Shown one piece after another: positions 1 to 64,000 of a stretch of 64,000 nt of DNA. Origin of the DNA: an uncultured Acetobacterium sp. (GTDB taxonomy: Bacteria > Bacillota > Clostridia > Eubacteriales > Eubacteriaceae). Location: positions 3,064,736-3,128,735 of the forward strand of contig NZ_OY760905.1 in assembly GCF_963664135.1 (NCBI RefSeq), written 5' to 3'. The notes beneath the pieces were generated by a model. It made no database searches. It was not told where the DNA came from and saw nothing but the letters and a program-made list of their open reading frames with translations. The number at the start of each line of letters is the position of its first letter. Within the stretch, counting starts at the first letter, position 1. The position numbers and the translations under genes were made by a program.

Positions 1-711
1 CTAATGACGAATCCAGGAAACCCCACTGGGAAGGTTTTTTCCAAAGCAGAAATTGAAGTTCTGGTGAAACTGGCCATCAAGCATAACCTGTATCTGATTT
101 CGGATGAGGTTTATCGGGAATTTGTCTATGACAATCAGGGCTATTTAAGCCCGGCTCAATATCAGGAGCTGTCCCAGAATTTTATTTTAATCGACAGTAT
201 TTCCAAACGTTACAGTGCTTGCGGAGCTCGGATCGGCTTTATTGTTTCTAAAAATAAGGCGCTCATGGGTCAGTTGAAGAAACTGGTCCAGATGCGGCTT
301 TCGGTATCAACGGTTGATCAGATCGGAGCCATTTCACTGTTAAAACTGGATCGCCATTTCTTTGATGCGATTTTAAAAGAATACACCAGTCGTCGGGAGA
401 TTGTCTATCAGGCCTTGCAGGAAATTCCCGGTGTCATTTGCAAAGAACCCCGGGGAGCCTTTTACTTTATGGCAAAGCTGCCGATAAAAAATGCCAGCCA
501 CTTTATTGAGTGGATGATCAATGAATTTGAATATCAGGGAGAAACGGTGCTTTTATCCCCGGCCAATGATTTTTACTTGAATCCCAAAGACGGTGCCGAC
601 GAGGTGCGGATTGCCTATGTGCTAAATGGCGATGATATGAAAACCAGCATGGAAATTTTAAAACATGGTCTGGAAGCCTATGCTCTGGCATTTCCGAAGC
701 AGTGTAAATAA
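1..711 (+). CDS. PLP-dependent class I/II aminotransferase, 3' part
   Basis: C-terminal part of a fold-type I aminotransferase (aspartate aminotransferase superfamily); the 5' end lies outside the window. The reading frame is open from base 1, and the ATG at 4 falls inside the conserved NPGNPTG motif, so it is not the true start. Visible family motifs are NPGNPTG, SDEVY (PLP ring contact) and SISKRYSACGARIG, whose lysine should form the Schiff base with PLP. The substrate cannot be read from the sequence. It is followed after 21 bp by the yhaM-like gene, which has its own AAGGAG site, so the two may be co-transcribed. Confidence 0.88.
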   Translation, partial: LMTNPGNPTGKVFSKAEIEVLVKLAIKHNLYLISDEVYREFVYDNQGYLSPAQYQELSQNFILIDSISKRYSACGARIGFIVSKNKALMGQLKKLVQMRLSVSTVDQIGAISLLKLDRHFFDAILKEYTSRREIVYQALQEIPGVICKEPRGAFYFMAKLPIKNASHFIEWMINEFEYQGETVLLSPANDFYLNPKDGADEVRIAYVLNGDDMKTSMEILKHGLEAYALAFPKQCK

Positions 712-732
712 CAAAACAATAAGGAGAAAAAA

Positions 733-1680
733 TTGAAAATTAAATCAGTACAGAAAGGTCAGGATTATCTTGGCTTTTTATTTATAAAGTCGCAGATGAC
801 AAAAACGGCCACTAATGGCAGTCGATACTTTAATATGGTTTTAAACGATTCAAATTTTGACGAGATTGATGGGAAAAAATGGGATGTCAAGCCCGATGAT
901 GAAGATGTGTTTACCAATGGAAAACTGGTGAAAATCAAGGGGAAGGTTCAGGAATTCAACAACCGACTGCAGCTGATCGTTGAGAAAATGCGACTGGTCG
1001 ATGAAACCGATGATGTAAGTATCAATGACTACATTGAAACGGTTCCCGTCGACATCGACGAAATGCTGGGTTATATTAACGATACCATTGATGACTTCAA
1101 AAATGAAGACATTCGTGCCATTACAAAAAAAATATTTAATGACCAAACCCAGGCCCTTGCCTATTTTCCAGCCGCAAAGAAACATCATCATGCCATTAAG
1201 GGCGGGCTGCTGTACCATACTTATTCGATGCTCCGAATTGGAAAGGGCCTGGCCGGGATCTATCCCTTTATCAATCGAGATCTGCTTTATGCCGGGGTAA
1301 TTCTCCATGATATCGGGAAAATTAACGAAATGGTGTCCGACGAAAACGGATCGGTTTCCGATTACACGCCAGAAGGAAAACTCTTGGGACACATCACCCA
1401 GGAAATTGTGGAATTGGAAATTGTTGGTGCGGAACTGGGTACGGATCCCGAGGTTTTGATGCTGCTTAAACATATGATCCTTTCCCATCATTATCAACCG
1501 GAATTCGGCAGTCCCAAACGCCCGATGTTCCCGGAAGCCGAGCTGCTGCACCATATTGATATGATTGACGCCCGAATGTATACTATGGAACAGGCTCTGG
1601 ATCGGGTGGAACCAGGCAGCTTTACTGAACCCAACTGGAGCCTTGACGGGATCAGTCTATATCACCGAAGTTTCGAATAG
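733..1680 (+). CDS. yhaM: YhaM-family 3'-5' exoribonuclease (OB fold + HD domain)
   Basis: 315-residue protein, essentially the length of Bacillus YhaM (known family: Mn-dependent 3'-5' exonuclease acting on RNA and ssDNA). The first ~100 residues form an OB-fold-like nucleic-acid-binding segment. The HD metal-dependent phosphohydrolase domain follows, with HHHAIKGGLLYHT near residue 150 and the LHDIGK signature near residue 190. Translation appears to begin at TTG 733, 7 nt after AAGGAG; no better ATG is nearby. The downstream thioesterase starts 10 bp after the stop, indicating one transcript. Role: mRNA turnover or replication-linked processing, inferred from the family. Confidence 0.85.
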   Translation: MKIKSVQKGQDYLGFLFIKSQMTKTATNGSRYFNMVLNDSNFDEIDGKKWDVKPDDEDVFTNGKLVKIKGKVQEFNNRLQLIVEKMRLVDETDDVSINDYIETVPVDIDEMLGYINDTIDDFKNEDIRAITKKIFNDQTQALAYFPAAKKHHHAIKGGLLYHTYSMLRIGKGLAGIYPFINRDLLYAGVILHDIGKINEMVSDENGSVSDYTPEGKLLGHITQEIVELEIVGAELGTDPEVLMLLKHMILSHHYQPEFGSPKRPMFPEAELLHHIDMIDARMYTMEQALDRVEPGSFTEPNWSLDGISLYHRSFE

Positions 1681-1689
1681 GAGAGCATT

Positions 1690-2418
1690 ATGAGCATTAT
1701 TTCATCTGAGAAAAAAAGAATTGCCTGCTATGAATCAGACTCCAATGAGAAAATGTTACCGACCACAGCGATGAATTATTTCCAGGAAGTTTCCACAAAC
1801 CAGGGCAATCAATTGGGAATTGGTGGGGATTTTCTAAAAGGAAACGGTCTGGCTTGGTTTCTGGTGAAATATGTCATAAAATTCAACGATTATCCCCTGT
1901 ATCAGGATGAGGTAACAGTGACAACCCGAGCCACTGGCATGGAGAAATTTTGTGCAACCCGTCGCTTTACTGTTGAAGATGAAGCCGGAAACGCTAAGGT
2001 GATTGCGGACACTCAATGGCTGCTGATTAATCGGGAAACCGAAAAGATGGAACGCATCGACGAACATCCGGAAATGAACGCCTATGAATGTTTTGAAAAA
2101 GGCGAACCAATTTTTAAGAAAATTCAAAAAATAAATCGGATCGATGTGGAGAAAAACTTCAGTGTCCGGTTTTTGGATATTGATTTTAACAAGCATGTTA
2201 ACCATGTTAAATATCTGGCGTGGGCCATTGAAGTCCTACCTCTGGAAGTCGTTAAAACCAAGAGTCTGAGGGAAGCGAAAATTGTATACAAAGCCCAGTG
2301 CTTTTATGGCGATACAGTCACAGCTGTGGGTGAACGAATCGAAGAAAATCATTATCGCATTGATATTGTTAACCAGGAAAATATAACATTGTGTCAGCTG
2401 GAGCTGACCCTTGCATAA
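1690..2418 (+). CDS. Acyl-ACP thioesterase (hotdog fold)
   Basis: 242 residues, the usual size of bacterial FatA/FatB-like thioesterases, which hydrolyse acyl-ACP to free fatty acid plus ACP in the cytosol. Two hotdog repeats can be traced. The second carries the motif DIDFNKHVNHVKYLAW near residue 158, matching the catalytic D-x-N-x-H-V-N pattern. The start at ATG 1690 has GGAGAG 5 nt upstream. It lies 9 bp after yhaM and is followed directly by a terminator. Chain-length preference cannot be judged. Confidence 0.85.
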   Translation: MSIISSEKKRIACYESDSNEKMLPTTAMNYFQEVSTNQGNQLGIGGDFLKGNGLAWFLVKYVIKFNDYPLYQDEVTVTTRATGMEKFCATRRFTVEDEAGNAKVIADTQWLLINRETEKMERIDEHPEMNAYECFEKGEPIFKKIQKINRIDVEKNFSVRFLDIDFNKHVNHVKYLAWAIEVLPLEVVKTKSLREAKIVYKAQCFYGDTVTAVGERIEENHYRIDIVNQENITLCQLELTLA

Positions 2419-2462
2419 AGCAAAAGCCTTCTTCTGTTTATCGGCGAGGGCTTTCGCTTTAT
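2415..2462 (+). terminator. Hairpin after the thioesterase gene
   Basis: Arms 2417-2428 and 2448-2460 pair as AAAGC/GCTTT plus AAAAGCC/GGGCTTT with one bulge. The T tract is poor, so efficiency is uncertain. Confidence 0.5.
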
Positions 2463-2853
2463 AAATTTGGGTATGATCTGAAAACATTCATTAATATTAA
2501 GACAGGGTCAGTTTAATGAATATAGGTGAAAATATAAAAAAATAGTATAAAATTAATTTTTACAAAAACATAAATAAAACGTATTCAGAGAAAATAAAAT
2601 GGTGTATTTGTAAAAAAATTGGCATAAAATTGAATAAAAAATAAATAAATGGAGTTTAAGCATACAAAAATAAAGATTAAAATGAAGCAAAAGCATCTAG
2701 AGTAAAAAATGATACAAAACTAACAATTGCAAATTGGAATAACCACAAATTATTAGTAAAATTTTATCATATTAAGTGTTTGATTTTTAGGATAGAATGG
2801 TTTAAACTTATAACAGTTGTTAAATATTTATCAAAGTAAACGGAGGAGAAAAC
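2463..2853 (+). other. AT-rich intergenic leader upstream of fhs
   Basis: About 390 bp, very A/T-rich, with many A tracts and no plausible gene in either strand. It presumably holds the fhs promoter and a long leader, but no candidate has both a good -35 and a good -10 box at 16-18 bp spacing. I see no recognisable riboswitch. Confidence 0.5.
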
Positions 2854-4530
2854 ATGGGATTTAAATCAGATATTGAGATTGCACAGGAAGCTACACCACA
2901 GGATATACGTGAGATAGCAAAGAAGTTGGGTTTAACAGAAGACGACCTGGATTTATACGGCAAGTATAAAGCAAAGGTAGACTACAACCTGTTAAAGAAA
3001 TCAACGGGCAAAAAAGCACGATTGATCTTAACCACCGCCATCAATCCAACACCAGCGGGTGAAGGAAAAACCACTACCACCATTGGGGTTGCCGATGGTT
3101 TATCACGAATTGGCAAAAATACCCTGGTAGCGTTAAGAGAACCTTCTTTAGGACCAGTATTCGGTGTTAAAGGTGGCGCAGCCGGCGGCGGATATGCCCA
3201 AGTTGTACCAATGGAAGATATCAACCTTCACTTTACCGGAGATTTCCATGCCATCGGCGCAGCCAACAATTTATTGGCAGCAATGCTGGACAACCATATC
3301 AAACAAGGTAACGAATTAAAAATCGACGCCAAGAAAATCACCTGGAGACGTTGTATTGACATGAATGACCGTCAATTACGAAACATCGTTGATGGTTTAG
3401 GCGGATCCGGAGACGGCGTTGTTCGTGAAGATGGATTTGATATCACCGTTGCTTCTGAAGTAATGGCAGCATTCTGTTTATCCAGTGATATTTCTGATTT
3501 AAAAGCACGATTAGGCCGCATCATTGTTGGTTACAGCTTTACGGGAGAACCCATCACAGCTGCCCAATTAAAAGCCAACGGTGCCATGGCAGCATTACTG
3601 AAAGATGCTTTAAAACCAAACCTCGTTCAAACATTAGAAGGAACACCAGCCTTTATTCATGGTGGACCATTCGCCAATATCGCTCATGGCTGTAACTCTG
3701 TAATCGCTACCCGTATGGCCATGCATTTTGCTGATTACGTCGTTACCGAAGGTGGCTTCGGAGCCGACCTTGGCGCCGAAAAATTCCTTGACATCAAATG
3801 TCGAATGGCTAACCTGAAACCAGATGCGGTTATTATCGTCGCAACCGTACGTGCCCTTAAATACAACGGCGGCGTCGCCAAAGCCGACTTAAATAACGAA
3901 AACCTGGATGCTTTAAAAGCCGGTCTGCCAAACTTATTAAAACATGTTGAAAACATCACTCAGGTATTTAAATTACCAGCCGTTGTTGCCATCAACGAAT
4001 TCCCACTGGATACCGAAGCCGAACTGGCTCTGGTAAAATCCGAATGTCAGAAACTGGGCGTTAACGTCGCTATTTCCCAGGTCTGGGCAAAAGGCGGAGA
4101 AGGCGGAGAAGAACTGGCTAAAGAAGTGGTTCGTCTTATCGACGAAAGCGAAGGAACCTTCGAATACTGCTACGAACTGGATATGCCAATCAAAGAAAAA
4201 ATCGAAGCGATCGCCACCCGTATTTATGGTGCTGACGGCGTTGACTTTACCCCAGTAGCAGCCAAAGAACTGGAACGTTTAACCGCTCTGGGCTTTGACA
4301 AGGTGCCAATCTGTATGGCCAAAACCCAATACTCCTTAACGGATGACCAGACAAAACTGGGTCGTCCAACCGGATTCAGAATTACCGTACGTCAATTGAC
4401 CATCTCAGCTGGTGCTGGTTTCATTATTGCACTGACCGGCGAAATCATGAAAATGCCTGGTCTTCCCAAAGTACCAGCCGCAGAAAAAATTGATGTTGAT
4501 GAAAACGGCGTAATTGCTGGTTTATTCTAG
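2854..4530 (+). CDS. fhs: Formate--tetrahydrofolate ligase
   Basis: 558 residues, the full family length. The enzyme catalyses formate + THF + ATP to 10-formyl-THF, the second step of the methyl branch of the Wood-Ljungdahl pathway. The P-loop [13 protein letters not shown] is near residue 66, followed by [23 protein letters not shown] and FTGDFHAI, hallmarks of the family. A strong GGAGGAG site precedes ATG 2854. It stands as a single-gene unit with a long AT-rich leader and its own terminator. Its formate could come from the HDCR encoded at 50.6-59.3 kb. Codon choice is enriched in CCA, GGC and ATC compared with neighbours, consistent with high expression. Confidence 0.97.
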
Positions 4531-4557
4531 AAATAACAATTAAATAGGTAAATTATT

Positions 4558-4585
4558 GAGGGGTCCTAAGGGATTCCTCTTAATT
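4558..4585 (+). terminator. fhs terminator
   Basis: Nine-pair hairpin (4558-4566 with 4571-4579, two G-U pairs, 4-nt loop), then TTAATT. It lies 28 bp after the fhs stop. Confidence 0.6.
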
Positions 4586-4756
4586 CATTATTCATAAACA
4601 GGTAAGTGTGAACGATTAAACTAATCTTGATAAAGTCCTTAAAGATTTAAACTTTGAATGAGAACGAATATGAATTTTTTTACGCGATACTTATGCAATA
4701 AAAAGCTCCTGTGGATACATAGAAATAAGTAACTCTAAAAATTTGTTATACATAAC

Positions 4757-4795
4757 ACAAAAACCCTCGCTAAAAATAATCTGCGAGGGTTTTGT
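4757..4795. terminator. Bidirectional terminator between fhs and fbp
   Basis: GC-rich core CCCTCGC/GCGAGGG flanked by A/T arms (ACAAAAA and TTTTGT), so the transcript has a U tract in either direction. It sits between convergent fhs and fbp. Confidence 0.85.
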
Positions 4796-4806
4796 AATTT
4801 TTAGTG

Positions 4807-6801
4807 TTAATATTGTTTTTCTTTAATCAAACCTTTCCGATAGGCCGTGATGAGCATTTCCAGATCTTCTACCTGAGTCATAATGGCCTTGCCGGTATCA
4901 GTATCGCGAACCCGTTTGCGGTTGGTAGACTTTTCAACGACCATCAGGGTCGACTTAATATCAACTCCATCCGCAATAGCTTTCTCAACCGATTCAAAGG
5001 GATCATGGCTAATCAGGATTAAACCATATGAATTGTAGGTCAGGGTGTAACCGGCAATACCGGTGGTTTTCTGATAAGCGCGGGCAAATCCACCATCGAT
5101 GACCAATTGCTTGCCTTTGGCCCGGATGGGACTTTCTCCGGAAGTTGCCTTGACTGGGATGTGTCCGTTGATCAGATGGCCTTCATCCGGATTAACATCA
5201 AATTCCACTAAAATTTTACGGGCAATTTCCTCATCATCATCAACTAACAAGTAAAAAGGAGCGTGGTATTCTTTGTGAGGAGTCTTATCATCAATAAAAT
5301 ATCGTTCAAAAGTCGCCATTTTATCTTTGCCGAATAAAGGGGAGTCTTCGTGACACCATAAGAACCAGAGAAAATCAGTCCGGGTATGGTTAGGATCTTT
5401 ATCGGTTTTTCCAAAATAGGCCTCGCGGGCCATCTGGTCATGTTTATCCATGAGACTTTTGCCGGAATAATCCTTGCCATCAATAGTGATCACTTTAAAG
5501 CTGCCATCGCTATTTAACAAGACACAGGCATGAAAAAGGAGATTGTCATTAAATACCTTGTACATACTCCCTTTGGCATACATAAAACGGATATGTTTCT
5601 GAAGTTTTTCACTGTGTAAAAAGGCGTAAACCAATCGATCCATCACCAGCGATTCTTCCTCGGTCAGGGTACAAGGGTCATTGGGGTTCAGCGTTGGGAA
5701 GTTAGTATCGTTCAGTGCGTAGGTAACCCCCTCAACAACGACTGTCCCGGCTTCAAAATCGATGGCACGCAGGAGCTGGCGTTTTTCCATCTGATAATCG
5801 GGATGATTATCAATCATGGTTTCTTCCAGCTTAAATTGAATCATTGCGATGGCCTTGTGCATCTTGGCCATCAAAGCGGTTTCCTGATCGGAAACGCTGT
5901 GGCTATCGGAAATTTTCGGCTGGAACTTAAGACAGAGATCGTCATCGTAAACCCGGTTGGCAAAAGAAGCCAGGGGCAGCAAATTGATGCCATATCCATT
6001 TTCCAACACATCCATATTGGCGTAACGCAAGGCAATACGCACCGCATTGGCGATACAGGCCGCATTGCCAGCGGCAGCTCCCATCCAAAGAATATCGTGG
6101 TTACCCCACTGCATATCCAAAGAATGATGGCGCATCAGAGTGTCCATCACCTCGTCCGGACCAGCGCCTCGATCATAAATATCGCCGATAATGTGGAGGT
6201 GATCGATGGTCAGTCGTTTGATAACCCCGGAAATCTCCACAATAAAGTGCTGAGCCCGCTCCAATTTAACCAAGCTTTCAATGATCTCCTGATAATATTC
6301 ACGTTTGTTAAAGCGGTGTTCGTCCTCCTGAAGCAGCTCTTCCATAATATAGGCAAAATCTTTGGGCAGGGCTTTTCTGACCTTAGAACGAGTGTATTTG
6401 GAAGCGGCGGCCCGGCACACCTTAACCAGGCGATAAATCGTCAGTTTGTACCAGTTGTCCAAGGATTCCTGACTGCGTTCTTTTTTTATCAGGTCGATTT
6501 TTTCTTCAGGATAATAAATAAGGGTAGATAATTCTTCCAGCTCTTCAAAGGCAATCGTGTTTCCCAGTTCCTGGTGGACTTTGCGCTTGATGGCTCCAGA
6601 AGCATTCTGCATGACATGATTAAAGGCTTCATGTTCTCCATGGATATCGGTTAGAAAATGTTCGGTTCCCTTTGGCAGATTCAAAATTGCCTTGAGGTTA
6701 ACCACTTCGCCCACTGCACTGGTAATATTGGGGAAGCTTTGGGACAGCAGTTCCAGATATTTTTGATTTTCTTGAAGTTGTGTTTTTGTATAACCGTTCA
6801 T
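4807..6801 (-). CDS. fbp: Fructose-1,6-bisphosphatase class III
   Basis: 664-residue class III FBPase, the Firmicutes type (B. subtilis Fbp is of similar size). It dephosphorylates fructose 1,6-bisphosphate in gluconeogenesis, needed by an acetogen growing on C1 substrates. Metallophosphoesterase motifs are visible in order: LTDIHGE (near residue 52), GDIYDRGAGPDE (near 214) and QWGNHDILWMG (near 243), plus LINGHIPV toward the C-terminus. Start ATG 6801 is preceded by GAGGT. It is monocistronic and convergent with fhs. Confidence 0.96.
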   Translation of the reverse strand: MNGYTKTQLQENQKYLELLSQSFPNITSAVGEVVNLKAILNLPKGTEHFLTDIHGEHEAFNHVMQNASGAIKRKVHQELGNTIAFEELEELSTLIYYPEEKIDLIKKERSQESLDNWYKLTIYRLVKVCRAAASKYTRSKVRKALPKDFAYIMEELLQEDEHRFNKREYYQEIIESLVKLERAQHFIVEISGVIKRLTIDHLHIIGDIYDRGAGPDEVMDTLMRHHSLDMQWGNHDILWMGAAAGNAACIANAVRIALRYANMDVLENGYGINLLPLASFANRVYDDDLCLKFQPKISDSHSVSDQETALMAKMHKAIAMIQFKLEETMIDNHPDYQMEKRQLLRAIDFEAGTVVVEGVTYALNDTNFPTLNPNDPCTLTEEESLVMDRLVYAFLHSEKLQKHIRFMYAKGSMYKVFNDNLLFHACVLLNSDGSFKVITIDGKDYSGKSLMDKHDQMAREAYFGKTDKDPNHTRTDFLWFLWCHEDSPLFGKDKMATFERYFIDDKTPHKEYHAPFYLLVDDDEEIARKILVEFDVNPDEGHLINGHIPVKATSGESPIRAKGKQLVIDGGFARAYQKTTGIAGYTLTYNSYGLILISHDPFESVEKAIADGVDIKSTLMVVEKSTNRKRVRDTDTGKAIMTQVEDLEMLITAYRKGLIKEKQY

Positions 6802-7024
6802 AGCGACCTCTATCTTTAAATTCGTGTTAAAATAATGTAAATGTTTTCGTCATGATTATACACTTGAAACCATTAAAAAGCCATTAAAAAATATGTCGGT
6901 AAGATAAAGACAAATGGCTGATTCCATGATAAAATGAAAGACATTAGTAAAAAAGCATGATTGAGTAAAAAGTCATGACGACGCATTAAAAAATCTTAGT
7001 TTTAAAACGAACAGGTGGAAAATG

Positions 7025-7654
7025 ATGGAGACAAAAATTATTTCTGCGGTTGAGGCAATTGACGAAAAACGGGCGATGGCATTGGTAGCAGCGGAAATTG
7101 AATCTGGAAAAGATAAGAAAAAAATTGCTAGGCAGTTAAATTATGCGCTGCAACGGGTTGCTGTCCGTTATGAAGAGGGCGAATACTACATTGCTGATCT
7201 TATTATGGCAGGAGAGTTGGTCTCCAACATTCTCAGAATGATGGGGATGGACAGTACCCAATTATCAGAAGGAAATCGCCTGGGTAAAATAGTGGTTGGC
7301 ACTGTTTTTGATGATATCCACGACGTTGGTAAGAATATTTTCATCAGCATGTTAAGAGCAGAAGGTTTTGAGGTCATCGATATGGGAACCGATGTTTCAA
7401 CGGAACGGTTTATCGAGGTAATTAAAAAAGAGAAACCGGCAATTCTTGGCATTAGCGGTATTTTGACATCAGTGGTGGAAAATATTAAAGAAGTAATTGA
7501 CGAAATCAAGGCCCAGGGACTGCGGGATGATTTAAAAATAATCCTGGGGGGAGCCTTAGCAGGAACCGACTATGCCAAATATGTGGGTGCGGATGGCTTT
7601 TCCAGCGATGCCATCGAAGGGGTCAGTATTTGTAAACAATGGCTTTTACAATGA
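7025..7654 (+). CDS. Methyltransferase cognate corrinoid protein (MtaC/MtbC-like)
   Basis: About 209 residues: an N-terminal helical cap (B12-binding 2 / methionine-synthase cap, residues ~1-85), then a Rossmann B12-binding domain with DIHDVGKN, whose histidine is the lower axial cobalt ligand, and GGALAG near residue 180. The protein carries a methyl group between a substrate methyltransferase and a THF- or CoM-directed one. ATG 7025 is preferred over ATG 7022 because AGGTGG (7013-7018) is 6 nt from it. No methyltransferase gene is adjacent; the nearest UroD-family enzyme is at 16352-17509 on the other strand. A GntR gene follows after 14 bp. Confidence 0.9.
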   Translation: METKIISAVEAIDEKRAMALVAAEIESGKDKKKIARQLNYALQRVAVRYEEGEYYIADLIMAGELVSNILRMMGMDSTQLSEGNRLGKIVVGTVFDDIHDVGKNIFISMLRAEGFEVIDMGTDVSTERFIEVIKKEKPAILGISGILTSVVENIKEVIDEIKAQGLRDDLKIILGGALAGTDYAKYVGADGFSSDAIEGVSICKQWLLQ

Positions 7655-7668
7655 ATGGGTGATGGGCA

Positions 7669-8373
7669 ATGAGAAAAATTTTATATCTTGATATCGTTAA
7701 TGATATTAAAGGGAAAATTGAAAAAGGCATACTAAAACCTGGGGATCTGTTGCCTTCGGAAAATGAAATGTCAGAGCAGTTCGACGTCAGCCGGACCACG
7801 CTGCGAAAAAGTCTGGCCTTGTTGGTCAATGAAAAGTATATCTACACCATTCCCGGAAAGGGAAATTATGTCTGTGAACCATCGGCCAACCAATATCAGT
7901 TTTATTTTGACGAGATTGACAGTTTAAAAGGTGAAGTTGAAGAAGTCAAACTGGTGAGTGTCGGGGTTATTACGCCGGGACGAAAGCTGATGCGGGAGCT
8001 TAAAATCGGTTCTTTTGAAAAGGTGATCAAAATTCAGAAAGCCATTAAAATAAAAGATGAGGTGATCCAATATTCAACCATCTTTTTACCCTATCAAAAA
8101 GGGAACCCGATTGTGGAAGATGTGATTAATTTTGCCAATTTTCATGGGTTTATGGAAAAGGGAAAACTTCAATTTCAGCACAAAAAGATGCTGAATATTG
8201 ATATTGTCCATCCGCCTCTGGAGGTCCGGGAAACTCTGCAAATCGATCATGATGAGTGTTGCTTTTTAGTGTCTCAAAATATCATTTCTATGGAAGACAA
8301 TATGCCCATCAGTTATAATGAATTTTACATCAAGCGGAATTACTTTACGCTCACGGCAGAAACTACTTTTTAA
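7669..8373 (+). CDS. GntR-family regulator with UTRA domain
   Basis: 234 residues. N-terminal winged helix-turn-helix (residues ~1-70) includes GDLLPSENEMSEQFDVSRTTLRKSLALL and the wing IPGKGNYV. The remainder is a UTRA-type effector domain of the HutC/FarR class. It lies 14 bp after the corrinoid protein gene, so it probably belongs to that transcript and may regulate methyl-donor use; the effector is unknown. Start ATG 7669 follows a GATGGGC region, which is a weak ribosome site. Confidence 0.87.
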   Translation: MRKILYLDIVNDIKGKIEKGILKPGDLLPSENEMSEQFDVSRTTLRKSLALLVNEKYIYTIPGKGNYVCEPSANQYQFYFDEIDSLKGEVEEVKLVSVGVITPGRKLMRELKIGSFEKVIKIQKAIKIKDEVIQYSTIFLPYQKGNPIVEDVINFANFHGFMEKGKLQFQHKKMLNIDIVHPPLEVRETLQIDHDECCFLVSQNIISMEDNMPISYNEFYIKRNYFTLTAETTF

Positions 8374-8426
8374 AAAGTGCTTTACTTTTTGGATAGAATC
8401 ATGTAAAATTATCAAGCAGCAAAAGT

Positions 8427-8502
8427 GATCTCGTAGCTCAGCTGGCAGAGCACTACCTTGACATGGTAGGGGTCGATGGTTCAAGTCCATTCGGGATCAC
8501 CA
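8427..8502 (+). tRNA. tRNA-Val(GAC)
   Basis: Cloverleaf drawn by hand: acceptor GATCTCG (8427-8433) pairs with CGGGATC (8492-8498), the D arm is GCTC...GAGC, the anticodon stem CTACC/GGTAG encloses loop TTGACAT with GAC at 8460-8462, and the T arm is GATGG/CCATT around TTCAAGT. Discriminator A and CCA are encoded. It is a single tRNA, not in a cluster. Confidence 0.93.
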
Positions 8503-8515
8503 TTTATTAGATAAC

Positions 8516-8556
8516 AAAGCTATTTGCAGAATTAATGCAAATAGCTTTTATTTGTT
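8516..8556 (+). terminator. tRNA-Val terminator
   Basis: Thirteen-bp perfect stem (8516-8528 with 8536-8548, 7-nt loop) ending in a T-rich stretch, 14 bp after the tRNA. Confidence 0.85.
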
Positions 8557-8610
8557 TTGACTAAAAATAGAACGATAGAAATGACATTTAGTTCATTTTT
8601 TCGCATCCAA

Positions 8611-9369
8611 TCATGGGCTGGTTATATCGGTGAGATCATCCAGATTCATGGAAGAAAAATCCGTAAACACAATGTTAGTCGGTGGTGTAAACTGGCTGTC
8701 AGCGATGGTATCGGCGGAAATATCGGTGACTACAGAACTCATCGTAATGGTACCGTTGCTAAGCATTTCGGTTTTCAGTGGCACGCCATACTTGGTTGAA
8801 AACCACATGCGCATATCCACGGTTCCGTTTTGACCGTCATTTTCAGTGGTTTCGATATAAATAACTTTTTCGCCATCCAGTGTTTCCACCCGGGCGACCA
8901 CGTTTTCGGGAAAAATATCAGTAACGTCATTAATACTGGTGACCCCTTCTTCCAGGTTCAGATCGCCCAGGTCAGTGGTTGTTTCCTGATCCTTAAAAGA
9001 AAACCCGGTGGTCTGGCCTTCGGTATACTGGTAGGTCACTCCTTCAGCGGCATTATAGATCGTAATCTGTTTCCCGATTTCTGGCATGTCCATTTCCATC
9101 CGGAAGTTGTCGCCTTTGGTAAAGGTAGTGGAAGTAGTGGCGATGCTGTCGGCAACGGTGGTTTTAGTAGTCATTTTAAGGGAATCCGGATAATTAAAAT
9201 TCAGACTTTTGAGGAGTGCAACGCCGCTGAGACTTTCATCCATGGTGGCCGTTTTTTCCCCAGGGGTTTGGGTTTCGTTGGTTTTAGCATCATTATTGCT
9301 ACTGCAACCGGCGATTATAAATACAGACAACACAACTAAAAAAATGAATAAATAGTTACTCTTTTTCAC
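8611..9369 (-). CDS. Lipoprotein, LolA/LppX-like fold probable
   Basis: 252 residues with a lipoprotein signal peptide: KKSNYLFIFLVVLSVFIIAG then the lipobox cysteine (IIAGC, Cys ~22), followed by a low-complexity Asn/Thr linker. The body has alternating beta-strand-like segments (LKMTTKTTVADSIATTST, FRMEMDMPE, ITIYNAAEGVTYQY) as in outer-membrane-lipoprotein-sorting-like proteins. The start is GTG (9369-9367), with GAAAGGATAG upstream at a rather long spacing. No enzymatic motif is seen. It presumably sits on the outer face of the membrane. Confidence 0.75.
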   Translation of the reverse strand: MKKSNYLFIFLVVLSVFIIAGCSSNNDAKTNETQTPGEKTATMDESLSGVALLKSLNFNYPDSLKMTTKTTVADSIATTSTTFTKGDNFRMEMDMPEIGKQITIYNAAEGVTYQYTEGQTTGFSFKDQETTTDLGDLNLEEGVTSINDVTDIFPENVVARVETLDGEKVIYIETTENDGQNGTVDMRMWFSTKYGVPLKTEMLSNGTITMSSVVTDISADTIADSQFTPPTNIVFTDFSSMNLDDLTDITSP

Positions 9370-9451
9370 TTAACTAGCCTATCCTTTCTTTTACTCCTGA
9401 TCGTTCCGACAGCGAGAACAGTTTTTGGGTGATGGAAATGAGATCCCGCTG

Positions 9452-9898
9452 TTATTTACCGTTGATTTCGTTTCTGTTTTTAAGGGCTAACGTGCCTAAA
9501 ATACGGTAAAGTGGGGTAATATCCATTTTTTTGCCGAATTCAAATTTCTGGGTGCCAAAGATTTCATTATGGCCGATGCGATTGACATTTTCCAGATAGG
9601 TAACCGTAATTTCGCTGTCATCCAGCCCAGAACCGGCGGTTTCCATTTTTACATCGATGATATGGGATAAATAGATTGACTTAAAAGAAGTCTTCTTACC
9701 GGAAGCCCCTTGCTTGTCCACAAAAATAATCCGGATATCGGTGAAGATAATCACATCACGGATCAGTTTGAAGCCATTCTGAATGATTTCACCTTCAAAC
9801 AGATATTTTGAATACTCATTACTCAGTTCTTCCGCACTCACTTCGACTGCATTCCCCATGGCTCCTTGAACAAGGCCGCCAAAATTTAATTTTGCCAT
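9452..9898 (-). CDS. Bacterial PH-domain protein (bPH_1-like)
   Basis: 148 residues, no signal peptide or membrane segment. The core (residues ~30-135) resembles the bacterial pleckstrin-homology family: GEIIQNGFKLIRDVIIFTD followed by RIIFVDKQG and KTSFKSIYLSHIIDVKMETAG. Ribosome site AGGAG lies 7 nt before ATG 9898. It is on the same strand as the upstream lipoprotein gene but 82 bp away from it. Function of the family is poorly defined; I make no functional claim. Confidence 0.75.
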   Translation of the reverse strand: MAKLNFGGLVQGAMGNAVEVSAEELSNEYSKYLFEGEIIQNGFKLIRDVIIFTDIRIIFVDKQGASGKKTSFKSIYLSHIIDVKMETAGSGLDDSEITVTYLENVNRIGHNEIFGTQKFEFGKKMDITPLYRILGTLALKNRNEINGK

Positions 9899-9922
9899 TA
9901 TTATCTCCTACTTTAATTTATT

Positions 9923-9951
9923 AAAAACTATTTCCTTGAGGGATAGTTTTT
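9923..9951 (-). promoter_or_regulatory. Hairpin in the leader of the PH-domain gene
   Basis: Arms AAAAACTAT/ATAGTTTTT plus CC/GG, 25 bp upstream of the start at 9898. Read on the minus strand, the hairpin ends in TTTTT, so it could act as an attenuator. No ligand-binding domain is recognised. The rest of the 9899-10157 gap holds no visible gene. Confidence 0.35.
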
Positions 9952-10157
9952 CGCAAAACACAAGGTTTCGCTTATCCGAATGTTTACCCAAGAAAGCGCC
10001 GGATAATCATGAATGCTAAAATTTAAATCGGAGAAAAGCCAAGTGGTATCAATTTAATGAAATTCTAAACCTTTTTTATGTATAATGGCACAAGCTCGGT
10101 GTCAGACTGATCGATGAGTGCTGGCAGCAGAGAAAATCACGACTTAAAGGAATGCTT

Positions 10158-10955
10158 ATGTTTATAATTGATCTATTTATAAAAACGGGACTGGAAACCC
10201 TTTATCTCACCGGTGCCATCATCCTTGCTGGGCTGTTGCTCGGTTTTCTGGAAAACCAGTCCAACCGGAATTTTCAAAGAAGCCTGGGAAGAAACGCCAT
10301 CATGGTGACCGGGATAATTGGAACACCCATTCATGAACTCAGTCACGCCCTGACAGCCCTGATTTTTGGACATCGAATCACGGACATCAAACTGTTTCAG
10401 CGGCCGGATCAGGACGGGGTGATGGGTTATGTGAATCACTCCTATAATCCTAAAAATATTTACCATCAGGTGGGGAATTTCTTTATTGGCATTGCCCCGA
10501 TATTTGGCGGTCTATTGGTGATCATGGTCTTGATGGGACTACTGATTCCCCAGGTTCTGGATAGTTTTATGACCATTCTGACAGCAGGTATGACAGTAGA
10601 TACCCTGAGTATGGCATCATTTACCGGGGTTTTCACAGCTTATCTGGAACTGGTGAAGCTGATTTTTGCCTGGGAGAATTTCCAGAACATCACCTTTTAT
10701 CTGTTTTTGTTTTTGGCGATTTGTATTTCCGCCCATATTTCATTGAGTCCGGCAGATATCAAAGGCGCTTTCAAAGGTCTGATTTTTATTTTTATAATCT
10801 TGCTGCTCCTTAATGCCATTGGCTTATCCCAATCCATTTTGGTTTTTGATGTGCTGAAATATAATGTTCTGATCACCTCTTTTTTAATGATCGCGGTTAT
10901 CTTTTCCCTGATTACCTTTTTTATCAGTCTGGTCAGCAGAATTTTTGCCAAATAA
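10158..10955 (+). CDS. Polytopic membrane protein with HELSH motif (M50-like)
   Basis: About 265 residues with 5-6 hydrophobic segments: LYLTGAIILAGLLLGF near the N-terminus, a central pair starting near residue 115, and two at the C-terminus. IGTPIHELSHALTALIFGH (near residue 58) contains an HExxH zinc-protease motif located as in membrane-embedded site-2-type proteases. The third ligand (NxxPxxxxDG in canonical M50) is not evident, so proteolytic activity is uncertain. ATG 10158 is preferred over 10152 because AAAGG (10146-10150) would touch the earlier codon. Monocistronic. Confidence 0.65.
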   Translation: MFIIDLFIKTGLETLYLTGAIILAGLLLGFLENQSNRNFQRSLGRNAIMVTGIIGTPIHELSHALTALIFGHRITDIKLFQRPDQDGVMGYVNHSYNPKNIYHQVGNFFIGIAPIFGGLLVIMVLMGLLIPQVLDSFMTILTAGMTVDTLSMASFTGVFTAYLELVKLIFAWENFQNITFYLFLFLAICISAHISLSPADIKGAFKGLIFIFIILLLLNAIGLSQSILVFDVLKYNVLITSFLMIAVIFSLITFFISLVSRIFAK

Positions 10956-10976
10956 ATGAGATGAAAAGTAACAAAC

Positions 10977-11027
10977 AAAAACCTCCTGATTGATGGTTTG
11001 TTAGCCATCATTCAGGAGGTTTTTTAT
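10977..11027. terminator. Strong terminator after the HELSH membrane protein
   Basis: Long stem: AAAAACCTCCTGA plus GATGG on the 5' side pairs with CCATC and TCAGGAGGTTTTTT on the 3' side. U tracts arise in both directions. Confidence 0.85.
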
Positions 11028-11153
11028 CATTGAAGAACTGGTCTTAAAATCAATCCCATTACAGGCGCCATAATAGGGGTAATGGATCAAGTCAGGAGAT
11101 CTTTAAAAGACCGTTTCAGGATGACTTAGATGATTGTAATCCGCAAACTTTTT

Positions 11154-12188
11154 TTATTTCTTGCCTTTTACTTTGGGGAGGTTCGTTTGGCTGGTACTGT
11201 CGTCAACAGTTTTTTTGGCAGGTTTTTCAATGACCGGTTTTTTATCATTCTTGTCATTAGCGGGTTTTAAAATATCGCCACTGGTGGCATCAATTTTTAT
11301 CTGATTTGCTTTTTTGCCAGTTTGAATGATAACCTTGTAAACCATCACGTCATGCTCGGTACCCAATCGGATCGAAACAAAGGTTCCATCAGTTACGGAA
11401 GCCAAAGCAATCTGTACGGCGTTTTCAAATGAGATAGCCGGCAGGGTTGCAACGGGATCTTCGGTAGTGGGTTCAGCAGTTGGATCGGTAACTGGATCAG
11501 TGATTGGATCGGTAGTTGGGTCAGTGACAGGATCGGTAATTGGGTCAATGACAGGATTGGTAGTTGGATCAGTGATAGGATCGGTAGTTGGATCAGTGAT
11601 AGGATCGGTAGTTGGATCAGTGATAGGATCGGTAGTTGGATCAGTGATAGGATCGGTAGTTGGATCAGTGATAGGATCGGTAGTTGGATCAGTGATAGGA
11701 TCGGTAGTTGGATCAGTGATAGGATCGGTAGTTGGATCAGTGATAGGATCGGTAGTTGGATCAGTGATAGGATCGGTAGTTGGATCAGTGATAGGATCGG
11801 TAACTGGGTCAGTGATTGGGTCGATAGTTGGATCAGTAACTGGTTCAGCAACAGGATCGTTTTCCAATTCAGTTTTTAAAACATCACCGGTCATGGCGTT
11901 AATTTTCACCATGTTCATCAAGGCGCCGGATTTAACCTGAATCTTGTACACCTTTACAGTATGTTGTTTGTCCAATTTAATTGATACAATCGAGCCGTCA
12001 GGAACTGCTTCCAGAGCAATCGTTATGGCTTCACCAATGGTGATTACTTCAGCTTGGGGATCTTCCGAGACTATGGGTGGCTCCGGTGTAATAGGAGTCT
12101 CCAGGGGGGCAGTCTCAGCAAATACCAAACCAGTTGTGCTAAATGCTAGTAATCCGGTTAAAACAAACGTCAGCAGTTTTCTTTTCAT
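11154..12188 (-). CDS. Secreted PepSY-domain protein with TDPITDPT repeats
   Basis: About 344 residues. A Sec signal peptide (MKRKLLTFVLTGLLAFSTTG then VFAE) is followed by a first PepSY domain (GEAITIALEAVPDGSIVSIK...GDVLK, residues ~50-110), a Thr/Asp/Pro/Ile linker of about 130 residues built on the 8-residue unit TDPITDPT, and a second PepSY domain (ENAVQIALASVTDGTFVSIR...GDILK). The tail is Lys-rich. ATG 12188 has AGGAG 8 nt upstream, and an ATG 18 codons earlier lacks such a site. PepSY domains are thought to modulate extracellular peptidases or act as surface modules. It sits behind a c-di-GMP-I riboswitch, which suggests a surface or lifestyle role. Confidence 0.85.
   Translation of the reverse strand: MKRKLLTFVLTGLLAFSTTGLVFAETAPLETPITPEPPIVSEDPQAEVITIGEAITIALEAVPDGSIVSIKLDKQHTVKVYKIQVKSGALMNMVKINAMTGDVLKTELENDPVAEPVTDPTIDPITDPVTDPITDPTTDPITDPTTDPITDPTTDPITDPTTDPITDPTTDPITDPTTDPITDPTTDPITDPTTDPITDPTTDPITDPTTNPVIDPITDPVTDPTTDPITDPVTDPTAEPTTEDPVATLPAISFENAVQIALASVTDGTFVSIRLGTEHDVMVYKVIIQTGKKANQIKIDATSGDILKPANDKNDKKPVIEKPAKKTVDDSTSQTNLPKVKGKK
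11557..11800 (-). repeat. 24-bp tandem repeat, about ten copies
   Basis: Near-identical 24-bp units begin at 11557, 11581, 11605 and so on every 24 bp to 11773. The first copy has one substitution; diverged units flank the block. Each unit encodes TDPITDPT in the minus-strand gene. Near-perfect identity at third positions implies recent expansion or homogenisation, so copy number is probably variable. Confidence 0.95.
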
Positions 12189-12243
12189 CGTGTTTTTCTC
12201 CTTTTGATTTTTTAAATTAAATACATAATTAATATTTGGCAAT

Positions 12244-12268
12244 AAAAAAACAACGTAATGACACGTTG
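12244..12268 (-). terminator. Intrinsic terminator between c-di-GMP riboswitch and PepSY gene
   Basis: On the minus strand CAACGT/ACGTTG (loop GTCATT) is followed by seven T. The upstream part of this hairpin (TGCAAC) is complementary to GTTGCA at the 3' edge of the aptamer, which offers a simple antiterminator pairing. Confidence 0.75.
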
Positions 12269-12291
12269 CACAAAAACACCATAAACTGGTG

Positions 12292-12372
12292 CGATGGTTT
12301 GCAACTGGCTGTCATATATAACTACTTAGACCCTTTAGCTTTGCGTCCTTACCTTTCGATAAGTTTGCCAAA
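12292..12372 (-). ncRNA. Cyclic-di-GMP-I (GEMM-I) riboswitch
   Basis: Read on the minus strand, the conserved parts appear in order: GGCAAAC, stem CTTATC/GGTAAG closed by a GAAA tetraloop, GACGCAAAGC, GGGTCTAAG, and GACAGCCAGTTGC. This is the class I c-di-GMP aptamer pattern (GNRA-capped P1b, central GACGCAAAGCC, 3' GCCxGxUUGC). It lies about 100 bp upstream of the PepSY gene with a terminator between, so transcriptional control is likely. The competing pairing suggests an OFF switch (inference). Confidence 0.85.
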
Positions 12373-12717
12373 TATTTAATTAACATCATAATAATACAAT
12401 TTTCTCCGGCTGTCAAACTAAATATGAATAACTTAATAGTTAAATGTTGCGAAGTATCGGAAAACAAAAAATTAGTCTTTGACGGCTGAAAAAATGTTTT
12501 ATATCAGCAATAATCTTTGTAATTTAGTAGTTGCTCGCATATAATACCATTATGAGATGATGACAATTGAATGGATCATGATTGGTTTAGAGTTGCTCTC
12601 TGATAAAATACATGAGAAAGATAAAGCATGGGATTATGGTTCAGGAATCAGTTAATTATTCCAGCTATTTGGATTATGTTAATAAATTGATTGCTTAAAA
12701 AGAAATGGAGATAATTG

Positions 12718-13836
12718 ATGAATAATAGGGTTAAAAAAATTGGCATTTTGACTGGTGGCGGAGACTGCCCTGGGTTGAATGCAGTAATTCGGGCGGTGAC
12801 CAAAAGCGCGATAGCAAATTATGGTTATGAGGTGATCGGCTATAAATTTGGTTACAAAGGGCTATATAACAATGATTTTATTAAGCTTGATTCCCACACT
12901 GTTTCAGGAATCCTCCATAAAGGGGGAACGATTCTTTACAGTTCCAACAAGGATAACCTGTTTGACTATCAGGTTGAAGAAAATGGCCAGTGTGTCAAAA
13001 AAGATGTTTCGGATATAGCAGTTGAAAATATGAAAAAAGAAGGAGTGGATGTACTGGTCGTGTTAGGCGGTGATGGGACCTTGACCAGTGCCAGGGATTT
13101 TGCCCGCAAAGGGGTCAATGTGATTGGGGTACCAAAAACCATCGATAATGATTTATCTAAAACTGATGTGACCTTTGGTTTTAACTCAGCAGTGGATGTG
13201 GTGGTGGATGCTCTGGACAAGCTACACACAACTGCAGAATCACACCACCGGATTATGATTCTGGAAGTGATGGGTCGAAATGCTGGCTGGATTGCCCTCC
13301 ATGCCGGAATTGCTGGCTCGGCAGATGTTATTCTGATTCCGGAAATACCATTTTCACTAGACGCTATTGTCACCAAAATGAATGAACGTAGCCAGAGGGG
13401 GCTGCCATTTAGCATTATTGTAGTTTCGGAGGGAGCCATGGAAAAGGGCGGAGAGTTGACTGTTCAAAAAATCGTCTGTGATTCACCAGATCCCGTTCGG
13501 CTTGGAGGCATTGGCAATAAACTGGCCTTGGCGCTGGAGTCGAGAATACAGGATCATGAAATCAGAAATACCGTTTTGGGTCATCTTCAACGGGGCGGTA
13601 TTACCTCTGCTTATGATCGGCTCTTATCCACCCGTTATGGAGTAGCAGCGGTAGAACTCATTGCCCAGGGCAAGTTCGGGAGTATGGTCGCCCTTCAGAA
13701 TGGGAAGATGACGGATGCTTTGTTAGAAGATGTAATTGGAGAAAACAAACAGGTGGATGTCAATTCTGAGCTGATCCATGTGGCCAAAAGTCTGGGAGTT
13801 TCCTTTGGGGAAGAGATAACAGATTTACAATTGTAG
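12718..13836 (+). CDS. pfkA: 6-phosphofructokinase, ATP/PPi specificity uncertain
   Basis: 372 residues of the PfkA superfamily, phosphorylating fructose 6-phosphate. Motifs: LTGGGDCPGLNAVIRA at the N-terminus, VLGGDGTLTSA (near 115), PKTIDNDL (near 141), MGRNAGWIA, LGHLQRGG. The first selectivity position (GGDG) is the ATP type, while the lysine in PKTIDND is the residue seen in PPi-dependent and group III 'mixed' enzymes rather than the glycine of E. coli PfkA. The length also fits group III. ATG 12718 is chosen over TTG 12715 because GGAG (12707-12710) is 7 nt away. Monocistronic. Confidence 0.92.
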   Translation: MNNRVKKIGILTGGGDCPGLNAVIRAVTKSAIANYGYEVIGYKFGYKGLYNNDFIKLDSHTVSGILHKGGTILYSSNKDNLFDYQVEENGQCVKKDVSDIAVENMKKEGVDVLVVLGGDGTLTSARDFARKGVNVIGVPKTIDNDLSKTDVTFGFNSAVDVVVDALDKLHTTAESHHRIMILEVMGRNAGWIALHAGIAGSADVILIPEIPFSLDAIVTKMNERSQRGLPFSIIVVSEGAMEKGGELTVQKIVCDSPDPVRLGGIGNKLALALESRIQDHEIRNTVLGHLQRGGITSAYDRLLSTRYGVAAVELIAQGKFGSMVALQNGKMTDALLEDVIGENKQVDVNSELIHVAKSLGVSFGEEITDLQL

Positions 13837-13853
13837 ATATTTCAGTTAGAAAC

Positions 13854-13882
13854 AATCACAAAAGAGTGGTGATTCTTTTTTT
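13854..13882 (+). terminator. pfkA terminator
   Basis: AATCAC/GTGATT hairpin followed by CTTTTTTT, 18 bp after the stop. Confidence 0.75.
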
Positions 13883-13931
13883 CACCAGTATTCATTTCTG
13901 GGAGAATTTTCAGAGCATGGCATTCTGTTGC

Positions 13932-13972
13932 AAAAAAATGGTCAAACAGAAAAAGGTGTTTCTGTTTGACCA
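13932..13972 (-). terminator. Terminator of the acidic small protein gene
   Basis: Fourteen-bp perfect stem TGGTCAAACAGAAA (13939-13952) with its complement (13959-13972). Minus-strand reading ends in seven T. Confidence 0.85.
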
Positions 13973-14015
13973 ATTAAGGAATAATTATTGTGTTTTAGTA
14001 ATAGCTGGAATAAAC

Positions 14016-14300
14016 TTATTCTGGGGTAATTTCAGGGGAGTCAGCGGTGGTGTCTACAAGTTCGTCTTCAAAAACTACATCATCTTCATCTACTAAAATC
14101 TCGGAAAGTACTTCGAAAAAGAAGCCTTTAGCAGATGCCAGCGATTCGTTATGGGCAAACATTGCCAATTTGTGATAATCAACGAAGCCATCTTCGTCAG
14201 CATAAGGTTTCAGACGCTGAAGAAAAAATTCTTCAGTGACTGCATCTTCAAATTTTTCCTGTACCGTGTTAAAGATTGTAATTAATTCGCTTTTCTTCAT
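14016..14300 (-). CDS. Small acidic cytoplasmic protein, unknown function
   Basis: 94 residues, strongly acidic at the C-terminus (EILVDEDDVVFEDELVDTTADS). No signal peptide, membrane segment or cysteine. ATG 14300 is preceded by GAAGG 7 nt upstream, which supports it over an in-frame ATG 11 codons earlier. Own terminator downstream. I do not recognise the family. A real gene is supported by ribosome site, terminator and codon pattern. Confidence 0.7.
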   Translation of the reverse strand: MKKSELITIFNTVQEKFEDAVTEEFFLQRLKPYADEDGFVDYHKLAMFAHNESLASAKGFFFEVLSEILVDEDDVVFEDELVDTTADSPEITPE

Positions 14301-14462
14301 AGTTATTACCTTCTTCGGCGTTATTTCAACCAAACAGAGTTGATAAATTAATTATAGGAGTGTGGACTAAAATAAACAAGGTTTATTTATGAAAGCAAGA
14401 AGATTTTTGTGGGATTATGGATTTGAAAAAGATAGATTTTTAAATTGACTATAGTATACTGT

Positions 14463-14495
14463 AAAAAAATAAGGATGTCTCCAAGAGACATCCTT
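14463..14495 (-). terminator. Terminator of the HdeD-like gene
   Basis: Eleven-bp perfect stem AAGGATGTCTC/GAGACATCCTT with 3-nt loop, followed on the minus strand by a T-rich run. Confidence 0.88.
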
Positions 14496-14500
14496 TGAAT

Positions 14501-15028
14501 TTAAAGCGTATGGGTGGACATGCTTTCGGCAAAGAGGGCGATCCCGCCGAAGATCAGATAGACCCCGGCGATGATGCCAAAACCTAAAAGCATCACAAAA
14601 GGGTTGAAAATTAAAAAAATCGATAATGCCATGTTAATGATTCCTGAGGCAAGCAACCAGCCAGTTCCGGTGGAACCTTGTTTTTTCATAACAGAAGAAG
14701 CAGTGATCTGATTCATACCAGTTGATAAGGCAATGAATGCCAGCATAAATGCCAATGTACTGGCTCGTGACAATGGATCGGAGAAGATCAATAATACCCC
14801 CAACAGGGTAGCCATGATACCGGCAGTCAGGCTCCAACCATTCTTGATTTCGCTTTTCGCAAAAACAATGATATGAAACATTCCATAAATAATAAGACCA
14901 GCAATAAAAAACCACATGATCATTTTGGCAGCGAACATAGGTGCGAAAAAGATCAGGCAGCCAAGGATGATCATTAGGACGGCAACAACAATCCCCAATG
15001 TTTTGGACATTTTTAGAAAATCATTCAT
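14501..15028 (-). CDS. HdeD/DUF308 family membrane protein
   Basis: 175 residues with six hydrophobic segments arranged as three two-helix repeats. Each repeat has small-residue-rich helices followed by short loops (LGIVVAVLMIILGCLIFF; MIMWFFIAGLIIYGMFHI; SLTAGIMATLLGVLLIF; STLAFMLAFIALSTG; LLASGIINMALSIFLIF; MLLGFGIIAGVYLIFGG). This is the layout of the HdeD acid-resistance family; the actual role in this organism is unknown. GAAAGG precedes ATG 15028. Confidence 0.85.
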   Translation of the reverse strand: MNDFLKMSKTLGIVVAVLMIILGCLIFFAPMFAAKMIMWFFIAGLIIYGMFHIIVFAKSEIKNGWSLTAGIMATLLGVLLIFSDPLSRASTLAFMLAFIALSTGMNQITASSVMKKQGSTGTGWLLASGIINMALSIFLIFNPFVMLLGFGIIAGVYLIFGGIALFAESMSTHTL

Positions 15029-15211
15029 CTTTTTTTCCTTTCAAAACTAAATTTTTACTCAAAATAATATCATTTATATTTTACCTCGTCATATTAGGAT
15101 AATCAAGTTAAAAATAAGATTTGTAGAATAAAGGGGAAATAGGGAATGCAATTAGAAAAATAAATGCAAACAGAGAATGAATATATTAATAAAAGCAAGG
15201 AGATGCATATT

Positions 15212-16039
15212 ATGTTAATAATCGGACCGCACCTTTCGATAGCAGGTGGATTTAAAAAAGCGGGTGAAGAAGCAGTGAAAATTGATGCTAATACTTTTCA
15301 GTTTTTCACCCGAAACCCAAGAGGCGGTAAGGCCAAAGCCATTGACGAAAAAGATGTAGTTGGGCTTAAGAGCATCATGGACGACAAGGGATTTGGACCA
15401 CTGTTGGCGCATGCACCCTATACTCTCAATATGTGTTCGGCAAAGCCGGAAACCCGGGAGTTTGCCAGAATGATCTTTAAAGATGATCTGATGCGGCTGA
15501 AAGAACTACCCTGTGAACTCTATAATTTTCATCCCGGCAGTCATACTGGGCAGGGCGTGGAAAAGGGCATCGAGTGGATTGTCGAAATTCTCAATGATGA
15601 AATGTGGGCAGATCAGAAAACAACAGTTGTTTTAGAAACCATGTCCGGCAAGGGCACCGAAATCGGCAGAAATTTTGAAGAATTGAAACTGATTATCGAT
15701 CAGGTTAATCTGAAGGAAAAGATGGGGGTCTGTCTGGACACCTGTCATGTTTATTCCGGCGGCTATGATGTGGTCGGAAATCTGGATGGAGTTCTGGAAG
15801 ACTTTGATCGGGTTATCGGGCTGGACTATTTAAAATGTATTCATCTCAATGACAGCATGATGCCCTTTGGCAGCAATAAAGACCGTCATGAGAAAATTGG
15901 CTTCGGCACCTTGGGGGTGGAGGCATTCAAGCAGATTGTCACCCATCCACAACTCAAATCACTGCCCTTTTTTCTGGAAACACCTCAGGAGGATACCTTG
16001 GATTATAAAAAAGAAATCGATTTGCTCAGATCCTTTTAA
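15212..16039 (+). CDS. nfo: Endonuclease IV (deoxyribonuclease IV)
   Basis: 275-residue TIM-barrel AP endonuclease of family 2, which cleaves DNA at abasic sites using three Zn ions. Motifs: [10 protein letters not shown] at the start, [11 protein letters not shown] (zinc histidine), [29 protein letters not shown], and [23 protein letters not shown] 15212 is 9 nt after AAGGAG; the in-frame ATG 16 codons upstream has no site. Followed by hairpins. Monocistronic. Confidence 0.95.
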
Positions 16040-16048
16040 TTGAAATCG

Positions 16049-16086
16049 CTCTTAAGATAACCGTCAGATGGTGGTTATTTTAAGAG
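16049..16086 (+). terminator. Hairpin shortly after nfo
   Basis: CTCTTAA/TTAAGAG and GATAACC/GGTTAT arms around a short loop, 10 bp after the nfo stop. No T tract; may protect the 3' end or act with the next hairpin. Confidence 0.45.
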
Positions 16087-16125
16087 GCAAAAGAATATGG
16101 GTTGTAAAATTAGGAACAAAAACTG

Positions 16126-16165
16126 AGCCAGGATGCGATTGATCACATCCTGGCTTTTATATGGG
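16126..16165. terminator. Bidirectional terminator between nfo and the UroD operon
   Basis: Ten-bp perfect stem AGCCAGGATG/CATCCTGGCT. TTTTAT follows on plus; on the minus strand TTTTTG follows after CAG. Confidence 0.8.
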
Positions 16166-16187
16166 AGAAAATTATCTGCTGTCAATT

Positions 16188-16340
16188 TTAGATCAGCAAA
16201 GATAACACATAACCCAATAGCATATCCTCATTCACATCCCAGGAATCGGCCATAATCGCCGCATCCTCCTCAGTCAGTTCCGGATGTCGGGCTGCGTAGG
16301 TTTCAAAATAGTCCAGATATTCAGATTTAATGGTTTCCAT
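16188..16340 (-). CDS. 50-residue acidic small protein downstream of UroD-family gene
   Basis: Short gene: METIKSEYLDYFETYAARHP begins the protein and GYVLSLLI ends it; 50 residues, rich in Glu/Asp. ATG 16340 has GAGGTG 5 nt upstream, and the gene begins 11 bp after the UroD-family stop, so it is the second gene of that operon. No family recognised. The tight spacing, good ribosome site and clean stop before a terminator support it. Confidence 0.7.
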   Translation of the reverse strand: METIKSEYLDYFETYAARHPELTEEDAAIMADSWDVNEDMLLGYVLSLLI

Positions 16341-16351
16341 AGGGCACCTCG

Positions 16352-17509
16352 CTAGTATTTTCCATGATCAATGACATACTGATGAACAGCCTGGAGTTTT
16401 TCTAAATCCAGACCTTTGCCTCGCAGAATGGATTTTCCAGTTGTGAAAATATAGCCGCCTCCCGGTGCAGCCTCATCAATCATTTTTTGGGCAATATCGA
16501 TACACTGTTCCGTCGAGTCGGATTTTAAAGCTTCAATGGGGTAGTTACCCATAATACACATGGTTTTTCCCACCTTTTCTTTAATCACCTTCATATCACC
16601 ATATTCAAAAATTCCCACTACATTAGGATTTAAACAACCCAAATAATCATATAATTTTGACCAGTTTCCTTCAATAAATAATATAATCGTATATCCCATG
16701 TCGGTGAGACCGTTGACCAGCCGCGCAAAGGTTGGCCAGTAAAAACGTTCGAATTGCTTCGGGTTTAAGAATGGTGGCATATGAAGGGGCATAAAGATCG
16801 CCGGGATTTTTTTCGGCGAGCCGGAATAACCAGTGACACCCCAACGCAGCATCAACGGCAGCAGGGCTTCACAGGCTTGTTCCACCAGCTCGGGACAACG
16901 ATGCATGTCGACAGAGATCCCTTTAAAACTCCGCAGTTGATCCGCTAAAAAATCAAATGGTGCTTCAATCATGTTGTCAGAGATAATGGGAATCCCCACC
17001 GAGTCAGTACAGTATTGATCGACTTCCCGGAGGATTTTGGTATGGCGCAGATAACTAAGAGCCCCTTTAGCCAGGTTGAGTCCGCCTAAAGCGCCGGGTT
17101 GGTCAAAGGCCTTGTATTGCCGGGGAAGGACCTTATCGACCAAGGCTTTAAAGGGATCTTTGATGAGATCCTCATATTCGGTTGACAGCATCCCACAGAC
17201 CTCAGGATGCTGCATAAAGCCGTCTTTATTGGGAACAAAATTCTGTGATCCGATGGTTGTATACATTCCTGGACATCTCAAAAAAGTGGCTGCGGCAGCA
17301 TCGACTTTCATATCTTTGTAATAAACGGGTAGGCACTCCCTGACCAGCTCAAGATTCCAGGTTGCGGATTTGAGCGAACGGCCACAATAGTCGATGGCTA
17401 CCTCTGGTCCGTTCAACGCAAAAATAGGGATGCGATCTGGCTTTTCAAGATTTACTGCTTTTTCTATACGGGTCAATCGTTCGGCCAATAATTGTTTGGC
17501 ATCGCTCAT
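16352..17509 (-). CDS. Uroporphyrinogen-decarboxylase-family methyltransferase
   Basis: 385 residues with the UroD/MtaA TIM-barrel fold. In acetogens, members lacking heme context normally transfer methyl groups to or from corrinoid proteins. Visible: LTRIEKAVNLEKPDRIPIF at the N-terminus (typical of MtaA-like proteins), VDMHRCPELVEQ, PLHMPPFLNPKQFERFYWPT, and the C-terminal PGGGYIFTTGKSI. No heme genes are near. A partner corrinoid protein is encoded at 7025-7654, not adjacent. ATG 17509 has AGGT upstream. The substrate cannot be deduced; a methyltransferase role is inference. Confidence 0.8.
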   Translation of the reverse strand: MSDAKQLLAERLTRIEKAVNLEKPDRIPIFALNGPEVAIDYCGRSLKSATWNLELVRECLPVYYKDMKVDAAAATFLRCPGMYTTIGSQNFVPNKDGFMQHPEVCGMLSTEYEDLIKDPFKALVDKVLPRQYKAFDQPGALGGLNLAKGALSYLRHTKILREVDQYCTDSVGIPIISDNMIEAPFDFLADQLRSFKGISVDMHRCPELVEQACEALLPLMLRWGVTGYSGSPKKIPAIFMPLHMPPFLNPKQFERFYWPTFARLVNGLTDMGYTIILFIEGNWSKLYDYLGCLNPNVVGIFEYGDMKVIKEKVGKTMCIMGNYPIEALKSDSTEQCIDIAQKMIDEAAPGGGYIFTTGKSILRGKGLDLEKLQAVHQYVIDHGKY

Positions 17510-17632
17510 TTTTTCACCGACCTTTATTCGTTAAAATAGAATGATCTGAAATTGTTTTCATGATTCAAATTATCATTATTTATTACAAATGTCAATATTT
17601 ATTGAAGTTAAAATAATGTTTGAAAATAGGGC

Positions 17633-17687
17633 TTGATTTTGGAAAAGAAATATGCTACCATAATGTCAATGAGTGAGCAAGTGTTCA
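17633..17687 (+). promoter_or_regulatory. Promoter and ArsR-type operator for the metal efflux operon
   Basis: TTGATT (17633-17638), 17-bp spacer, TACCAT (17656-17661). Just downstream, TGAGCA-AG-TGTTCA (17674-17687) is an inverted repeat with one mismatch, matching the 12-2-12 operators of SmtB/CzrA-type repressors. Placement over the transcription start fits repression. Confidence 0.7.
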
Positions 17688-17704
17688 CATATTAAGGAGA
17701 AGAT

Positions 17705-18016
17705 ATGGATAGAGTTTTGAAAAACGACCATACCGAGGAAACCTTATTTGAGGTTGCCGAATTTTTTAAGGTGTTGGGAGATCCCACCCGGATAAAGATT
17801 GTCAGTGCGCTGTTTGAAAATGGCGAGCTGTGTGTCAACGATATTGTTGATTTAGTGGATGTCAGCCGAACGGCAGTATCACATCAATTGAGAATTTTAA
17901 AAGACAAACGGATTATCAGCTATCGCAAAGAGGGGCAGATGAAATTTTATCATTTGGATGATGCCCATGTAGAGGTCATCGTTCTTTTGACGATCACCCA
18001 TTTAAGTCATCATTAA
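17705..18016 (+). CDS. ArsR/SmtB-family metal sensor (zinc-type alpha5 site)
   Basis: 103 residues with winged helix: VLGDPTRIKIVSALFENGELCVNDIV, then SRTAVSHQLRILKDKRII. The C-terminal helix reads D-x-H-x10-H-x2-H (DAHVEVIVLLTITHLSH), the alpha5 metal site of SmtB/CzrA-type zinc/cobalt sensors. The alpha3 motif is reduced to a single cysteine (ELCVN), which argues against CadC-type Cys4 sensing. It is the first gene of an operon with a P1B ATPase 41 bp downstream and likely represses it until metal binds. Confidence 0.9.
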   Translation: MDRVLKNDHTEETLFEVAEFFKVLGDPTRIKIVSALFENGELCVNDIVDLVDVSRTAVSHQLRILKDKRIISYRKEGQMKFYHLDDAHVEVIVLLTITHLSHH

Positions 18017-18057
18017 ATTACCATTTCGGTAAAAGTAATTGAAAAGAGGTTGGCAGC

Positions 18058-20274
18058 ATGAAATTATTTTTAGAAGGACTTAACTGTGCAAATTGCGCAG
18101 GCAAAATAGAAAAGTTAGTTGGCAAAATGCCTAATGTCAGAGAAGCAAGCCTGTCTTTGGCCACCGGATCATTGGTCATTGAAGAGTGTGAAGGGTTCGC
18201 TAAGGAAGAAACCTATAATGCGGTTGTCAAGTTGGTTCATTCGCTGGAGCCTCATGTAGTGGTGTCAAAGAGCCGAAAACAGACAGCGGCCACGGCACCT
18301 TGCGGATGCGACGGCCACGAACAGGGTCATCACCATGGGACTCACGAAGCAGCGATCGCTCATGATCATGGACATGCTCAAGGCGAAATGGATAAGCGGC
18401 AAAAGGTCGAGTTGATCACAGCGATTGGTTTGTTTATTCTGGGCTTTATTTTTCAGGCGACGCTCCCAGCAAATCTGGAGATGTTGACGATTGGCGTTTT
18501 TTTAGGAGCTTATCTGTTAGCAGGGTATCATGTTATTTTGCTGGCATTTCGAAATATCGGGCACGGACAGATTTTTGATGAAAATTTCTTGATGACCATC
18601 GCTACCTTTGGTGCCCTGGTTTTAATGCAATGGCCAGAAGCCGCCGGGGTTATGATTTTTTTCGGTATCGGTGAATATTTTCAGGATCGGGCGGTGGACA
18701 ATGCCCGACGTTCGATTGCCGAAACCATCAGCTTTAATGCGATCACCGCCAATCGGGTCAGTCCTGAGGGTGAAGTCGTTATTGATGCCAAACAGGTTAA
18801 GGTTGGGGATGTGCTAATCATTAAACCGGGTGAAAAGGTACCAGCGGATGGGGTGATTCTTCAGGGCGTCTCACATTTGGATACCTCCCCATTGACGGGA
18901 GAATCCTATCCGCGAAAAGTTGAAAAGGGCGATGAGATCTTAAGCGGGATGATTAATGGCAATGCCGTTTTAAAAATGCTTGTCACTAAAGACTATGAAA
19001 ACTCTACCGCCATGAAAATCATGAATCTGATTGAGGAAGCCAGTGATAAAAAGGGTAAAACGGAAAAATTCATTACCAAATTTTCCCATTACTATACCCC
19101 CATTGTTGTTTTTTCAGCTATTGCTATGGCGATTATACCACCGTTGTTGATAGCTGGGGCTTCCTGGGAAACCTGGTTTTATCAGAGTCTGATTTTTCTG
19201 GTGGTGTCTTGTCCCTGTGCTTTGGTTTTGTCGATTCCCATCAGCTACTTTGGCGGGATTGGTCGAGCGTCGAAAGAAGGGGTGCTGATCAAAGGCGGCA
19301 ATTATCTGGATGTTCTTTATCAGAGCAGTGTCTTTGTCTTTGACAAAACCGGAACCCTAACTCAGGGCGAATTCAAGGTCATCAAAACCGAACCGGCATC
19401 TGGTTTTACTGAAGCCGATCTGCTGGCCGCGGCAGCAGCTGGGGAACACTATTCCAATCATCCCATTGGCAAGGCCATCACTGCCCATGCTCAAATGAAT
19501 GTGGATGAGACGCGTTTGAAAAACTATTTGGAAATTCCCGGCAAGGGAACCCAGGTGGAAGTCGCTGGACAGACAATTCTGGCTGGAAACAGAAGCCTGC
19601 TGCAGGATCATCAGATTGATTTGGCCGAAAATGAAGAAGAGGGCACCATTGTCTACCTTGCCATTGACGGCAAACTGGCCGGATACCTGGTATTGGGGGA
19701 TATGGTTAAGGAAAATGCCTTGGCCGCCTTGCAGCAATTGAAGAAACTGGGAGCCCAAAAGACCGTCATGCTCAGTGGCGACAATTCACGAGTTGCTAAC
19801 CAGATCGGGAAGCAGCTGATGTTGGATGAAGTGATCGGAGATTGTTTGCCTCAGGATAAGGTTGCCGCCTTTGAGAAAATAAAAGCAGATAATAAAGACG
19901 GAAAAACCATCTTTGTAGGTGATGGTATGAATGACGCCCCAGTGTTGGCGATGGCCGACGCCGGGATTGCCATGGGAGCCCTGGGATCCGATGCCGCCAT
20001 TGAAGCAGCCGATATTATTCTGATGAAGGATGATCCCATGGACATTGTCAAATCAGTGGATATTGCCAAATATACCAGACGAATCATGATTCAGAATATT
20101 GTGTTGGCACTGGGAATTAAAATCACCGTGCTGACCATGACCTTCTTTGGCATGGGGGAAATGTACCTGGCCATCTTTGCCGATGTGGGAGCCGCCATCC
20201 TGACTATTTTAAACACCACCCGGATTTTAAGATACCGGGGATTCTGGCAAAAGAAAAGTTTAAATCGTAAATAA
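18058..20274 (+). CDS. P1B-type heavy-metal efflux ATPase (Zn/Cd class)
   Basis: 738 residues. An N-terminal HMA domain with GLNCANC (residues 8-14) is followed by a His-rich linker (HEQGHHHGTHEAAIAHDHGH, ~90-110). Membrane helices follow, then the TGES actuator motif (~280), the transmembrane CPC motif in VVSCPCALVLSIP (~385), DKTGTLTQ with the phosphorylated Asp (~428), NHPIGKA (~476), and GDGMNDAP (~620). CPC with these features is the Zn/Cd/Pb (P1B-2) class, so it probably exports zinc, cadmium or lead. Co-transcribed with the ArsR gene and followed by a terminator. Confidence 0.94.
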   Translation: MKLFLEGLNCANCAGKIEKLVGKMPNVREASLSLATGSLVIEECEGFAKEETYNAVVKLVHSLEPHVVVSKSRKQTAATAPCGCDGHEQGHHHGTHEAAIAHDHGHAQGEMDKRQKVELITAIGLFILGFIFQATLPANLEMLTIGVFLGAYLLAGYHVILLAFRNIGHGQIFDENFLMTIATFGALVLMQWPEAAGVMIFFGIGEYFQDRAVDNARRSIAETISFNAITANRVSPEGEVVIDAKQVKVGDVLIIKPGEKVPADGVILQGVSHLDTSPLTGESYPRKVEKGDEILSGMINGNAVLKMLVTKDYENSTAMKIMNLIEEASDKKGKTEKFITKFSHYYTPIVVFSAIAMAIIPPLLIAGASWETWFYQSLIFLVVSCPCALVLSIPISYFGGIGRASKEGVLIKGGNYLDVLYQSSVFVFDKTGTLTQGEFKVIKTEPASGFTEADLLAAAAAGEHYSNHPIGKAITAHAQMNVDETRLKNYLEIPGKGTQVEVAGQTILAGNRSLLQDHQIDLAENEEEGTIVYLAIDGKLAGYLVLGDMVKENALAALQQLKKLGAQKTVMLSGDNSRVANQIGKQLMLDEVIGDCLPQDKVAAFEKIKADNKDGKTIFVGDGMNDAPVLAMADAGIAMGALGSDAAIEAADIILMKDDPMDIVKSVDIAKYTRRIMIQNIVLALGIKITVLTMTFFGMGEMYLAIFADVGAAILTILNTTRILRYRGFWQKKSLNRK

Positions 20275-20298
20275 GTTGATTGTGATGATTGATTTCTC

Positions 20299-20334
20299 TA
20301 ACCCTGGCAGTTAAAAACTGCCGGGGTTTTATTT
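20299..20334 (+). terminator. Terminator of the metal efflux operon
   Basis: AACCCTGGCAGT/ACTGCCGGGGTT hairpin with loop TAAAA, then TTTATTTT. Confidence 0.88.
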
Positions 20335-20445
20335 TAGTCATTAGAAAATCCAATTAAATATTTCTGGATTTCTATAAGTTTATGATATTGATTTGAAATT
20401 TTATTCAGCTAATCAAAAACGCTTTGTAGAAAAGAAGAATCCTGG

Positions 20446-20475
20446 AATCCGCTGGGTTAACACTCAGCGGATTTT
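20446..20475 (+). terminator. Orphan terminator of a lost adh copy
   Basis: AATCCGCTG/CAGCGGATT with TTTTTGC. The counterpart at 21914 reads AATCCACTG/CAGTGGATT, a compensatory G-C to A-T change, so the hairpin has been conserved by selection. Confidence 0.8.
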
Positions 20476-20661
20476 TGCTTTGTTGGTCTAAAGGTAGGCA
20501 AAAAAATGCAGGTTTAACGATTGTCATTAGAAAAATATAATTTATTTCGTCGGTAAGATAAAAATTAGCAATGTCAGATTAGGCAGAAAAGATAAAAATG
20601 AACATTATATTATAATTATGCTATAAATTTTTGCTCTTTTCCTTAAATTTCACTTAATCTA

Positions 20662-20690
20662 TTGAAAGATGAGTAAAATATGGATATAAT
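20662..20690 (+). promoter_or_regulatory. Promoter of the alcohol dehydrogenase gene
   Basis: TTGAAA (20662-20667), 17-bp spacer, TATAAT (20685-20690), about 44 bp before the start codon. It is duplicated ahead of the aldehyde oxidoreductase gene. Confidence 0.8.
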
Positions 20691-20733
20691 GAAGACGGTT
20701 ACAAATAAATAAAATTCATGGAGGTATTTTAGT

Positions 20734-21897
20734 ATGGCAATTGCAGATCAAGTATTTGGTTTTTTTATGCCCGTAGTAAATTTGATGGGACCGGGTTCAG
20801 TAAACGAAGTGGGCGTGCAGGCAAAGGCTCTCGGTTTAAAAAAGGCTTTGATAGTAACAGACGCTGGCATGGAAAAAATGGGAATCGCAGATCAGATCAA
20901 AGAAATCATTGAAGAAGCTGGGCTCAAAGTAGTCATTTTTGCTGGTGCGCAACCAAATCCAACGGATATTAATGTTCATGACGGTCTGGCGATATTTAAG
21001 GAAAATAAATGTGATCTAATCGTTTCTTTAGGTGGCGGATCTTCCCATGACTGCGCCAAAGGGATTGGCATGGTAGCCGGGAATGGTGGTCATATTCGGG
21101 ATTTTGAAGGTGTCAATAAAAGCAAAAAAGCGATGAAACCTCTGATTGCGATCAATACCACAGCGGGAACGGCCAGTGAGATGACACGCTTTTGTATAAT
21201 CACCAACACGGATACTCATGTTAAAATGGCGATTGTTGATTGGCGATGTACACCAACTATATCAGTCAATGATCCGGTGCTGATGATGGGGATGCCTCCG
21301 GCATTAACAGCGGCAACTGGCATGGATGCGCTGACGCATTCAGTGGAAGCTTATATGTCAACTATTGCGACGCCGGTAACGGATTCAGCTGCCCTCATGT
21401 CAATTAAACTGATCGGTGAAAACTTGCGTCAGGCGGTTGCCAACGGACAGAATTTTGAAGCAAGAAACAATATGGCTTATGCCCAGTTCCTGGGTGGTAT
21501 GGCATTTAATAATGCGAGTTTAGGATTTGTGCATGGAATGGCGCATCAACTGGGTGGCTTTTACGACCTTCCCCATGGCGTCTGTAATGCCATCTTGCTC
21601 CCACATGTCCAACGATTTAATTTAAATAGCAATCCCAAACGTCTGGCAGATATTGCGGTTGCTTTGGGTGAAAACATTGATGGTCTTTCAGTCAGAGATG
21701 CTGCTGAAAAAGGATTGGATGCAATTATTCAACTGTCCAGAGATATTGACATTCCATCCGGCTTGGCAGAACTTGGGGCAAAAGAAGAAGATTTCAAACT
21801 GATGGCAGAAAACGCAATGAAGGATGCCTGCAGTGCGACGAATCCAAGGCAGGCTAAACTGGAAGATGTTATTCAGATATTCAAAAACGCTTTGTAG
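20734..21897 (+). CDS. adh: Iron-containing alcohol dehydrogenase
   Basis: 387-residue group III (iron-activated) NAD(P)-dependent alcohol dehydrogenase. It interconverts primary alcohols and aldehydes. Motifs: VSLGGGSSHDCAKGIG nucleotide-binding loop (~94), NTTAGTASEMTRFCII (~138), and the metal ligands in GMDALTHSVEAYMS (~196) and HGMAHQLGGFYDLPHGVCNA (~262-281). GGAGG precedes ATG 20734. Its own promoter and terminator make it monocistronic, but the next gene (tungsten aldehyde oxidoreductase) has a duplicated copy of the same promoter, implying co-regulation of acid-aldehyde-alcohol interconversion. Confidence 0.95.
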   Translation: MAIADQVFGFFMPVVNLMGPGSVNEVGVQAKALGLKKALIVTDAGMEKMGIADQIKEIIEEAGLKVVIFAGAQPNPTDINVHDGLAIFKENKCDLIVSLGGGSSHDCAKGIGMVAGNGGHIRDFEGVNKSKKAMKPLIAINTTAGTASEMTRFCIITNTDTHVKMAIVDWRCTPTISVNDPVLMMGMPPALTAATGMDALTHSVEAYMSTIATPVTDSAALMSIKLIGENLRQAVANGQNFEARNNMAYAQFLGGMAFNNASLGFVHGMAHQLGGFYDLPHGVCNAILLPHVQRFNLNSNPKRLADIAVALGENIDGLSVRDAAEKGLDAIIQLSRDIDIPSGLAELGAKEEDFKLMAENAMKDACSATNPRQAKLEDVIQIFKNAL

Positions 21898-21913
21898 AAA
21901 AGAAGAAAACAGT

Positions 21914-21946
21914 AATCCACTGGGTTAACACTCAGTGGATTTTCGC
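21914..21946 (+). terminator. adh terminator
   Basis: AATCCACTG/CAGTGGATT around GGTTAACACT, followed by TTTCGC; 17 bp after the adh stop. Confidence 0.8.
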
Positions 21947-22149
21947 TCAGTTTGTCTAAAAATCAGCAAAAATGCAAGTTTTGCGATTACTATTAAAAAA
22001 TACAATTTATTTCGTCGATAAGAAAAAGAATTAGAAATATCAGATTAGAGGGAAAAGACAAAAGCGATTAAAAAACGATCAATAAATGAGCATTGTATCA
22101 AATAAATACTATAAATTTTTGTGCTTTGCCATAAATTTCCTTTAATCCA

Positions 22150-22178
22150 TTGAAAGATGTGCAAAATTTGGATATAAT
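22150..22178 (+). promoter_or_regulatory. Promoter of the aldehyde oxidoreductase gene
   Basis: TTGAAA (22150-22155), 17-bp spacer, TATAAT (22173-22178); same arrangement and near-identical surroundings as the adh promoter. Confidence 0.8.
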
Positions 22179-22219
22179 GATTGCGGTTACAAATAAATAA
22201 AATTTAGGAGGCATACGAA

Positions 22220-24019
22220 ATGTTTGGTTACATGGGAAAAATATTACGTATTAATTTGACGACCGGTGAAATTGGCACTGAAGATCTTGATTTTGAGTTG
22301 GCCAAGAAATATATCGGGGGACGTGGTTTAGGGACAAAGCTTTATATGGATGAGGTTGATCCAAAGGTTGATCCGTTTGCTGCAGAAAATAAAATTGTCT
22401 TTATCAATGGTCCGTTGTCTGGAACAGCGACTCCTACCGGTGGTCGGTATATGGTCGTTACCAAATCACCATTGACTGGTTGTATTGCGTCGTCAAACTC
22501 CGGCGGCGAATGGGGCGCTTACCTGAAATATGCTGGTTATGATGCCATCATTATTGAAGGCAAAGCCAGTCTGCCGGTCTATGTCAGCATCGATGAAGAA
22601 AAGGTCGAAATTTTACCGGCACTTGATCTGTGGGGCAAAATGGTTTCCGAAACCAGTGACATGTTAAAAGAAAAACAGCCGGGAGCCAAGGTTTTAACGA
22701 TTGGTCCAGCTGGTGAAAAATTGTCGCAGATGGCTGCCATCATGAATGAAAAAGACCGTGCTGCTGGTCGTTCCGGCGTGGGTGCCGTGATGGGTTCGAA
22801 AAACCTCAAAGCCATTACGGTTAAAGGCAATCTCAAACCGGAAATCGCCAATCCGGACGGCTTAAAAGCGGTTACCAAAGAATGTCGAACCCTGCTAAAA
22901 GAAAATGGTGTCACCGGTGGTGGTCTGCCGACATACGGTACCGCAGTGCTGGTTAATATTATTAATGAACATGGCGTTTACCCGACCAATAACTTCCAGG
23001 GTGGTCAGGATCCCGATGCTGAAGCCGTCAGCGGCGAAACCCTGACCGAAAAATACCTGATCAAACGGAATCCCTGTCATCATTGCCCGATTGGCTGCGG
23101 CCGCTGGGTAAAAAGCGAACACAGTCCTGATGGTATCGGCGGACCCGAATATGAAACCCTCTGGGTATTTGCCGGCGATTTAGGCATCGATGACATGGAA
23201 GTAGTAATTGACGCCAACTACTGGTGTAATGAACTGGGGATCGATACCATTTCAGCCGGTGCTACCTTAGCAGCAGCGATGGAACTCTATCAACGGGGTT
23301 ATATCACCGACGAAATGCTCGATGACGATGTGATCCTGAAGTTCGGTAATGCCGATTCAGTGGTTCACTGGCTCAAGAAAATGGGTAACCGGGAAGGCTT
23401 TGGCGATTTACTGGCTCGCGGTTCTTACCGACTGGCTGATTTCTTCGGGGTGCCAGAATACTCCATGTCCGTTAAAAAACAGGATCTGCCAGCCTATGAC
23501 CCCCGTGGAATTCAGGGAATGGGTCTGCAATATGCAACCTCCAACCGGGGCGGCTGTCATGTCCGGGGTTACCTGATCTCACCCGAGATTCTGGGTTTGC
23601 CAGAAAAATTGGATCGCTTTGAATTAGCCGGAAAACCAACCTGGGCGAAAATCTTCCAGGATCTGACGGCGGTTATTGACTCCACCGGTTTATGTTTGTT
23701 TACCTCATTTGCGTTAGGCGCCCAACAATATGCCGACATGTTAAATGAAGTATTAGGCACAAAATGGTCAGCTGATGATGTACTGTTAGCTGGCGAACGG
23801 ATCTGGAATCTGGAAAAACTCTTTAACTTAGAAGCCGGTATTTCATCGGATGAAGATACCCTGCCGCCGCGTTTCTTAGAAGAAGAAATGCCGGAAGGAC
23901 CAACCAAAGGTTGGGTTCATAAACTGGATGAATTGCTGCCACTGTACTATGCAGAACGTGGCTGGGACGAAGATGGGATTCCCACCGAAGAACGGCTGGA
24001 AAAATTAGGTTTATTATAA
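22220..24019 (+). CDS. aor: Tungsten aldehyde:ferredoxin oxidoreductase
   Basis: 599 residues, the AOR family length. It reversibly oxidises aldehydes to acids with ferredoxin, using a tungsten bis-pterin and one [4Fe-4S] cluster. N-terminal MFGYMGKILRINLTTGEIG and KKYIGGRGLGTKL are typical. The cluster motif CHHCPIGCGRW (near residue 290) gives C-x2-C-x3-C, with a distal cysteine probable in STGLCLFTSF (near 490). GPLSGTATPTGGRY and NRGGCHVRGYL are further signatures. AGGAGG precedes ATG 22220. Next come a radical-SAM maturase, a sigma-54 activator and MoeA proteins, matching tungsten-enzyme biogenesis. Confidence 0.95.
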   Translation: MFGYMGKILRINLTTGEIGTEDLDFELAKKYIGGRGLGTKLYMDEVDPKVDPFAAENKIVFINGPLSGTATPTGGRYMVVTKSPLTGCIASSNSGGEWGAYLKYAGYDAIIIEGKASLPVYVSIDEEKVEILPALDLWGKMVSETSDMLKEKQPGAKVLTIGPAGEKLSQMAAIMNEKDRAAGRSGVGAVMGSKNLKAITVKGNLKPEIANPDGLKAVTKECRTLLKENGVTGGGLPTYGTAVLVNIINEHGVYPTNNFQGGQDPDAEAVSGETLTEKYLIKRNPCHHCPIGCGRWVKSEHSPDGIGGPEYETLWVFAGDLGIDDMEVVIDANYWCNELGIDTISAGATLAAAMELYQRGYITDEMLDDDVILKFGNADSVVHWLKKMGNREGFGDLLARGSYRLADFFGVPEYSMSVKKQDLPAYDPRGIQGMGLQYATSNRGGCHVRGYLISPEILGLPEKLDRFELAGKPTWAKIFQDLTAVIDSTGLCLFTSFALGAQQYADMLNEVLGTKWSADDVLLAGERIWNLEKLFNLEAGISSDEDTLPPRFLEEEMPEGPTKGWVHKLDELLPLYYAERGWDEDGIPTEERLEKLGLL

Positions 24020-24029
24020 AATAAATGTT

Positions 24030-24058
24030 GGGGATGATCTCAGATCGTCCCCTTATTT
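24030..24058 (+). terminator. aor terminator
   Basis: GGGGATGATC/GATCGTCCCC hairpin with a 3-nt loop followed by TTATTT, 10 bp after the stop. Confidence 0.85.
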
Positions 24059-24093
24059 CAGTTGCGGAAAGCTGAACGACAAAAAATAAAACC

Positions 24094-24123
24094 AGAGCCG
24101 ATTGGTTAGTTCGGCTCTCATTT
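24094..24123. terminator. Second hairpin, bidirectional, downstream of aor
   Basis: AGAGCCGA/TCGGCTCT with a 9-nt loop. Plus reads CATTTTATT afterwards; minus reads GGTTTTATTTTTT. It would block minus-strand transcription from entering aor. Confidence 0.7.
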
Positions 24124-24192
24124 TATTGAAATTTAATAAAAAATATTAATAAAGAAAATTAATAATACAAATCCCTGGTTAATAAATATCCT

Positions 24193-24213
24193 GGTTACAA
24201 ATAAATAAAATTC
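24193..24213 (+). repeat. Copy 3 of a leader-derived short repeat
   Basis: TTACAAATAAATAAAATTC preceded by GG, identical to the leader segments of adh (20697) and aor (22185) but here with no promoter or gene behind it. Confidence 0.75.
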
Positions 24214-24232
24214 AGGGATGCATGGGAAAAAT

Positions 24233-24263
24233 AAAAAGACTACTCCAAATGGAATGGCCTTTA
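24233..24263 (-). terminator. Terminator of the minus-strand Tuco-type RNA
   Basis: Minus-strand AGGCCATTCC/GGAGTAGTCT (nine of ten positions pair, ATTT loop) followed by TTTTTATTTTT. Confidence 0.7.
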
Positions 24264-24310
24264 GGTTTGCAATAAAAATGCAAAACGACGAGGGTGATGC
24301 CCTCTGCTAA

Positions 24311-24409
24311 GCCCCTTTTCCACAATGGGAGACATAATCGTTTCCAATTATACCCTACCGGTTTAAGTTCATAGTCTTGATGACCTTAGAAACATTAAAC
24401 TTCGGAGTT
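24311..24409 (-). ncRNA. Orphan Moco/Tuco-like riboswitch RNA (copy A)
   Basis: Minus-strand RNA with ACUCCGAAG at its 5' end and GAAAAGGGGC at its 3' end (P1: CUCC/GGGG), a P2 stem GUUUAA/UUAAAC capped near ACUAUGAA, and a hairpin UAUAAU/AUUAUG with the conserved loop UGGAAACG. The same architecture occurs at 27.8, 39.0 and 40.5 kb. A minus-strand promoter and a terminator bracket it. No minus-strand gene lies downstream; the transcript points at the 3' end of aor. Class assignment rests on family-like motifs and context recalled from the literature, not a covariance search. Confidence 0.65.
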
Positions 24410-24415
24410 TTTATC

Positions 24416-24444
24416 ATTATATAATATTATCCGATAAAATGCAA
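24416..24444 (-). promoter_or_regulatory. Promoter of Tuco-type RNA copy A
   Basis: Minus strand TTGCAT (24444-24439), exactly 17 bp, TATAAT (24421-24416), about 7 bp before the RNA start. Confidence 0.75.
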
Positions 24445-24560
24445 ATAAAAACAGACAAGTTTAACAATTTATGTGGGTCAGCATCGGTATAAAAAAAATT
24501 CAGACGACTGGCGGTGGAATCTGTGGCAGGGGTTGCTGTTAAATAAAAAGCGAGGAAAAA

Positions 24561-25577
24561 ATGGAGCTTAAACGGATTTATATAGAACTCACAAATCGGT
24601 GCAATCTGAATTGTGAGATGTGTTTTCGGCATACCTGGGATACGGTTGAAGGTGATATGGATTTAGAATTACTTAAATCGATCCGGGAACAGGTTAAGGA
24701 GTTTCCAACACTCAAAGAAGTATTTTTTGGTGGCATTGGCGAGCCAACCATCTACCCGCATTTTAGCGAAGCGGTTGAATTATTTGAAGGCTATCAACTG
24801 TTAATCACCAGCAATGGGATTATGACGGAAGAAAATGCCAGAATCCTGTGCGAAAAATTTACCGAGGTTTATTTCTCGGCGGATCAATATCATGAGGATA
24901 CCCAGGGTGTGAAGGATCAGCTGATCAAGACATTTGAGTATTTTAAGGATTATCATAAAAAGACCCGTTCATCTACGCCAAAGGTTGGGGTTGCCTATGT
25001 CCTCACAAAAAGCAATGCCGAGGCATTGTTTGGTATCCTCGATATGATGCGGCATTATGGCTTTCATCGGCTTTCTTTATCTCATCTGCTGCCGATTAAT
25101 GAAAAGGATTGTGACGACATTTTTTATACCCGTTATGAAAACCCGGAAGGCAAGGCCTATTTAGAAAAGATCTTTACCTATCGTGACATCAAAATAAATA
25201 TTCCTGACATGGAACTGAAAACTGAGCGACGCTGTACCTTTATCGATAAGGGGTATATTTATGTGGATGCCACCGGTGAGGTGATGTCCTGCTACCGCCT
25301 GGCAAACAGTTATAATGAATATGTTTTTGGGGATAAAAAAAGAGTCATTAAACATTCTTTTGGAAATGTCAAAGAAAAATCATTAAAAGAGATTATTGAA
25401 GGAAAAGAATATCAGAACTTTTGGAATACGGTCTACAATAATCAATATCCGTCCTGTATCGATTGCGATTTGCGGGGCGGGTGCAGTCTGGTGGAAGATA
25501 CCAAGTATGACTGTGATTTCAATACCCCATCCTGTTCGGATTGCCTATGGGTTAGAAATTTTATCCGCTGTCCCTAG
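24561..25577 (+). CDS. Radical SAM/SPASM protein, probable tungsten-oxidoreductase maturase
   Basis: 338 residues. The radical-SAM cluster motif CNLNCEMC (residues 14-21; C-x3-C-x2-C) is followed by GGIGEPTIYPHF. A C-terminal SPASM-like region has many cysteines (CIDCDLRGGCSL...CDFNTPSCSDCLWV) for auxiliary [4Fe-4S] clusters. This composition, directly after a tungsten AOR, matches the family annotated as tungsten-cofactor oxidoreductase radical-SAM maturase. The modification it makes is unknown. GAGG precedes ATG 24561. The gene begins about 100 bp downstream of the promoter of minus-strand RNA copy A. It is likely co-transcribed with the sigma-54 activator 65 bp downstream. Confidence 0.85.
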   Translation: MELKRIYIELTNRCNLNCEMCFRHTWDTVEGDMDLELLKSIREQVKEFPTLKEVFFGGIGEPTIYPHFSEAVELFEGYQLLITSNGIMTEENARILCEKFTEVYFSADQYHEDTQGVKDQLIKTFEYFKDYHKKTRSSTPKVGVAYVLTKSNAEALFGILDMMRHYGFHRLSLSHLLPINEKDCDDIFYTRYENPEGKAYLEKIFTYRDIKINIPDMELKTERRCTFIDKGYIYVDATGEVMSCYRLANSYNEYVFGDKKRVIKHSFGNVKEKSLKEIIEGKEYQNFWNTVYNNQYPSCIDCDLRGGCSLVEDTKYDCDFNTPSCSDCLWVRNFIRCP

Positions 25578-25642
25578 CGGCATCGAATCAGGACGGAAAA
25601 AGAAACGTGGATCTCTAAAATAGATGAAAAGAGATAGTAATC

Positions 25643-27571
25643 ATGAATAAAAATAATTATCAAAAATTGATCAGAGAATCAAAGGAGCGGTGCCTCCAAT
25701 ACGGCATCACGGAAAATCAGGTCTACAGCAAGAAAATGATCGATACCTCCGAGCTGCAGCAGAAATTTACCGAAAATCGGGATCTCATCTTGACCGCCTC
25801 TCCTTATATGGAACACCTGATGAGTATTGTCAGGGGCAATAATTTTTTTGTCTTGTTAACAGACAAAGATGGCTGCATTCTCAACGCCATGGGTGATGAA
25901 AAAATATTATCAGAAGCCTTTGATTTAAAAATGGTAGCCGGTGCATATATGAATGAAGAATCCATTGGCACCAACGCCATGTCATTGGTCATTAAATCCA
26001 AGGAAGCGGTTCAATTGTCTGGAACCGACCATTTCATCGTAGCCTATCATCGGTGGACCTGCTCCGGGGCACCGATTAAAGATCCCAACGGAAATCTTAT
26101 TGGCGCCCTGGATCTAACTGGCTATTCCGATTCGGTTCATCCCCATACCTTGGGTATGGTCATCGCCGCCTCCAACGCAATCGAAGAAATGCTCAAAGTT
26201 CAGGAATATAATCGGCTGCAGAATATGACCGATCGGCACATAAAAACCATTTTTAATGCCATGCCAGTGGCGATTCTCACCACCGATATGGAGGGGGAAA
26301 TAAAAATTTATAATCAAAAAGCCCTGGAGCTGGTGGGAAATAAATATAAGCAATTGGATTCTAAAAATCTCGGCGAAATTATTGATGAATGGGAGAGTAT
26401 CAAGGAGGGTCTTCACTCGGAAAGAAATGTCAGTCGGATCGTCAATATCAAGTCTCTGCGAAACCGCTTTCCCTGTCAGATGACCGCCAGTCCCATTTAT
26501 AACCCGCAAGATGATAGTATCGAGATTGTTTTTGTATTGAAAGAAGATCTATCAAACAAAGCTGATAAAACCATTCAGCCCTATTACACTTTTGACAAAA
26601 TCATTGGAAAAGATAAACATTTTGTCAGTACCATTGAATATGCCAAAAAAATTGCCAACAATCGGTCAACGATTCTGATCCTGGGAGAGAGTGGTTGTGG
26701 CAAGGAAGTTTTTGCCCAGGCCATTCACAATTACAGCAAACGAATGGATGAACCATTTGTAGCCCTTAACTGTGGGGCGATCCCCACTCAATTAATTGAG
26801 TCGGAACTGTTTGGTTATGAAGCAGGGGCTTATACCGGCGCCAAAAAAGGTGGTAACATCGGCAAATTTGAGTTGGCTAATAATGGCACGATCATGCTGG
26901 ATGAAATCGGCGAAATGCCGATGGAGCTGCAAACCCGATTATTAAGGGTGCTGCAGGAAAATGTGATCACCAAAATCGGCAGCCAGAAGACCATCCCCAT
27001 TGATGTGCGTATTATCGCTGCGACGAATAAGGATCTGAAAAAAGAAGTGGAACTGGGACGGTTCCGAAAAGACTTGTTTTATCGTCTGAATGTATTGCCG
27101 CTCTACCTGCCATCTTTGTGGGAAAGAAAAAGTGACATCGAGATCTTATTTAGCTATTTCATGAAAAATCTGTCAGCTAAATATGAGAAAAAAGAGTTTC
27201 AGATTAGCGAAGAAGAAATGCTGATTTTAAAAAACTACAATTGGCCGGGTAATGTCAGAGAACTGGAAAATATTGTTGAGCTGATGATCAATACAGAGTC
27301 ATTTCCGACTAAGTATTTTATCGAGAACAGCAGCCATCAAGTGCCAAATCCCTGGCAGGAAATGCATTCAGAAGCTTTTTATGAAAGTCTGGAAACAGTC
27401 GATAAGTCCAAATTGGATATGAATTATATTGAAAAAGAGCATATCAAACGGGTTTTGAAATTATATGAAGGAAACATCACCAAAGCGGCCAATGCCTTAG
27501 GCATTCAGAGAAATACCTTGTACAACAAAATTAATAAGTATCAAATTGAAAGTGAAAAACAATTAGTCTGA
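25643..27571 (+). CDS. Sigma-54-dependent activator (GAF-PAS-AAA-Fis)
   Basis: 642 residues: N-terminal GAF-like sensor (~60-190; NEESIGTNAMSLVI and HHFIVAYHRW region, AcoR type), a PAS domain (~200-300; IFNAMPVAILTTDMEGEIKI), the AAA+ domain with Walker A GESGCGKE (~350), GAYTGA loop (~396, a variant of GAFTGA that contacts sigma-54) and LDEIGEMP, and a Fis-type HTH (GNITKAANALGIQRNTLYNKI). It should activate sigma-54 promoters, perhaps for aldehyde/alcohol or tungsten genes nearby. I found no clean -24/-12 site within the window's adh/aor leaders. The signal is unknown. Confidence 0.93.
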   Translation: MNKNNYQKLIRESKERCLQYGITENQVYSKKMIDTSELQQKFTENRDLILTASPYMEHLMSIVRGNNFFVLLTDKDGCILNAMGDEKILSEAFDLKMVAGAYMNEESIGTNAMSLVIKSKEAVQLSGTDHFIVAYHRWTCSGAPIKDPNGNLIGALDLTGYSDSVHPHTLGMVIAASNAIEEMLKVQEYNRLQNMTDRHIKTIFNAMPVAILTTDMEGEIKIYNQKALELVGNKYKQLDSKNLGEIIDEWESIKEGLHSERNVSRIVNIKSLRNRFPCQMTASPIYNPQDDSIEIVFVLKEDLSNKADKTIQPYYTFDKIIGKDKHFVSTIEYAKKIANNRSTILILGESGCGKEVFAQAIHNYSKRMDEPFVALNCGAIPTQLIESELFGYEAGAYTGAKKGGNIGKFELANNGTIMLDEIGEMPMELQTRLLRVLQENVITKIGSQKTIPIDVRIIAATNKDLKKEVELGRFRKDLFYRLNVLPLYLPSLWERKSDIEILFSYFMKNLSAKYEKKEFQISEEEMLILKNYNWPGNVRELENIVELMINTESFPTKYFIENSSHQVPNPWQEMHSEAFYESLETVDKSKLDMNYIEKEHIKRVLKLYEGNITKAANALGIQRNTLYNKINKYQIESEKQLV

Positions 27572-27599
27572 AAGAAGGTGTCTCAATTTATATTATTTC

Positions 27600-27620
27600 G
27601 GTTGCAAATAAATAAAATTC
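27600..27620 (+). repeat. Copy 4 of the leader-derived short repeat
   Basis: TTGCAAATAAATAAAATTC preceded by GG, one base different from copy 3, followed by CAGGGA as in copy 3. Lies 28 bp after the activator gene, again with no gene behind it. Confidence 0.75.
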
Positions 27621-27634
27621 AGGGACGTTAAAGG

Positions 27635-27670
27635 AAAAAAGACCATTCCTCAACCGGGAGTGGTCTTTTT
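27635..27670. terminator. Bidirectional terminator (activator gene / Tuco RNA copy B)
   Basis: AAAAGACCA-TTCC/GGGAGTGGTCTTTT; U tract on both strands. Ends the activator mRNA on plus and RNA copy B on minus. Confidence 0.85.
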
Positions 27671-27726
27671 GCAAGTATATTTGTGAAAATTATATATACA
27701 AAATAACACGGGCAAAGTCTTGTTAA

Positions 27727-27823
27727 GCCTCTTTTTCACTATGGGAGAGATGATTTGTTTCCGATCATACTCTACGGGTTTAAGATCATAGTGAAATAAC
27801 TTAGATAGATTAAACTTTGGAGT
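27727..27823 (-). ncRNA. Orphan Moco/Tuco-like riboswitch RNA (copy B)
   Basis: Minus-strand RNA homologous to copy A: ACUCCAAAG at the 5' side, P2 GUUUAA/UUAAAC with ACUAUGAU at the tip, hairpin AGAG-AUGAU/AUCAU-CUCU with loop CGGAAACAA, then GUGAAAAAGAGGC. P1 pairing is weaker here (CUC/GAG). It has its own promoter upstream and a terminator about 60 nt downstream. No minus-strand gene follows; the only nearby gene in that direction is the 3' end of the sigma-54 activator, antisense. Confidence 0.62.
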
Positions 27824-27829
27824 TTTAAC

Positions 27830-27858
27830 ATACTACATTATTTTGTGTTATAATGCAA
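27830..27858 (-). promoter_or_regulatory. Promoter of Tuco-type RNA copy B
   Basis: Minus strand TTGCAT (27858-27853), 17 bp, TAGTAT (27835-27830); same -35 sequence and geometry as copy A. Confidence 0.7.
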
Positions 27859-27947
27859 TAAAAATATCATTTGATGTGATAGCTTTAAGTGATGAGCAGA
27901 TGGAATCGGATAATTGTTTTGATAAATAACAGATTAAGGAGACGGAT

Positions 27948-29171
27948 ATGGAATTGCTAAAGGTAAAAACCATCAATGAAATGAAGGAAATAATCGACCA
28001 CGCCTTCAGTCATTTGAAATTGGTAACAGAGAAAATCAGCATTGATGATGCAATGGAACGAGTACTCGCAACCGACATTGTTTCAACTGTGAATGTACCT
28101 CATTTTAATCGTTCTGTTGTTGATGGCTATGCGGTAAAACTGACGGATGTCCAGGGGGCATCAAATGCCATTCCCGGTTTTTTAAGAATTATCGGCGAGG
28201 TTCCGATGGGGGAAGCCACTGATTTAATCTTAAATCAGGGAGAAACCGCTTATGTTCCCACTGGCGGGATGATCCCAGCAGGAACCGAAGCGATGGTCAT
28301 GATTGAATATACCGAGAAATTGGGCGAACGGGACTTGGCTGTTTATTGCAATGCTGGTGCCAACGAAAATATGATGCTGATTGGGGATGATGTCAGCATT
28401 GGCGAGGTAGTGCTTAAAGCAGGCCACTTTTTAAGACCCCAGGATCTGGGGGTGCTGTCAGCATTGGGTCATCTTCAGATTGAGGTATACCGGAAACTCC
28501 GGCTGCAGATTATTTCTACCGGTGATGAGATTGTTCCGCCGGGAACGATCCCCCAATTGGGCGAAATTGTCGATATTAATCAGGCGGCATTGAATGCCGT
28601 GGCGAAACGCTTTGGTACCGAAGTTGTTTCAAAGAGCTATGTCAAAGACGATTTTGAGACGATTAAGAATGCCGTGGATCGTGGTCTGAAAACCAGCGAT
28701 ATGGTTATTCTATCCGGCGGCAGTTCGATGGGAGAAAAGGATTATACCGTCAAGGTCATCGATAGTCTGGGTGAGGTACTCTTACACGGTTTATCGATAA
28801 AACCGGGGAAACCGACTATTTTGGGAAAGGTTGACGGTAAGCCGGTGGTAGGATTGCCAGGACAGCCGGTATCGGCGATTATTATTTTTATGGTGATGCT
28901 CCGGGAGTTTATGGCGTTGTACTATGGCCGGGATTTATACAAGTATAAGACGGTTCAGGGTCGTTTAATGGAAAATGTTCATGCGGCACCGGGTCGGCGG
29001 ACCTTTCAGACGGTTGAAATCACGGAAGTGGACGGCCAAATTGAAGTGCGGCCAACCCACGGCAAATCCGGAATGATTACCTTGTTGGCTTATTCAGATG
29101 GCTATATTGAAATAACTGAAAATGAAGAAGGTAAAAACAGGGGGGAACTGGTGGAAGTCAGTTTATTCTGA
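27948..29171 (+). CDS. moeA: Molybdopterin molybdenum/tungsten transferase MoeA (first paralogue)
   Basis: 407 residues, full MoeA length. The enzyme inserts molybdate or tungstate into adenylylated molybdopterin. Signatures: HFNRSVVDGYAV near residue 57, VPTGGMIPAGTEAMVMIE, ISTGDEIVPPG (domain III start, ~188), LSGGSSMGEKDYT (~260) and KPGKPTILG...GLPGQPVSA (~290). AAGGAG precedes ATG 27948. It is followed by a second MoeA gene. Position in the tungsten block suggests that it may serve tungstopterin for AOR; this is inference, as metal preference cannot be read from sequence. Confidence 0.94.
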   Translation: MELLKVKTINEMKEIIDHAFSHLKLVTEKISIDDAMERVLATDIVSTVNVPHFNRSVVDGYAVKLTDVQGASNAIPGFLRIIGEVPMGEATDLILNQGETAYVPTGGMIPAGTEAMVMIEYTEKLGERDLAVYCNAGANENMMLIGDDVSIGEVVLKAGHFLRPQDLGVLSALGHLQIEVYRKLRLQIISTGDEIVPPGTIPQLGEIVDINQAALNAVAKRFGTEVVSKSYVKDDFETIKNAVDRGLKTSDMVILSGGSSMGEKDYTVKVIDSLGEVLLHGLSIKPGKPTILGKVDGKPVVGLPGQPVSAIIIFMVMLREFMALYYGRDLYKYKTVQGRLMENVHAAPGRRTFQTVEITEVDGQIEVRPTHGKSGMITLLAYSDGYIEITENEEGKNRGELVEVSLF

Positions 29172-29269
29172 TCTAGCGTTAGTAAAAAAAAAGATGTAAC
29201 CTTGTCGAACTGCTATTTAAATAAATAAGCGGTTAAATCTGACCGCACAGTCAAAAATGGAGGGATTGG

Positions 29270-31210
29270 ATGAATACCGAAAATACAGCTAAAAAAGATG
29301 AACGGAATTTATATTTAAACAACGAAGATTTGGATGTCGCAATCCAGAAGTATCTGTCACGGTTGTCTTTTGAAAAAAAAGAACTGCAGAGCCATGTTTT
29401 GCCAGTGATCGAATCCCAAGGATGGATCAGTAAGGATGCCGTTTTTGCCAAAATATCGTCACCTTATTATAATGCTTCGGCTATGGATGGCATTTGCGTG
29501 GATGCAATGGAAATGATTGGTGTGGATGAACGTCATCCTAAAACGCTGATGAAGCAGAAAGACTTTAATTTTGTGGATACTGGGGATGTTATCACCGATC
29601 CGTTTAATGCGGTGGTGATGATTGAGGATGTAGTCGTCAAAGATGATGAGCAGATCAGTATCAACACGCCGGTGGCCTTGTGGCAGCATGTCCGCCCGAT
29701 CGGTGAGGACATCGTCGCCGGTGAGTTAATCATTCCGGCCTATCACCAAATCCGTCCCATTGATATGGGGGCCCTGCTGGCCGGGGGGATCACCGAAATT
29801 GAAGTGATCGATAAACCCAGGATCGGGATTATCCCCACCGGAAGCGAGCTGGTTGAAGTCGGGGAAGCCATGTCAGAGGGGAAAATCATTGACTCCAATA
29901 CCCATATGTTTGCTGGTCTGGTTAAAGAATATCTGGGCGAGCCCCGGCGCTATCCGACGGTTAAAGATGACTACAACCTGATTAAGGAAGCCATCACAAA
30001 AGCGGTAGCCGAAAATGATATGGTGCTAATTTCAGCCGGTTCATCAGCTGGTGCCGAAGATTATACCCGTAATCTGATTGCCGAGTTGGGCCAGGTGGTT
30101 GTTCACGGCGTCGCCATCAAACCAGGAAAACCGGTGGTACTGGGGATTGTTGAGGGAAAACCGGTGATTGGCATTCCCGGTTATCCGGTGTCGGCTTATA
30201 TTGTTTTTGAAAACTTCGTTAAACCGGTGATTCATGCCTATAATCATCAGATCCTGTCTGAAGGGGTGTCGATCAAGGCAGTTTTGTCAAAGCGTCTGAT
30301 GTCATCACTGAAGCATCTGGAGTTTGTCCGGATGAAATGCGGTCGTGTGAATGATACCTTTGTGGCGACTCCTTTGGATCGCGGTGCCGGGGTTACCATG
30401 TCACTGGTTAATGCCGACGGCATTTTGAAAATCCCCAAAAATGTTGAAGGATATGAAGCCGGCGAACTGGTTGATATCATTTTGATGCGATCTCAAGAGG
30501 AAATAGAAAATACTCTGGTTACCATTGGCAGTCATGATGTGTTAATCGACATTATGGCCAATATTATTCATAAAAACCGTGAAATGATCAGTCTGTCCTC
30601 TGCCCATGTGGGCAGTTTGGGGGGCATTATGGCGATTAAAAAAGGGGAATGTCATTTGGCGCCGATACACCTCCTGGATGAGGAAAGTGGCATTTACAAT
30701 CTGGCGTACCTGCATCGTTATCTGGAGCATGATGACGTTGTTTTAATCAAAGGGGTCAAACGAACCCAGGGGATGATGGTACCAAAGGGGAATCCTAAAC
30801 ACATCCAGGATATTAATGATCTGATTTGCGAGGACGTCCGTTTTGTCAACCGCCAGCGGGGATCGGGAACCCGGGTATTACTGGACTACCTGTTGAAGAA
30901 GAACAATTTGGATTTCCAACAGATCCTGGGATATAGCCGGGAAATGAATACCCACATGATGGTGGCGTCTGCGGTAAAATCAGGATCCTGTGATGTCGGC
31001 ATCGGGGTGCTGTCAGCTGCTGCCATGATGGATCTGGATTTTATACCCATTGGTGATGAAGAATATGATTTTGTCGTAAAACGGGAAAACTTATCGGATC
31101 CGCGAATTCAATTATTTATCCAGATTCTCAAATCTGACGAATTCAAAGAAGCCCTGATTCAGTTAAAAGGGTATGACTTTGAAAACCCGGGAGAAATTAT
31201 TGAGTTATAA
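29270..31210 (+). CDS. MoeA fused to a periplasmic-binding-protein-like domain
   Basis: 646 residues. Residues 1-410 form a MoeA unit (SPYYNASAMDGICV, IIPTGSELVEVG, SAGSSAGAEDYTR, KPGKPVVLG). Residues ~420-646 resemble the substrate-binding fold of ModA/LysR effector domains without a signal peptide (TIGSHDVLIDIMANII, RGSGTRVLLDYLL, SGSCDVGIGVLSAA). The canonical MoeA VDGYAV motif is altered to MDGICV. The C-terminal domain may bind oxyanion or cofactor (inference). It is 98 bp after moeA with its own GGAGGG site, so the two are probably one operon ending at the long hairpin after 31230. Confidence 0.9.
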   Translation: MNTENTAKKDERNLYLNNEDLDVAIQKYLSRLSFEKKELQSHVLPVIESQGWISKDAVFAKISSPYYNASAMDGICVDAMEMIGVDERHPKTLMKQKDFNFVDTGDVITDPFNAVVMIEDVVVKDDEQISINTPVALWQHVRPIGEDIVAGELIIPAYHQIRPIDMGALLAGGITEIEVIDKPRIGIIPTGSELVEVGEAMSEGKIIDSNTHMFAGLVKEYLGEPRRYPTVKDDYNLIKEAITKAVAENDMVLISAGSSAGAEDYTRNLIAELGQVVVHGVAIKPGKPVVLGIVEGKPVIGIPGYPVSAYIVFENFVKPVIHAYNHQILSEGVSIKAVLSKRLMSSLKHLEFVRMKCGRVNDTFVATPLDRGAGVTMSLVNADGILKIPKNVEGYEAGELVDIILMRSQEEIENTLVTIGSHDVLIDIMANIIHKNREMISLSSAHVGSLGGIMAIKKGECHLAPIHLLDEESGIYNLAYLHRYLEHDDVVLIKGVKRTQGMMVPKGNPKHIQDINDLICEDVRFVNRQRGSGTRVLLDYLLKKNNLDFQQILGYSREMNTHMMVASAVKSGSCDVGIGVLSAAAMMDLDFIPIGDEEYDFVVKRENLSDPRIQLFIQILKSDEFKEALIQLKGYDFENPGEIIEL

Positions 31211-31230
31211 GTAATAAAATTATAAAAATT

Positions 31231-31290
31231 AAGAGGAAGGGTTGAATGTGTAAACACTGTTTACGCATTCAACCCTTCCTCTTATGGTTC
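31231..31290. terminator. Long terminator hairpin between convergent operons
   Basis: Stem of about 23 bp (AAGAGGAAGGGTTGAATG plus GTAAAC with complement) spanning 31231-31283. Minus-strand reading continues with TTAATTTTT. Confidence 0.88.
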
Positions 31291-31324
31291 GGTTGGCAAG
31301 ATGACAAAGCAAAATGCAGCTAAA

Positions 31325-32404
31325 TTATTTGGCTAAACGCATCCCTTCGCCAGATAGGATGGCAGACACATCAGCGTCAGTGAGATCCAGATTAAACCAT
31401 TGCTTATAATAATCTTTGGTGGTCTGGCTGAGATCAATGTCAGAAAATTGCTCTGGATAAAAGTGTTTGGCAATAAAAAGCGCGGCCATATGGGGTTCCA
31501 TCGAACCGGGGTGACCCCAGCGGGAAACCCCCACCGGCAGGGTAGTGACATTCTGGCTGGACACTGCCCGTAATCCCGACCATTTTGGGTCGGTCAGCAT
31601 ATAGTTGCTGGCGTTGATATCGTTGGCGATAATCGCATCGGGATTCCAGGCATAGATCTGTTCCAGAGTAGTCATTGTTTTTTCAGCATCAGTGATCAAG
31701 CTGCCACCCTGGGTTGAAACATTGATAACTCCGGCAACGTCGGTAATCTGATTGCTCAGGTCACCTTTGAGATCAGTTCGGGCCGCTTCATTAACCGCGT
31801 GGTAAACCCGGAGTCGTGATGCTTCAGGGATTTCACTGACCCGCTGGGAAACCAACTCCAGAGTAGCTTGGAGATAAGCATTATAGCCGACAGCCCGTTC
31901 CGGTTGGTTAAAAACATTGCCAGTGACGGTAACGGCTTTTTTTAATCCTTCCAAACTGTTATAATCCACGACCACCCAGGGGATCCCCGCCTTATCGAGT
32001 TTTTCCACTTCACCTTCATTGACAGCGGTGCTTTGACGGATCAGAACCAGGTCGGTATTGGTTGCCAGCAGTTCTTCAATATTAATGGCGCCATCCTGAA
32101 ACGGAACCGAAACCGAGCCGATATCAGGACGTTTATAAGCCATCAGCACATCCCGTTTAATGCCATTGGGGATGCCCACAATTTTATCTTCCTGACCCAG
32201 CATGGCCATAATGTGGGCAGTGGAGGCGTAAAGACAGGCTACCCGTTGGGGATCAGTCGGGATGACAACTTTCCGATCCAGACAATCGGTTACGGTTTTT
32301 GTTGCAGCTGCTGGGGTGGAATTCTGGGTTTGACAGCCAGGTAAGAGCGTCAGCAACAATAACAAACCAAGCCAAAAAGCGAAGCGATATCTGTTTTTTT
32401 TCAT
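31325..32404 (-). CDS. ABC transporter substrate-binding lipoprotein (FecB/TroA-like)
   Basis: 359 residues. Lipoprotein signal ending at LLPGC (Cys ~24), then a TroA-like bilobal binding protein: VVIPTDPQRVACLYASTAHIMAML, NIEELLATNTDLVLI, WNPDAIIANDI, and the C-terminal RWGHPGSMEPHMAALFIAKHFYPE. The family transports siderophores, cobalamin, heme or, in some bacteria, molybdate/tungstate (MolABC type). Last gene of an operon with permease and ATPase; the substrate is undetermined, but position next to the tungstate and MoeA genes favours a metal oxyanion or metallophore. AAAGGT precedes ATG 32404. Confidence 0.88.
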   Translation of the reverse strand: MKKNRYRFAFWLGLLLLLTLLPGCQTQNSTPAAATKTVTDCLDRKVVIPTDPQRVACLYASTAHIMAMLGQEDKIVGIPNGIKRDVLMAYKRPDIGSVSVPFQDGAINIEELLATNTDLVLIRQSTAVNEGEVEKLDKAGIPWVVVDYNSLEGLKKAVTVTGNVFNQPERAVGYNAYLQATLELVSQRVSEIPEASRLRVYHAVNEAARTDLKGDLSNQITDVAGVINVSTQGGSLITDAEKTMTTLEQIYAWNPDAIIANDINASNYMLTDPKWSGLRAVSSQNVTTLPVGVSRWGHPGSMEPHMAALFIAKHFYPEQFSDIDLSQTTKDYYKQWFNLDLTDADVSAILSGEGMRLAK

Positions 32405-32439
32405 CGGGAGACCTTTCTTTTTGAAATACCTGCAAGGGT

Positions 32440-33249
32440 TCAGTGAATATTCTTCAGTGGCACAATAAACTTCTGATTAATCCCCTCTTCATCGGTTGTT
32501 CCGATGCTTGATACAATTTTAAAAACATTTTTCAGATTATCTTTTGTTAAAACTTCAGATGAGCTGCCAATGGCTTCAAATTTTCCGTGGTTCATCAGCG
32601 CAACCCGGGTATTTACCCCGGCGTTTTCTAAATAAAAGGCCTGATTTAAAAAATGAGTGGCCATAATAATGGTAAGTCCCTTTTCTTTTACCAGCCAGGT
32701 GATGATTTCCAACACCATCAGCTCATGGCAAAAATCCAGGTGGGCGGTGGGTTCATCAAGAACCATGATTTTAGCGTCCTGAGCCAGCGCTCGGGCAATC
32801 AGAACCAACTGGAGCTCGCCGCCACTCAACTCGGTATATAATCGATTTTCGAAGCCTTTCAAACCGACCTGGACGAGGCATTCAAGGGCGCGATTGCGCT
32901 GGGTGGTGTCCGGTGAAGCGAATAGTTTAGTCGCATAGGTACGGCCCATCACCACGATATCAAGAACGGTATAAGGAAAAGTTTTGGCATGGCTTTGGGG
33001 AACATAAGCAATGTTCTGGGCAAATTCTCGGGGTTTGAGTTTATGCAGATCATTGCCGGAAAGGTGAATAGAGCCGGCACTGGGATGATTGATACCTAAG
33101 ATGCAGTCAATCAGGGTGGTTTTACCACAACCGTTGGGTCCGATGACGCAAAATATTTCGCCGGGATGGACATCAAAGCTGATGTTTTCAAAAATAAGTT
33201 GCTGATCATGATAGCCAAAGGATACATTTTCTAAACTCAATAAAGACAT
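32440..33249 (-). CDS. ABC transporter ATP-binding protein (FecE/BtuD-like)
   Basis: 269 residues with Walker A GPNGCGKTT (~37), Q-loop VPQSHAKTF, signature LSGGELQLVLIARAL (~140) and Walker B IMVLDEPTAHLD, followed by the H-loop ATHFLNQA. Such ATPases power FecCD-type importers. Its ATG shares one base with the permease stop codon, so translation is coupled. The C-terminal extension past residue 220 is ordinary for the family. Confidence 0.95.
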   Translation of the reverse strand: MSLLSLENVSFGYHDQQLIFENISFDVHPGEIFCVIGPNGCGKTTLIDCILGINHPSAGSIHLSGNDLHKLKPREFAQNIAYVPQSHAKTFPYTVLDIVVMGRTYATKLFASPDTTQRNRALECLVQVGLKGFENRLYTELSGGELQLVLIARALAQDAKIMVLDEPTAHLDFCHELMVLEIITWLVKEKGLTIIMATHFLNQAFYLENAGVNTRVALMNHGKFEAIGSSSEVLTKDNLKNVFKIVSSIGTTDEEGINQKFIVPLKNIH

Positions 33250-34262
33250 TACCAGTTCCTCCCTTTTGTTTTTTTAAGGAGATAAATAAAAAATGGTCCG
33301 CCAATCAGTGCGGTGATAATCCCCAAAGGGATTTCGCCGCCGGTGATGGTCCGGCAGAGGGTGTCGCAGAAGATCACAAAGCAGGCACCAAGAGACATGC
33401 TTGCCGGAACCACCCATTTATTGTCATTGCCGACCAGCATACGCCCCACGTGGGGAATAATCAGCCCGATCCAACCGACAATCCCGCTGACGCAGACGGC
33501 TCCGGCCGTCGCCAAGGTGGCAAAACCGATGATAAACCACTTATTGGCCATGACGTTGATCCCCAGCGTTTTGGCTTCCCGGTCGCCCATCGATAAAACA
33601 TTGAGACGATAGCGCATCACTAACAGCCCCAACATGCCAAGGATCATCGGAATAAAGGCGAGTAGCACATCAACTGTTTTGGTTGAAGCCAAACTGCCCA
33701 TTAACCAAAAGGTGATGGCGGGAAGTTGAGTGGCAGTATCGGCCAGGTATTTTAAAAGCGATATCAGAGCCGAAAAAATCGACTGAATAATGGTGCCACC
33801 CAGCACCAGGGTGATGGTGGGGGCAGTATTATCGATCCGGCCGGCAAAATAACTGAGCACAACGGCCAGCACCCCAAAGAAAAAAGCAAAAAGCGGGGTT
33901 AAAAAAATGTTGTTAAATAACACAATCGCCAGGGCAGCGCCAAAGCCGGCTCCGGCAGAAACCCCGAGAATCCCGCTGGAAACCAGGGGATTGCGAAAAA
34001 GTCCCTGAAAGGCTGCCCCGCTGGCGCCCAGAGCGGCGCCAACCAGAGCTCCTAAAACCGCTCTTGGCAAGCGGATTTGCAGAATCACTGCAGTTGTCTC
34101 CGGACTTAGGCTGCTGCTTTGGCCCGTGATGCCCTGCCAGAAAGCTAACAGAATATCAGTAAATGAGACATAATACCGACCGACACAAATAGTCCCAAAG
34201 AAAAAGATGATGGGAAGAATAATGAGAATGAGGGTGACAATTGTCTTTTTTCGCGGTGACAT
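33249..34262 (-). CDS. FecCD-family ABC permease
   Basis: 337 residues with about nine or ten transmembrane helices. Family motifs are RLPRAVLGALVGAALGASGAAFQG (~65), NPLVSSGILGVSAGAGFGA (~90), GIVGWIGLIIPHVGRMLVGND (~265; the cytoplasmic coupling region) and EIPLGIITALIGGPFFIYLL at the C-terminus. It forms the membrane channel of the importer with the neighbouring ATPase. Its ATG abuts the stop codon of the Ig-like protein gene, so all four genes are one transcription unit. Confidence 0.95.
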   Translation of the reverse strand: MSPRKKTIVTLILIILPIIFFFGTICVGRYYVSFTDILLAFWQGITGQSSSLSPETTAVILQIRLPRAVLGALVGAALGASGAAFQGLFRNPLVSSGILGVSAGAGFGAALAIVLFNNIFLTPLFAFFFGVLAVVLSYFAGRIDNTAPTITLVLGGTIIQSIFSALISLLKYLADTATQLPAITFWLMGSLASTKTVDVLLAFIPMILGMLGLLVMRYRLNVLSMGDREAKTLGINVMANKWFIIGFATLATAGAVCVSGIVGWIGLIIPHVGRMLVGNDNKWVVPASMSLGACFVIFCDTLCRTITGGEIPLGIITALIGGPFFIYLLKKTKGRNW

Positions 34263-34958
34263 TTATGCTTTTTTTCGTTTTGTTATCAAAACAACGACCA
34301 GGACAATCACAACAACTAAAGCGCCTAAAGCAACCCAGAGAATCATATTAGAACTGGTGCTGGCAGGAGCCACAGTGGTAAAGTTGATTTCCGCAGGGGT
34401 TGTTAAGACGGCACCACTTTTGGCAACTAAGGTGGGATCGACTTTTACTGTATAGACAGTGCCTTCTTTTAATGGCTCAGTTGGGGTAACGGTGATAAAA
34501 TTACGCAGATCCGGTTGGAGCTGATCATCCGCCATCGTTACGTTGGCAGGAACTTGATCAGCTCCGACCCATAAAGTAACCGCTTTAATATTGCCATCGC
34601 GGACAGTGGCATAGGCGATGTTCTTACTGAATTCCAGTGTGATTGCTGAATCCACGGGGACGTCCGAGGCATTATTGGCAGGTGTTGCGGTAACCAGTGC
34701 CAGCGGTTCGGTACTACCGCCGCCGGAACCGTCGCCACTGCCTGGTGCCGTGGTGGCATCGGTGGTGGTTGTATCCGTGGTGGTTGTATCCGTGGTTGTC
34801 GTTTCCGTGCTGGAGCCGCTCCCGCTGCCAGAACCGTTTCCACCGCCGCCGCCAGAGCCATCGCCGCCAGCCGCCATTACGCCGCCGGAAAGGCTGAAGG
34901 CCAATAATAAACCCAACAGTAAAGATAAAAGAGATCGCGTCATTTTGCTTTGTTTCAT
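34263..34958 (-). CDS. Membrane-anchored surface protein with Big_5 Ig-like domain
   Basis: 231 residues. Signal peptide (MTRSLLSLLLGLLLAFSLSGG region), a low-complexity Gly/Ser/Thr linker (residues ~30-85), a Big_5-like Ig domain (TATPANNASDVPVDSAITLEF ... TVYTVKVDPTLVAKSG ... EINFTTVAP), a single transmembrane helix (MILWVALGALVVVIVLVVVL), and a cytoplasmic KRKK anchor. It immediately precedes and abuts the ABC permease gene. A role in presenting or capturing the importer's substrate at the surface is conjecture; such linkage to a FecBCD importer is unusual in my experience. Confidence 0.8.
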   Translation of the reverse strand: MKQSKMTRSLLSLLLGLLLAFSLSGGVMAAGGDGSGGGGGNGSGSGSGSSTETTTTDTTTTDTTTTDATTAPGSGDGSGGGSTEPLALVTATPANNASDVPVDSAITLEFSKNIAYATVRDGNIKAVTLWVGADQVPANVTMADDQLQPDLRNFITVTPTEPLKEGTVYTVKVDPTLVAKSGAVLTTPAEINFTTVAPASTSSNMILWVALGALVVVIVLVVVLITKRKKA

Positions 34959-35012
34959 TTCTTTTCCTCCAAACTTTAGTTAGAAAATTTGTTTGTAAAA
35001 TAAATTGTAAAT

Positions 35013-35207
35013 TTAATCTTCAGGAAACAGTGATTTCATACATTGAATGCCTGTGCCGATAAAACGGCGATAACGACAATTGTAACAGGAAACAATTTCT
35101 TCAGCGACCCATTCTTCTTCAACATCCTGTTTAAACGCCGGGCATTTTGAGGCAATTTCATGGCCAAGAATCCAGTCATCAACAGGAAGGTTGACAGGTC
35201 TATTCAT
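35013..35207 (-). CDS. 64-residue Cys-containing small protein
   Basis: Starts MNRPVNLPVDDWILGHEI and contains SKCPAFKQ, VSCYNCRYRRFIGTGIQC: four cysteines including a C-x2-C, which could bind a metal or cluster. ATG 35207 overlaps the stop of the TiaS-like gene by 8 bp, so it is translationally coupled. An alternative frame extension further upstream has no start support. Family not recognised. Confidence 0.7.
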   Translation of the reverse strand: MNRPVNLPVDDWILGHEIASKCPAFKQDVEEEWVAEEIVSCYNCRYRRFIGTGIQCMKSLFPED

Positions 35208-35952
35208 AAAAGCGTTCTCCCAACTTTCGGATTTCCGATTTTGAAATGGATTGGTAACAATTGGTTTGATCCTGTTTGACGAAAAGCACGTATTGATGAT
35301 TGTATAAAACCGTTTTAGTTCGGTTGCATATCGATATGGAGACCGCATCATTCAGCGGTTTTTTGTCAGCCAGATCAAGAACTTGCCGCAGTTCAGGGAA
35401 TTCTTTCAGTTCGGAAACCGGATAGGTTTTGTTAATCTCAATGTTTTTCAAAGCGCCTTTGATTTCTCCATCACTGCCGAATAGTCGTAAACCGACGCCG
35501 GCCAGGGCGCCAATGATACCCAGACCGGTGCCGCCATGTTCCGATAAATGAAGAGCGCTTTTTTTGGCGCAAAGCAGTGCATCATCTTTGGTCAGAATTT
35601 GGGTTTTGGCATTTTTCCCAAAATCAATCAGTTCCTGATAATTCTGTTGTGGATCAAATTTAAGGACGCAGAGACCGGGATCAGAACCTGCAGCTGCCAC
35701 CGTATCCAGATGGTGCGAAGCAATCGTGATGATATCCGTTAGGGCATCCTCAGGGGCTTCGCCGTGAAAGCACATGGAGCTGTTATGGGAGGTGTAGGGA
35801 ATATCCTTGTGGATAAAGAGCTGGTGGCGGGTGACCAGGGAACAAGGGCCGTATCCGGCCGAAATCAGTTTTTCCTGAATCTGTTCGGCGATGGTTCCGG
35901 TACCAATTGAATCAAGGTTGTCGGTATCATCAATACAAAGATAAAATTTCAT
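35200..35952 (-). CDS. TiaS-like protein (tRNA-Ile2 agmatinylcytidine synthase homologue)
   Basis: 250 residues beginning MKFYLCIDDTDNLDSIGTGT. The IDDTD motif is the ATP/metal-binding hallmark of archaeal TiaS N-terminal domains. SLVTRHQLFIHKDIPYTSHN and ALAGVGLRLFGSDGEIKG further resemble that family. Full TiaS also has an OB-fold and zinc ribbon, absent here. Bacteria use TilS/lysidine instead, so agmatidine synthesis is unlikely. Its place between MOSC and a small Cys protein downstream of tupABC hints at a role linked to tungsten or cofactor use (inference). Confidence 0.75.
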   Translation of the reverse strand: MKFYLCIDDTDNLDSIGTGTIAEQIQEKLISAGYGPCSLVTRHQLFIHKDIPYTSHNSSMCFHGEAPEDALTDIITIASHHLDTVAAAGSDPGLCVLKFDPQQNYQELIDFGKNAKTQILTKDDALLCAKKSALHLSEHGGTGLGIIGALAGVGLRLFGSDGEIKGALKNIEINKTYPVSELKEFPELRQVLDLADKKPLNDAVSISICNRTKTVLYNHQYVLFVKQDQTNCYQSISKSEIRKLGERFYE

Positions 35953-35982
35953 GGTTAGTTGCTCCTCTATTTTTTTTATGGT

Positions 35983-36429
35983 TTAGCACTGGTTTTCGGA
36001 GTCTAAAATTTCAATTGCAGCGCCAATTTGAACGGTACCACCTTGAATCACCGCAGTAAAGACGACCTCTTCGGCCAGGGGGCAGCTCTGATTGTTGTCG
36101 GTAAGTTCACAGCCAAAGCATTTCTTGCCGATCTGGGTGATCTTTTGAACGGTGTCCCCAATTCTTAATAGCGTTCCCACCGGCAGTTTGTAGAGCTCAA
36201 TATTTTCGGTAATAACATTTTCATTAAAACGTTTGGTACATAAACTGGTGATATGCAACGCATCCATTTTCCGAATACTTTCGATTCCGAAAAAACTGAC
36301 CTGACGAAGATCCTTGCCGCCGTGGCGGTCACCTTCGAGACCAAAACCAGCGATGAAAATGGCAGCTGGTTCAACAGCAACAGTCTTTCCTTTTTCAACG
36401 CTTTTGTTCAATTTAATTACGCTACTCAT
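35983..36429 (-). CDS. MOSC-domain protein
   Basis: 148 residues of the MOSC fold (molybdenum cofactor sulfurase C-terminal domain). GLEGDRHGGKDLRQVSFFG matches the DxHxG region; the conserved cysteine is in IGKKCFGCEL (near residue 104), and QGGTVQIGAAIEIL closes the fold. Small stand-alone MOSC proteins are suspected carriers of sulfur or cofactor for Mo/W enzymes. It is 82 bp after tupC and 30 bp before the TiaS-like gene, so probably part of the tup transcript. A second MOSC paralogue is at 42487. Confidence 0.9.
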   Translation of the reverse strand: MSSVIKLNKSVEKGKTVAVEPAAIFIAGFGLEGDRHGGKDLRQVSFFGIESIRKMDALHITSLCTKRFNENVITENIELYKLPVGTLLRIGDTVQKITQIGKKCFGCELTDNNQSCPLAEEVVFTAVIQGGTVQIGAAIEILDSENQC

Positions 36430-36510
36430 GGCGGCACTCCTTATTTATTTAAGCTTTGAGATCATGGTGAAATTTACAAATGTCAGATAATGGGGGCTTC
36501 GTTATTGGTA

Positions 36511-37227
36511 TCAGAAGCGGTTGTATGAAATAAAGTCGTTAATAATGGGGTCAGCCGTAGCCATTATTTCTTCCGGGGTGCCGGAAAAAAGGCACTGCCC
36601 CTGATTTAAAAAAATCAGCTGGGAACAGATCCGAAAAGCCTGGCTGAGATTATGGGTGATAATAATGACTGTTAAATTGTGATTCAGGCTTCTTTTTTTC
36701 AGCGCAGATTCAATAATCCGGATGCTTTTGGGATCGATATTGGCGGTTGGTTCATCTAAAAAAAGCACTTTTGGAGCAAAGGATAAGGCTCTGGCCAGGG
36801 CAGTTTTTTGGGATTCGCCACCCGACAGGTGTTTGGCATTTTGGGTTTGAATTTTTTCCAGTTCGAATTCTGCCAGCAGCCCTTTGACGGTATCGTTAAT
36901 TGTTTCTTTATCGCACTTGCGGATCCGTAGCGGGTAGGCAATGTTTTCATAAATGGAGCGCGAAAACAGGGTTGGGGTATGGCTGGAATAGGTCATTTCC
37001 GTCATGGTATGATGGCTGAGGGTTTGGTTGTCATAAAGGATGCTGCCCGAGCTCATGGGGATCAAGCCCGCCATAATCTTCAGTAAGGTTGTTTTACCGG
37101 AACCGTTTGGCCCGATGATTCCATATATTTGGCCGGGTTCAAAAACAAGGTTTTGATAGGCTCCTGTTAAGGTGAGTACGGATTTTTCCTGATAGGTTTT
37201 GGCAAGTGCGTTAGCTTCGATTTTCAT
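36511..37227 (-). CDS. tupC: Tungstate ABC transporter ATP-binding protein
   Basis: 238 residues with Walker A GPNGSGKTT, signature LSGGESQKTALARAL and Walker B VLFLDEPTANID, then IITHNLSQAFRICSQ. ATG 37227 is preceded by GGGAGGT and lies 17 bp inside tupB (stop at 37211), the usual coupled arrangement; the frame's earlier ATG has no site. Energises TupB. Specificity is assigned from TupA. Confidence 0.93.
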   Translation of the reverse strand: MKIEANALAKTYQEKSVLTLTGAYQNLVFEPGQIYGIIGPNGSGKTTLLKIMAGLIPMSSGSILYDNQTLSHHTMTEMTYSSHTPTLFSRSIYENIAYPLRIRKCDKETINDTVKGLLAEFELEKIQTQNAKHLSGGESQKTALARALSFAPKVLFLDEPTANIDPKSIRIIESALKKRSLNHNLTVIIITHNLSQAFRICSQLIFLNQGQCLFSGTPEEIMATADPIINDFISYNRF

Positions 37228-37918
37228 TTTGACCTCCCATAACATAATGGTACAAAACAGAATTGGTAATAAACGAGATGGTCATTAAGATAATCCCCAT
37301 GGCAATGGAGACGCTATATTGTCCCATATTGTTGTTCATGGCAATAAAGGTGGTCATGACCCGGGTGAATCCTTTAATGTTGCCACCAACAATCATCACC
37401 GCTCCGACCTCCGAAATCGCCCGGCCAAAGCCGGTTACCAGGGCAATCATAATCACCGATTTCAGTTCTAAAATCAGTAAGATCAGAATATTCCATTTTT
37501 GGGCACCCAGGGTTTTGCCGGTTTGAACAACCTCATAACCGCTGGTTCCGGCCTGGTTAAAGATAATTCCGGTAATCACCGGAGTAACCAGAATGGTTTG
37601 GGCGATGATCATCGCCGTGGGCGTATACATCAGTTGAAGTTCCCCGAAAGGACCGGATCTGGCCAAAAAAAGGGCGGTAAATAAACCGATGATAACCGGC
37701 GGAAATGACATAAAGGTATATAATAAGCGTGAGACGATCGGTTTGCCTTTAAAATCATTGATGCCGAGTAAAATCCCCAGCGGAATACCAAGCAGGGTCG
37801 CATACAGAGTCGATGAAAAAGATACATATAACGATAAAAGAACGATTTGAATAATTTCAGGGTCAAAGGAAAAAATAAGGCGGAATGCCTCAACAAAACC
37901 ATTGAGTATGTAATCCAT
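37211..37918 (-). CDS. tupB: Tungstate ABC transporter permease
   Basis: 235 residues, five to six membrane helices, with the ABC coupling motif AISEVGAVMIVGGNIKGFTRVMTT near residue 170 (EAA-type loop of ModB/TupB proteins). N-terminal FSFDPEIIQIVLLSLYVSFSSTLYATLLG and PPVIIGLFTALFL are typical of the molybdate/tungstate/sulfate permease family. GGAGAG precedes ATG 37918. Overlaps tupC. Confidence 0.93.
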   Translation of the reverse strand: MDYILNGFVEAFRLIFSFDPEIIQIVLLSLYVSFSSTLYATLLGIPLGILLGINDFKGKPIVSRLLYTFMSFPPVIIGLFTALFLARSGPFGELQLMYTPTAMIIAQTILVTPVITGIIFNQAGTSGYEVVQTGKTLGAQKWNILILLILELKSVIMIALVTGFGRAISEVGAVMIVGGNIKGFTRVMTTFIAMNNNMGQYSVSIAMGIILMTISFITNSVLYHYVMGGQNENRS

Positions 37919-37983
37919 AGATCTCTCCGTAAATAAGATCCCGGAAGAAATGTCCCCCGGGATCTCAGATTTGTGATGGGTGT

Positions 37984-38841
37984 TTATTTTTGTGCAGCGT
38001 TCGGGGTAAAGAGTGGATCGCCATTGATTTCATATGAGCCGATCAGTTTCTGAGTTTCAGGTGAGAGGATCCAGTCCACAAAAGCTTGGGCGCCATCGGC
38101 GTTAATCTTATCGTTGATAGTCGGTGATACGGCAATAACGCCATATGGATTATTGAGAAGTTTATCACCTTCGCAGACAATTTCCAGACTGGCCATGGTG
38201 TCTTTCATATTAGCATAGGTGGCGCGGTCACACAAGGTATAGCCAAGTTTTTCATTGGTGACAGTAAGGGTTTCACCCATACCAGTACCGGTTTTAATAT
38301 ACCAGTCGCCGGCCGGGGTAATGTTGGCAGCCTTCCAGATTTCAAGTTCTTTGGTATTGGTGCCGGATTTATCATCCCGGGAAACAAAGGTTGAAGGCGC
38401 CGCTGAAATGGCCGTAAATGCTTTGACAGCATCGCTGGCGGCGGTTGTTTTTACTTTGGCAGGGTCTTCTTTGGGACCAAGAACGACAAAGTCGTTGTAC
38501 ATAACGTCAAATCGTTCAACACCGTAACCATCGGCAATAAATTTATCTTCCTGGGCTCGGGCATGTACTAATAAAACATCAGCTTCCCCGTTTTTGCCCA
38601 TTTCGATGGCTTTTCCGGTGCCTACAGCGACAACCTTAACAGCAATACCGGTTTGGGATTCAAAATCAGGTAAAATCACGTCCAGCAAGCCGCTGTCCTG
38701 GGTACTGGTGGTGGTAGCCAGAATAATGGTGCCATTCGAACCAGGTTCCAGATCTTTCTTGGCCGGGGTGCACCCCAAAGCACTTAATGCGATGGTGCAG
38801 ACAAACAAGGCCATGAGCAGTACCGATAATTTCTTTTTCAT
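37984..38841 (-). CDS. tupA: Tungstate-binding lipoprotein
   Basis: 285 residues. Lipoprotein signal with lipobox ALGC, then a ModA-like binding fold starting IILATTTSTQDSGLLD. The TTTS motif is diagnostic of tungstate-specific TupA rather than ModA. VGTGKAIEMGKNGEADVLLVHARAQE and SRDDKSGTNTKELEIW are also TupA-typical. ATG 38841 follows AGGAGG; an in-frame ATG 16 codons upstream is rejected. First gene of the tup operon, behind a Tuco-type RNA and a terminator, so expression is probably cofactor- or metal-controlled. Confidence 0.95.
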   Translation of the reverse strand: MKKKLSVLLMALFVCTIALSALGCTPAKKDLEPGSNGTIILATTTSTQDSGLLDVILPDFESQTGIAVKVVAVGTGKAIEMGKNGEADVLLVHARAQEDKFIADGYGVERFDVMYNDFVVLGPKEDPAKVKTTAASDAVKAFTAISAAPSTFVSRDDKSGTNTKELEIWKAANITPAGDWYIKTGTGMGETLTVTNEKLGYTLCDRATYANMKDTMASLEIVCEGDKLLNNPYGVIAVSPTINDKINADGAQAFVDWILSPETQKLIGSYEINGDPLFTPNAAQK

Positions 38842-38911
38842 TTTCTTCCTCCTAAAAATAGTATCAAAGAGATGTCTCTTGGATATCATAAAACTAGGAA
38901 AGATGGACTAA

Positions 38912-38942
38912 TAAAAAAACGACTGCGCAGAAAAAGCAGTCG
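38912..38942 (-). terminator. Leader terminator of the tup operon
   Basis: Minus-strand CGACTGC/GCAGTCG with a 9-nt loop and seven T, between the RNA motif and tupA: a riboswitch expression platform. Confidence 0.88.
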
Positions 38943-38954
38943 AAAAAATTCCAC

Positions 38955-39045
38955 CATCCTTTTCACATTGGAAAGCACAACCATTTCTAGTCATACTCTA
39001 TCGATTGAAATACCATAGTAAACCGTAGGCGTTTCAATTCGGATT
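38955..39045 (-). ncRNA. Moco/Tuco-like riboswitch of the tup operon (copy C)
   Basis: Minus-strand RNA sharing the architecture of copies A and B. P1 is AUCC/GGAU (a covariation relative to CUCC/GGGG and CUCC/GGAG elsewhere). P2 is AUUGAAA/UUUCAAU with ACUAUGGU near the tip, against GUUUAA/UUAAAC in A and B. A hairpin carries loop UAGAAAUG, followed by UGUGAAAAGGAU. It lacks the extra hairpin seen in copy D. Known work proposed that Moco-motif RNAs lacking P3 respond to the tungsten cofactor, which fits its place ahead of a tungstate transporter. Not verified by a covariance model. Confidence 0.7.
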
Positions 39046-39085
39046 GATTGAGATACTATATTGAATTACTCAGATTAATACCCTG

Positions 39086-39114
39086 ATTTTAGCAAAATTA
39101 ACAGTTGCCGTCAA
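39086..39114 (-). promoter_or_regulatory. tup operon promoter
   Basis: Minus strand TTGACG (39114-39109), 17-bp spacer, TAAAAT (39091-39086). The leader to tupA is about 240 nt. Confidence 0.75.
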
Positions 39115-39320
39115 GTTTTGAAGGTTTGCTTTTTATGATAAAAAAATTGATGCGCATCGATTTTTTCAAGAACATGCGAAAAATGAAGTAGTACAAAAAA
39201 TTATATTGAGGTTTGTTGATCATCGGGATGGACGTGGTTGCATTCACACTTTTTCTGAGTTACAATATCCATAAATTGATAAAATAATAATGAGCTATGA
39301 AAAAATTAAAGAGGTAAATG

Positions 39321-40364
39321 ATGAGTAGAGAAAAAGGTCGGTCATTAACACAAATGGTACGAAACGGCGGTTGCGCGGCAAAGTTGGGACCTGGTGTTCT
39401 GTCGGATGTGCTGGGGAGCTTAACACCAACAGCAGACAAAAACCTGCTGATTGGAATGGAAAACTCCGATGATGCCGCCGCCTATGCGATTAATGAAAAG
39501 CAAATTCTACTGCAAACCCTGGACTTCTTTACGCCGGTTGTGGATGATCCGTATCTTTTTGGTCAGATAGCCGCCACCAATTCATTAAGCGATATCTATG
39601 CAATGGGTGGGAAACCCCTGATAGCCTTAAATATTGTCTGCTTTCCAGTTTGTGAAGATCCCCGAATTTTGGGAGAAATATTAAGAGGCGGGATGGATAA
39701 AATTAAGGAAGCAGGTGCCTTATTAGTTGGCGGTCACACCATTGATGACAAGGAGCCCAAATATGGACTTTCAGTATCCGGGTTAGTCGAGCCAGGTAAA
39801 CTGCGGGGAAATTGTCACGCAAAAGCTGGGGATATTCTAATTCTGACAAAACCGATTGGGTTGGGAATTATTAATTCAGCCGTTCGAGCAGGTGTTGCAT
39901 CGGAAGAATCAAGTCGAATTGCGGTTGAAACCATGCGAACACTCAATAAAAGGGCCTGTGAAATCATGGCGAATTACGATGTCCATGGATGTACCGATAT
40001 TACTGGCTTTGGACTCGGTGGGCATACCATGGAGATGGCAAAAGCCAGTCGTGTTTCCATCAGTTTATACTACTCACAGCTGCCGATTATCCCAGAAGCC
40101 GAAAAGTTTGCCGATATGGGGATTGTTCCCTCAGCCACCTATCATAATCGGGAACACTGTAGCGGAAGTTACACCTCGGAATTGCCGGTTTTAGGTGAAG
40201 ATCTTGTCTTTGATCCACAGACATCAGGGGGATTATTAATTTCAATAAGTCCCGAGCAGGGTGAAGAGCTATATCAGGAGCTGATCGAAAGCCTGGGGAG
40301 TTATGTCAGAATCGTTGGGAAAATAGAGGGAAAAAGGGACTTTGATCTGTACCTGGAAAAATAG
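39321..40364 (+). CDS. selD: Selenide, water dikinase
   Basis: 347 residues. Makes selenophosphate from selenide and ATP, the selenium donor for SelA. The catalytic motif near residue 17 reads GGCAAK, with cysteine at the position that is selenocysteine in some species. Downstream are the AIR-synthase-like motifs NSLSDIYAMGGKPLIALNI, VGGHTIDDKEPKYGLSVSG, DITGFGLGGH and DPQTSGGLLI. ATG 39321 is preferred over 39318 given GAGG at 39311-39314. Lies alone between the tup leader and the moeA-selAB operon. Confidence 0.95.
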   Translation: MSREKGRSLTQMVRNGGCAAKLGPGVLSDVLGSLTPTADKNLLIGMENSDDAAAYAINEKQILLQTLDFFTPVVDDPYLFGQIAATNSLSDIYAMGGKPLIALNIVCFPVCEDPRILGEILRGGMDKIKEAGALLVGGHTIDDKEPKYGLSVSGLVEPGKLRGNCHAKAGDILILTKPIGLGIINSAVRAGVASEESSRIAVETMRTLNKRACEIMANYDVHGCTDITGFGLGGHTMEMAKASRVSISLYYSQLPIIPEAEKFADMGIVPSATYHNREHCSGSYTSELPVLGEDLVFDPQTSGGLLISISPEQGEELYQELIESLGSYVRIVGKIEGKRDFDLYLEK

Positions 40365-40405
40365 TTAGGATAGGTGCAAGAGCGGCCTATTGATGAGGAA
40401 TAGTG

Positions 40406-40434
40406 TTGACAGTTATCAGGGGTATTGATATAAT
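40406..40434 (+). promoter_or_regulatory. Consensus promoter of the moeA-selAB operon
   Basis: TTGACA (40406-40411), 17-bp spacer, TATAAT (40429-40434), a perfect sigma-A promoter 15 bp before the RNA motif. Confidence 0.9.
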
Positions 40435-40449
40435 TTTGTCAAACAAAAT

Positions 40450-40562
40450 GAGGTCTCCGAGCAAAAGTATCTAAGAATAAAGTTTATGATACTGCGCCAA
40501 AGCGTTAGAGCTTTCGGGTTGTACTGGAAACGGGATAGCCTTCTGTTCATGAAAAGGAGCAA
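40450..40562 (+). ncRNA. Moco-like riboswitch with extra hairpin (copy D)
   Basis: Plus-strand RNA: CUCCGAGC at 40455, stem AGUAUC/GAUACU with UUUAUGAU at its tip, an additional hairpin AAAGC/GCUUU, a stem GGUUGUAC/GGAUAGCC carrying loop UGGAAACG, then AUGAAAAGGAGC closing P1 (CUCC/GGAG). It shares YCCRA, UAUGRU, GGAAACG and GAAAAGG elements with copies A-C but has one more hairpin, as expected for the molybdenum-cofactor form of the class. It heads an operon starting with moeA. Confidence is limited because no covariance model was run. Confidence 0.7.
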
Positions 40563-40591
40563 ACATAGCACGAGTGTAAATATGTATTAGG

Positions 40592-40713
40592 GTAACATGT
40601 TTTTGTTGTGTCTTGCTTTCTTTTTAGCTTGAACAGTGTCGATGGGATCATGGTCAGTTTTGTCTGGTTAAATAAAAAATAAAGAACTTGAAAGAGGAAA
40701 AAAAACATGTTAC
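40592..40713 (+). promoter_or_regulatory. Start-codon-sequestering pairing ahead of moeA
   Basis: GTAACATGTTTTT (40592-40604) is a perfect 13-nt reverse complement of AAAAACATGTTAC (40701-40713), which contains the moeA ATG (40707-40709) and lies just after AGAGG. Pairing would hide the start codon, giving the upstream RNA motif a translational output. Confidence 0.6.
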
Positions 40714-41915
40714 AAGGGATTGAACTGGAACAAGCAGTAAAAATAATCACTGAAAACGTTAAACAAGCTGAAGAAAAAGAAGTCGTAGGGATTATGGATG
40801 CACTTAAACGGGTGGCGGCTCAGGATGTCTTTTCTGATATGGACAATCCACCCTTTGATCGTTCACCCTTAGATGGTTATGCACTGATTGCAGAGGACAC
40901 CGTCGCTGCCAGTCGGGAAAATCCTATTGAATTTAAGGTGGTCGAAAAACGTTTTGCAGGAGATGCCAGCGAGCTGGTTTTAAAATCAAATCAGGCGGTT
41001 CGGATAATGACCGGAGCAATGATGCCCAGCGGAGCAAATTGTGTGATTCGCCAGGAAGATACAGACTATGGTTCCGATGTTGTCAAAATATTTACACCAT
41101 TAAAAGCACACCAGAACTTTATCTACAGCGGTGAGGATTACAAAAAAGGTACGAAACTGATTGCTGCAGGAGAGAAATTAAATTTTGTCCATTTGGCATT
41201 ATTGGCCAGCATGGGTTTGCCGACCATCACAGTATACAAGCAGCCAAAGGTGGCGGTACTCGTCACAGGAGAAGAGCTTTTTCCGCCAGGGTTACCGCTT
41301 AACAAAGGCAAGATTTACAACACGAATTTATTTTTTATTGCGGCCCGGCTCAAAGAATTATCAGTTAACCCAGTTTATCTTCAGCAATGTGGAGATGATG
41401 TCGAGATCGTCGTCGCGAAGATGAAGCATGCGCTGACAGTTGCTGATTTTGTGATTACAACGGGAGGAGTATCCGTTGGTGAAAAAGATATCTTTCATGA
41501 GGTATTGCCAAAGTTAGGTGTCGATCGAAAATTCTGGAAGGTGAACTTGAAACCAGGAACACCGGCGATGTTCTCAACCTACGGCGACAAACCAGTCCTG
41601 AATTTATCGGGAAATCCGTTTGCTGCATTGGCTACTTTTGAATTACTGGCTAGGCCAGCGTTGGGAAAAATGTCTCGTGATGATTCAATATTGACCAGCG
41701 AAACGACTGGGATTATGGATACTGATTTTTCTAAAAAAAGCAAGGGGAAGCGATTTATCCGGGCGATTTACAAAAATGGCAGGGTCACGTTGCCACAAGG
41801 TGGCCACGCATCCGGGATGATCGCCTCAATGAAGGACTGTAATTGTCTGGTCGAAATTGAGGCCGGAAACAATGGCACAAAAAAAGGGGATACCGTTAAA
41901 GTAATTTTGTTATAA
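40707..41915 (+). CDS. moeA: Molybdopterin molybdenum/tungsten transferase MoeA (second stand-alone paralogue)
   Basis: 402 residues with MoeA signatures: PPFDRSPLDGYAL (~54), IMTGAMMPSGANCVIRQED, LVTGEELFPPG (~188), TGGVSVGEKDIFHEVL (~253), KPGTPAMFS and LNLSGNPFAALATFELL. Divergent from the 27948 copy. It leads an operon with mobB, MOSC, selA and selB, so this copy may make the bis-MGD cofactor of the selenocysteine formate dehydrogenase. Start ATG 40707 has AGAGG 10 nt upstream and lies inside a predicted sequestering helix. Confidence 0.94.
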   Translation: MLQGIELEQAVKIITENVKQAEEKEVVGIMDALKRVAAQDVFSDMDNPPFDRSPLDGYALIAEDTVAASRENPIEFKVVEKRFAGDASELVLKSNQAVRIMTGAMMPSGANCVIRQEDTDYGSDVVKIFTPLKAHQNFIYSGEDYKKGTKLIAAGEKLNFVHLALLASMGLPTITVYKQPKVAVLVTGEELFPPGLPLNKGKIYNTNLFFIAARLKELSVNPVYLQQCGDDVEIVVAKMKHALTVADFVITTGGVSVGEKDIFHEVLPKLGVDRKFWKVNLKPGTPAMFSTYGDKPVLNLSGNPFAALATFELLARPALGKMSRDDSILTSETTGIMDTDFSKKSKGKRFIRAIYKNGRVTLPQGGHASGMIASMKDCNCLVEIEAGNNGTKKGDTVKVILL

Positions 41916-41969
41916 GGTGCTTAACCTATGACTAAATAGGGAGTCAAATAATGGAAGAGAGAAGAAAAA

Positions 41970-42497
41970 ATGCATCAATCGAAACTGTTGGCGATAAGCG
42001 GCGTGAAAAATTCAGGTAAAACAACGCTAATTACCCAATTAATTCCCAAACTGGTGAAAAAAAAGTTGAAAATTGCCACAATCAAGCATGATGGTCACGG
42101 TTTTACAGCGGATATTGAAGAATCAGATTCTTATCGGCACAAAGCAGCTGGGGCTTATGCAGCGGCTGTTTTTTCAGATAGTAAATATATGTTAGTAAAA
42201 GATGTACCGGAGTGCAGCGAAGAGATGATCATTCAGTTTTTTCCGGAAGCAGACCTGATTCTGCTGGAGGGTTTTAAAAATTCGGACTATCCTAAAATAG
42301 AAATCGTCCGATCAGATAATTCCAGAGCAAGCGTTTGTGATCCCAAGACGATGGTTGCCCTTATCAGCGACCTTCCCTTTAGTGGCGAAAACATACCAAT
42401 TTTTGGATTAAATGAGATTGATCAAATTGCCGCATTTATCTATGAATGGACGTGTCAGGGACTGTCATTAAAAAGGGGAGGAAACAATGGAAATTAG
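41970..42497 (+). CDS. mobB: Molybdopterin-guanine dinucleotide biosynthesis adaptor MobB
   Basis: 175 residues. P-loop SGVKNSGKTTLITQL at the N-terminus, then ATIKHDGHGF (MobB HDxH-like motif), SDSYRHKAAGAYAAAVFSD and ADLILLEGFKNSDYPKIEI, all characteristic of MobB, which binds GTP and assists MobA in adding GMP to molybdopterin. It starts 54 bp after moeA and overlaps the MOSC gene by 11 bp. The partner mobA is at 49800 on the other strand. Confidence 0.93.
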   Translation: MHQSKLLAISGVKNSGKTTLITQLIPKLVKKKLKIATIKHDGHGFTADIEESDSYRHKAAGAYAAAVFSDSKYMLVKDVPECSEEMIIQFFPEADLILLEGFKNSDYPKIEIVRSDNSRASVCDPKTMVALISDLPFSGENIPIFGLNEIDQIAAFIYEWTCQGLSLKRGGNNGN

Positions 42498-42927
42498 AGG
42501 AAAAATAACCGGGATTTGTACAAGTGTTGACATAGGAACACCAAAAAGAAATTTGCACCAGGCTAATCTGATCAAAAATTATGGGGTTGAAGGTGACGGT
42601 CACTCGGGTTTTCACACCGATAAGCAGGTTAGTCTGTTGTCTTACGAAAAGATTCAGGAAACAATTGGGAAAGATGCCGTTGTAAAGGAAGGCGCCTTTG
42701 GCGAAAATATGGTAGTTCAGGGCATCGACTTTTCAGACTTCCCGATCGGAACGCAGTTTCGAACCGGCGATGTGATCCTGGAAATCACTCACAAAGGGAT
42801 GGAATGCGAAATTTGCGAGATGAATCCGCCGCTGGATAGCTGTCTTATGAAAAAGGAAGGCATTTTCTGTAAAGTGATTATGGGTGGGATTGTTACAGAA
42901 GGGGATTACCTTCATGTGGAAGATTAA
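42487..42927 (+). CDS. MOSC-domain protein (second copy)
   Basis: 146 residues. GVEGDGHSGFHTDKQVSLLSYE is the MOSC glycine/histidine motif; the conserved cysteines fall in HKGMECEICEMN and LDSCLMKKEGIF. Overlaps mobB by 11 bp and is followed by selA after 26 bp, so it belongs to the same operon. Related to, but clearly distinct from, the MOSC gene at 35983. Likely cofactor or sulfur/selenium carrier function for the formate dehydrogenases (inference). Confidence 0.9.
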   Translation: MEIRGKITGICTSVDIGTPKRNLHQANLIKNYGVEGDGHSGFHTDKQVSLLSYEKIQETIGKDAVVKEGAFGENMVVQGIDFSDFPIGTQFRTGDVILEITHKGMECEICEMNPPLDSCLMKKEGIFCKVIMGGIVTEGDYLHVED

Positions 42928-42953
42928 AAAAGCAGCTTCGGGAGGGACCGCAT

Positions 42954-44348
42954 ATGACGAAAGATCCAAACATTTTCAGATCCATCCCTAAAATAGACGA
43001 GGTGTTAAAAGAACCTGAAATAATCGAGGCGATTGAATATTTTGGAAAAGGGGCGGCGATTGAGAGTACCCGAGTCTGTGTTGAAGAAATGCGGAGTGAA
43101 ATGACTTCAGGTAAGCGAACGGAACCGATAAATCAGGATGATCTGATAAAAAGAATTAGCGCACGAATTAAAAGAGAGAACCAGCGGCATTTGCGACCGG
43201 TGATTAACGGAACCGGGATTATCCTGCATACGAATTTAGGCCGGGCTGTACTCAGTGAAGCAGCCGCACAAGCAGCCTTTGATGTGGCCAGAAATTACAG
43301 TAATCTGGAGTACAATTGCGATAACAGAACCAGGGGGAGCCGTTATAGTCACGTGGATTATCTCCTCGAAAAACTATGCAATTGCGAAAGTGCCCTGGTT
43401 GTCAATAACAATGCGGCGGCGGTATTGCTGATGCTCAGTACCCTGACAAAAGATAAAGAGGTCATAGTTTCACGAGGTGAGCTGGTGGAAATCGGCGGCG
43501 CTTTCCGGGTGCCAGAAATTATGGAACAAAGCGGAACCAAATTAATCGAAGTTGGCACTACCAATAAAACTAAAAAATCAGATTATGAAAAAGCAATCGT
43601 GCCGGAAAAAACGGGGGCTATCTTAAAGGTACATACCAGTAATTTTAAAATTATGGGCTTTACCGAGGAAGCCTCTCTTGAAGAGCTTGCAGAAATCGGC
43701 AAAAGCCATGACCTGCCGGTACTCTACGATCTTGGCAGTGGCGGATTTTTTAAGGCAGCGGATTATGGTTTAAGTGAGGAACCCAATGTTTTTGAAAGTA
43801 TGAAAGATGGAGCCGATGTGATTTGTTTTAGTGGTGATAAACTACTGGGAGGTCCCCAGGCGGGGATCATCATTGGAAAGAAAAAGCACATTGATGCTAT
43901 GAAAAAAAATCCCTTAACGCGAGCGCTCCGAGTCGACAAGATGACCCTGGCGGCATTGGAGGCTACGTTGCGACTTTATCTGGATTGGGAAAAAGCCGTT
44001 AAAGAAATTCCACTGCTCAGCCAACTTTCCATCACCACGGAGGAATTAGTGAAAAAAGCTGAAACCTTTATGCAACTGCTAAAAAAAATTCCCATGATCA
44101 CCGCTGAAATCATTGCAGCAGAGGGCCAGGTCGGCGGGGGATCGATGCCCAATCAGATGATTCCGAGTATCTGCGTTGCCCTTGAAGCCAATGGTTTTTC
44201 GGCTAATGCTCTGGATCTGGCGTTAAACAGTGCGGAAACACCGATCATCGGAAGGATCCACAAAGATCGCTATCTGCTGGATATGCGTACCATTGAAACA
44301 AGGAATTTTGATACGATTGTCAGGGCGCTTGAGAAAATGGATAAATGA
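42954..44348 (+). CDS. selA: L-seryl-tRNA(Sec) selenium transferase
   Basis: 464 residues. PLP enzyme converting Ser-tRNA(Sec) to Sec-tRNA(Sec) with selenophosphate. Motifs: [21 protein letters not shown] (~85), [21 protein letters not shown], and the PLP lysine in [14 protein letters not shown] (~295). GGGAGG precedes ATG 42954. Directly followed by selB (14 bp gap). Needed for FdhF2 of the HDCR cluster. Confidence 0.97.
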
Positions 44349-44362
44349 TTGGAGAGGTATGA

Positions 44363-46255
44363 ATGAATATCATTTTAGGGACGGCAGGACATATCGACCA
44401 TGGGAAAACCAGCCTTGTCAAAGCGTTAACGGGAATTGACACCGATCGATTAAAAGAAGAGAAAAAACGAGGGATAACTATCGAACTGGGTTTTGCTCAT
44501 CTGGATCTGCCCTGTGGCAATCGGATTGGGATCGTGGATGTTCCTGGACACGAAAAGTTTATTAATAATATGCTTGCTGGTGCCGGAGGCATTGACATCG
44601 CGATGATGATTATTGCGGCTGATGAAGGAATTATGCCCCAGACCGTCGAACATTTTGGTATCTTATCGCTTTTGGAAATTAAGCATGGTGTGATTGTGAT
44701 TACCAAAACTGATCTGGTCGATGATGACTGGATTGAAATGATAACAGGAGAAATCCAGGAGAAATTTCAGGGGAGCTTTCTGGAAAATGCGCCGATCATT
44801 TCCGTATCCGCTCATACCGGAAAAGGATTAGCTGAATTGAAAGAAGCCTTGTCGTTAACCGTCTCAAAGGTTCAGGATAAAAAATTGACAATCCCTTTCA
44901 GACTTCCCATTGACCGGGTTTTTTCGGTGGACGGCTTTGGGACGGTGGTAACCGGGACGTTAATCGAAGGACGGATTAAAGTGGGGCAAAATGTGATGCT
45001 CTATCCGTCATTGGAAACCCCTAAAGTTCGAAGTCTCCAGGTTCATGGCGATGCTGTTGAAGTGGCAGTTGCGGGACAGCGGGTAGCCGTAAATTTATCG
45101 GGAATTAAGAAGCATCAGGTGGTTCGCGGTGATACCATTGCTCCGGTTGACAGCATGGAAAATACGATGATGGTGGATGTAAAACTAAATATCTTAAAAA
45201 GTACCAAACGGATCATAAAAAATGCCAGTAGAGTCCATTTTTATCATGGTACCAAAGAAGTTCTGGCAAAGCTTATTCTGCTTGACAAAGATGAGCTGGA
45301 AGCGGACGAATCTGCCTATGTTCAGTTTCGGTTTGAGGAAAAATTAGCGCTAAAAGTCGGAGATCATTTTGTTATCCGTTTTTATTCGCCCCTTGAAACC
45401 ATTGGCGGCGGCGTTGTCCTGGATGCCAACCCGACCAAACACCGACGAAATCAACCCGGGGTTATTGACAGCATGGAGATTAAAGAAAATGGGACAAAAA
45501 AAGCGAAAGTCTATTTGGCGATTTGCGAACATGAAAAAAATCTCAAAGATGTTGATTATATCCGAGATCATATTGGCAAAGAACCGATTACCAAAGAACT
45601 GAATAAGTTAGTTGAAGAAAAAATGATTATTCAATTGAACGATTCCCTCTTTCTTTCAAAGGAATATTTAACATCTTTAAAAAACAAGCTCTTAAAAATG
45701 CTGCGAGAATATCATAAAGCTTACCCCTTAAAAGAAGGGATGAACCGCGAAGAAGTTAGAGGAAAGCTGATCCGAAAAGCTCCGGTTAGTGCCATTGATA
45801 GCATCATCAACTTTTTTATTGATAAAAAAACGGTGCGCTGGGAATCAGAATTCATCAGTCTACCGGACTTCAAAGTTGTCTATCAGGAAGCCGACACAGA
45901 ATTGCTGAATGAGGTTGAAAAGCTCTATCTGAGTAACGGTTTTTCACCTCCGTCGCTGGACGATCTGGCCAAACACTATGGAAAAAACAAACAATATACC
46001 GGGGCCATTGCGATGCTGAAGAAATCGGGAACCATTATTTCCCTGGATCTTAAATATTTTATTCATCAGGAATACTACGAAAAAGCATTGGCCTTGTTAA
46101 ATAATCATTTTGAAAAAAATGATGAAATTGCCTTGGGAGACTATCGAGATATGCTCGGGGTTTCTAGAAAGTATGCGGTTGCTTTGCTGGAGGAATTTGA
46201 TAAAAAAAGATTAACAAAAAAAGTTGGCGAAACCAGAAGACGATACAATCAATAA
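44363..46255 (+). CDS. selB: Selenocysteine-specific elongation factor SelB
   Basis: 630 residues. GTPase motifs [17 protein letters not shown] (G1), [15 protein letters not shown] (G3) and [11 protein letters not shown] (G4); EF-Tu-like domains 2 and 3 follow, with winged-helix repeats in the last ~250 residues ([43 protein letters not shown]) that bind the SECIS hairpin. Delivers Sec-tRNA(Sec) at UGA. GGAGAGG precedes ATG 44363. Its predicted target in this window is the UGA at 54047 in fdhF2. Confidence 0.97.
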
Positions 46256-46257
46256 CC

Positions 46258-46884
46258 GTGACAAGTTGTGATGATAATGGAAAAGAGGTGGGTAAAATAA
46301 CAACGAAAATCCGAACAGTTCCCAATATGATTTTAATTGGTTCAACGGCCAGAAATAGCGGAAAAACAACCCTGGCGGTGGCAATTATTGAAAAATATAA
46401 AAACTGGATCCCGGTGTATGGCATAAAAGTAACGACGATTGCTGAAAAGCATGCAAAATGTATCCATGGCGGAGAAGGCTGTGGGGTGTGTACCAATTTC
46501 GACAACGATTTTGACATCACCGAAGAACTTGGCAATACAAATAATAAGGATACCTCAGTGCTTTTAGCCGGAGGTGCAAAAAAGGTCTATTGGTTAAAAA
46601 CATTGGCAAGCGAAATCAGTGCAGGAATCGAAGCCGTTTTAGAAAAAATACCTCCCGATGCCCTGATTATCTGCGAATCGAATAGTCTGAGAAAGGTAGT
46701 TGAACCTGGTGTGTTTGTGATGGTTAAAAATACCGCAGACAATCAAATCAAAAAGACTGCAGCTGAGGTCATCGCTCAGGCAGATATTGTTTACGAAAAC
46801 TATTTTCAAGATAATTTTGACGAGGTGATTGATCAAATCAGCCATTGCATTCATCTAAAAAAAACAGAGTCTGAGCGTTTTTGA
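46258..46884 (+). CDS. MobB-like P-loop NTPase of unknown function
   Basis: Up to 208 residues with a P-loop ILIGSTARNSGKTTLAVAII and KVTTIAEKHAKCIHGGEGCGVC, a cysteine-rich segment absent from MobB. ESNSLRKVVEPGVFVMVKN is reminiscent of small GTP-binding MobB/CobQ-like proteins. Last gene of the moeA-mobB-MOSC-selA-selB operon. The start is unclear: GTG 46258 touches the selB stop but has no ribosome site, and GTG 46288 sits within AGAGGTGGG. A role in selenium or molybdopterin metabolism is inferred from position only. Confidence 0.75.
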   Translation: MTSCDDNGKEVGKITTKIRTVPNMILIGSTARNSGKTTLAVAIIEKYKNWIPVYGIKVTTIAEKHAKCIHGGEGCGVCTNFDNDFDITEELGNTNNKDTSVLLAGGAKKVYWLKTLASEISAGIEAVLEKIPPDALIICESNSLRKVVEPGVFVMVKNTADNQIKKTAAEVIAQADIVYENYFQDNFDEVIDQISHCIHLKKTESERF

Positions 46885-46945
46885 TTCAGATACCAGAAAA
46901 TTGATAAGTCAAATATAACAGCGCGGATCATTAATATAATAAAAG

Positions 46946-46986
46946 CGGAGACAATCATACCCTCAGGATTGTCTCCGTTTTTTATT
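46946..46986. terminator. Terminator of the moeA-selAB operon
   Basis: Eleven-bp stem CGGAGACAATC/GATTGTCTCCG and seven T; the minus-strand side GCTTTTATT may also end the convergent formate channel gene. Confidence 0.88.
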
Positions 46987-46992
46987 TAAAAA

Positions 46993-47820
46993 CTATTCTG
47001 CAGTTGTAGCCATTGCCGGTTCTGAAGCGAGATTGACAGCTTCTTTATTTGTTCGCAGATAGGTGTAGTAGTAAACACCAGGCACTACAATGGCTCCACC
47101 AATCACATTGCCGATTGTTACCGGAATAAGATTATTGATGATGATCTGACTCCAGGTAATGTCTGCTCCCAAAAATAAGCCAATTGGTAAAAAGAACATA
47201 TTTGCGACGCAATGCTCAAACCCGGCGAGCACAAAAAGCATAATCGGAAACCAAATTGCAAATATTTTCCCGATAATATCTTTTGCACCGGCCTGCATCA
47301 TGACGGCCAGTACCACTAATATGTTGCAGAATGTGGCTCGGATAATGATCGGCAACAAAGGAATCGCGGTCTTTGCTTCAGCAATACCGATTGCCTTGGC
47401 AGTCATGGCTTCGCCGCTGTATAAGCCACTTTTGAAAAGCAACCAGGCTAATAAAACAGAGCCCACAAAATTCGCAAGTAAAACAACAGTCCAATTGCGA
47501 AGCAAGGAGCTGAGAGTGATTTCTTTTTTAGCTAAAGCTAAAGTTAAAGTGCAGTTGCCGGTAAACAACTCGGCACCACAAAAAATAATCAGCATCAAAC
47601 CAACTGGGAAAACGCCAGCACCAATGAATTTTGCAAGGGTTGCCTCAAAACCACTTCCAGCACCGGAAGTAACAATGGTGAAACCATATGCACCTAAACC
47701 AACATACATACCAGCAAAAATACCGAGCAAAAGCATCTTACCAATTGGTAAAGCGGCCTTTGCTTTTCCGCTGGTCACCATAGCCTCATTAATCTCTTTC
47801 GGGGTCAAAAAACTGTTCAC
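46993..47820 (-). CDS. Formate/nitrite transporter family channel
   Basis: 275 residues with six membrane helices and FNT signatures: LLLGIFAGMYVGLGAYG (~31), GAELFTGNC (~103), LANFVGSVLLAWLL, and AGFEHCVANMFFLPIG (~199), which contains the pore histidine. Probably moves formate across the membrane, fitting an HDCR-bearing acetogen that excretes or takes up formate. GTG start at 47820 with AGGAGG 6 nt upstream. Monocistronic, convergent with the selAB operon. Confidence 0.92.
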   Translation of the reverse strand: MNSFLTPKEINEAMVTSGKAKAALPIGKMLLLGIFAGMYVGLGAYGFTIVTSGAGSGFEATLAKFIGAGVFPVGLMLIIFCGAELFTGNCTLTLALAKKEITLSSLLRNWTVVLLANFVGSVLLAWLLFKSGLYSGEAMTAKAIGIAEAKTAIPLLPIIIRATFCNILVVLAVMMQAGAKDIIGKIFAIWFPIMLFVLAGFEHCVANMFFLPIGLFLGADITWSQIIINNLIPVTIGNVIGGAIVVPGVYYYTYLRTNKEAVNLASEPAMATTAE

Positions 47821-48460
47821 ACTATTTTCCTCCTAAACAAGTTACGACTTTCATGAATCGTTTGCAGAAGTATAGCACAGAAATAATTATTTGTATATAG
47901 TTAGTGTTGCTTAAGTTTTACGATTAGTTTGGAGGACATAACAAATTAAAAAAGTAAATAGAAAAATACGATAAAATATAGTGGCGTTAGGGGAAAAAAT
48001 AGAAAAGAGATAATTACGATCGAAGTGAAAATATTACAATTATAATTGATTTTGATATTTAATACAATCTACCGCGGTATTTTCTGTCAATCTACATATG
48101 AAAATCGGTTTACAGAAATACAAAAATATAACCAACGGATTATCAAATTTAAATACGTTGAATAAAGAGAACATGAATAAAAGTTGTAATTATGAAATTG
48201 GCATTAAGGTGAAAAGTCAGGTATATTGCCAAAAATATGTACTTTGATCAGGACTGGATAGGGGCTGAAAATAATGGTTGAAAAAAAGAAATACCAGCGT
48301 CGACAACGCCGGTATTTGCGGTTAATAAAAATTGCGAATAAATTATCGATTTTTAAGGAATCGACGTTATCGTCATGGGTATCTCTTTACCGTTCGCAAA
48401 AGTAAAAATTTGCTCAAGAGAAGTAATAATTAGTTTGCTCGTGCTTTGACTTACGAATAT
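47821..48460 (-). other. Long intergenic region upstream of the formate channel
   Basis: About 640 bp with no supported gene. It contains a likely extended -10 promoter for the channel on the minus strand (TGCTATACT, 47877-47869) 50 bp before its start, very AT-rich DNA to 48280, and a hairpin AATACCAGCGT/AACGCCGGTATT near 48289-48318 whose role is unclear. Confidence 0.45.
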
Positions 48461-48501
48461 AACTTAATGGAATAATCACATTTTCATTATTCTATTAAGT
48501 T
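48461..48501 (-). terminator. Hairpin downstream of the LysR gene
   Basis: Sixteen-bp stem (48461-48476 with 48486-48501, one G-T pair), 17 bp after the lysR stop on the minus strand. The T tract is weak. Confidence 0.6.
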
Positions 48502-48517
48502 ATTCCGTGGGGTGATG

Positions 48518-49396
48518 TTAATGGGAATATTTTTCAAGAATATGTTGATGAAAAGAAGTCTCAATCATCGACATGTATCGGTGAGTGTTGTAGATATAAT
48601 AAAAATGGCGTTTTATTTTCCGATTATCGAGAAGAATCAGGGTGCCATCATTGATATAATTTTTCACGGCATCCTCAAAAAAATAGCCAATACCAATGCC
48701 AGTGAGAATGAGTTCTTTTGCTAATTCATTGGTATCGCATTCGATAAAGGTTTTGACCCGTTTCATATCCAAATGACTGAGATGCTTCTTAATTTCCTGT
48801 AAAGTTCCGGAGCCTTTTGCTCTTAAAATAAAGTTTTGTTCTCTTATTTCCTGGGGGGTTTCAAGGAGAAAGTTATATTTTTCTTTCAGGCCAATCAAAA
48901 CCATATTAGAAGTGGAAATCTCTAAGGTGTCAATATTGGGGATATCTTTTTCAATGCCAACAAAACCGAATTTATACAGACCCGTTCGTACTTTGTAATA
49001 AACATCCTGGCTCGTTGTTGTTTTAATGCTGTAAGTTATATTTTCATACAAAGCAGATCGTTCACGAATCAATTCCGGTAAAATATATTGGGACGGATAG
49101 TTGCTGGCAATCAAATCAATATGTCCGGTAGTATCGTCCAGTTCACCTTTGAAAAGTTGAATTAACTCATGATTTTCGGTCAGTATATTAACTGCGCAGA
49201 TATAGAGTTTTTGCCCTTCGCGGGTTGGGATGATTTTATTATCATGTCTCTGAATCAAAACGACACCATAATACTCTTCGATGATTTTTAATTGCTTTGT
49301 AACAGCTGGCTGAGAAAGGTGTAGTTCTTCTGCCGCTCGGGAAATACTTTGATGCTTGATAATCTCAACGAAAGTATTTAGATAAGATATTCGCAT
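48518..49396 (-). CDS. LysR-family regulator, possibly selenium-associated
   Basis: 292 residues. N-terminal LysR HTH MRISYLNTFVEIIKHQSISRAAEELHLSQPAVTKQLKIIEEYYGVVL written across residues 1-47, followed by the periplasmic-binding-like effector domain. Stands alone between the formate channel and tRNA-Sec, within a selenium/molybdopterin neighbourhood. A LysR family associated with selenium metabolism is known in clostridia and could be this one, but I cannot distinguish it from other LysR members here. GGAG precedes ATG 49396. Confidence 0.88.
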   Translation of the reverse strand: MRISYLNTFVEIIKHQSISRAAEELHLSQPAVTKQLKIIEEYYGVVLIQRHDNKIIPTREGQKLYICAVNILTENHELIQLFKGELDDTTGHIDLIASNYPSQYILPELIRERSALYENITYSIKTTTSQDVYYKVRTGLYKFGFVGIEKDIPNIDTLEISTSNMVLIGLKEKYNFLLETPQEIREQNFILRAKGSGTLQEIKKHLSHLDMKRVKTFIECDTNELAKELILTGIGIGYFFEDAVKNYINDGTLILLDNRKIKRHFYYIYNTHRYMSMIETSFHQHILEKYSH

Positions 49397-49575
49397 AGGT
49401 TACTCCAATTTTGGGGCGTATTCGTTGGTGTGTTATTCAAGAGAAGAAGTAATTGTATTTATCAAAGTTAATGGAAAAGAGATAATTATAAGTCCCTTGA
49501 ATAACAAAAAATAGACAAATTCAGTTGGTGGTGTATCATTAGTGGTATTCAGTAAATGCAAATCAGGGTAAGTGC

Positions 49576-49604
49576 TTGCATAAAAAAAGGTTATATGATA
49601 TCAT
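49576..49604 (+). promoter_or_regulatory. tRNA-Sec promoter
   Basis: TTGCAT (49576-49581), 17-bp spacer, TATCAT (49599-49604), about 18 bp before the mature tRNA. Confidence 0.75.
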
Positions 49605-49622
49605 TTTAAAATTAATCAGCAA

Positions 49623-49719
49623 GGGAGTAGATGGGTGCTGGTGTGCCCTCTGGTCTTCAAAACCAGTAAGAGTAGTGAATAACTGCTTAGGTGGGTTCGA
49701 TTCCCACATATTCCCGCCA
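49623..49719 (+). tRNA. selC: tRNA-Sec (UCA)
   Basis: 97 nt with an extended acceptor (GGGAGUA pairs with UAUUCCC; eighth position mismatched), anticodon stem CTGGT/ACCAG around CTTCAAA with TCA at 49657-49659, a long variable arm (TAAG..TAGT/ACTG..CTTA) and T arm GTGGG/CCCAC around TTCGATT. Encoded GCCA end. It decodes UGA and is required with selA, selB and selD for FdhF2. Confidence 0.95.
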
Positions 49720-49733
49720 AATTTGAGAAGTTA

Positions 49734-49775
49734 TTAGCCATGAGATGCAATTTAATTGCATCTCATGGCTAATTT
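49734..49775. terminator. Terminator between tRNA-Sec and mobA
   Basis: Perfect stem of 17 bp (TTAGCCATGAGATGCAA and complement, loop TTTAA) followed by TTTTG on plus; also suits convergent mobA. Confidence 0.85.
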
Positions 49776-49799
49776 TGTTTGAAATCTAATTGTTTAGCT

Positions 49800-50384
49800 T
49801 TAATTTTGCGAAGTCGTTTTCTCGATAATACGTTGATAATCTTCCGGGGTGTTGATATTTGCCATGACGTTGTCTTCGTCAGCTAAATAAAAAACCCGAT
49901 AGTCGTATTGGTCAATCAGACGAAATACTTTGGCGGAACCGTCTTTAATAATAGGAGCTATTTTTTTATAACTATTCGTGGGGTAAACCCCAATTAATGG
50001 CTCGATCTTACCATTCTGACTGAGCAGGGTAATTTGATTTTTTTCTGTTAAATGAAAGTCGATCAGTGCAAGAATGGTTTCATCCACAAGCTGAGGGACA
50101 TCCACCGTGATCACAAAACAATATGGATATCTGGCTGTTTTAAAGCAGGAGTACATGCCGCCAAGTGGGCCTCGTCCCTCAAATTCGTCCATAATCGGGG
50201 TGATGGATGAGATTTCATGGGGATAACCAGATACAATGATATCAGAAAACCCCATTTGTCGGGCTTTGGCTATCAGGGTCTCTAAAAAAGTATGACCATG
50301 AAAATCAAGATCGGCCTTGTTAACTCCCATACGACTGCTTTTACCACCGGCCAGAATAAGAAACGAAAGTTCAGCACAGTTCAT
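49800..50384 (-). CDS. mobA: Molybdenum cofactor guanylyltransferase MobA
   Basis: 194 residues. Nucleotidyltransferase with LILAGGKSSRMGVNKADL (GTP-binding loop), FEGRGPLGGMYSCF and ITVDVPQL (the metal-binding D is the first Asp). Transfers GMP to molybdopterin to form MGD, the cofactor form expected in formate dehydrogenases. Single gene facing tRNA-Sec and divergent from the HDCR cluster. AAAGAGGAT precedes ATG 50384. Confidence 0.93.
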   Translation of the reverse strand: MNCAELSFLILAGGKSSRMGVNKADLDFHGHTFLETLIAKARQMGFSDIIVSGYPHEISSITPIMDEFEGRGPLGGMYSCFKTARYPYCFVITVDVPQLVDETILALIDFHLTEKNQITLLSQNGKIEPLIGVYPTNSYKKIAPIIKDGSAKVFRLIDQYDYRVFYLADEDNVMANINTPEDYQRIIEKTTSQN

Positions 50385-50553
50385 TGGAATCCTCTTTCTA
50401 ATACGGTGTAATTATATTGATGTGTAAATTAGCTAGTGCCTTATTATAAGGACTTTAAAGAGTTGAAGTCAAGAGTAAGATACCGTCTTCGCAAAACAAA
50501 CGGTTATTCAATTAAGCAGGTTATGACAGTTTGTTATATGTTTAACATTCTCG

Positions 50554-50559
50554 TTGACT
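50554..50559 (+). promoter_or_regulatory. Possible -35 box of the HDCR operon
   Basis: TTGACT lies 68 bp before fdhF1, but 17 bp downstream only AAAAAT is found, so the promoter is tentative and may need an activator. Confidence 0.3.
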
Positions 50560-50626
50560 TTGCTTTTAGAAAGTGAAAAAATTGTAGAGTGTGAAAGATT
50601 TACAAAACGATGAAGGAGGATCTAAG

Positions 50627-52801
50627 ATGAAAAAACAGGTATTAACCACTTGTCCTTACTGCGGCGCGGGTTGTCAATATTATCTTAATGTTGAAGAGGG
50701 TAAAGTTGTAAACGTTACCCCGGCTGATGGTAGAACTAACGAAGGCACGATGTGTCTTAAGGGGCATTACGGTTGGGATTATTTAAATGATCCACAGATT
50801 TTAACGAAACGGCTTACCAAACCGCAGATCCGGAAAAATGGCGTATTGGAAGAGGTGGAATGGGATGAAGTCATCAGTTATACGGCAAAACGTTTGAATG
50901 AGATTAAGGCTAAATATGGTCCTGACGCCATTATGGGAACTGGGTGCGCCCGTGGTTCAGGTAATGAAGCAAACTATGTAATGCAGAAATTCATGCGTGC
51001 TGCGATTGGGACCAATAATGTGGATCACTGTGCCCGTGTTTGTCATGCTCCTTCAGTGGCGGGTTTGGCCTATTCACTGGGAAGCGGTGCGATGTCGCTG
51101 AGCATCCCGGAAATTGAAGATGCCAAATTTTTGCTAATATTTGGGTATAATCCAGCGGAGTCTCATCCAATTGTTGCCAGAAGAATTGTAAAAGCGAAAC
51201 AAAATGGGGCAAAGATTGTTGTGGTTGATCCCCGGATAACCGAATCAGCCCGAATTGCCGATATGCACCTGCAGCTAAAAGGCGGATCCAACCTGGCGTT
51301 GGTACAAGCTATGGCAAATGTTATCATTGCCGAAGGTTTAGGGGATCGCAGATTTATTGAAGACCATACCTCAGGGTATGAAGAATATAAAAAACAAATT
51401 GAAAAATACACCCCAGAGTATGCGGAGCCAATTTGTCATATTCCAGCAGAAACGATTCGCCAGGCCGCCCGAGCTTATGCAAAAGCAGAATCGGCGGCGA
51501 TTCTCTGGGGGATGGGTGTTACCCAATTTGGACAGGCGGTGGATGTAGTTAAGGGTCTTGCCAGTCTGGCTCTTTTAACCGGAAATTTTGGCGGTCCTAA
51601 CATGGGGGTTGGTCCGGTTCGTGGCCAGAATAATGTTCAGGGTGGCTGTGATATGGGTGCTTTGCCAAACTGTTATCCCGGATATCAGAATGTTGTCGAT
51701 GAAGAGGCCCGTAAAAAATTCGAAAAAGCCTATGGGGTTCCGTTATCAAACAAGATTGGAATTCCGTTGACCCAGGTACCATACTATGTACTGCATGAAA
51801 AAGACGAGAAGAAAAAAATCCGGGCATACTATATCTTCGGAGAAGATCCCGGTCAATCTGATCCAGATCTTCACGATATGAGAAAAGCATTAGATGAACT
51901 TGAATTTGTAGTGATGCAGGATATCTATATGAATAAGACCGGTCTCCACGCTGATGTTATCTTACCGGCTACTGCCTGGGGAGAACATGATGGGGTTTAC
52001 ACCTGTGCTGACCGGGGATTCCAACGCATCAGAAAAGCAGTTGAACCAAAAGGTGACGTAAAACCAGACTGGGAAATCATTTCCTTGGTGTCAACCGCCA
52101 TGGGTTATCCGATGAGTTACAAAAACACCAAAGAGATTTGGGATGAAATGAGAAGCTTATCCTCATTATTCTCTGGCGTAACCTACGAAAAGATTGAAGC
52201 TTTGGGAAGTGTGTTATGGCCATGTACAGATGAATCCATGGATGATAAGGGGACGATGTATCTGCATAAAGATGGCGTATTTGCTCATCCGGATGGAAAA
52301 GGCAGGTTCTTTGCCACCGAGTGGCGTGCACCCGGCGAAGTTGAGAGTAAAGACTTTCCTTATTCATTGTCAACGGTTCGAGAAGTTGGACATTATTCGG
52401 TTCGGACGATGACTGGGAACTGCCGGACCCTTACCAGTCTGGAAGATGAACCCGGCTGGATTCAGATGAGTCCTGTCGATTGTGAAAAACTGAAAGTTAA
52501 AGAAGGCGAGCTGATTCGGGTAACCTCAAAACGGGGAACTACCATCACCCGTGTTAAGCCAACGGAACGGGTCAAAGAAGGTGCTACCTACATGACCTAT
52601 CAATGGTGGGTCGGTGCCTGTAATGAATTAACTGTGCCGTATCTTGATCCGGTCAGCAATACGCCTGAATCCAAGTATTGTGCCATCAATCTTGAAAAAA
52701 TAGAAGATCAGTCCTGGGCCGAAACGTTTATCAGAGAGTCGTATGAAGGCATCCGAACAAATATGGGTATCGATACTGCTAATGAGGAGGGAAGACTATG
52801 A
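50627..52801 (+). CDS. fdhF1: HDCR formate dehydrogenase subunit, cysteine form
   Basis: 724 residues, molybdopterin oxidoreductase. N-terminal [4Fe-4S] motif CPYCGAGCQYYLNV...TMCLKGHYGWD (residues 9-50), then the active-site segment DHCARVCHAPSVAG with Cys139 (TGT at 51041) in place of selenocysteine. MGD-binding segments include GYNPAESHPIVARRIV and GNFGGPNMGVGPVRGQNNVQG. It catalyses CO2 reduction to formate in the HDCR complex. ATG 50627 has AAGGAGGA upstream. Its stop overlaps the hycB1 start (ATGA). Closely similar to fdhF2; the pair arose by tandem duplication. Confidence 0.95.
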   Translation: MKKQVLTTCPYCGAGCQYYLNVEEGKVVNVTPADGRTNEGTMCLKGHYGWDYLNDPQILTKRLTKPQIRKNGVLEEVEWDEVISYTAKRLNEIKAKYGPDAIMGTGCARGSGNEANYVMQKFMRAAIGTNNVDHCARVCHAPSVAGLAYSLGSGAMSLSIPEIEDAKFLLIFGYNPAESHPIVARRIVKAKQNGAKIVVVDPRITESARIADMHLQLKGGSNLALVQAMANVIIAEGLGDRRFIEDHTSGYEEYKKQIEKYTPEYAEPICHIPAETIRQAARAYAKAESAAILWGMGVTQFGQAVDVVKGLASLALLTGNFGGPNMGVGPVRGQNNVQGGCDMGALPNCYPGYQNVVDEEARKKFEKAYGVPLSNKIGIPLTQVPYYVLHEKDEKKKIRAYYIFGEDPGQSDPDLHDMRKALDELEFVVMQDIYMNKTGLHADVILPATAWGEHDGVYTCADRGFQRIRKAVEPKGDVKPDWEIISLVSTAMGYPMSYKNTKEIWDEMRSLSSLFSGVTYEKIEALGSVLWPCTDESMDDKGTMYLHKDGVFAHPDGKGRFFATEWRAPGEVESKDFPYSLSTVREVGHYSVRTMTGNCRTLTSLEDEPGWIQMSPVDCEKLKVKEGELIRVTSKRGTTITRVKPTERVKEGATYMTYQWWVGACNELTVPYLDPVSNTPESKYCAINLEKIEDQSWAETFIRESYEGIRTNMGIDTANEEGRL

Positions 52802-53331
52802 ATTATTTTGTAAAAGGCAATCCTGATTTATGCATTGGCTGCAGAACCTGTATGATTGGGTGTGTTGTCGCCCATGAAGGTGACAAAATATTCCAAATGC
52901 GACCCGGCGAATATGTCTTTAATCCCAAATTGGACATTGTAAAAACAACTACTATTACGGTTCCGGTACAGTGTAAACATTGTGAAAACCCATCCTGTAT
53001 GAATGCCTGTCCGGTTGGGGCCATTGAAATGCTTGACAATGCCATCGTGGTATTGACGGATAAATGCATAGGCTGTAAAACCTGTATGATCGCCTGTCCT
53101 TACGGCGCGATTGATCTGGTGGTCGCCAGTGACGGAAAAAAACAATTGGATAACAGTGTTCGGATGGTAGCTAATAAATGTGACCTTTGCGTCGATAGAG
53201 AAGACGGACCGGCCTGTATAAAAGTTTGTCCGACTGCCTCATTAAAACTTGTTACTGAGGAAGATGTGGAAACGTCGGTTTCAAACAAACGAACAGCCGC
53301 GGCAATTTCGCTGGCTCATGTGAAAGGATAG
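52798..53331 (+). CDS. hycB1: HDCR iron-sulfur electron-transfer subunit 1
   Basis: 177 residues with four ferredoxin-type [4Fe-4S] motifs: CIGCRTCMIGCVVAH, CKHCENPSCMNACPVGAI, CIGCKTCMIACPYGAI and CDLCVDREDGPACIKVCP. It wires the formate dehydrogenase to the hydrogenase. Overlaps fdhF1 by 4 bp. About 95 percent identical to hycB2 by eye (roughly eight differences), which reflects a recent or homogenised duplication. Confidence 0.95.
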   Translation: MNYFVKGNPDLCIGCRTCMIGCVVAHEGDKIFQMRPGEYVFNPKLDIVKTTTITVPVQCKHCENPSCMNACPVGAIEMLDNAIVVLTDKCIGCKTCMIACPYGAIDLVVASDGKKQLDNSVRMVANKCDLCVDREDGPACIKVCPTASLKLVTEEDVETSVSNKRTAAAISLAHVKG

Positions 53332-53632
53332 TAAAGATATTAGTGGTTATAATTACAGAAAAAATAGAAAAGCTTTGAAAATATGAAAAATGAAGCGGAT
53401 AATTATCGTAATATTGAAATTTTAAGTGATAAACGTTTAAAATCAGTAAAAAATTGCGAAAAATCGTCGCCAAATCATAATAATTACAGACATTTCGGCT
53501 GTGATTATTATGATTTATTCAGTTTACAAAGGACAAGTAAATATTTGCTATACTATGATATTAGTTTGACAATGTACATGCCAATATGACATAATTAAGG
53601 CAAACTTGATTACTTGAGAAGGAGGATGTATT
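53332..53632 (+). promoter_or_regulatory. hycB1-fdhF2 spacer with internal promoter
   Basis: About 300 bp, AT-rich, no gene seen. TTGACA (53566-53571), 18 bp, CATAAT (53590-53595) sits 38 bp before fdhF2. This would let the selenocysteine form be expressed independently of fdhF1. Confidence 0.65.
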
Positions 53633-55801
53633 ATGGGAAAACAGATACTAACTACTTGCCCTTATTGTGGTGCAGGTTGTCAATTATACCTTAATGTAAA
53701 CGATGGTAAAATTGTCAGCGCAACCCCGGCACCAGGTAGAACGAATGAAGAAACCCTATGCCTTAAAGGTCATTATGGCTGGGATTATTTAAATGATCCA
53801 CAAATTTTGACAAAACGGCTCACCAAACCATTGATTAGAAAAAATGGTGTATTGGAAGAGGTGGAGTGGGATGAAGCGATCAGCTACACCGCTGGCCGGC
53901 TATCAGAAATTAAGGCCAAATATGGTCCGGATTCAATAATGGGAACAGGCTCTGCCCGTGGTCCCGGAAACGAAGCAAATTATGTCATGCAGAAATTTAT
54001 GCGTGCCGCCATCGGTACGAATAATGTGGATCACTGCGCCCGGGTTTGACATGCCCCATCTGTAGCGGGTCTACAGTACACATTAGGAAGCGGCGCCATG
54101 TCAATGGGCGTACCAGAAATCGAAGATGCGAAGTTATTATTTATATTTGGTTATAACGGCGCGGATTCACATCCAATCGTAGCCAGAAGAATTGTAAAAG
54201 CTAAACAAAAAGGTGCGAAAATTATCGTAACCGATCCTCGTATCACCGAATCAGCGCGAATTGCCGATATGCATCTCCAATTGAAAGGCGGATCCAACAT
54301 GGCATTGGTAAATGCTATTGGAAACGTTATTATCGCCGAAGGTTTAGCAGATAAGAAGTTTATTGAAGATCATACTTCAGGGTATGAAGAATATAAAGCA
54401 ATCGTAGAAAAATACACACCGGAATATGCTGAAAAAATTTGTCATGTACCAGCCGATCAGATTCGTGAAGCAGCCAGAGCTTATGCCAAAGCGGAAACAT
54501 CGATGATCCTTTATGGAATGGGTGTTTGCCAATTTGCCCAGGCGGTTGATGTGGTCAAAGGACTTTCCAGTCTGGCCCTTTTAACCGGAAACTTTGGCGG
54601 ACCAAACATGGGGATTGGCCCGGTTCGTGGCCAGAACAATGTCCAAGGAGCCTGTGATATGGGCGCTTTGCCAAACTGTTACTCAGGATATCAATCGGTT
54701 ACCGATGATGCAGTCCGGGAAAAATTTGAAAAAGCCTGGGGCGTAAAATTGTCGAACAAGGTTGGGATTCCTCTGACACATGTTCCGCACAAGGTTCTCG
54801 AAGAAAAAGATGAAGCAAAGAAAATTCATGCTTATTATATATTCGGAGAAGATCCAGCCCAATCGGACCCCGACCTGGCTGAAATCAGAGAAACACTTGA
54901 AAAAGTTGATTTCGTTGTAGTTCAAGATATTTTCATGAATAAAACCGCCCTCTTTGCGGATGTTATTTTACCATCCACTGCCTGGGGTGAACATGATGGT
55001 GTTTATTCCTGTTGTGATCGTGGATTCCAGAGAATCCGAAAAGCAGTTGAACCGCAAGGTGATGTAAAAACCGACTGGGAAATCATCTCATTAGTATCAA
55101 CAGCAATGGGTTATCCAATGAGCTATAGAGATACCAAAGAAATATGGGATGAAATGAGAAGCTTAACGCCAAGTTTCTTTGGTGCAACCTATGAAAAAAT
55201 GGAAGCATTGGGAAGTATCCAATGGCCTTGCCGGGATGAGTCAATGGAAGACAAGGGCACACCATACCTTCATAAAGGCGGAAAATTCGCTCATCCGGAT
55301 GGAAGAGCCAAGTTCTTCTCGGCTGAATGGCGACCACCATGTGAAGTTGAAAGTGCCGAGTATCCTTATTCATTGTCAACAGTTCGCGAAGTTGGCCATT
55401 ATTCCGTACGGACAATGACCGGAAACTGTCGTGCTTTAGCCAATCTTGAAGATGAGCCTGGCTGGATTCAAATGAGTCCGGAGGATTGTCAAAAGCTCAA
55501 TGTTAAAGAGGGCGAATTAATCCGGGTATACTCTAAACGGGGAAGTCTTCTGACCCGGGTTTTACCAACTGAACGAGTCAAAGCAGGTGCTACCTACATG
55601 ACATATCAATGGTGGATCGGGGCTTGTAATGAGCTGACGACGCCATATCTGGATCCCATCAGTAACACCCCTGAAATGAAGTACTGTGCCATTAATCTTG
55701 AAAAGGTAGACGATCAGGTTTGGGCCGAAAAGTTTATCAAAGACTCGTATGATAGCATTCGAAAAGATATGGGCATCGATACTGCCAACAAAGGAGTGTA
55801 G
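53633..55801 (+). CDS. fdhF2: HDCR formate dehydrogenase subunit, selenocysteine form (TGA read through)
   Basis: 722 residues when TGA 54047-54049 is read as selenocysteine 139 in ARV-U-HAPSVAGL; the same position is Cys in FdhF1 and both flanks stay in one frame and align throughout. N-terminal cluster motif CPYCGAGCQLYLNV, MGD segments GYNGADSHPIVARRIV and GNFGGPNMGIGPVRGQNNVQG. Catalyses CO2 + H2-derived electrons to formate. AAGGAGG precedes ATG 53633. A SECIS-like hairpin follows the TGA, and selA/B/C/D are all in the window. Own promoter upstream. Automated gene calls would split it into two. Confidence 0.96.
54047..54076 (+). promoter_or_regulatory. Selenocysteine TGA and SECIS hairpin
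   Basis: TGA at 54047-54049, then at +11 a 6-bp perfect stem CTGTAG/CTACAG (54060-54065, 54071-54076) with loop CGGGT. The apical GGUCU matches the SelB-binding element in the E. coli fdhF SECIS. The equivalent stretch in fdhF1 cannot form this stem. Confidence 0.88.
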
Positions 55802-55804
55802 ACA

Positions 55805-56341
55805 ATGAATTATTTTGTAAAAGGTAATCCTGATTTATGCATTGGCTGTAGAACCTGTATGATCGGGTGTGTTGTTGCCCATGAAGGTGACAAAATATTC
55901 CAAATGAGACCCGGCGAATATGTCTTTAACCCCAAACTGGATATAGTCAAAACAGCGACGATTACGGTTCCGGTACAATGCAAGCATTGCGAAAACCCCT
56001 CCTGTATGAATGCCTGCCCAGTAGGGGCCATTGAAATGATTGACAATGCGGTGGTGGTATTACCGGATAAATGCATTGGCTGTAAAACCTGTATGATCGC
56101 CTGTCCTTACGGGGCGATTGATCTAGTGGTCGCCAGTGACGGAAAAAAACAATTGGATAACAGTGAGCGGATGGTTGCCAATAAGTGCGATCTTTGTGTT
56201 GGTAGAGAAGATGGACCGGCCTGCATAAAAGTCTGTCCGACCGCCTCATTAAAACTTGTTACTGAGGAAGATGTGGAAACTTCTGTTTCAAACAAACGAA
56301 CAGCAGCAGCGATTTCGCTGTCTCAAGTAAAAGGCTCATAG
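55805..56341 (+). CDS. hycB2: HDCR iron-sulfur electron-transfer subunit 2
   Basis: 178 residues, four [4Fe-4S] motifs as in HycB1. Starts 3 bp after fdhF2. Differs from HycB1 at a few places, e.g. CVGRED for CVDRED and SLSQVKGS for SLAHVKG at the end. It pairs with FdhF2 in the complex. The gene ends ahead of a hairpin-rich spacer, so expression of fdhD-hycB3-hydA2 may be tuned separately. Confidence 0.95.
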   Translation: MNYFVKGNPDLCIGCRTCMIGCVVAHEGDKIFQMRPGEYVFNPKLDIVKTATITVPVQCKHCENPSCMNACPVGAIEMIDNAVVVLPDKCIGCKTCMIACPYGAIDLVVASDGKKQLDNSERMVANKCDLCVGREDGPACIKVCPTASLKLVTEEDVETSVSNKRTAAAISLSQVKGS

Positions 56342-56362
56342 TAGTAACTATAAAAATGTGAG

Positions 56363-56430
56363 GACTGTATCAGAGCAATGCAGAGTCTTAAATTATACTC
56401 ATGCCAACCTTTGATGCAGTCTATTTTTTT
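56363..56430 (+). terminator. Hairpin with T tract between hycB2 and fdhD
   Basis: GACTGTATC (56363-56371) pairs with GATGCAGTC (56413-56421), then TATTTTTTT. The loop is about 41 nt, so termination may be partial, separating the dehydrogenase from downstream genes. Confidence 0.55.
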
Positions 56431-56445
56431 GAGAATAATTTTACC

Positions 56446-56493
56446 CCGGGTAGCCGCCAAATGAGTGCCTGCATTCACTTGACGACTGCCCGG
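56446..56493 (+). promoter_or_regulatory. Stable stem in the fdhD leader
   Basis: CCGGGTAG/CTGCCCGG outer stem and TGAGTG/CATTCA inner stem, 88 bp before the fdhD start. GC-rich against AT-rich surroundings. Function unknown: transcript-end protection or a regulatory element. Confidence 0.5.
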
Positions 56494-56581
56494 AAATCAA
56501 AAGGAAACCTCAAAAAATGGCTTCTTGCGGTTCTTTGGGATGATGAATGTGAAATGATTTAAGAGAGGAGGAGTTGCAAAC

Positions 56582-57364
56582 TTGAATACCTTTTTAAAGC
56601 TGGCTGTGGTAAAAGTCAAAGGTGAGCAATCAGATATTGTCGATGAATCGATTATAACCGAATATCCATTGAAGCTGTATGTAAATGACAAAGAGTTTAA
56701 TACGTTTTACTGCACACCGAAAGATTTAAAAGAGCTGGCAGTGGGATACCTTATGAGCTGTGGCGTTTTAGGCGGAAAGCAAGATGTTTTGAGTATCGAA
56801 ATCATTGAAAAAAAGAATAGCGCAAAAATACGGATCGCTGAACAGATGACCCGTCCTCAAAAGGAACCATTAGAAAATCCGATGGCTATAAAAATTCAAA
56901 CCATCTATCAAATAATGGGGAAAAACGTTAAGCCAACCGAACTTTTTATGGAAACGGGTGGATTTCACAGCGTTGCCATCTATGATGGCGATCAGGAAGT
57001 CATTACCATTATGGATGTCGCCCGTCATAACGCAGTAGATAAGGTAATCGGATACTGTATTATGAATGATATCGATTGCAGAGATAAAATCCTGGTAGTA
57101 AGCGGAAGAATTTCCTCAGACATGATTTCAAAGGCCGAGAAGGGCAGCATCCCGGTGGTGTTATCAAAGTCAGCACCAACGAGCTTAAGCATTTCACGAG
57201 CTGATGAGGCCGGCATTACCTTAGTTGGATTTGTCAGGGGTGAACAGATGAATGTTTACACCCATCCAAATCGAATTGATCTGGGGGAGGAAACATTCCG
57301 GGCCATTGTAAAAAAAAAAAGAACAAATTATTTGAGAAATTCTTTTCTATATTTAAGATCTTAA
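56582..57364 (+). CDS. fdhD: FdhD-family sulfurtransferase lacking the CxxC loop
   Basis: 260 residues. FdhD transfers sulfur from a cysteine desulfurase to the Mo/W-bis-MGD of formate dehydrogenase. Recognisable: YCTPKDLKELAVGYLMS, METGGFHSVAIYDG, IMDVARHNAVDKVIGY, LVVSGRISSDMISKAEKG, TLVGFVRGEQMNVYTHPNRI. The loop that in E. coli FdhD carries CGVCG is replaced by EQMTRPQKEPLENPM, with no cysteine. TTG start at 56582 with AGGAGGAG 9-10 nt upstream. Member of the HDCR operon. Confidence 0.92.
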   Translation: MNTFLKLAVVKVKGEQSDIVDESIITEYPLKLYVNDKEFNTFYCTPKDLKELAVGYLMSCGVLGGKQDVLSIEIIEKKNSAKIRIAEQMTRPQKEPLENPMAIKIQTIYQIMGKNVKPTELFMETGGFHSVAIYDGDQEVITIMDVARHNAVDKVIGYCIMNDIDCRDKILVVSGRISSDMISKAEKGSIPVVLSKSAPTSLSISRADEAGITLVGFVRGEQMNVYTHPNRIDLGEETFRAIVKKKRTNYLRNSFLYLRS

Positions 57365-57383
57365 AAGAAAAATGGAGGGTAAA

Positions 57384-57944
57384 ATGAATAAAAATTTAAG
57401 TTCATTTGTTGTCGCTAGTAATGATCAGTGTACCGGATGTAAAGCTTGTGAAATCGCATGCTTTACCGTACATAATCAAAAGGATAACAAAGTTGCACAC
57501 ACGGTAGGAACCGTAGAGATCCCTGTTACACCCAGACTGTTTTTGATTAAACTTGAAGATAATTGTCTGCCAATTCAATGTAAGCAATGTGAAGATGCAC
57601 CTTGTCTGAATTCTTGTTCGGCCAAAGCCATCACCAAGGCTGACGGTACCGTGATTGTTAATGAAACACTTTGTATCGGATGTAAAAATTGCATGATGGC
57701 ATGTCCATTCGGTGCAATTGAAATGTTACCAATTGCAAAAAATGGCAAAGCGGTTGATCAAATTGGTACTGATGAAGTACGGAAATCGGCATTCAAATGT
57801 GATCTTTGCGCAGACGTTGACGGCGGACCTGCTTGTGTGAAAGCATGTCCACATGATGTTCTGAAAGAAATGGATCTTGAACAAGATCGTAAAGATAAAA
57901 GTATTAAAGCAGCTATTGCGCTTACCTTAACAGGAAATCTATAA
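57384..57944 (+). CDS. hycB3: HDCR iron-sulfur electron-transfer subunit 3
   Basis: 186 residues with four cluster motifs: CTGCKACEIACFTVH, CKQCEDAPCLNSC (second Cys set partly altered: SCSAKAI), CIGCKNCMMACPFGAI and CDLCADVDGGPACVKACP. More divergent than HycB1/2. Links the hydrogenase to the rest of the complex. ATG 57384 follows GGAGGG; the ATG four codons earlier overlaps that site. 17 bp before hydA2. Confidence 0.94.
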   Translation: MNKNLSSFVVASNDQCTGCKACEIACFTVHNQKDNKVAHTVGTVEIPVTPRLFLIKLEDNCLPIQCKQCEDAPCLNSCSAKAITKADGTVIVNETLCIGCKNCMMACPFGAIEMLPIAKNGKAVDQIGTDEVRKSAFKCDLCADVDGGPACVKACPHDVLKEMDLEQDRKDKSIKAAIALTLTGNL

Positions 57945-57961
57945 GAAAGGGGGACAAAGAA

Positions 57962-59341
57962 ATGATAATTAATATAGACAAAGAAATATGTACCGGTTGT
58001 AGAGAATGTGCAGAAGTATGTCCAGTGTCTGCAATCGAGGGCGAACAAGGCAAGGCCCAGGAAATCAATTATGATAAATGTGTAATGTGCGGTCAATGTG
58101 TACAGAAATGCAAATCCTATGTTTCCATTGTTGATCATGGCCCAAAAGCATATGATCAAAAAAGAGCGGAACGGAATCTTCCAAATACTGTTAAAGAACC
58201 ACTTTTCGCAGCATACAACAACTGTAATTTGGATAAGGTTAAGGCAGCACTGGCCGACCCCAATGTCATCACCATGGTTCAATGTGCCCCGGCTGTGCGG
58301 GTTGGTATCGCCGAAGACTTTGGCGGCGAGCTGGGAACCGTGGCAGCCAAGAAAATGGCTGCAGCGCTTCATAAAATCGGCTTTGACCGTGTCTATGACA
58401 CCAATTTCACCGCCGATCTGACCATTATGGAAGAAGGAACGGAGCTGATCAAACGGGTTACCGAAGGTTCTGGAAAATTGCCGATGTTCACATCATGCTG
58501 TCCGGCTTGGGTTTCCTTCCTTGAAAGAAATTATCCTGAAATGCAAGACCATCTATCGACCTGTAAATCGCCACAGCAAATGGGCGCGATTTTTAAAACA
58601 TATGGTGCGAAGCTTGATAATTATGATCCAGCGAAAATATTCACTGTATCAGTCATGCCTTGTACCTGTAAAGAATTTGAATGCAACCGTGAAGAAATGA
58701 ACAGCAGTGGATATAAAGATATTGACGTCGCCATTACAACCAGAGAGCTCGCATATCTGATTAAAGATATGGGCATCGACTTTAATGCTTTGGCAGATGA
58801 AGACTTTGATCAGCCAATGGGTCTGTACACCGGTGCCGGAACGATCTTCGGTGTTACCGGTGGGGTTATGGAAGCGGCAATCAGAACCGGTTACGAACTG
58901 ATTACCGGCAATCCCATTCCCGCCGTAGATGTCAGCGCTGTTCGTGGCAGCGACGTCTTCCGGACCGCAACCTTAAAAGTTGGGGACCTAGATCTAAAGG
59001 TCGGGATTGTAACTGGTCTTGCAAATGTTATTCCTGTGATGGAAGATCTCAAAGCCGGCAAACTTGACCTGCATTTTATTGAAGTCATGACCTGTCCAGT
59101 CGGCTGTGTCAGTGGTGGGGGACAACCGAAACTGCTTCTCGACAGCGAAAAAGAAGCCGCTTACCAGGCCAGAACACACGGAACTTATGAACATGATGCC
59201 GAGCTGCCAATTCGAAAATCACATGAGAATCCAGCAATCGCAAAAATTTATGAAGATTATTTACTGACTCCAAACGGTAAAGAATCCCATCATATGCTGC
59301 ATACTCATTATTGCACGGGTGAAAATAACTTTAAAAAATAG
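57962..59341 (+). CDS. hydA2: HDCR [FeFe]-hydrogenase subunit
   Basis: 459 residues. Two N-terminal [4Fe-4S] motifs (CTGCRECAEVCP; CVMCGQCVQKC), then the H-cluster domain: FTSCCPAWVSFLE (~178), VMPCTCKEFECNREE (~234) and FIEVMTCPVGCVSGGGQP (~375), matching the TSCCPxW, MPCxxKxxE and ExMxCxxGCxxGGGxP patterns. Oxidises H2 and feeds electrons to FdhF through the HycB subunits. Compact compared with multi-subunit bifurcating hydrogenases. Last gene of the operon, followed by a terminator. Confidence 0.96.
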   Translation: MIINIDKEICTGCRECAEVCPVSAIEGEQGKAQEINYDKCVMCGQCVQKCKSYVSIVDHGPKAYDQKRAERNLPNTVKEPLFAAYNNCNLDKVKAALADPNVITMVQCAPAVRVGIAEDFGGELGTVAAKKMAAALHKIGFDRVYDTNFTADLTIMEEGTELIKRVTEGSGKLPMFTSCCPAWVSFLERNYPEMQDHLSTCKSPQQMGAIFKTYGAKLDNYDPAKIFTVSVMPCTCKEFECNREEMNSSGYKDIDVAITTRELAYLIKDMGIDFNALADEDFDQPMGLYTGAGTIFGVTGGVMEAAIRTGYELITGNPIPAVDVSAVRGSDVFRTATLKVGDLDLKVGIVTGLANVIPVMEDLKAGKLDLHFIEVMTCPVGCVSGGGQPKLLLDSEKEAAYQARTHGTYEHDAELPIRKSHENPAIAKIYEDYLLTPNGKESHHMLHTHYCTGENNFKK

Positions 59342-59356
59342 AATCGTTTAACTATC

Positions 59357-59390
59357 AGAAAAGGCCATTTCATGGCCTTTTCTTAATGTC
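59357..59390 (+). terminator. HDCR operon terminator
   Basis: Eleven-bp perfect stem AGAAAAGGCCA/TGGCCTTTTCT, 15 bp after the hydA2 stop, T-rich. Confidence 0.88.
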
Positions 59391-59593
59391 GGGATTATTA
59401 AATATAGATCAGTCAATCATGATCCGAAAAAAGCTTCGGTTGAGAATACTGACGAATATAACCAAATGGAATAGCTTAAATATTATTATTCCATTATTTC
59501 ATTCAATATTCGCTTCTTTATATGATAATATTCAAAAGAATGGTCATATGCATTGAGATGATTCATAAAACGTGAATGAAAGAGAGTATTGTT

Positions 59594-60745
59594 ATGAAAT
59601 TACAAACAGAATTACCGGCTATTTTTGAAGAATTCGCCGAAGCGCGACGGAATGGATTTTTAGCTGCCAAGGAAATTAAAGACAAGAATATTCCCTTGAT
59701 TGGAGTGTTCTGCACCTATTTTCCCCAGGAAATGGCCCTGGCCATGGGCGCGGCGACGGTCAGCCTGTGCGCATCATCGGATGAAACCATTGCCGAAGCT
59801 GAAAAAGACCTGCCTCGCAACCTCTGTCCCCTGATTAAATCCAGTTACGGATTTGGGAAGACCGATAAATGCCCGTATTTTTACTTTTCAGATTTAGTCG
59901 TTGGGGAAACTACCTGCGACGGCAAGAAAAAAATGTATGAGTATCTCCGGGAGTTTAAACCGGTTCATGTGATGGAACTGCCTAGTTCTCAAAGTGCCGA
60001 AGGATTAAAACTGTGGAAAAGCGAAATCATCAAATTGAAAGACGTTCTGGAACAGCAGTTTGGAGTAACGATTACTGAGGAAGATATTAAAAAAGCGATT
60101 ATTGTAAAAAATCAGGAACGAAAAGCGATGAAAAATTTTTACGAGTTATCAAAACTGGATCCGGTTCCGATGCTGGGACAGGATTTATTTAAGGTATTGA
60201 TTGGCACAACCTTTGAATTTAATCGCAAGAGTATTCCGGAAAAACTGGAAGCCCTGAGAGAAAAGGTTCTAGCAGAATATGAGCAGGAAAAAAAATACCC
60301 CAAGAAACCAAGAATCCTGGTTACCGGTTGCCCGATCGGCGGTGCCACAGAAAAAGTCATTAAAGCGATTGAAGATAATGGCGCTGTGGTCGTTGCTTTT
60401 GAAAACTGCAGCGGTGCAAAAGCGATCGAAGACATGGTAGATGAAACGAATCCCGACGTTTATGCTGCTCTGGCTGAAAAATATTTAGCCATTGGTTGTT
60501 CCTGTATGACACCCAATCCCAACCGCATTACAAGCCTTAATCGGATGATTGACGAATACCATGTTGATGGCGTTGTGGATGTTATCTTAACCGCCTGTCA
60601 CACCTATAATGTGGAAACCTTAAGTATTAAACGATTTGTAAACGATAAAAAAGAAAAAGCGTATATGAGTGTGGAAACCGATTTCTCACCATCAGATATT
60701 GGACAACTGAACACCAGAATGGCCGCTTTCATCGAAATGTTATAA
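59594..60745 (+). CDS. Double-cubane cluster protein (2-hydroxyacyl-CoA dehydratase-like)
   Basis: About 383 residues of the BcrC/HgdB/DCCP family. Cysteines lie in IGVFCTYFPQEMALAMGA, NLCPLIKSSYGF, TTCDGKKKMYEYL (the CDGKKK motif), TGCPIGG, ENCSGAK and GCSCMTPNP; the C-terminus VETDFSPSDIGQLNTRMAAF is typical. Known relatives carry an [8Fe-9S] double-cubane cluster or a 4Fe dehydratase site. Only a single large subunit is present with an activase, as in DCCP/DCCP-reductase pairs that carry out low-potential reductions (e.g. acetylene, hydrazine). ATG 59594, 7 nt after AAGAGAG, is favoured over 59576. Confidence 0.88.
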   Translation: MKLQTELPAIFEEFAEARRNGFLAAKEIKDKNIPLIGVFCTYFPQEMALAMGAATVSLCASSDETIAEAEKDLPRNLCPLIKSSYGFGKTDKCPYFYFSDLVVGETTCDGKKKMYEYLREFKPVHVMELPSSQSAEGLKLWKSEIIKLKDVLEQQFGVTITEEDIKKAIIVKNQERKAMKNFYELSKLDPVPMLGQDLFKVLIGTTFEFNRKSIPEKLEALREKVLAEYEQEKKYPKKPRILVTGCPIGGATEKVIKAIEDNGAVVVAFENCSGAKAIEDMVDETNPDVYAALAEKYLAIGCSCMTPNPNRITSLNRMIDEYHVDGVVDVILTACHTYNVETLSIKRFVNDKKEKAYMSVETDFSPSDIGQLNTRMAAFIEML

Positions 60746-60766
60746 AAATAAGACACAGGAGTTAAA

Positions 60767-61516
60767 ATGGTCACACTGGGAATCGATTCAGGTTCAAAAA
60801 CGACGAAAGCGGTTTTGTATAATGGGGACAAAATTGTCAAAATGATGCTTATCCCGACCTCAGCCAACCCTAAAAAAAGTCTGTATACACTCTATGATGA
60901 GCTTCATAATCATGATGTTCATCATACCATCGTGACTGGCTATGGACGAGCCTTATTACCGGAAGCCGATCAGCAGATAACTGAAATTACCTGTCATGCC
61001 AAGGGCAGTGTTTTTCTAAATACCGACATTCAGGGGATCATTGATATTGGCGGTCAGGACAGCAAGGTAATTTTACTAAATAAGCAGAATCGGGTTACTG
61101 ACTTTCTGATGAATGATAAGTGCGCAGCCGGAACGGGACGCTTTATCGAAAATATCATGCGGATTTTAGAAATCGATATCGGGTCTCTGGACGCGTTCGT
61201 TCAGTCGCATCAACCGGTCAATATATCCAGCATGTGCACCGTGTTTGCTGAAAGTGAAGTCATCAGTCTACTGGCAAAGGATGTTTCCCCAGGAGATATC
61301 GCATTAGGCGTGATCCATTCGATTGCCCAGCGCACCGCTCATTTTGCCAGTCGTCTGCCGCTGGGCGAAACTGTTTTTTTTAGCGGCGGATTAGCTAATT
61401 CAAAAGCGATTACGACAATCCTGGAAGGTTACCTGGCAAAGCCGGTTAAAACCCATGATTTAGGTCAATATGCGGGAGCCATTGGAGCGGCGGTGATCGG
61501 ATGGGAGAAATCATGA
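60767..61516 (+). CDS. ATP-dependent activase/reductase of the double-cubane protein
   Basis: 249 residues. ASKHA-fold ATPase with GIDSGSKTTKAVL, DIGGQDSKVILL and FFSGGLANSKAI. Two conserved cysteines in NDKCAAGTGRFIE and SSMCTVFAESEV bind the intersubunit [4Fe-4S] of the BadF/HgdC type. It injects electrons into its partner at the cost of ATP. 21 bp after the partner and overlapping the cysteine desulfurase by 4 bp (ATGA). Confidence 0.92.
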   Translation: MVTLGIDSGSKTTKAVLYNGDKIVKMMLIPTSANPKKSLYTLYDELHNHDVHHTIVTGYGRALLPEADQQITEITCHAKGSVFLNTDIQGIIDIGGQDSKVILLNKQNRVTDFLMNDKCAAGTGRFIENIMRILEIDIGSLDAFVQSHQPVNISSMCTVFAESEVISLLAKDVSPGDIALGVIHSIAQRTAHFASRLPLGETVFFSGGLANSKAITTILEGYLAKPVKTHDLGQYAGAIGAAVIGWEKS

Positions 61517-62685
61517 AAACAATAAAAAGAGACGTATATTTTGACAACGCCAGTACTTCATTTCCCAAAGCGCCAGGGGTAGGAGCGGCAATGGCAGCGT
61601 ATCTGGAAACCAGAGGCTGCAATGTGGGGAGAGGAAATTATCAGTGGGGGTATGAGGTAGCTGAAGCGGTTTATAAAACCCGAATGAAACTCTGCCAGCT
61701 GTTTGACTTTAACGAAGGATCTGATTCATCCAAGAATGCAATTTTTACCCCGAGCGTCACAGAGGCGCTGAACCTGGTGATCAAAGGCTTACTTAAACCA
61801 GGAGATCACGTTTTGGTCAGCGGCATGGAGCATAATGCAGTGATGCGGCCTCTTTATTATCTCGAAAGTCAGGGAATTTCAGCAGACGTCATGCCCTGCG
61901 ATAGTCAGGGACGACTTGAAGTAGAAAAAATCGAAGGTTTGCTCCGGAAAAATACCAGAGCCATTATCATGACTCATGGTTCCAATGTTTGTGGAACGGT
62001 GTTGCCGATCGAAAAAGTTTCGCAGATTTGTACCAGGAACCAGTTGAAATTCATTGTTGATGCCGCTCAAACCGCTGGCATATTCCCGATCAGTATGACA
62101 AAAACCGCCATCGATGCGCTTTGTTTTACCGGACACAAGGGATTACTGGGTCCCCAGGGAATTGGCGGCATGATCATCACGGATGAACTGGCTGGGGAAA
62201 TAACAAGCCTTGTCCATGGTGGCACCGGAAGTCGTTCGGAAAGCTTTGTGATGCCAGATTTTTTACCGGACAAGCTTGAATCAGGCACCCTAAATATTCC
62301 TGGAATATACGGTCTTTCAAAGGCTTTGGATTATTTGGAAAATACCGGATCGGAAAGCATTTTAGAAAAAGAACTGGAACTGACGCAAAAATTAGTGTCA
62401 GGAATACAGAATCTTAAGCATTTAAAACTCATTGGGGTTCCGGATATCAGTGAGCGCAGTGCGGTGATCTCGTTGGTAAGCATGAAAACTGATAATGCTC
62501 AGGTGGCCTTTGAGTTGGACCAAAGCTATGGGATTATGTCACGGGTAGGTCTGCATTGCGCACCTTTAGCTCATAAGACACTGGGAACCTTCCCGCAGGG
62601 AACGATCCGCTTATCTCTGGGCCATTTCAACACCAGTGAAGAAGTGGATTATTGTTTAAATGCCCTGGAAATAATCACAAAATAA
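61513..62685 (+). CDS. Cysteine desulfurase / selenocysteine lyase family
   Basis: 390 residues, class V aminotransferase fold. YFDNASTSFPKAPGV start, VSGMEHNAVMRPL, FIVDAAQTAG, PLP lysine in CFTGHKGLLGPQGIGG and the catalytic cysteine in SRVGLHCAPLAHK (near 350). Group II-like family (TIGR01977 type). Removes sulfur (or selenium) from cysteine (or selenocysteine). Overlaps the activase gene and faces yedF/DUF3343, so it may supply sulfur for FdhD or selenium for SelD. ATG 61513 follows GGGAG. Confidence 0.9.
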   Translation: MKTIKRDVYFDNASTSFPKAPGVGAAMAAYLETRGCNVGRGNYQWGYEVAEAVYKTRMKLCQLFDFNEGSDSSKNAIFTPSVTEALNLVIKGLLKPGDHVLVSGMEHNAVMRPLYYLESQGISADVMPCDSQGRLEVEKIEGLLRKNTRAIIMTHGSNVCGTVLPIEKVSQICTRNQLKFIVDAAQTAGIFPISMTKTAIDALCFTGHKGLLGPQGIGGMIITDELAGEITSLVHGGTGSRSESFVMPDFLPDKLESGTLNIPGIYGLSKALDYLENTGSESILEKELELTQKLVSGIQNLKHLKLIGVPDISERSAVISLVSMKTDNAQVAFELDQSYGIMSRVGLHCAPLAHKTLGTFPQGTIRLSLGHFNTSEEVDYCLNALEIITK

Positions 62686-62706
62686 TGAATTTCAGACAGA
62701 AGTGAG

Positions 62707-62765
62707 AGTGCCTGGGAGTTTCAGTCGGTTTGCATCAATAACCCTGAAACCTCAGGCACTTTTCG
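62707..62765. terminator. Bidirectional terminator between desulfurase and DUF3343
   Basis: AGTGCCTG/CAGGCACT plus TTTCAG/CTGAAA inner stem with a large loop, then TTTT on plus. Confidence 0.75.
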
Positions 62766-62777
62766 CGATTGTCTAAA

Positions 62778-63038
62778 CTACTTTAGTAGTGACGGGCTGA
62801 TTGCTCCGTTTTCTTCTGATATTTTATAAACCTTAAACATTTGCTCAGCTAATCCCAGGCTTTTTAATCCGGCCATGACATGATCTAATTCTTCAGGTAA
62901 AAAGCGAATGGAAATGCCGCATCCTGCCGAAATTTCCCGCAGGGTCGGCATGATCAAAACCTTGGCGAATGACTCCAAATGGGACTGGGTGGTGATGGCA
63001 GAGTGAGTATTGGCAAAGGTAATTACGTAATAGATCAT
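62778..63038 (-). CDS. DUF3343-family small protein
   Basis: 86 residues; YYVITFANTHSAITTQSHLE and MPTLREISAGCGISIRFLPEEL show the DUF3343 pattern with a conserved Cys-Gly (GCGIS). Overlaps yedF by 4 bp, so translation is coupled. In clostridia this family accompanies yedF and selenium-related desulfurases. Biochemical role unknown; a persulfide or selenide carrier is plausible. Confidence 0.85.
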   Translation of the reverse strand: MIYYVITFANTHSAITTQSHLESFAKVLIMPTLREISAGCGISIRFLPEELDHVMAGLKSLGLAEQMFKVYKISEENGAISPSLLK

Positions 63039-63646
63039 AGGGTGACAACCTTAGCCGCGGCATTAATTTTTTCAGTGATGGCGAACATATTGCTGATTGA
63101 TCCGACTTGCAGCTGTTCTGTCAGTTTATAAAAATCTAAACAAGCGCCGCAGACCAGAATTTCACAGCCCCGCTCGACTAGGACCTCAAGGTGTTCAATG
63201 ACCTGGGTATTGACAGTCGGAAGTTTGACACCGTCGTTCATGAAGAGGATGGCAGTTGGAAGGCTATTTCCTTGGGAAAGAGTATAGAAATACATTTTAA
63301 TCAAGGAATCACCAAGGACGGGATCTCCAGCCCCAATCACATCTTTGCCCATGAATAAAACCCAGTTATCAGCCGAACCTGAAGTCTTTGGTTCAAAGAC
63401 AATTTGAGAATCAGCAGTGCTGTTATCAGGGGTCAGGTTTTCAAGGCTCGCGAAATCCACCGAATAATCTGAACCAATGCCTTTGAATTCGACTCGATAG
63501 CCTTTGTTTTTAGCCAGTTTTTTTAAATTTTCGACCGCAATTGCATTATCAACTAAAATAGTAAAAGATACGATGTTATTTTCGATCTCTTTATTTGCCA
63601 TAATTACTGGAATCGGACAAGTTTGGCCTCGGGCATCAATAATCAT
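63035..63646 (-). CDS. yedF: YedF, selenium-metabolism TusA/DsrE-like protein
   Basis: 203 residues. N-terminal TusA domain MIIDARGQTCPIPVIMANKE with the Cys-Pro sulfur-carrier site (Cys ~10), C-terminal DsrE-like domain (VLFMGKDVIGAGDPVLGDSL, ILVCGACLDFY). The fusion is the 'selenium metabolism protein YedF'. It likely passes sulfur or selenium between the desulfurase and acceptors such as SelD. AGGAGG before ATG 63646. Confidence 0.92.
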   Translation of the reverse strand: MIIDARGQTCPIPVIMANKEIENNIVSFTILVDNAIAVENLKKLAKNKGYRVEFKGIGSDYSVDFASLENLTPDNSTADSQIVFEPKTSGSADNWVLFMGKDVIGAGDPVLGDSLIKMYFYTLSQGNSLPTAILFMNDGVKLPTVNTQVIEHLEVLVERGCEILVCGACLDFYKLTEQLQVGSISNMFAITEKINAAAKVVTL

Positions 63647-63680
63647 AAAGTTCCTCCTAAATAGCTTTTTGCTGTATCTT

Positions 63681-63709
63681 ATTATAACAAAGGCGAATTT
63701 TTAAATCAA
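63681..63709 (-). promoter_or_regulatory. yedF promoter
   Basis: Minus strand TTGATT (63709-63704), 17 bp, TATAAT (63686-63681), 35 bp before the start. Confidence 0.75.
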
Positions 63710-63782
63710 GAAAGAAGCAAATTAGGGTATAATAGGGAATGAAAGAAAAACATCACCTCGAAACAGAAAAGGAGAAATCTAC

Positions 63783-64000
63783 ATGAAACTAATTCCGGTT
63801 GAAGATTCTTTGGGTATGTTATTAGCCCATGATATGACAGAAATAATTCCAGGAAAACATAAAAAAGCGGTCTTTAAAAAAGGACATAAGATTGAGAAGG
63901 AAGATATAGCAAGATTGTTGACAATGGGAAAAGAGCATATCGGTATCATTGAATACAAGGAAGGCGATATTCATGAAAATGAAGCGGCGATCCGAATGGC
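63783..64000 (+). CDS. MoeA-like molybdopterin-binding protein, 5' part
   Basis: The first 72 codons are present; the gene runs off the window. MKLIPVEDSLGMLLAHDMTE, then FKKGHKIEKEDIARLLTMGKEHI resemble the N-terminus of stand-alone molybdopterin-binding (MoeA/MogA-like) proteins found beside selenium and molybdoenzyme genes. AGGAG lies before ATG 63783. Divergent from yedF. It would be a fourth MoeA-related protein in this window; confirmation needs the missing part. Confidence 0.75.
   Translation, partial: MKLIPVEDSLGMLLAHDMTEIIPGKHKKAVFKKGHKIEKEDIARLLTMGKEHIGIIEYKEGDIHENEAAIRM

Follow-up and report, generated by a model that had tools for sequence, protein, structure and literature searches.

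A Moco/Tuco-type RNA antisense to aor in Acetobacterium is predicted to gate a seed complementary to the aor and adh leaders

What could an RNA of the Moco/Tuco riboswitch class do when no gene follows it? The question is raised by a locus of an uncultured Acetobacterium sp. whose genome is a single contig of 4.08 Mb and from which a stretch of 64,000 nucleotides, called the window here, was analyzed. The Rfam covariance model RF01055 finds three Moco-type RNAs in the window. The RNA at 40443-40575 (+) precedes a moeA and that at 39056-38940 (-) precedes tupA, the usual position of the class in the 5′ UTR of a sense gene, whereas the third, at 24418-24297 (-), has no such gene. The longest minus-strand ORF inside this orphan RNA, or between it and aor, has 37 aa, so that a missed sense gene was rejected; the next minus-strand ORFs beyond the RNA lie opposite aor. 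A plus-strand aptamer serving as the leader of the radical SAM gene was also rejected, since Rfam gives no match on the plus strand and since the radical SAM gene is mostly elsewhere in other genomes. Other RNA matches in the window are a c-di-GMP-I riboswitch at 12297-12379 (-), a tRNA-Sec at 49623-49715 (+), with selD at 39318-40364, and an HPnc0260 match at 8464-8595 (-), which overlaps, on the opposite strand, the tRNA at 8427-8499 and is unlikely to be a genuine antisense RNA.

A preliminary description of the locus had proposed a TTGCAT-17-TATAAT promoter, a Tuco-type RNA domain and an intrinsic terminator, all on the minus strand with no gene following, and each of these elements was recovered (Table 1). 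A script recovered the 17-base spacing between a TTGC(A/G)-like -35 box and a TATAAT-like -10 box for 20 of the 21 related RNAs. By its score (E = 4.2e-11 for the window) the orphan aptamer is a member of RF01055, with cofactor binding putative. The P3 positions form a gap in the family alignment, as in the P3-less subtype that Regulski 2008 linked to the tungsten cofactor (PMC2408646), and the 5′ strand of P1 corresponds to 24408-24400 (-). Terminator 1 was read directly from the sequence, our pattern scan having omitted it because of a different loop-and-tail rule; its stem is conserved with pair changes across 21 aligned copies, one pair occurring as A-U, G-U or G-C and another changing from C-G to U-A. 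The second hairpin, previously noted near 24094 as bidirectional, is real and reads as a terminator of the minus strand; terminator-like hairpins lie 28-106 nt past the seed, defined below, in 16/16 loci examined.

Table 1. Positions of the elements discussed, numbered from the first base of the window
Feature	Position	Strand	Basis
adh promoter, TTGAAA-17-TATAAT	20662..20690	+	
adh 5′ leader, second predicted target	20697..20733	+	
adh, iron-containing alcohol dehydrogenase	20734..21897	+	Pfam Fe-ADH
aor promoter, TTGAAA-17-TATAAT	22150..22178	+	
aor 5′ leader, main predicted target, predicted +1 at 22185	22185..22219	+	
aor, aldehyde ferredoxin oxidoreductase (AOR; W-enzyme)	22220..24019	+	Pfam AFOR_N + AFOR_C
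Terminator 2 of the predicted read-through RNA; hairpin also facing aor	24080..24127	.	sequence
Predicted seed-holding hairpin (AUCCCUG/CAGGGAU stem)	24171..24219	-	single-sequence tail folds
Putative antisense seed, complement of the first 24 aor leader bases (one U-G pair) and of the adh leader	24193..24216	-	
Terminator 1, putative expression platform separating aptamer from seed	24227..24262	-	sequence
Moco/Tuco-type aptamer RF01055, P3-less	24297..24418	-	57.3 bits vs cut-off 36
sRNA promoter, TTGCAT (24444-24439) - 17 - TATAAT (24421-24416)	24416..24444	-	sequence and pattern scan
Copy c, third degenerate RNA, between a sigma-54 activator gene and moeA	27560..27825	-	69% DNA match

A DNA search of 19 genomes of the genus with 24020-24560 gave two kinds of match: strong ones over 24193-24451 behind aor, and short ones of ~25 bases directly before aor. 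In most of the genomes DNA resembling the RNA and its tail lies behind aor in the same orientation, which suggests that the orphan RNA is more than a chance similarity. The short matches point to a segment that the preliminary description overlooked, beyond terminator 1, which we call the seed. On the plus strand, 24193-24216 reads GGTTACAAATAAATAAAATTCAGG, and the aor leader at 22185 reads GGTTACAAATAAATAAAATTTAGGAGG, so that the minus-strand RNA is complementary to aor from its predicted +1 into the Shine-Dalgarno sequence. At both aor and adh the match begins 7 bases past TATAAT, that is, at the predicted +1 and outside the promoter. Since the seed starts 10 bases beyond the U-run of terminator 1, it would be present only in read-through RNA. 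Within the window the 20-base match GGTTACAAATAAATAAAATT was found only in the adh leader, the aor leader, the orphan RNA and, with one mismatch, copy c; with up to 3 mismatches allowed, this 20-base core gave four matches against 0.03 expected. When 50 start codons picked in the window were ranked by pairing energy with the seed, aor came first (-37.6) and adh second (-36.8), the next reaching -25.0.

As to the gene order around the targets, adh with an aor-like upstream region of 300 bases (20434-21897) sits between an ATPase gene and aor, while in G009, a genome of the same species, and in G018 aor directly follows the ATPase gene. As read from these arrangements, adh with its leader is a strain-level insertion that carried the leader along. 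The genome studied here has two aor genes, aor1 and aor2 (99% identical), and both of them and adh carry the leader; its RNA copies lie behind aor1, behind aor2 and before moeA. The last of these, copy c, is below the Rfam cut-off (its G018 counterpart scores 52 bits), has the seed complement at 27600-27625, and is changed in P1 and in the seed (GCAACC). At aor loci of other genomes of the genus a moaD-like gene, ending in GG, was seen between aor2 and the RNA (e.g., locus L172, 5178-5411 (+)); in the window, aor1 and its RNA are too close together for such a gene.

The arrangement was then compared across the genus. Orthologues of aor (20 genes, 86-100% identity) were found in 16 of the 19 genomes, the next best proteins being below 50%. 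The leader, behind a TATAAT-like box, is present before 18 of the 20 (for G006 the upstream part displayed for this check was short), and 17 of those 18 genes are followed by an RNA whose seed is intact. At the remaining leader-bearing locus, in G007, the seed is shortened and degenerate and there is no Rfam match. The two leaderless genes are second copies, in G013 and G016, with no seed behind either. The three genomes that have no aor orthologue (G008, G014 and G017) also have no intact RNA of the orphan kind; in G014 a fragment with the promoter and the 5′ part of the aptamer persists despite the loss of aor, and this fragment is a true relic. Fisher tests, which ignore shared ancestry, gave p values of 0.004 for genomes and 0.016 for genes. 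Fifty-nine RF01055 matches were also sorted by ORF; in this crude sorting, same-strand ORF labels fell on 2 of the 17 aor-linked RNAs (G000:4004685 and G006:C136, ORFs of 96 and 104 aa), the ORF at G000:4004685 lying opposite moaD.

A core pattern, searched with at most 2 mismatches, occurs at 40 places in the 19 genomes, and the reversed control pattern at 2. Sorted by hand from their positions, 17 of the 40 places are aor leaders and 19 are RNA tails, one is an adh leader and three are of other kinds; the leader and the aor-side RNA of G010 are missing from them because of an extra base. The one extra place that was checked of the three (G004:C9) has no promoter or start codon nearby. Wherever a leader and an RNA share a contig, their matches are on the same strand, which means that the RNA is antisense to the leader.

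The leaders and seeds also vary in parallel. In G011 and G012 both the leader and the seed contain AAATAGATT, and their seeds favor their own leaders (-36.1 and -35.3, vs -22 to -32 with the other leaders tested). In G010 the leader and the aor-side seed each contain one additional T; a second RNA copy in this genome, on contig C102, carries the leader's C at position 20 and pairs with the leader at -36.7 kcal/mol, compared with -21.2 for the aor-side copy. In G001 a leader G stands opposite a seed U, and a U-G pair at the start of the Shine-Dalgarno sequence is tolerated in most genomes. Departures from the parallel occur as well: there is one A-C mismatch in G003, and a single mismatch to the leader in copy c of G000 and likewise of G009. 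Over 17 own pairs the energy averaged -36.7 kcal/mol, against -11.7 for 3400 shuffled leaders (lowest, -27.8), and only the aor-side copy of G010 fell inside the range of this control. Conserved complementarity to a ribosome-binding region, as expected of a base-pairing sRNA, is found in the 17 aor-linked copies, the G010 aor-side one being weak. Leader and seed appear to have changed together in some genomes, through changes that are few and in part a single shared event (G011 and G012), and the predicted pairing between them is well supported.

To look at how the seed might be controlled, 21 RNA copies were aligned (17 aor-linked, 3 copies c and an extra one from G010). The RNAalifold consensus contains 46 pairs, 9 of them with changes on both sides, and covers P2, P4-like parts and terminator 1; P1 and the seed hairpin are absent from it. 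It pairs GUGGAAAAGGGG, at the 3′ end of the aptamer, with the seed region (A2 columns 96-106 and 223-235), a helix that could mask the seed or be an artefact. When the tails were folded singly, GUAACC, which is complementary to nucleotides 1-6 of the mRNA, lay in or at the apical loop of the seed-holding hairpin in most copies. Two helices are kept across copies as possible competitors of terminator 1: ACUCC of P1 with GGAGU of the terminator's 3′ arm, complementary in at least 13 of 17 sequences, and the G-U-rich AAGGGGCU:AGUCUUUU. Neither beats the terminator in most sequences, and a clean antiterminator was rejected on these grounds. Of the 21 sequences, 19 have terminator 1 in their minimum-energy fold. 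The ACUCC:GGAGU pairing could be imposed on 15 of the 21 and gave folds 0.4 to 15.7 kcal/mol worse. For the window copy these alternatives have almost the same energy, and the fragment 24420-24230 folds without terminator 1. The sense Moco RNAs of the genus, compared by eye, have no antiterminator common to their expression platforms. The energies do not show the ligand direction of the switch. That the ligand would turn read-through off is suggested by the ACUCC:GGAGU complementarity, by the need of AOR for the cofactor and by the E. coli moaA RNA, the sole member of the class with experiments, which represses with ligand (PMC2408646).

Taken together, we consider it likely that the locus is a gene for a riboswitch-gated antisense sRNA, whose seed, transcribed by read-through when cofactor is missing, would block translation of aor and adh. 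Both the expression of this sRNA and its action on the targets are predictions. RNA polymerase would start at ~24409 and transcribe the aptamer. If tungsten (or molybdenum) cofactor binds to it, P1 would form and transcription would stop at terminator 1, ~24227, giving a short RNA that lacks the seed; with no cofactor, polymerase would read into the seed and on to terminator 2, near 24090, and the product would be ~320 nt long. By pairing with nucleotides 1-24 of aor mRNA, a stretch that takes in the beginning of the Shine-Dalgarno sequence, and with adh mRNA in the same manner, the seed would presumably block translation, so that AOR would be made only when cofactor is available. Action in trans is to be expected, since the seed matches a leader ~2 kb away and not the adjacent 3′ end, and the RNA copies beside aor1, aor2 and moeA would serve the same targets. 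A broader version, which we favor only slightly over its negation, is a stand-alone RNA gene in at most three copies per genome, in which the tungsten-cofactor aptamer gates a trans-acting seed. This seed would recognize target mRNAs all the way from nucleotide 1 to the ribosome-binding site, and any gene acquiring the leader (aor1, aor2 and adh) would join the cofactor-gated regulon.

The ligand could also act with the opposite polarity, letting polymerase pass, so that the antisense RNA would repress aor as feedback when cofactor is plentiful. Terminator 1 as the default fold would suit a switch that needs ligand to open, and 12 loci in other genera have a Moco-type RNA in cis before aor, which might have either polarity; the E. 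coli RNA, however, is off with ligand, the P1 strand is complementary to the terminator arm in most copies, and a cofactor-dependent enzyme would be silenced while its cofactor is present. We regard this polarity as unlikely. It is quite improbable that the shared 20-26 bases work as DNA, with no RNA pairing, as an operator through which some regulator controls aor, adh and the RNA gene. The element does sit at the transcription start, where repressors bind, and co-changing sites would fit an operator too, but the orientation is always antisense on shared contigs, the copy in the RNA gene would be a poor site, ~190 bases from the promoter and behind the terminator, and the match takes in the start of the Shine-Dalgarno sequence with its tolerated U-G pair.

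The preliminary description had offered three options, among them a free RNA that binds cofactor and a riboswitch-gated antisense RNA to aor, running toward its 3′ end. The antisense option was right in kind, but the conserved match is to the 5′ leader and Shine-Dalgarno sequence of aor, and to adh, instead of the 3′ end. Read-through into the 3′ end of aor, acting by polymerase collision or a 3′ duplex as proposed for ubiG of C. acetobutylicum (PMC9943018), would agree with a convergent RNA behind aor and with the layout described for Moco RNAs in the same survey. Against it, a predicted terminator lies ahead of aor, both in the window and at the 16/16 loci examined, and would keep the read-through RNA from overlapping its target gene; ~400 bases separate aor and seed in most genomes, with moaD between them in one translated locus; and the leader match is left unexplained. 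We find this reading very hard to sustain. The other earlier suggestion, a riboswitch left as a relic after gene loss, describes the G014 fragment, and copies c and the G007 copy are degenerate, yet the 17 aor-linked copies have retained their promoter spacing, aptamer, terminator and seed. The check for an adjacent gene in related genomes found the same orphan layout genus-wide, which speaks against a recently deleted target gene, and we give the relic almost no credence.

The antisense arrangement was also sought outside the genus, among the best 80 AOR loci. Of the 64 that belong to other genera, 20 have a Moco-type RNA. It precedes aor in 17 of them, in cis at 12 and on the minus strand at 5, and lies behind aor on the plus strand in the other 3. 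None of the 64 has an antisense Moco-type RNA behind aor (for 2 of them fewer than 500 bases were available there), and within these best 80 loci the antisense form looks specific to Acetobacterium. The cis RNAs are at loci L197, L198, L200-L202, L208, L209, L212, L218, L220, L224 and L259; several of them have GGAUUUGG downstream of P1 and CCAAAUUU immediately upstream of the Shine-Dalgarno sequence, a pair that perhaps forms a translational switch. In L205, L207, L210, L213 and L214 (Izemoplasma/Mycoplasmatota) the RNA is on the minus strand before aor and points away from it. Within the genus, another orphan-looking Moco RNA (G012 C1:2612924; L014 1501-1621 (-)) was rejected as such because an ORF of ~35 codons with a ribosome-binding site follows it; it has no match of more than 10 bases to its surroundings.

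How does the orphan RNA relate to known systems? It resembles the Moco/Tuco riboswitches in its aptamer, which is above the family cut-off and of the P3-less subtype, and differs from them in that its predicted output is an antisense RNA. Two riboswitch-controlled antisense RNAs are reported as studied (PMC9943018). In C. acetobutylicum a SAM riboswitch behind ubiG-mccB-mccA makes antisense RNA when the ligand is missing (PMC9943018), and in Listeria the B12 riboswitch of AspocR also makes it without ligand, acting in trans, probably on translation (PMC8079631). The orphan RNA is similar in lying behind its target and being transcribed against it. However, the ubiG and AspocR RNAs overlap their target genes (AspocR, 1,400 nt), while the orphan RNA is predicted to end before aor and carries a short seed that matches a 5′ leader ~2 kb away. 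SreA and SreB, SAM riboswitch RNAs of Listeria, pair in trans with the prfA 5′ UTR and block translation (PMC8079631); SreA is described there as the terminated product of a sense riboswitch, whereas here the read-through product would act, and there is no sense gene.

The survey of Serrano-Gutierrez and Merino 2023 counted 24 MOCO RNAs in antisense position, with Mo/W cofactor genes among their targets; in its accessible parts the models are collision, duplex formation and supercoiling at convergent genes, with no leader-matching seed (PMC9943018). Moco RNAs appear in the transcriptomes of A. bakii and E. limosum, and the accessible parts of those papers do not mention the seed arrangement (PMC6239172, PMC5651825). 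The accessible part of the open PMC literature contains no report of the orphan RNA, although table S3 of PMC9943018 may include the locus. Measured against these sources, as far as they are accessible, a Moco-class RNA behind and against a gene is known, as are riboswitch-controlled antisense RNAs; the leader-directed seed, its occurrence in several copies, and the Moco/Tuco cofactor class for a riboswitch-gated antisense RNA appear to be new.

AOR is central to alcohol production from acids in acetogens. A tungsten-cofactor gate on AOR translation would, if true, bear on gas fermentation. With the antisense sRNA reading the orphan riboswitch gains a testable job: a cofactor sensor, detached from an mRNA of its own, would regulate in trans through a target leader that can be exchanged. 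A cheap search rule is suggested as well: scanning past the terminators of orphan riboswitches for matches to the leaders of cofactor-dependent genes may reveal what such RNAs act on.
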